DNA from: an uncultured Demequina sp.
GTDB taxonomy: Bacteria; Actinomycetota; Actinomycetes; Actinomycetales; Demequinaceae
Direction of reading: 5' to 3'
Assembly: GCA_937925595.1 (NCBI GenBank)
Contig: CALALQ010000100.1
Span: 1-10,369 of the forward strand
Length of the DNA: 10,369 nucleotides
The notes below the pieces were generated by a model, which searched no databases, was not told the DNA's origin, and was given only the letters and a program-made list of their open reading frames with translations. This document shows, in pieces, positions 1-10,369 of the stretch. The first letter of the stretch is position 1. The number at the start of each line of letters is the position of its first letter. Made by a program: the position numbers and the translations under genes.

Positions 1-5
1 GGCAA

Positions 6-30
6 ACGGAGCCCTTTCGGAGCCCTCCGT
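6..30. repeat. Short inverted repeat with an internal direct repeat
   Basis: The arms ACGGAG (6-11) and CTCCGT (25-30) are perfect inverted repeats. GGAGCCCT occurs twice in the same stretch (8-15 and 19-26). This could be the tail of a terminator for a gene to the left of the window, but there is no clear T-tract and the loop is long (13 nt). No coding region could be supported from 1 to 180. Confidence 0.3.
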
Positions 31-48
31 ACATACCGGTCAAAGACG

Positions 49-81
49 AAGCCCGGCAGATCAGCAGATCTACCGGGGCTT
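49..81. terminator. Probable bidirectional rho-independent terminator
   Basis: A long hairpin: left arm AAGCCCGGCAGATC (49-62), loop AGCA (63-66), right arm GATCTACCGGGGCTT (67-81). The arms pair throughout except for one bulged base and one mismatch. The plus-strand exit is TTTCT and the minus-strand exit is a short CGTCTTTG. It lies about 100 bases beyond the 3' end of the minus-strand tRNA-Pro and could terminate that transcript, a plus-strand gene outside the window, or both. The T-tract is weak on both sides, as is usual in high-GC actinobacteria. Confidence 0.6.
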
Positions 82-99
82 TCTCCCGTCGGGGTGATC

Positions 100-118
100 G
101 CGTTCGCTTCGCGAACGC
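100..118. repeat. Perfect 8-bp hairpin
   Basis: GCGTTCGC (100-107) and GCGAACGC (111-118) form a perfect stem around the loop TTC. It is the second of three hairpins between the left window edge and tRNA-Pro. No T-run follows on either strand, so a plain intrinsic terminator is less likely than an RNA-processing or palindromic repeat element. Confidence 0.6.
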
Positions 119-139
119 TCAGCCCTTCCCCGTGCGCTC

Positions 140-169
140 GGCCGCTGAAGCCCTGGGGGCTTCGCGGCC
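140..169. repeat. 13-bp hairpin immediately downstream of tRNA-Pro
   Basis: The left arm GGCCGCTGAAGCCC (140-153) pairs with GGGCTTCGCGGCC (157-169) around the loop TGG, with a single T bulge at 146. It starts 11 bases beyond the tRNA-Pro discriminator on the minus strand, so it could act in tRNA 3' processing or termination. There is no T-tract. Confidence 0.55.
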
Positions 170-180
170 TCGCTCACTCG

Positions 181-254
181 TCGGGGTGACAGGATTTGAA
201 CCTGCGACCCTCTGCTCCCAAAGCAGATGCGCTACCAAGCTGCGCTACACCCCG
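181..254 (-). tRNA. tRNA-Pro (anticodon TGG)
   Basis: Read on the minus strand this 74-base stretch folds as a complete cloverleaf. The acceptor stem is CGGGGTG/CACCCCG (254-248 with 188-182), the discriminator is A at 181, the D stem is GCGC/GCGC, the anticodon stem is TCTGC/GCAGA with loop TTTGGGA, and the T arm is GCAGG-TTCAAAT-CCTGT. The anticodon TGG lies at 218-220 (minus strand) and reads CCA and, through wobble, other proline codons. The CCA tail is not encoded, so it must be added by tRNA nucleotidyltransferase, as for many actinobacterial tRNAs. Confidence 0.96.
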
Positions 255-282
255 GTGGTGGCCCGCACCTAGCAGGCTCCGT

Positions 283-289
283 TACTCTA
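283..289. promoter_or_regulatory. Possible overlapping -10 elements of the two divergent tRNA genes
   Basis: The spacer between the two tRNA genes (255-312) contains TACTCT at 283-288 on the plus strand, a TAnnnT-type -10 suited to tRNA-Gly. The overlapping minus-strand hexamer TAGAGT (289-284) would suit tRNA-Pro. No good -35 is visible for either, so the assignment rests on the -10 pattern and on position only. Confidence 0.3.
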
Positions 290-312
290 GTACCCGCCGC
301 GCGAGCGGCAGT

Positions 313-386
313 GCGGGCGTAGCTCAATGGTAGAGCCTCAGTCTTCCAAACTGATTACGCGGGTTCGATTCCCGTCGCCCGCTCCA
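313..386 (+). tRNA. tRNA-Gly (anticodon TCC), CCA encoded
   Basis: A complete cloverleaf: acceptor stem GCGGGCG (313-319) with CGCCCGC (376-382), discriminator T at 383, and encoded CCA at 384-386. The D stem is GCTC/GAGC, the anticodon stem is TCAGT/ACTGA with loop CTTCCAA, and the T arm is GCGGG-TTCGATT-CCCGT. The anticodon TCC (345-347) decodes GGA/GGG glycine codons. It diverges from tRNA-Pro and is followed 44 bases later by an atypical ORF, a common place for integrated DNA, although no attachment-site duplication of this tRNA is visible in the window. Confidence 0.96.
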
Positions 387-418
387 CTGGATGACCGAAC
401 CATAGGATCCTGCGCGGG

Positions 419-424
419 TACTCT
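419..424 (+). promoter_or_regulatory. Candidate -10 box for a leaderless transcript
   Basis: TACTCT ends six bases before the ATG at 431 and there is no Shine-Dalgarno sequence between tRNA-Gly and that ATG. In actinobacteria a TAnnnT hexamer at this distance normally places transcription start on the initiator codon, so the downstream gene is probably translated from a leaderless mRNA. No convincing -35 was seen. Confidence 0.45.
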
Positions 425-430
425 GCTCGC

Positions 431-1075
431 ATGAGCGGGTCGAGCGGCCAAGATCACACCAGGCAACTAGCCCTTGATGCTCTCGCGGGCGCCGCGAGCA
501 TCATCCCGGGCGTCGGACCCGTCATGGGTGCGATGCTTCAAGGCGAGCTGACACGCACTGCGATACGCGACGTTCACGCACGTCTCGACGAGCTTGCGGC
601 TCGCATGAATGTGGAGAACCATGCCCGCGACCAACTCCTTGGCTCGGAAGCTGGGCGCGCGATGTTCGTGCGAGCCGTGCGTGAGTACGGCGCGACGCCT
701 GAATCGGAGCGACGAAAGCTTCTTGCCGACGCCCTGTTGCACGGTGCCGCCCGGGCTCCTGACCACCCCGAGTCAGATCGCTTCATGCGGATGGTCATGC
801 GTCTCGAAGTCGTGCACGTTCGTATACTCGCCGAGTTCTCTCCGGCGAGGCTCGTCGGTACCCCGCACGAGGGTAAGGCCCCCTGGGCGGGTCGACCCGA
901 AGAACTCAGCGTGCTTGTTGCGGAGGGGCTCCTAGAAGCGAAGACCGACTTCCGCGGAACGGTCAGTGGAGGCGGAGTCACCAGGATTGGACCGACGGAC
1001 CTCCCAACGCGACACGCACTCACACCGTTGGGCGACAGGTTCCTCGACTTCCTGACGGACGATCCAGACGATTAA
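431..1075 (+). CDS. Hypothetical 214-aa protein with hydrophobic Gly/Ala-rich N-terminus and possible winged-helix tail
   Basis: I do not recognise this protein family. Residues about 13-37 form a Gly/Ala-rich hydrophobic stretch (LALDALAG, IIPGVGPVMGAML) that could enter or lie on a membrane. Residues about 39-137 are predicted mostly helical and charged. The end (about 157-208) has an LVAEGLL helix, a glycine-rich turn and LTPLGDRFLDFL, a pattern typical of winged-helix domains. The ATG has no Shine-Dalgarno sequence but sits six bases after a TACTCT -10 box, which favours leaderless translation. The gene uses codons that are rare in its neighbours (CTA, ATA, AGG) and lies directly after tRNA-Gly, so horizontal acquisition is possible. 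A hydrophobic helix plus helical body is also seen in some phage-defence effectors, but nothing here proves such a role. Confidence 0.7.
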   Translation: MSGSSGQDHTRQLALDALAGAASIIPGVGPVMGAMLQGELTRTAIRDVHARLDELAARMNVENHARDQLLGSEAGRAMFVRAVREYGATPESERRKLLADALLHGAARAPDHPESDRFMRMVMRLEVVHVRILAEFSPARLVGTPHEGKAPWAGRPEELSVLVAEGLLEAKTDFRGTVSGGGVTRIGPTDLPTRHALTPLGDRFLDFLTDDPDD

Positions 1076-1156
1076 CACCCCGGCGGAACATCTGCGAAAG
1101 ACACTTTGCCGCTCGCCGAGACGAATGCAGCAAATACACGACATCCGAGGAGCCCC

Positions 1157-1780
1157 ATGCGCCACACACCGCGCTACATCGTCGAGGACGTGAATGAGGT
1201 CAAGCGCCTCATCCGCCGCAACGCGTGGGCCACCTTCGTCTCCCCCGCCTCCACGGGCCTTGTCGCAAGTCACTACCCCGTCATCCTCGACGGGGCCGCA
1301 GAGGACCTCACGATCATCAGCCACTTCGGCCGCCCCGATGAGGTCTCGCACGAGCTCGGTCAGCACGAGATCCTCGTCATCATCCAAGGCCCTCACGACT
1401 ACGTTTCGCCCAGCTGGTACGCGCAGGGCGATGTCATCCCCACCTGGAACCACGTCACCGCGCACCTCTACGGCACTCCGGAGCTCCTCAGCGATGAGGA
1501 GAACTACCGGATGCTCGAACTGCTCACCGACCACTTCGAACAGCACTTCCCCGGTGGCCGCAGCCTCAGCGAAGACCCAGTGGGCACGCGCCGCATCGCC
1601 AAGGGCACCGTTGGCCTGCGCATGCGCGTCACCCGCTTCGACGCCCGCGCCAAGCTCTCACAGAACAAGCCTGCCGAGGTCAGGGAAACGATCATCGCCA
1701 ACTATGAGCAGGCCAACCCTGCCCTGGCTCAAGAGATGAGGCGGCCCGACGCTACAGCCGGGAACGAGCGTCGGCCATAG
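1157..1780 (+). CDS. PaiB-family FMN-binding protein (putative negative transcriptional regulator)
   Basis: A 207-aa member of the PaiB family, with a split-barrel flavin-binding fold. Family members bind FMN; Bacillus subtilis PaiB was described as a negative regulator of sporulation and degradative enzymes, but the biochemical role of most homologues is unsettled. Diagnostic motifs are GPHDYVSPSWY (78-88), PTWNHVTAHLYG (95-106) and KLSQNKP (166-172). The usual HxARANP-type motif is replaced by SHFGRPDEVS (55-64), suggesting a divergent subgroup. The start is the ATG at 1157, with GAGGAG (1147-1152) upstream; a longer reading from the TTG at 1106 adds a non-conserved tail. The last 29 bases overlap the 3' end of the convergent kinase/phospho-lyase gene. 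No PaiA acetyltransferase is adjacent. Confidence 0.9.
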   Translation: MRHTPRYIVEDVNEVKRLIRRNAWATFVSPASTGLVASHYPVILDGAAEDLTIISHFGRPDEVSHELGQHEILVIIQGPHDYVSPSWYAQGDVIPTWNHVTAHLYGTPELLSDEENYRMLELLTDHFEQHFPGGRSLSEDPVGTRRIAKGTVGLRMRVTRFDARAKLSQNKPAEVRETIIANYEQANPALAQEMRRPDATAGNERRP

Positions 1781-4532
1781 TCAGCACGTGGTCCAGTGCG
1801 CCTAGGAAACGCTCGACGGCCTCCTCGTCGATCGTGAGCGGCGGCTTGATCTTCAGCACGTTCTTGTGGTCGCCGGTGGGCTGCACGATCACGCCCTCGT
1901 CGAGCAGCGCGTCGCAAATCTCGCGAGCGAACTCGGGGTCGGGTTCTGACGGACCGTAACGGACGATCTCCACGCCCAGGTACAGGCCCATGCCGTGCAC
2001 CGCACCCAGCGCGGGCCAGCGCTCCGCGAGCGCTCGCAGGCCGTCGGCGAGCAGGGTGCCCACAGCGTCGGCCCGCTCCTGCAGGTGGTCCTCCTCGAGA
2101 ATCCGCAGCACCGCGGTGCCCACGGCGCAGCTCACGGGCGAGCCGCCCGCAGACGAGAAGAACGACCCGTCCGCAGCGAACGCCTCGGCAATCTCGCGCG
2201 TCGTGATCACCGCGCCCAGCGGGTGACCATTGCCCATCGCCTTCGCCACCGCGATGACGTCCGGCACCACTCCCTGCTGTTCGAAGCCCCAGAAGTGCCT
2301 GCCAAGCCGGCCATAGCTGACCTGCACCTCGTCGCTCACACACAGGCCACCTGCCGCTCGCACAGCGGCGTAGACGCGCTCAAGGTAGCCGTCCGGCAGC
2401 AGGATGCCGCCGCCGTTGCCGAAGATCGGCTCGCAGATGAGCCCAGCGAGCGACACCCCGTCCGCCGCCAGCTCCTCGATGCGCGACACCGCCTCGTCCG
2501 CGTACCTCCACGCGTCCTCACCGGTGTACTTGCCGCGATACGTATTGGGCGAATCCAGCAGGTGCACCCAGGACGGCCGCGTCTCGAGCGCTCGCGGGTT
2601 GTCGCCAATCGACGTGGAGATCGCATCCGCGCCCACGGTCCAGCCGTGATACGCCTCGGTCAGCGCGAGCACGTCCTCACGCGCCGTCGCGGTGCGAATC
2701 AGGCGCATCGCAAGGTCCACCGCCTCGGAGCCGGAGTTGACGAGCAGCACCTGGTCAAGGCCCTCTGGCGTGCGCGCCGTCAGCTCTTCGCACAGCTCGA
2801 CGAGTGCCGAGTAGTGGAATCGCGAGTTCGTGTTGAGGCGTCGCAGCTGCGCGTCCGCTGCGTCGGCGAGGCGAGGCTCTCCGTGCCCAAGGATTGCGAC
2901 GTTGTTGACCATGTCGAGATAGCCGCGGCCGTTGACGTCGATGAGATGGTGCCGCCAGCCGCGCTCGATCTGCGGCGGATGCGCGTAGTAGTGCTCCTGC
3001 ACGGGTGCGAACGTCGTGACCCTCGCCTTAACCAGGGCTTCCGCATCACGGCCCGACGCTGGGGAGGGCTTGCGACCGAGCAGCGCCGAAGGGTCGGGAC
3101 AGATGCGTCCCCACTGCTCCTCGAGTCCGGGGCGCACATAGCGCGGCGCCTTGGGTGCGGAGGCGCTGAGCTGCAGCCACACGGGCCCCTTCGCGACGCC
3201 GATCTGCACTCCCGCGCCCACGGTCTCTCCGGACTCGACGCTTGCCTCGATGCCGCCAACATGCACCCAGCCGCCCTCGACCAGGGCCGCCACCATGTTG
3301 CCGCGCGCGGTGGTGCGCACCAGGATGTCGGCGGGAGCGAAGATCGGTGTGCCGGGAGCGACGTTTGCTTGGATGCCGAGCGGAACCGTGCGCGGAAGCT
3401 CGGCGGTCGCCGCGGCCGGCGTGAGGATCGGCTGGCCATACCTCGTGACCGTGCCCAGCGGCGCCGGCGGGAGCTCGTTGACCCACGCTCCCCCGTCGTG
3501 CACCGGGGAGGTCACCGACAGGTCCCACTCTGGAGCGTCACCAAGGCCCTCGATCATGGGCATGAGCCGTGCCTGCGGCTTGGGCAGCATGCCGATCGCG
3601 TCGAGGATCAGCAGCTCCACCTGGTCGTAGTCGACAGCGAGCGCATGAGCGAGCACCAGCCGCTCGAACGGCCTGCGGGCGAGCGCGTAGCCGTTGTCTG
3701 GATCGCCTGCGAGCACGCGATTGGCGCCGGCCTCGAGCACGAGCGCGCGGCGCACCACGAGCGGCCAGATGGCCTTCGCCTCGTCAAGCGACAGGGGCCG
3801 GCGAGCGTGGAACGCGGCGACGGCAGCGAGCACCTCGCCGATGAACGAGCCGTCATGCTGCAGCAAAGACGTGATGCTCACCGCGAGCTCAGCCACCGCC
3901 CAGCCGGGCGACAGGTCGCCGAAGTCGATGACGCCGCCAAAGTCGCCATGGGAGCCGAGCACCACGTTGTCCTCTGTGAGGTCACCGTGAATCACCTGCA
4001 CCGGCAGGTTGAGCCTCGCGGTGCGGTTAAGGCTCGCCTTGAGGGGTGCCTGCAGCGCTTCGTCATCGCCGATGACGCGTGCCGCCTCACGCAAGTCCCA
4101 GTCGCCTCCTCCCACGAGCGCGGGATGGGAGAACGTCGCGAGCTTCGCGACCATCTCGCCGGCCACGGCACCCAGCGCGGCACCAATGCCCGGCATGATC
4201 TTGCGGGAGCCGACGCTCATCTCGCCTTCGACGAACGACAGCACCCTCACGTAAGGGTGGCTTCCCCCGACCTCGATCACGGACGAGCCGTCGATCGCGA
4301 CGCGTGGGCGGGGCACATCGAACGTGGTGACGGCTGCGGTGAGGAACTCCAGCGCAGCCGATTGTGCCTCGAGTTCGGCACGCGGCGTCGCCGACGCCTT
4401 GAGCACCCACTTGGAGCCGTCTTTAGCGATGACCAAGAAGTTGAGGTCTTCGTTTCCGCCCATCTGGCGGAACTCAGCGACCTTCAGACCAAACTCCAGC
4501 TCGGCTATCTCCCGAGCCCTTTCCAACTGCAC
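1752..4532 (-). CDS. Fusion: APH-fold kinase + degenerate M23-like domain + class III PLP phospho-lyase/aminotransferase
   Basis: A 926-aa cytosolic fusion. Residues about 1-320 are an APH/homoserine-kinase-like kinase, with K45 in WVLKAS, the catalytic HGDLTEDN (H182, D184, N189) and the metal-binding IDFGD (D203). Residues about 345-487 resemble the M23/lipoyl-like beta domain found in relatives, ending CPDPSALLG, but lack metal ligands. Residues about 500-926 are a class III PLP enzyme: NSGSE (599-603), AYHGW (627-631), SDEVQ with D734, PLP lysine K764 in AKAMGNGHPLGAV, and NVLKIKPP (891-898). The last motif is typical of the AGXT2L phospho-lyases (ethanolamine-phosphate or phosphohydroxylysine). 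The likely chemistry is phosphorylation of an amino alcohol or hydroxy-amino acid, then elimination of phosphate and ammonia to an aldehyde; the substrate is unknown. The GTG start lies one base after the upstream gene's TGA, implying translational coupling. Confidence 0.9.
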   Translation of the reverse strand: MQLERAREIAELEFGLKVAEFRQMGGNEDLNFLVIAKDGSKWVLKASATPRAELEAQSAALEFLTAAVTTFDVPRPRVAIDGSSVIEVGGSHPYVRVLSFVEGEMSVGSRKIMPGIGAALGAVAGEMVAKLATFSHPALVGGGDWDLREAARVIGDDEALQAPLKASLNRTARLNLPVQVIHGDLTEDNVVLGSHGDFGGVIDFGDLSPGWAVAELAVSITSLLQHDGSFIGEVLAAVAAFHARRPLSLDEAKAIWPLVVRRALVLEAGANRVLAGDPDNGYALARRPFERLVLAHALAVDYDQVELLILDAIGMLPKPQARLMPMIEGLGDAPEWDLSVTSPVHDGGAWVNELPPAPLGTVTRYGQPILTPAAATAELPRTVPLGIQANVAPGTPIFAPADILVRTTARGNMVAALVEGGWVHVGGIEASVESGETVGAGVQIGVAKGPVWLQLSASAPKAPRYVRPGLEEQWGRICPDPSALLGRKPSPASGRDAEALVKARVTTFAPVQEHYYAHPPQIERGWRHHLIDVNGRGYLDMVNNVAILGHGEPRLADAADAQLRRLNTNSRFHYSALVELCEELTARTPEGLDQVLLVNSGSEAVDLAMRLIRTATAREDVLALTEAYHGWTVGADAISTSIGDNPRALETRPSWVHLLDSPNTYRGKYTGEDAWRYADEAVSRIEELAADGVSLAGLICEPIFGNGGGILLPDGYLERVYAAVRAAGGLCVSDEVQVSYGRLGRHFWGFEQQGVVPDVIAVAKAMGNGHPLGAVITTREIAEAFAADGSFFSSAGGSPVSCAVGTAVLRILEEDHLQERADAVGTLLADGLRALAERWPALGAVHGMGLYLGVEIVRYGPSEPDPEFAREICDALLDEGVIVQPTGDHKNVLKIKPPLTIDEEAVERFLGALDHVLTMADARSRL

Positions 4533-4533
4533 G

Positions 4534-4950
4534 TCAGAACAGTCCCAGCACTAGGCCCGCGAGCGCAAGCGCCACGGTGTCGTGAATCCCATCAAGAGCA
4601 GTGACTTTGGCAGAGCGAGCGGCGAACCCGTTATGAATCGCGTGAGCGCCCGCTCGGTAGACGAGGCCGAGGATCGCGCCCAACACCAGGCCCCCGGCCC
4701 ACGACGTCACCTCGAGCTGCACCATAAGCAGGGCGAGAACGATCACTCCGAGCGCATTCGCGACGATCGTGCCGCCGAACGCGATGGCGGTACTCGTGTC
4801 ATTGAGACCCTCATCGGAGATCTTCGCGGCACGCTTCCAGACGTTCCACACCCCAGCTGGCGAGTAGTACCACCAGCCAAACGCGAAGGAGACGACGAAC
4901 GCGATCACCACCGCGAGCCAGTTCACCCCCGCGAACGACAGCCACTCCAT
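4534..4950 (-). CDS. DUF1761-type integral membrane protein (second copy)
   Basis: A 138-aa protein with about four hydrophobic segments (about 9-28, 57-80, 84-101 and 121-138). The N-terminal pattern VNWLAVVIAFVVSFAFGWWY followed by YSP matches my recollection of DUF1761, a family of small membrane proteins of unknown function. The ATG at 4950 is preceded by a strong AGGAGG (4960-4955), six bases away. Its TGA (4536-4534) is one base from the GTG of the fusion enzyme, and it lies 33 bases after the end of a paralogue of identical length. The operon suggests a membrane role linked to the phospho-lyase substrate, for example uptake, but that is inference. It ends DGIHDTVALALAGLVLGLF, similar to the end of its neighbour. 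Confidence 0.85.
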   Translation of the reverse strand: MEWLSFAGVNWLAVVIAFVVSFAFGWWYYSPAGVWNVWKRAAKISDEGLNDTSTAIAFGGTIVANALGVIVLALLMVQLEVTSWAGGLVLGAILGLVYRAGAHAIHNGFAARSAKVTALDGIHDTVALALAGLVLGLF

Positions 4951-4983
4951 TGCGCCTCCTGCGCCGCCCCCTCGAATCCGACG

Positions 4984-5400
4984 CTACAGGAACGCTCCTG
5001 CGACGGCACCTATGACCGCGAGCGCCAGCACGTCATGCGCGCCATCGATGACGCCCACGCCGATCGGCCTGCCCTCTTGCGAGCGATGCAGCACCTCCCA
5101 AGTGAGTCGCAGCACCACACCAAGGAAGGCGCCAAAGGCGAGTCCACCGCCCATCGACACGATCAGCAACTCGGCCTGAACCACCATGAAGACCACGGCC
5201 GTCAGGGCAAAGGTGATGACAGCAACTGCGACCCGCTGGGCGGTGACTCCCACGAGTCCGCGGCCCTCAACGTCAGCGAGCCGAGCCCACGCCCAGCCCA
5301 GCGCCCTGGGGTGGTACCAGAGGTACGAGATCGTGAATGCAGCGAGAGTCGCCACAGCCACGCCAACCCAGTCGACGTTGGCGAGCGAGAACCAGCCCAT
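4984..5400 (-). CDS. DUF1761-type integral membrane protein (first copy)
   Basis: First gene of the minus-strand operon, also 138 aa and with about four membrane segments. It shares with the next gene the opening pattern M-x-W-x-S-x-A-x-V-x-W, a WYxP motif after the first helix (YLWYHP), a short soluble loop containing a Gly-Leu pair, and a DGxHDxxALAxxG ending. The two are most likely products of an old tandem duplication, now well diverged. The ATG at 5400 has the purine-rich AGGAGAGG (5410-5403) two bases upstream, so the effective Shine-Dalgarno core is AGGAG. A perfect small hairpin (5416-5430) sits just upstream in the leader. Function is unknown; the family assignment comes from the overall pattern and not from a catalytic motif. 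Confidence 0.82.
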   Translation of the reverse strand: MGWFSLANVDWVGVAVATLAAFTISYLWYHPRALGWAWARLADVEGRGLVGVTAQRVAVAVITFALTAVVFMVVQAELLIVSMGGGLAFGAFLGVVLRLTWEVLHRSQEGRPIGVGVIDGAHDVLALAVIGAVAGAFL

Positions 5401-5415
5401 GACCTCTCCTCACAC

Positions 5416-5430
5416 CGCACCCAAGGTGCG
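5416..5430 (-). promoter_or_regulatory. Small perfect hairpin in the leader of the DUF1761 operon
   Basis: CGCACC (5416-5421) and GGTGCG (5425-5430) are perfect inverted repeats around CAA. The element sits five bases upstream of the Shine-Dalgarno sequence of the first DUF1761 gene and could be an operator half-site pair or an mRNA structure affecting translation. It may also be chance in GC-rich DNA. Confidence 0.3.
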
Positions 5431-5490
5431 TCGATCCCCATGGTGCCCCAGCGTCGGGCGGGCCCTGACGTGACTCGCCGCGAGGATGAG

Positions 5491-5496
5491 GGTCAA
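5491..5496 (-). promoter_or_regulatory. Possible -35 element for the minus-strand operon
   Basis: Read on the minus strand this is TTGACC, close to the TTGACA consensus. The hexamer 17 bases downstream (TCACGT, 5473-5468) is a poor -10, so the promoter assignment is weak. The 149-base region 5401-5549 is the only divergent promoter region for both the DUF1761/fusion operon and the ABC operon. Confidence 0.25.
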
Positions 5497-5500
5497 ACCA

Positions 5501-5511
5501 GGGGATTCCCC
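5501..5511. promoter_or_regulatory. 11-bp palindrome between divergent operons (possible operator)
   Basis: GGGGATTCCCC is a perfect inverted repeat with one central base. It lies 25 bases upstream of the putative ABC-operon -10 box and just upstream of where its -35 should fall, and five bases from the putative minus-strand -35. Either operon could be controlled from it. Its role is inferred from position only. Confidence 0.3.
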
Positions 5512-5536
5512 CATGTCGCGACCAACCGCCGCCAAC

Positions 5537-5542
5537 TAGGGT
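5537..5542 (+). promoter_or_regulatory. Candidate -10 box for leaderless ABC operon transcript
   Basis: TAGGGT fits the actinobacterial TAnnnT pattern and ends seven bases before the GTG at 5550. No Shine-Dalgarno sequence precedes that GTG, so transcription probably starts at or next to the initiator codon. No -35 consensus was found in the 5514-5519 region. Confidence 0.45.
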
Positions 5543-5549
5543 CGAAGCC

Positions 5550-6476
5550 GTGGCAACAATCACAACATCAGGGCTGACCAAGTCGTTCGGTCCTGTCACC
5601 GCAGTCTCGAACCTCACGGTCGAGCTCCCGTCCGGAGTGGTGGGCCTCGTCGGTGCGAATGGCGCCGGCAAGTCGACGCTCATCAAGATGCTCCTGGGTC
5701 TCCTTTCGCCCACCTCTGGCGGCGCGACGATCCTGGGCTTCGACTGCCTCACAGATGGACTCAAGATCCGCGAGGTCGTCGGTTACATGCCGGAGAGCGA
5801 GTGCCTGCCGCTCGACATCTCCGCAACCGAGTTCCTTGTGCACATGGCGAGAATGTCCGGCCTGCCAGCTGACAGCGCCCGCGAGCGCGCCGCGGACACG
5901 CTGCGCCACGTGGGCCTGTACGAAGAGCGCTATCGCCCGATCGGCGGCTACTCGACAGGCATGAAGCAGAGAGTGAAGCTCGCGCAGGCGCTCGTTCACG
6001 ACCCCAAGCTGGTGTTCCTCGACGAGCCCACCAATGGCCTGGACCCCGCCGGCCGCGACGACATGCTGGGCCTCATCTCCCGCGTGAGCAGCGACTTCGA
6101 CATCTCCGTCGTGGTCACGAGCCACCTGTTGGGCGAGTTGGAGCGCATCAGCGACCACATCGTCGTCATCGATGGCGGCGTGCTGCAGCGCTCCACCTCT
6201 ACCGCGGACGCCACGCAGTTCGCCGGCTCGCTGCTCGTCGAGGTGACGGACCGGGCCGACGCTGTGATCGCGAAGCTGCGCGAGGGCGGCGCCTCCGTGG
6301 CCGAGGGCCGCAACCAGGGCAGCTTCGCCGTCGAGCTCACCGATGACGACGTCACCGGCACCGTCGTGGCCGCTGTCGCCGAGCTGGGCGTGGGGCTGGT
6401 GCGCCTGCAGCGCAAGCGCCACCAGCTGTCAGAGATCTTCGCGACCAACGACTCGCCCGTGGAGGTGGCGTCATGA
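5550..6476 (+). CDS. ABC-2-type exporter ATP-binding protein (first copy)
   Basis: A 308-aa cytosolic ATPase that would power an ABC-2-type exporter. Motifs in order: Walker A GANGAGKST (35-43), Q-loop region around GYMPESE (78-84), signature YSTGMKQ (134-140), Walker B LVFLDEP (154-160), D-loop near NGLDP (162-166) and the switch histidine H192 in VTSH. The YSTGMKQ form of the signature is typical of ABC-2 exporters of drugs, lipids or peptides. Residues after about 220 form the usual small C-terminal extension. The GTG start at 5550 keeps the full N-terminal strand and follows a TAGGGT -10 box, so it is probably leaderless. Its TGA overlaps the ATG of the permease by four bases, which fits translation as a unit. 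The substrate cannot be predicted. Confidence 0.93.
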   Translation: MATITTSGLTKSFGPVTAVSNLTVELPSGVVGLVGANGAGKSTLIKMLLGLLSPTSGGATILGFDCLTDGLKIREVVGYMPESECLPLDISATEFLVHMARMSGLPADSARERAADTLRHVGLYEERYRPIGGYSTGMKQRVKLAQALVHDPKLVFLDEPTNGLDPAGRDDMLGLISRVSSDFDISVVVTSHLLGELERISDHIVVIDGGVLQRSTSTADATQFAGSLLVEVTDRADAVIAKLREGGASVAEGRNQGSFAVELTDDDVTGTVVAAVAELGVGLVRLQRKRHQLSEIFATNDSPVEVAS

Positions 6477-7390
6477 CCTCACAAGAAAGCGCCGTGACTC
6501 CTGACGGCGTCGCCACCGACAGCGTCATCCACGACATCGGCTTCCGGCACTATGACGGTCCCCGCCTGGGACGCGGCTGGGCCTTCCGCTCGCTGTTCTA
6601 CGAGACGCTGCGCGGATCCTTCGGCCTTGGCCGCCCCGCGAAGGTCAAGATCATGCCGTGGGTGCTCATCGTGCTCTTCGCGCTGCCGTCACTCGTGATG
6701 GTGGCGATCACGATCCTCACCGCCTCGGAGGAGCTGCCGCTCAGCTACACGATGTACCCCGTGGCGATTTCGCTCGTCGTGTCGCTGTTCATCGCGGGTC
6801 GCGCGCCATATGCGGTGTCGCGCGACCTGCGCGACGGCATCATGCCGCTGTACCTGTCGCGCCCCATTCGCCGCCAGGACTACGTCTACGCCAAGCTCCT
6901 TGGCCTGTCCGCTGCAGTGTGGATCTTCGTCGCGACGCCCGTCACGATCCTGTTCATCGGCGCGCTGCTTGCGAAGTTCTCCGTGAAGGACGCGATCTTC
7001 GGCTGGCTTGGGGGACTGCTCATGGCTGCGGTGCTGTCGATCCTCCTCACGTCCATCTCGCTCGTGCTCGCCTCGTTCACCAAGCGCAAGGGCCTTGGTG
7101 TCGCGGCAGTGCTGTCGACGCTCATCCTGCTCAACGGCTTTGTCGCGGTTCTTGTCAGCGTTGTCGACATGCAGAGCTCGGAGACCGCGGCGAGCTACTT
7201 CGCGGTGCTTGACCCGTACATGCTCGTCGACGGACTCGGTGCGGCTTGGCTGGGCGTCGACACGACGTTCCTGTACTCGCAGCCAGACGGAGCCCTTGGT
7301 GCCGTCTACTACTCGGCGGTGCTGCTGGTGGTCGTCACCGGCTGCGTCGCGATCCTGCTGCGTCGATTCAAGAAGGTGGGCGGCGTATGA
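6473..7390 (+). CDS. ABC-2-type exporter permease (first copy)
   Basis: A 305-aa membrane subunit. A soluble N-terminus of about 58 residues contains HYDGPRLGRGW (26-36) and a GLGRPAKVK segment (51-59) often seen in actinobacterial permeases of this kind. About six transmembrane segments follow (about 61-83, 94-110, 146-166, 178-201, 208-231 and 278-297). The cytoplasmic loop DLRDGIMPLYLSRPIRR (118-134) has the DGxxxxxLxxPxxR pattern that recurs in the second permease of the operon. The ATG overlaps the upstream TGA (ATGA, 6473-6476), and the gene's own TGA overlaps the next ATG in the same way. It presumably pairs with the preceding ATPase; a mixed complex with the second pair is possible. 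Confidence 0.88.
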   Translation: MTSQESAVTPDGVATDSVIHDIGFRHYDGPRLGRGWAFRSLFYETLRGSFGLGRPAKVKIMPWVLIVLFALPSLVMVAITILTASEELPLSYTMYPVAISLVVSLFIAGRAPYAVSRDLRDGIMPLYLSRPIRRQDYVYAKLLGLSAAVWIFVATPVTILFIGALLAKFSVKDAIFGWLGGLLMAAVLSILLTSISLVLASFTKRKGLGVAAVLSTLILLNGFVAVLVSVVDMQSSETAASYFAVLDPYMLVDGLGAAWLGVDTTFLYSQPDGALGAVYYSAVLLVVVTGCVAILLRRFKKVGGV

Positions 7391-8298
7391 GCACCATCGA
7401 ACTTCACGGCGTCTCCCGCTGGTTCGGCAACGTGGTTGCCGTCAACGACGTCACCATGAGCATCGGCCCCGGCGTGACCGGCCTGCTCGGCCCCAATGGA
7501 GCCGGCAAGTCCACGCTGTTGAGCATGATGGGCGGCTTCCTGCCGCCGTCGTCCGGCACCGTCACGATCGATGGCGTCCCGGTGTGGCGCAACCCCGAGC
7601 TCTACAGCGGGATCGGCCTGGTCCCCGAGACCGAGGCGATGTTCGACGCCATGACGGCCTACGAGTTCGTCCTCGCGAACGCAAGGCTTCACCGCGTGGA
7701 TGACCCAGCGTCGGCCACCGTTGCCGCACTGGAGCAGGTGGAGCTGATCGAGGCGCGCGACCGCAAGGTGGGTACGTTCTCCAAAGGAATGAAGCAGCGC
7801 GTCAAGATGGCGACGGCGCTCGTGCACAAGCCCAAGGTGCTGCTCCTCGACGAGCCGTTCAACGGCATGGACCCGCGCCAGCGACTGCACCTGCTCGAAC
7901 TGCTGCAGCGCCTTGGCGACGAGGGCCACACGGTGCTGTTCAGCAGCCACATCCTCGAAGAGGTCGAGGACGTTGCCGGCACCATCGAGGTGATCGTGGC
8001 GGGTCGCCAGGCGGCATCCGGCGACTTCCGCAGCATCCGTCGACTGATGACGGAGCGGCCGCACCAGTACACGGTGACGTCGAGCGACAATCGTGCGCTT
8101 GCCGCCGCGATCATCGCCGACGGCTCCGCGGACGCCGTGAACCTCACCTCGGATGTGCTCAGCATCCAGGCATCAGACTTTGGCCGCTTTGTGCACGCCC
8201 TGCCGCGCATCGCTCGCGATGCCCGGATCGCGCTGCACGACGTCACCCCGGCAGACGAGTCGCTCGAGAGCGTCTTCGCCTACCTGGTGGCGCGGTGA
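7387..8298 (+). CDS. ABC-2-type exporter ATP-binding protein (second copy)
   Basis: A 303-aa ATPase homologous to the first one. It carries Walker A GPNGAGKST (35-43), signature FSKGMKQR (131-138), Walker B VLLLDEP (151-157), D-loop NGMDP (159-163) and switch histidine H188 in FSSH. The C-terminal part from about 215 is a short variable domain. The correct start is the ATG at 7387, which overlaps the permease stop (ATGA) and gives a normal N-terminus (MSTIELHGVSRWFG). The reading frame is open 141 bases further upstream, but that stretch lies inside the permease gene, translates to an Arg-rich sequence and is not conserved-looking. Two ATPases of the same type in one operon suggest duplication of an ATPase-permease pair. 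Confidence 0.93.
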   Translation: MSTIELHGVSRWFGNVVAVNDVTMSIGPGVTGLLGPNGAGKSTLLSMMGGFLPPSSGTVTIDGVPVWRNPELYSGIGLVPETEAMFDAMTAYEFVLANARLHRVDDPASATVAALEQVELIEARDRKVGTFSKGMKQRVKMATALVHKPKVLLLDEPFNGMDPRQRLHLLELLQRLGDEGHTVLFSSHILEEVEDVAGTIEVIVAGRQAASGDFRSIRRLMTERPHQYTVTSSDNRALAAAIIADGSADAVNLTSDVLSIQASDFGRFVHALPRIARDARIALHDVTPADESLESVFAYLVAR

Positions 8299-8315
8299 AC
8301 GCGGGAAGGAACCCA

Positions 8316-9041
8316 ATGAACGTCGTGATCATGCGCCTCACCTTGCGAGCGCTGCTTGGCAGCCGTCGCGTGTGGATCCTTGTGGGGATGGCCGCGCTGC
8401 TGTGGATCGTCGCGGGACTGTCTCGCTGGGGTTCGGGAGCCGACGTCGGCACCGCCACTGGCGTGATCGTCAATTTCGGCTTCGGCACGCTGGTGCCGAT
8501 CATGTGCCTCCTCGTCGGCACGGGGGCGGTGGCCCCGGAGATCGAGGACGGCTCGATCGTCTACCTGCTCGCGAAGCCGGTTCCGCGGCGCACCATCGTG
8601 CTGTCGAAGCTGATCGTGGCCATGGCCGTTGCCGTCGCGTTCAGCGTGATCTCGATTGTGGTTGCCGCGCAGATCGCCGGCGACGCGGAAGGGCAGCTCG
8701 CGCTGTCGATGGGTGTCGCCTCGGCGCTCGCGTCGATCGCCTATGTCGCCGTGTTCTTCATGATCGGAGTGGTGAGCCGCAACTCGATCATCGTGGGCCT
8801 GATCTACGCGATGCTGTGGGAGGGAACGCTTGCGGGCTACGTCCCCGGCGTTCGCGCCGTGAGCGTGCGTCAGTGGGCACTCGCTCCCGCGGAGCAGATT
8901 GTCGAGGACAACAGCGTGATCTCCATCGCCTCGGACCTCCCGCTGGTGCCTGCAATCGTGCTGCTCGTGCTTGCGACGGTGGTCTCGACGATCGTCTCGG
9001 TTCAGCGCCTCAAGGTGCTTTCCGCTCGCGTCTCTGAGTAA
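8316..9041 (+). CDS. ABC-2-type exporter permease (second copy)
   Basis: A 241-aa membrane protein with about six hydrophobic segments (about 19-35, 48-68, 94-119, 129-151, 156-174 and 208-228). The loop EIEDGSIVYLLAKPVPRR (75-92) matches the DGxxxxxLxxPxxR pattern of the first permease, supporting a common origin, although this copy lacks the long soluble N-terminus. I chose the ATG at 8316 because GGAAGGA (8304-8310) lies five bases upstream. The alternative is the GTG at 8295, which overlaps the ATPase stop as GTGA, matches the junction style of the operon and adds seven residues. It is the last gene of the ABC operon; no clear terminator hairpin was seen before the cysK promoter. Confidence 0.87.
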   Translation: MNVVIMRLTLRALLGSRRVWILVGMAALLWIVAGLSRWGSGADVGTATGVIVNFGFGTLVPIMCLLVGTGAVAPEIEDGSIVYLLAKPVPRRTIVLSKLIVAMAVAVAFSVISIVVAAQIAGDAEGQLALSMGVASALASIAYVAVFFMIGVVSRNSIIVGLIYAMLWEGTLAGYVPGVRAVSVRQWALAPAEQIVEDNSVISIASDLPLVPAIVLLVLATVVSTIVSVQRLKVLSARVSE

Positions 9042-9073
9042 CAGCAGACCGGCCGACGCTGGCTCGCCATTGC

Positions 9074-9103
9074 TTGCCCGTCACCTGGGAACCCGGCTAG
9101 ATT
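9074..9103 (+). promoter_or_regulatory. Putative SigA-type promoter of the cysteine operon
   Basis: TTGCCC (9074-9079) and TAGATT (9098-9103) are separated by 18 bases, each matching the vegetative -35/-10 consensus at four of six positions, with the TAnnnT form preferred in actinobacteria. The predicted transcription start is around 9108-9110. That gives about a 25-base 5' UTR before the leader ORF and about 225 bases before cysK. No other -10 of similar quality was seen between the leader ORF and cysK. Confidence 0.55.
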
Positions 9104-9134
9104 GGGCAAACCTGCACAGGAAAGGCTGGGCATC

Positions 9135-9221
9135 ATGAGCATCGCGCGTCACGCCACCTCGACGCCCGAGCGCGCCCTTTCCATGTGCATCCCCTGCGGC
9201 ATGTGCTGCTGCTGTCTGTAG
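9135..9221 (+). CDS. Polycysteine leader peptide (candidate cysteine-sensing upstream ORF)
   Basis: A 28-codon ORF too short for usual gene calling. Its ATG (9135) has a strong Shine-Dalgarno sequence, AGGAAAGG (9118-9125), nine bases upstream. The second half is extraordinarily cysteine-rich: Cys at 18, 21 and 24-27, the last four being consecutive codons TGC TGC TGC TGT (9204-9215), followed by Leu and TAG (9219-9221). It lies 114 bases upstream of cysK, followed by cysE. A stretch of codons for the pathway's end product just before biosynthetic genes is the hallmark of attenuator leader peptides. In mycobacteria, polycysteine upstream ORFs are known to act as cysteine-responsive attenuators. 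The peptide itself probably has no function; ribosome stalling when Cys-tRNA is scarce would be the signal. A small Cys-rich metal-binding or redox protein is the less likely alternative. Confidence 0.85.
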   Translation: MSIARHATSTPERALSMCIPCGMCCCCL

Positions 9222-9263
9222 AGCGCTGGCCTGGTTCGGTGACGAACCGACAAGTCAGCGCTC
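9221..9263 (+). promoter_or_regulatory. Leader RNA hairpin beginning at the leader ORF stop codon
   Basis: The outer stem GAGCGCTG (9221-9228) pairs perfectly with CAGCGCTC (9256-9263). The inner stem GGTTCG (9233-9238) pairs with CGAACC (9243-9248) around the loop GTGA. The first base of the outer stem is the last base of the leader TAG, so a ribosome sitting at the stop codon would cover the left arm, while one stalled at the first Cys codons of the run would leave it free. There is no T-tract, so an intrinsic terminator is unlikely. The right arm can alternatively pair with GAGCGC inside the leader ORF (9168-9173). Confidence 0.6.
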
Positions 9264-9288
9264 GCCCCCAGGAATCTCTGAAGCGAAT

Positions 9289-9306
9289 CGGGCGTTAGGG
9301 CGCCCG
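9289..9306 (+). promoter_or_regulatory. Second leader hairpin upstream of the cysK ribosome-binding site
   Basis: CGGGCG (9289-9294) pairs with CGCCCG (9301-9306) around the six-base loop TTAGGG. It ends about 17 bases before the cysK Shine-Dalgarno sequence. Part of its left arm (GGGCG, 9290-9294) can instead pair with CGCCC (9263-9267) at the foot of the first hairpin, so the two structures may influence each other. Its regulatory role is inferred. Confidence 0.4.
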
Positions 9307-9335
9307 GGACACCACCAACACCAAAGGAAATCCAC

Positions 9336-10271
9336 ATGGCTCGCATTTACGAGGACGCCACGGCTCTCATTGGCAACACTCCCCTCGTCAAGATCAACAA
9401 GCTCACCGCTGGCGCTGGTGCCACGGTGCTCGGCAAGCTCGAGTTCTACAACCCGGCGAACTCCGTCAAGGACCGCATCGGCGTCGCGATCATCGACGCG
9501 GCTGAGGCTGACGGCTCGCTCAAGCCGGGCGGCACGATCGTCGAGGCGACCTCCGGCAACACCGGCATCGCGCTCGCCTTCGTGGGCGCCGCCCGCGGCT
9601 ACAACGTCGTCCTGACGATGCCCGAGACGATGTCCAAGGAGCGCCGCGCCCTGCTGCGCGCCTTTGGTGCGGAGCTCATCCTGACCCCCGGCCCCGAGGG
9701 CATGCGCGGCGCGGTCGAGGCCGCGAACACGATCGCCGAGGAGCGCGAGGGCGCGATTCTGGCCCGCCAGTTCGCCAACGTCGCGAACCCCGAGATCCAC
9801 CGCAAGACCACCGCTGAGGAGATCTGGAACGACACCGACGGCGCCGTAGACATCGTCGTTGCCGGCATCGGCACGGGCGGCACCATCACCGGTGTCGGTG
9901 AGGTGCTCAAGTCGCGCAAGCCTGAGGTGCAGATCATCGCCGTCGAGCCTGCCGAGTCACCGATCCTCAACGGCGGCCAGCCTGGCCCCCACAAGATCCA
10001 GGGCATCGGCGCGAACTTCGTCCCCGAGATCCTCAACACCGAGATCTACGACGAGGTCATCGACATCGACTCCGAGACCGCGGTCGCCACGGCCCGTGCG
10101 GCAGCTCGCCAGGAGGGCCTGCTCGTCGGCATCTCCTCGGGTGCGGCCCTCGCGGCGGCGATCCAGGTGGCCAACCGCCCCGAGAACGCCGGCAAGACCA
10201 TCGTCGTGGTCATTCCGTCGTTCGGTGAGCGCTACCTGTCGTCGGTGCTGTACGCGGACCTCATGGACTGA
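9336..10271 (+). CDS. cysK: Cysteine synthase A (O-acetylserine sulfhydrylase)
   Basis: A 311-aa PLP enzyme of normal family length that makes L-cysteine and acetate from O-acetyl-L-serine and sulfide in the cytosol. Visible features are the N-terminal [10 protein letters not shown] (12-21), the PLP lysine K45 in NSVKDR (42-47), the substrate-binding loop TSGNTG (72-77), the phosphate-binding GIGTGGT (177-183), and GISSGA (265-270) with S268 contacting the PLP ring nitrogen. The ATG at 9336 has AAAGGA (9323-9328) seven bases upstream. It is preceded by the polycysteine leader ORF and hairpins, which suggests control by cysteine supply. Eleven bases after its stop begins a serine acetyltransferase gene, so both steps from serine to cysteine are co-transcribed and the two enzymes could form the cysteine synthase complex. 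Confidence 0.97.
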
Positions 10272-10282
10272 TCTGAGCCCTG

Positions 10283-10369
10283 ATGTCTGATCGCCCCAAC
10301 TTCCTGACCCTCGCTCTCGAGGACATTCGCACCGCGCGCCGCCGCGACCCGGCAGCGCGATCGTGGCTT
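10283..10369 (+). CDS. cysE: Serine O-acetyltransferase, N-terminal fragment (cut by window edge)
   Basis: The first 29 codons are in frame up to the last base of the window. The translation begins MSDRPNFLTLALEDIRTARR and continues RDPAARSWL. The EDIRTARRRDPAARS stretch is the conserved N-terminal helix pattern of short bacterial serine acetyltransferases, which acetylate L-serine with acetyl-CoA to O-acetylserine, the substrate of CysK. The start lies 11 bases after the cysK stop with only a weak Shine-Dalgarno sequence (CTGAG), suggesting translational coupling. The catalytic left-handed beta-helix domain is outside the window, so the call rests on this short match plus the strong cysK context. 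Confidence 0.82.
   Translation, partial: MSDRPNFLTLALEDIRTARRRDPAARSWL

Follow-up and report, generated by a model that had tools for sequence, protein, structure and literature searches.

A cysteine-rich leader ORF with a conserved hairpin at its stop codon precedes cysK-cysE in Demequina and is a probable cysteine-responsive attenuator

The cysK-cysE operon of an uncultured Demequina sp. is headed by a short upstream ORF (uORF) that carries a run of Cys codons near its end and whose stop codon opens a hairpin, P1, and we regard it as probable that this leader is a cysteine-responsive attenuator read by the ribosome. The uORF, its penultimate UGU codon, P1, and the spacing among them are kept throughout the genus; that the uORF is translated, that ribosomes stall on it, and that the outcome depends on cysteine is what we infer. 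The stretch of DNA that was analyzed, called the window throughout, is 10,369 nucleotides long, and its features are collected in Table 1. An earlier note on this DNA had interpreted the uORF as a cysteine-responsive leader of cysK, an interpretation that gains support from conservation across the genus, with cysteine sensing itself as the presumed function. P1 and a second Cys-rich leader upstream of cysH both go beyond that note.

Table 1. Features of the cysK leader and the genes that follow it in the window
Feature	Position	Strand	Remark
-35-like TTGCCC	9074..9079	+	TTGCC about 17-18 nt 5' of TAGnnT-like hexamers above most Demequina uORFs (by eye)
-10-like TAGATT	9098..9103	+	Many relatives have TAGCCT there; ends 31 nt before the uORF ATG
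Shine-Dalgarno AGGAAAGG of the uORF	9118..9125	+	Direct reading
Cys-run leader ORF	9135..9221	+	Counterpart in 43/43 Demequina genomes with a cysK match
Further uORF Cys codons	9186-9188, 9195-9197	+	
Four Cys codons TGC TGC TGC TGT	9204..9215	+	Last (9213-9215) is TGT in 44/44 sequences
Hairpin P1	9221..9263	+	9221-9230 pairs with 9254-9263; inner helix 9232-9238 with 9243-9249
Second hairpin CGGGCGU/GCGCCCG, containing GCGUU	9289..9306	+	Window fold
Shine-Dalgarno AAGGA of cysK	9324..9328	+	Direct reading
cysK, cysteine synthase	9336..10271	+	Pfam PF00291 (PALP enzyme); 82-95% identity to cysK of the genus group
cysE start	10283..10369	+	29 codons, cut by the window end; by-eye match to L082 ORF 2447-3106

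The 28-codon uORF encodes MSIARHATSTPERALSMCIPCGMCCCCL, followed by its stop codon. The C terminus reads C-I-P-C-G-M-C-C-C-C-L-stop, in which Cys makes up 6 of the last 11 residues, 4 of them contiguous, and 114 nt separate the uORF stop from the cysK start. These features, together with the Shine-Dalgarno (SD) sequence, had been pointed out in the earlier note and were confirmed by direct reading. The note had also placed the Cys run just before the stop; the four contiguous residues stand, but a Leu codon intervenes before TAG. Its further claim, that such a run would be unlikely by chance, was borne out by counts of SD-preceded ORFs of 12 to 50 codons. At least 4 Cys among the last 8 residues were found in 2 of 1303 such ORFs taken from 80 related loci, on their flanks and opposite strands, and in 1 of 43 in the window, which is the uORF itself. 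The two exceptions among the controls resemble each other; they occur in loci L045 and L049, upstream of cysK and on its strand, and may themselves be leaders. These two ORFs (L045, 1174-1266; L049, 2454-2546) come from Propionibacteriaceae-like records, end in CVAACPCCCRA-stop, lie about 1.7 and 0.45 kb from cysK, respectively, and possibly head another gene.

A promoter-like pair of hexamers lies upstream of the uORF; a sigma-70 consensus scan gave no match at the -35-like site. Our guess is that the transcript starts near 9110, which would leave a 5' UTR of about 25 nt. Because an SD word precedes the uORF and a promoter-like pair stands upstream of most of its counterparts (the latter by eye), initiation does not look leaderless and probably involves a short 5' UTR, in agreement with the earlier note, which had set initiation here apart from that of leaderless ORFs.

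The cysK gene of the window is up to 90% identical to that of named Demequina species and 95% identical to that of one genus-group genome. The nearest relative is locus L082, in which the ORF that we take to be serine acetyltransferase comes after cysK; the 29-codon cysE fragment of the window gave no Pfam match. With the covariance models of Rfam 15, only two tRNAs in the window reached gathering scores, and two weak matches (E values of 1.5 and 4) fell in the leader region. Seven leader peptides gave no match in NCBIfam. Elsewhere in the window, positions 1752-4532 of the minus strand encode a large fused protein with phosphotransferase (APH) and class-III aminotransferase domains.

Conservation was followed through a genus group of 44 genomes, 43 of which have a cysK match at 1e-100 (G040 does not). 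All 43 upstream regions were read, and each carries a Cys-rich uORF 111 to 206 nt before cysK; together with the window, these leaders form a set of 44 sequences. An SD word precedes the ATG in 43 of the 44, the exception being L107, whose start is uncertain, and 43 of the 44 peptides begin with Met-Ser. The number of Cys residues ranges from 3 to 9 and the first half of the peptide drifts; the penultimate residue is Cys in every sequence, followed by Leu (40 sequences), Arg (2), or Gln (2). The codon for this last Cys is fixed as TGT (UGU in the transcript), whereas the remaining Cys codons are divided 214 TGC to 25 TGT, and such constraint at a synonymous site points to a role at the level of the RNA. 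The earlier note had proposed that a comparison of relatives would find the ORF, its Cys tail, and its position relative to the stop preserved while the N-terminal half varies; this holds within the genus, but outside it for part of the cysK loci only. In one genome (G012, locus L123), cysK is seemingly split into two frames in the assembly, and its leader looks intact.

P1 begins at the same place in all 44 sequences, its first pair being formed by the G of the uORF stop codon. The segment 9219-9265 has a predicted folding energy of -28.3 kcal/mol (z -4.9), and none of 200 shuffles was equally stable. The P1 stem alone makes up the consensus structure of the 44-sequence alignment. Its four outermost pairs are invariant, and the fifth is G-C or G-U in all 44; three inner pairs have changed on both sides, in 1, 1, and 5 sequences, and pairs 6, 8, and 9 are broken in 2, 3, and 9 of the 44. 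Farther 3', the motif G[CU]GUU follows P1 in 37 of the 44 Demequina leaders as opposed to none of 36 other leaders. In the window it lies within the second hairpin of Table 1, and in many relatives a different hairpin, P2, precedes GCGUU. A core alignment of 38 sequences excludes L107, L110, L114, L116, L118, and L119, which have long insertions or an unusual start; in it, the proportion paired is 96.3% for P1 and 73.6% for P2. For P1 and P2 together, none of 500 shuffles matches the covariation score, the number of paired cells, or the number of cells with changes on both sides, and 14 and 19 of the 500 reach the observed numbers of pairs changed on both sides and of pair types, in tests that are inflated by the relatedness of the sequences. 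A covariation scan of column pairs brought out no further recognizable helix among its best 15.

A covariance model built from the core alignment (37 genome leaders and the window) gave, among the matches listed, a single strong match (E at most 2.3e-9) per genome in 43 of the 44; the exception is G040, the genome without a cysK match. The six leaders left out of the alignment were recovered with E values of 2.3e-9 to 1.5e-15. The second-best matches listed (E 0.0012 and 0.002), in a search whose filters lose weak matches, were rejected as extra copies of the element in Demequina, since by eye they look to lie inside protein-coding sequence.

Outside Demequina, an SD-led uORF that ends in Cys-X-stop and has at least seven pairs at its stop was found at 17 of 72 cysK loci, compared with 1 of 1849 control windows drawn from the same loci, under criteria set after the Demequina element had been seen. 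All 17 have TGT followed by C, which the criteria did not demand. The 55 loci that fail include all those of Microbacteriaceae, Intrasporangiaceae, and Propionibacteriaceae, as assigned by genus name. In four of the 55 (L009, L026, L035, and L053), Cys-X-TAG with AGCG or GGCG after it is nonetheless present; L026, with its short loop, escaped the stem rule, and the motifs of the other three come to light on inspection or under a less strict rule. A Cys-run uORF, e.g., one ending SCCRCLGCR-stop, without a stem at the stop is found in five Cellulosimicrobium/Oerskovia loci (L011, L012, L013, L018, and L021), and at many other cysK loci no uORF of this kind is seen.

Genomes were also searched with the pattern TGTCNNTAGAGCG...CGCTC, and those with the reversed pattern were counted as a control. 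In the genus, 37 of 44 genomes have the pattern (5 in the reversed control); in the order, 44 of 248 do, including 18 Demequina (13 in the control). With a longer loop it was found in 61 of 121 Cellulomonas-family genomes, counted regardless of cysK (5 in the control). There is no enrichment in Mycobacteriaceae (6 of 151 genomes; control, 20), where two of the six matches, one of them in a Gordonia, look genuine by shape, or across the phylum (6 of 396 genomes, one of them a Demequina; control, 22). Among the non-Demequina matches of the order-level search, 21 of 26 were examined, and cysK follows in 19. The pattern leaves pairs 6, 7, 8, and 9 of the stem unconstrained; they form in 15, 18, 8, and 13 of these 19, respectively, with the longest stem taken where several partners were possible; pairs 6 and 7 are C-G, U-A, or A-U. 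Judged by these predicted stems, the stop-codon hairpin leader belongs to part of the Micrococcales and occurs also in one Gordonia (L043, approximately 2787-2864), whose cysK leader has a single Cys (ending TDHCR-stop) yet carries UGU-CNN-UAG and the hairpin.

A second Cys-rich leader ORF lies about 2 kb upstream of cysH in all 29 readable Demequina loci (L195-L203 and L235-L254, from 29 of the 44 genomes; L204 is incomplete). It ends in (A/V)-M-C-X-X-A-stop in 29 of 29, an ending that the final search pattern demanded except for the A/V, and its last Cys codon is TGT; a Cys run is present in most. No clear SD is visible, and a hexamer resembling a -10 element ends 6 to 7 nt before the ATG (both judged by eye), so this second leader is probably leaderless. 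The gene that follows encodes a sulfite reductase in L195, the one locus tested (PF01077), and from its position and similar start we infer the same for the other loci; cysD adjoins cysH in the nine loci L195-L203. Also by eye, a hairpin GGGCGCUCGG...GAGCGC lies 3' of the second leader in most loci, and AGCUCCC or CGCUCCC occurs nearer the SD in many. Hiding of the SD was considered here and rejected: predicted accessibility is 0.446 in real and 0.403 in shuffled sequences and lower than shuffled in 9 of 29, and blocking the first hairpin arm shifts mean accessibility little, from 0.32 to 0.29. Cysteine synthesis and sulfate reduction thus seem to stand under two types of leader in one genus.

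In the mechanism that we propose, the cysK-cysE transcript would open with the translation of an SD-led leader peptide. A shortage of Cys-tRNA(Cys) would make the ribosome stall within the Cys run and on the penultimate UGU; with an ample supply, the ribosome would reach UAG and depart. The position of the ribosome on the Cys run must then be the input, and since P1 begins at the last base of the stop codon, this position would set when or whether P1 forms, a decision that would be relayed to cysK-cysE. The run and P1 do not amount to a simple occlusion model, because P1 would be untouched by a ribosome at the run's first Cys but touched by one at the penultimate codon or at the stop, a difficulty that every simple model faces. 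As for the output step, our leading guess, reached by elimination and held at a little short of an even chance, is Rho-dependent, or otherwise transcriptional, attenuation. It is favored by the lack of folding support for SD occlusion, by the lack of an intrinsic terminator candidate in 9000-9400, and by a tendency of the leaders to be rich in C over G (27 of the 44 fall within the top 5% of control windows). Rho-dependent leader attenuators such as those of tna or mgtA have C-rich, G-poor leaders. The leader of the window is not unusually C-rich, being matched by 26% of control windows, which weakens the case for Rho in this copy.

Translational attenuation in the mycobacterial style, in which a stalled ribosome would prevent an mRNA structure that hides the cysK SD, is possible but rather less probable. 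Translation attenuation is how the closest worked example, that of mycobacteria, is described in the available portions of the literature, and by eye CCUCU and AGAGG lie near the SD in some Demequina leaders. Folding of the 44 leaders, free versus blocked and real versus shuffled, gave this reading no support as regards occlusion of the SD by P1. Predicted accessibility of the cysK SD was 0.577 in free leaders and 0.576 when the 15 nt from the stop codon on, and with them the 5' arm of P1, were blocked; this blocking raised it by more than 0.1 in one leader and lowered it in one; and real leaders stood at 0.586 against 0.573 for shuffled ones, with 15 of 44 below shuffled. Static folding is, however, a weak test, and a kinetic effect on the SD could escape it. 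Attenuation of transcription as in trp, with P1 as the antiterminator (2:3) and the 3' arm of P1 paired with GCGUUG as the terminator (3:4), we consider decidedly unlikely. The stop codon stands directly 5' of segment 2, as it does in the trp attenuator, and the G[CU]GUU that follows P1 in most Demequina leaders is complementary to the 3' arm of P1, but the motif is missing from all 36 leaders outside the genus and 9000-9400 holds no terminator-like site. The alternative pairing itself is appealing on inspection and 90% paired, but it found little support, as it hardly covaries and does no better than shuffles over the 44 leaders (z averages -0.06, and p is 0.05 or lower in 4 of 44; for the window, z -1.69 and p 0.04).

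The two readings that dispense with a regulatory leader fare worse. That the peptide has a function of its own, such as binding metal or thiols as a small Cys-rich protein, is very improbable. The shared Met-Ser start and some preferred residues in the middle would suit it, but neither the first half of the peptide nor its number of Cys residues is stable, the invariant Cys is always encoded by the same synonymous codon, the conserved base pairs are located from the stop codon onward, and the Gordonia counterpart has a single Cys. A chance ORF lying over a conserved promoter region can hardly be credited, being refuted by conservation of the uORF in 43 of 43 genomes and by the controls, in which a uORF with a stem at its stop and a Cys-rich SD-preceded ORF were each as rare as reported above (1/1849 and 2/1303). 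Returning to the cysteine-responsive attenuator, its full form is doubtful when taken as one joint claim: that cysteine is read by ribosomes at two operons, an SD-led cysK-cysE and a leaderless sulfite reductase-cysH; that the cysK attenuator is a distinct class found in part of the Micrococcales; that the decisive event falls at the UGU two codons before a stop that provides the first base pair of the regulatory hairpin; and that the output step works through neither intrinsic termination nor occlusion of the SD.

Leaders with polycysteine tracts are already known. The polycysteine leaderless short ORFs of mycobacteria were reportedly treated by Canestrari et al. 2020 (Mol Microbiol 114:93), and a stalled ribosome is said to free a hidden ribosome-binding site there. 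In the text available, others describe the 2020 mycobacterial study as translation attenuation by leaderless polycysteine ORFs, and a 2015 paper (PMC4633059) that drew on ribosome profiling had proposed that such uORFs mediate cysteine attenuation in mycobacteria. Judging by the accessible parts of these sources, the Demequina leader shares with the mycobacterial ones a short uORF with contiguous Cys before cysteine-metabolic genes and a proposed pausing of ribosomes. Unlike the leaderless mycobacterial ORFs, it is SD-led (an SD word in 43 of 44, with a promoter-like pair, from sequence alone) and has a probable 5' UTR, and it adds a stop-codon hairpin and a fixed UGU-CNN-UAG that are unenriched in Mycobacteriaceae.

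Seliverstov et al. 2005 (PMC1262725) predicted cys leader peptides in Mycobacterium, Propionibacterium acnes, and Bifidobacterium longum and, in the portion available, found no conserved hairpin able to serve as a terminator and suggested Rho; the genome list there includes Leifsonia xyli but neither Demequina nor Cellulomonas. As described in that portion, those leaders likewise carry Cys runs close to the stop codon and lack an intrinsic terminator, and they stand before cys or cbs genes, whereas the Demequina leader has a conserved hairpin, also no terminator, that starts at the stop codon. The ilvB1- and trp-type attenuators of actinobacteria (PMC13236596 and PMC8079986, in the parts accessible) have regulatory codons in a leader ORF beside hairpins, as does the predicted uORF. 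Several of them have a hairpin with a U-rich tract, and a scan of 9000-9400 found no such terminator in the cysK leader; the available text of PMC8079986 also lists leaders without a U-tract terminator. Table 4 of the same source includes a Streptomyces lividans leader, metL, that ends CMCRRMCAF-stop; with three Cys, this leader may be a reader of cysteine and not of methionine. Among the papers listed by full-text searches, which leave most subscription papers outside, there was no report of such leaders in Demequina, Cellulomonas, or their relatives. If our reading is true, attenuation by Cys runs would extend beyond the mycobacteria, P. acnes, and B. longum covered by the accessible text of PMC1262725 and related papers, and one genus would possess two Cys leaders for one amino acid. 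It would also offer a compact and naturally varied system, with a fixed distance from Cys codon to hairpin and one fixed synonymous codon, for testing how actinobacterial cys leaders act. Among these known systems, the SD-led build with a hairpin at its stop looks different from that of the mycobacterial leaders.
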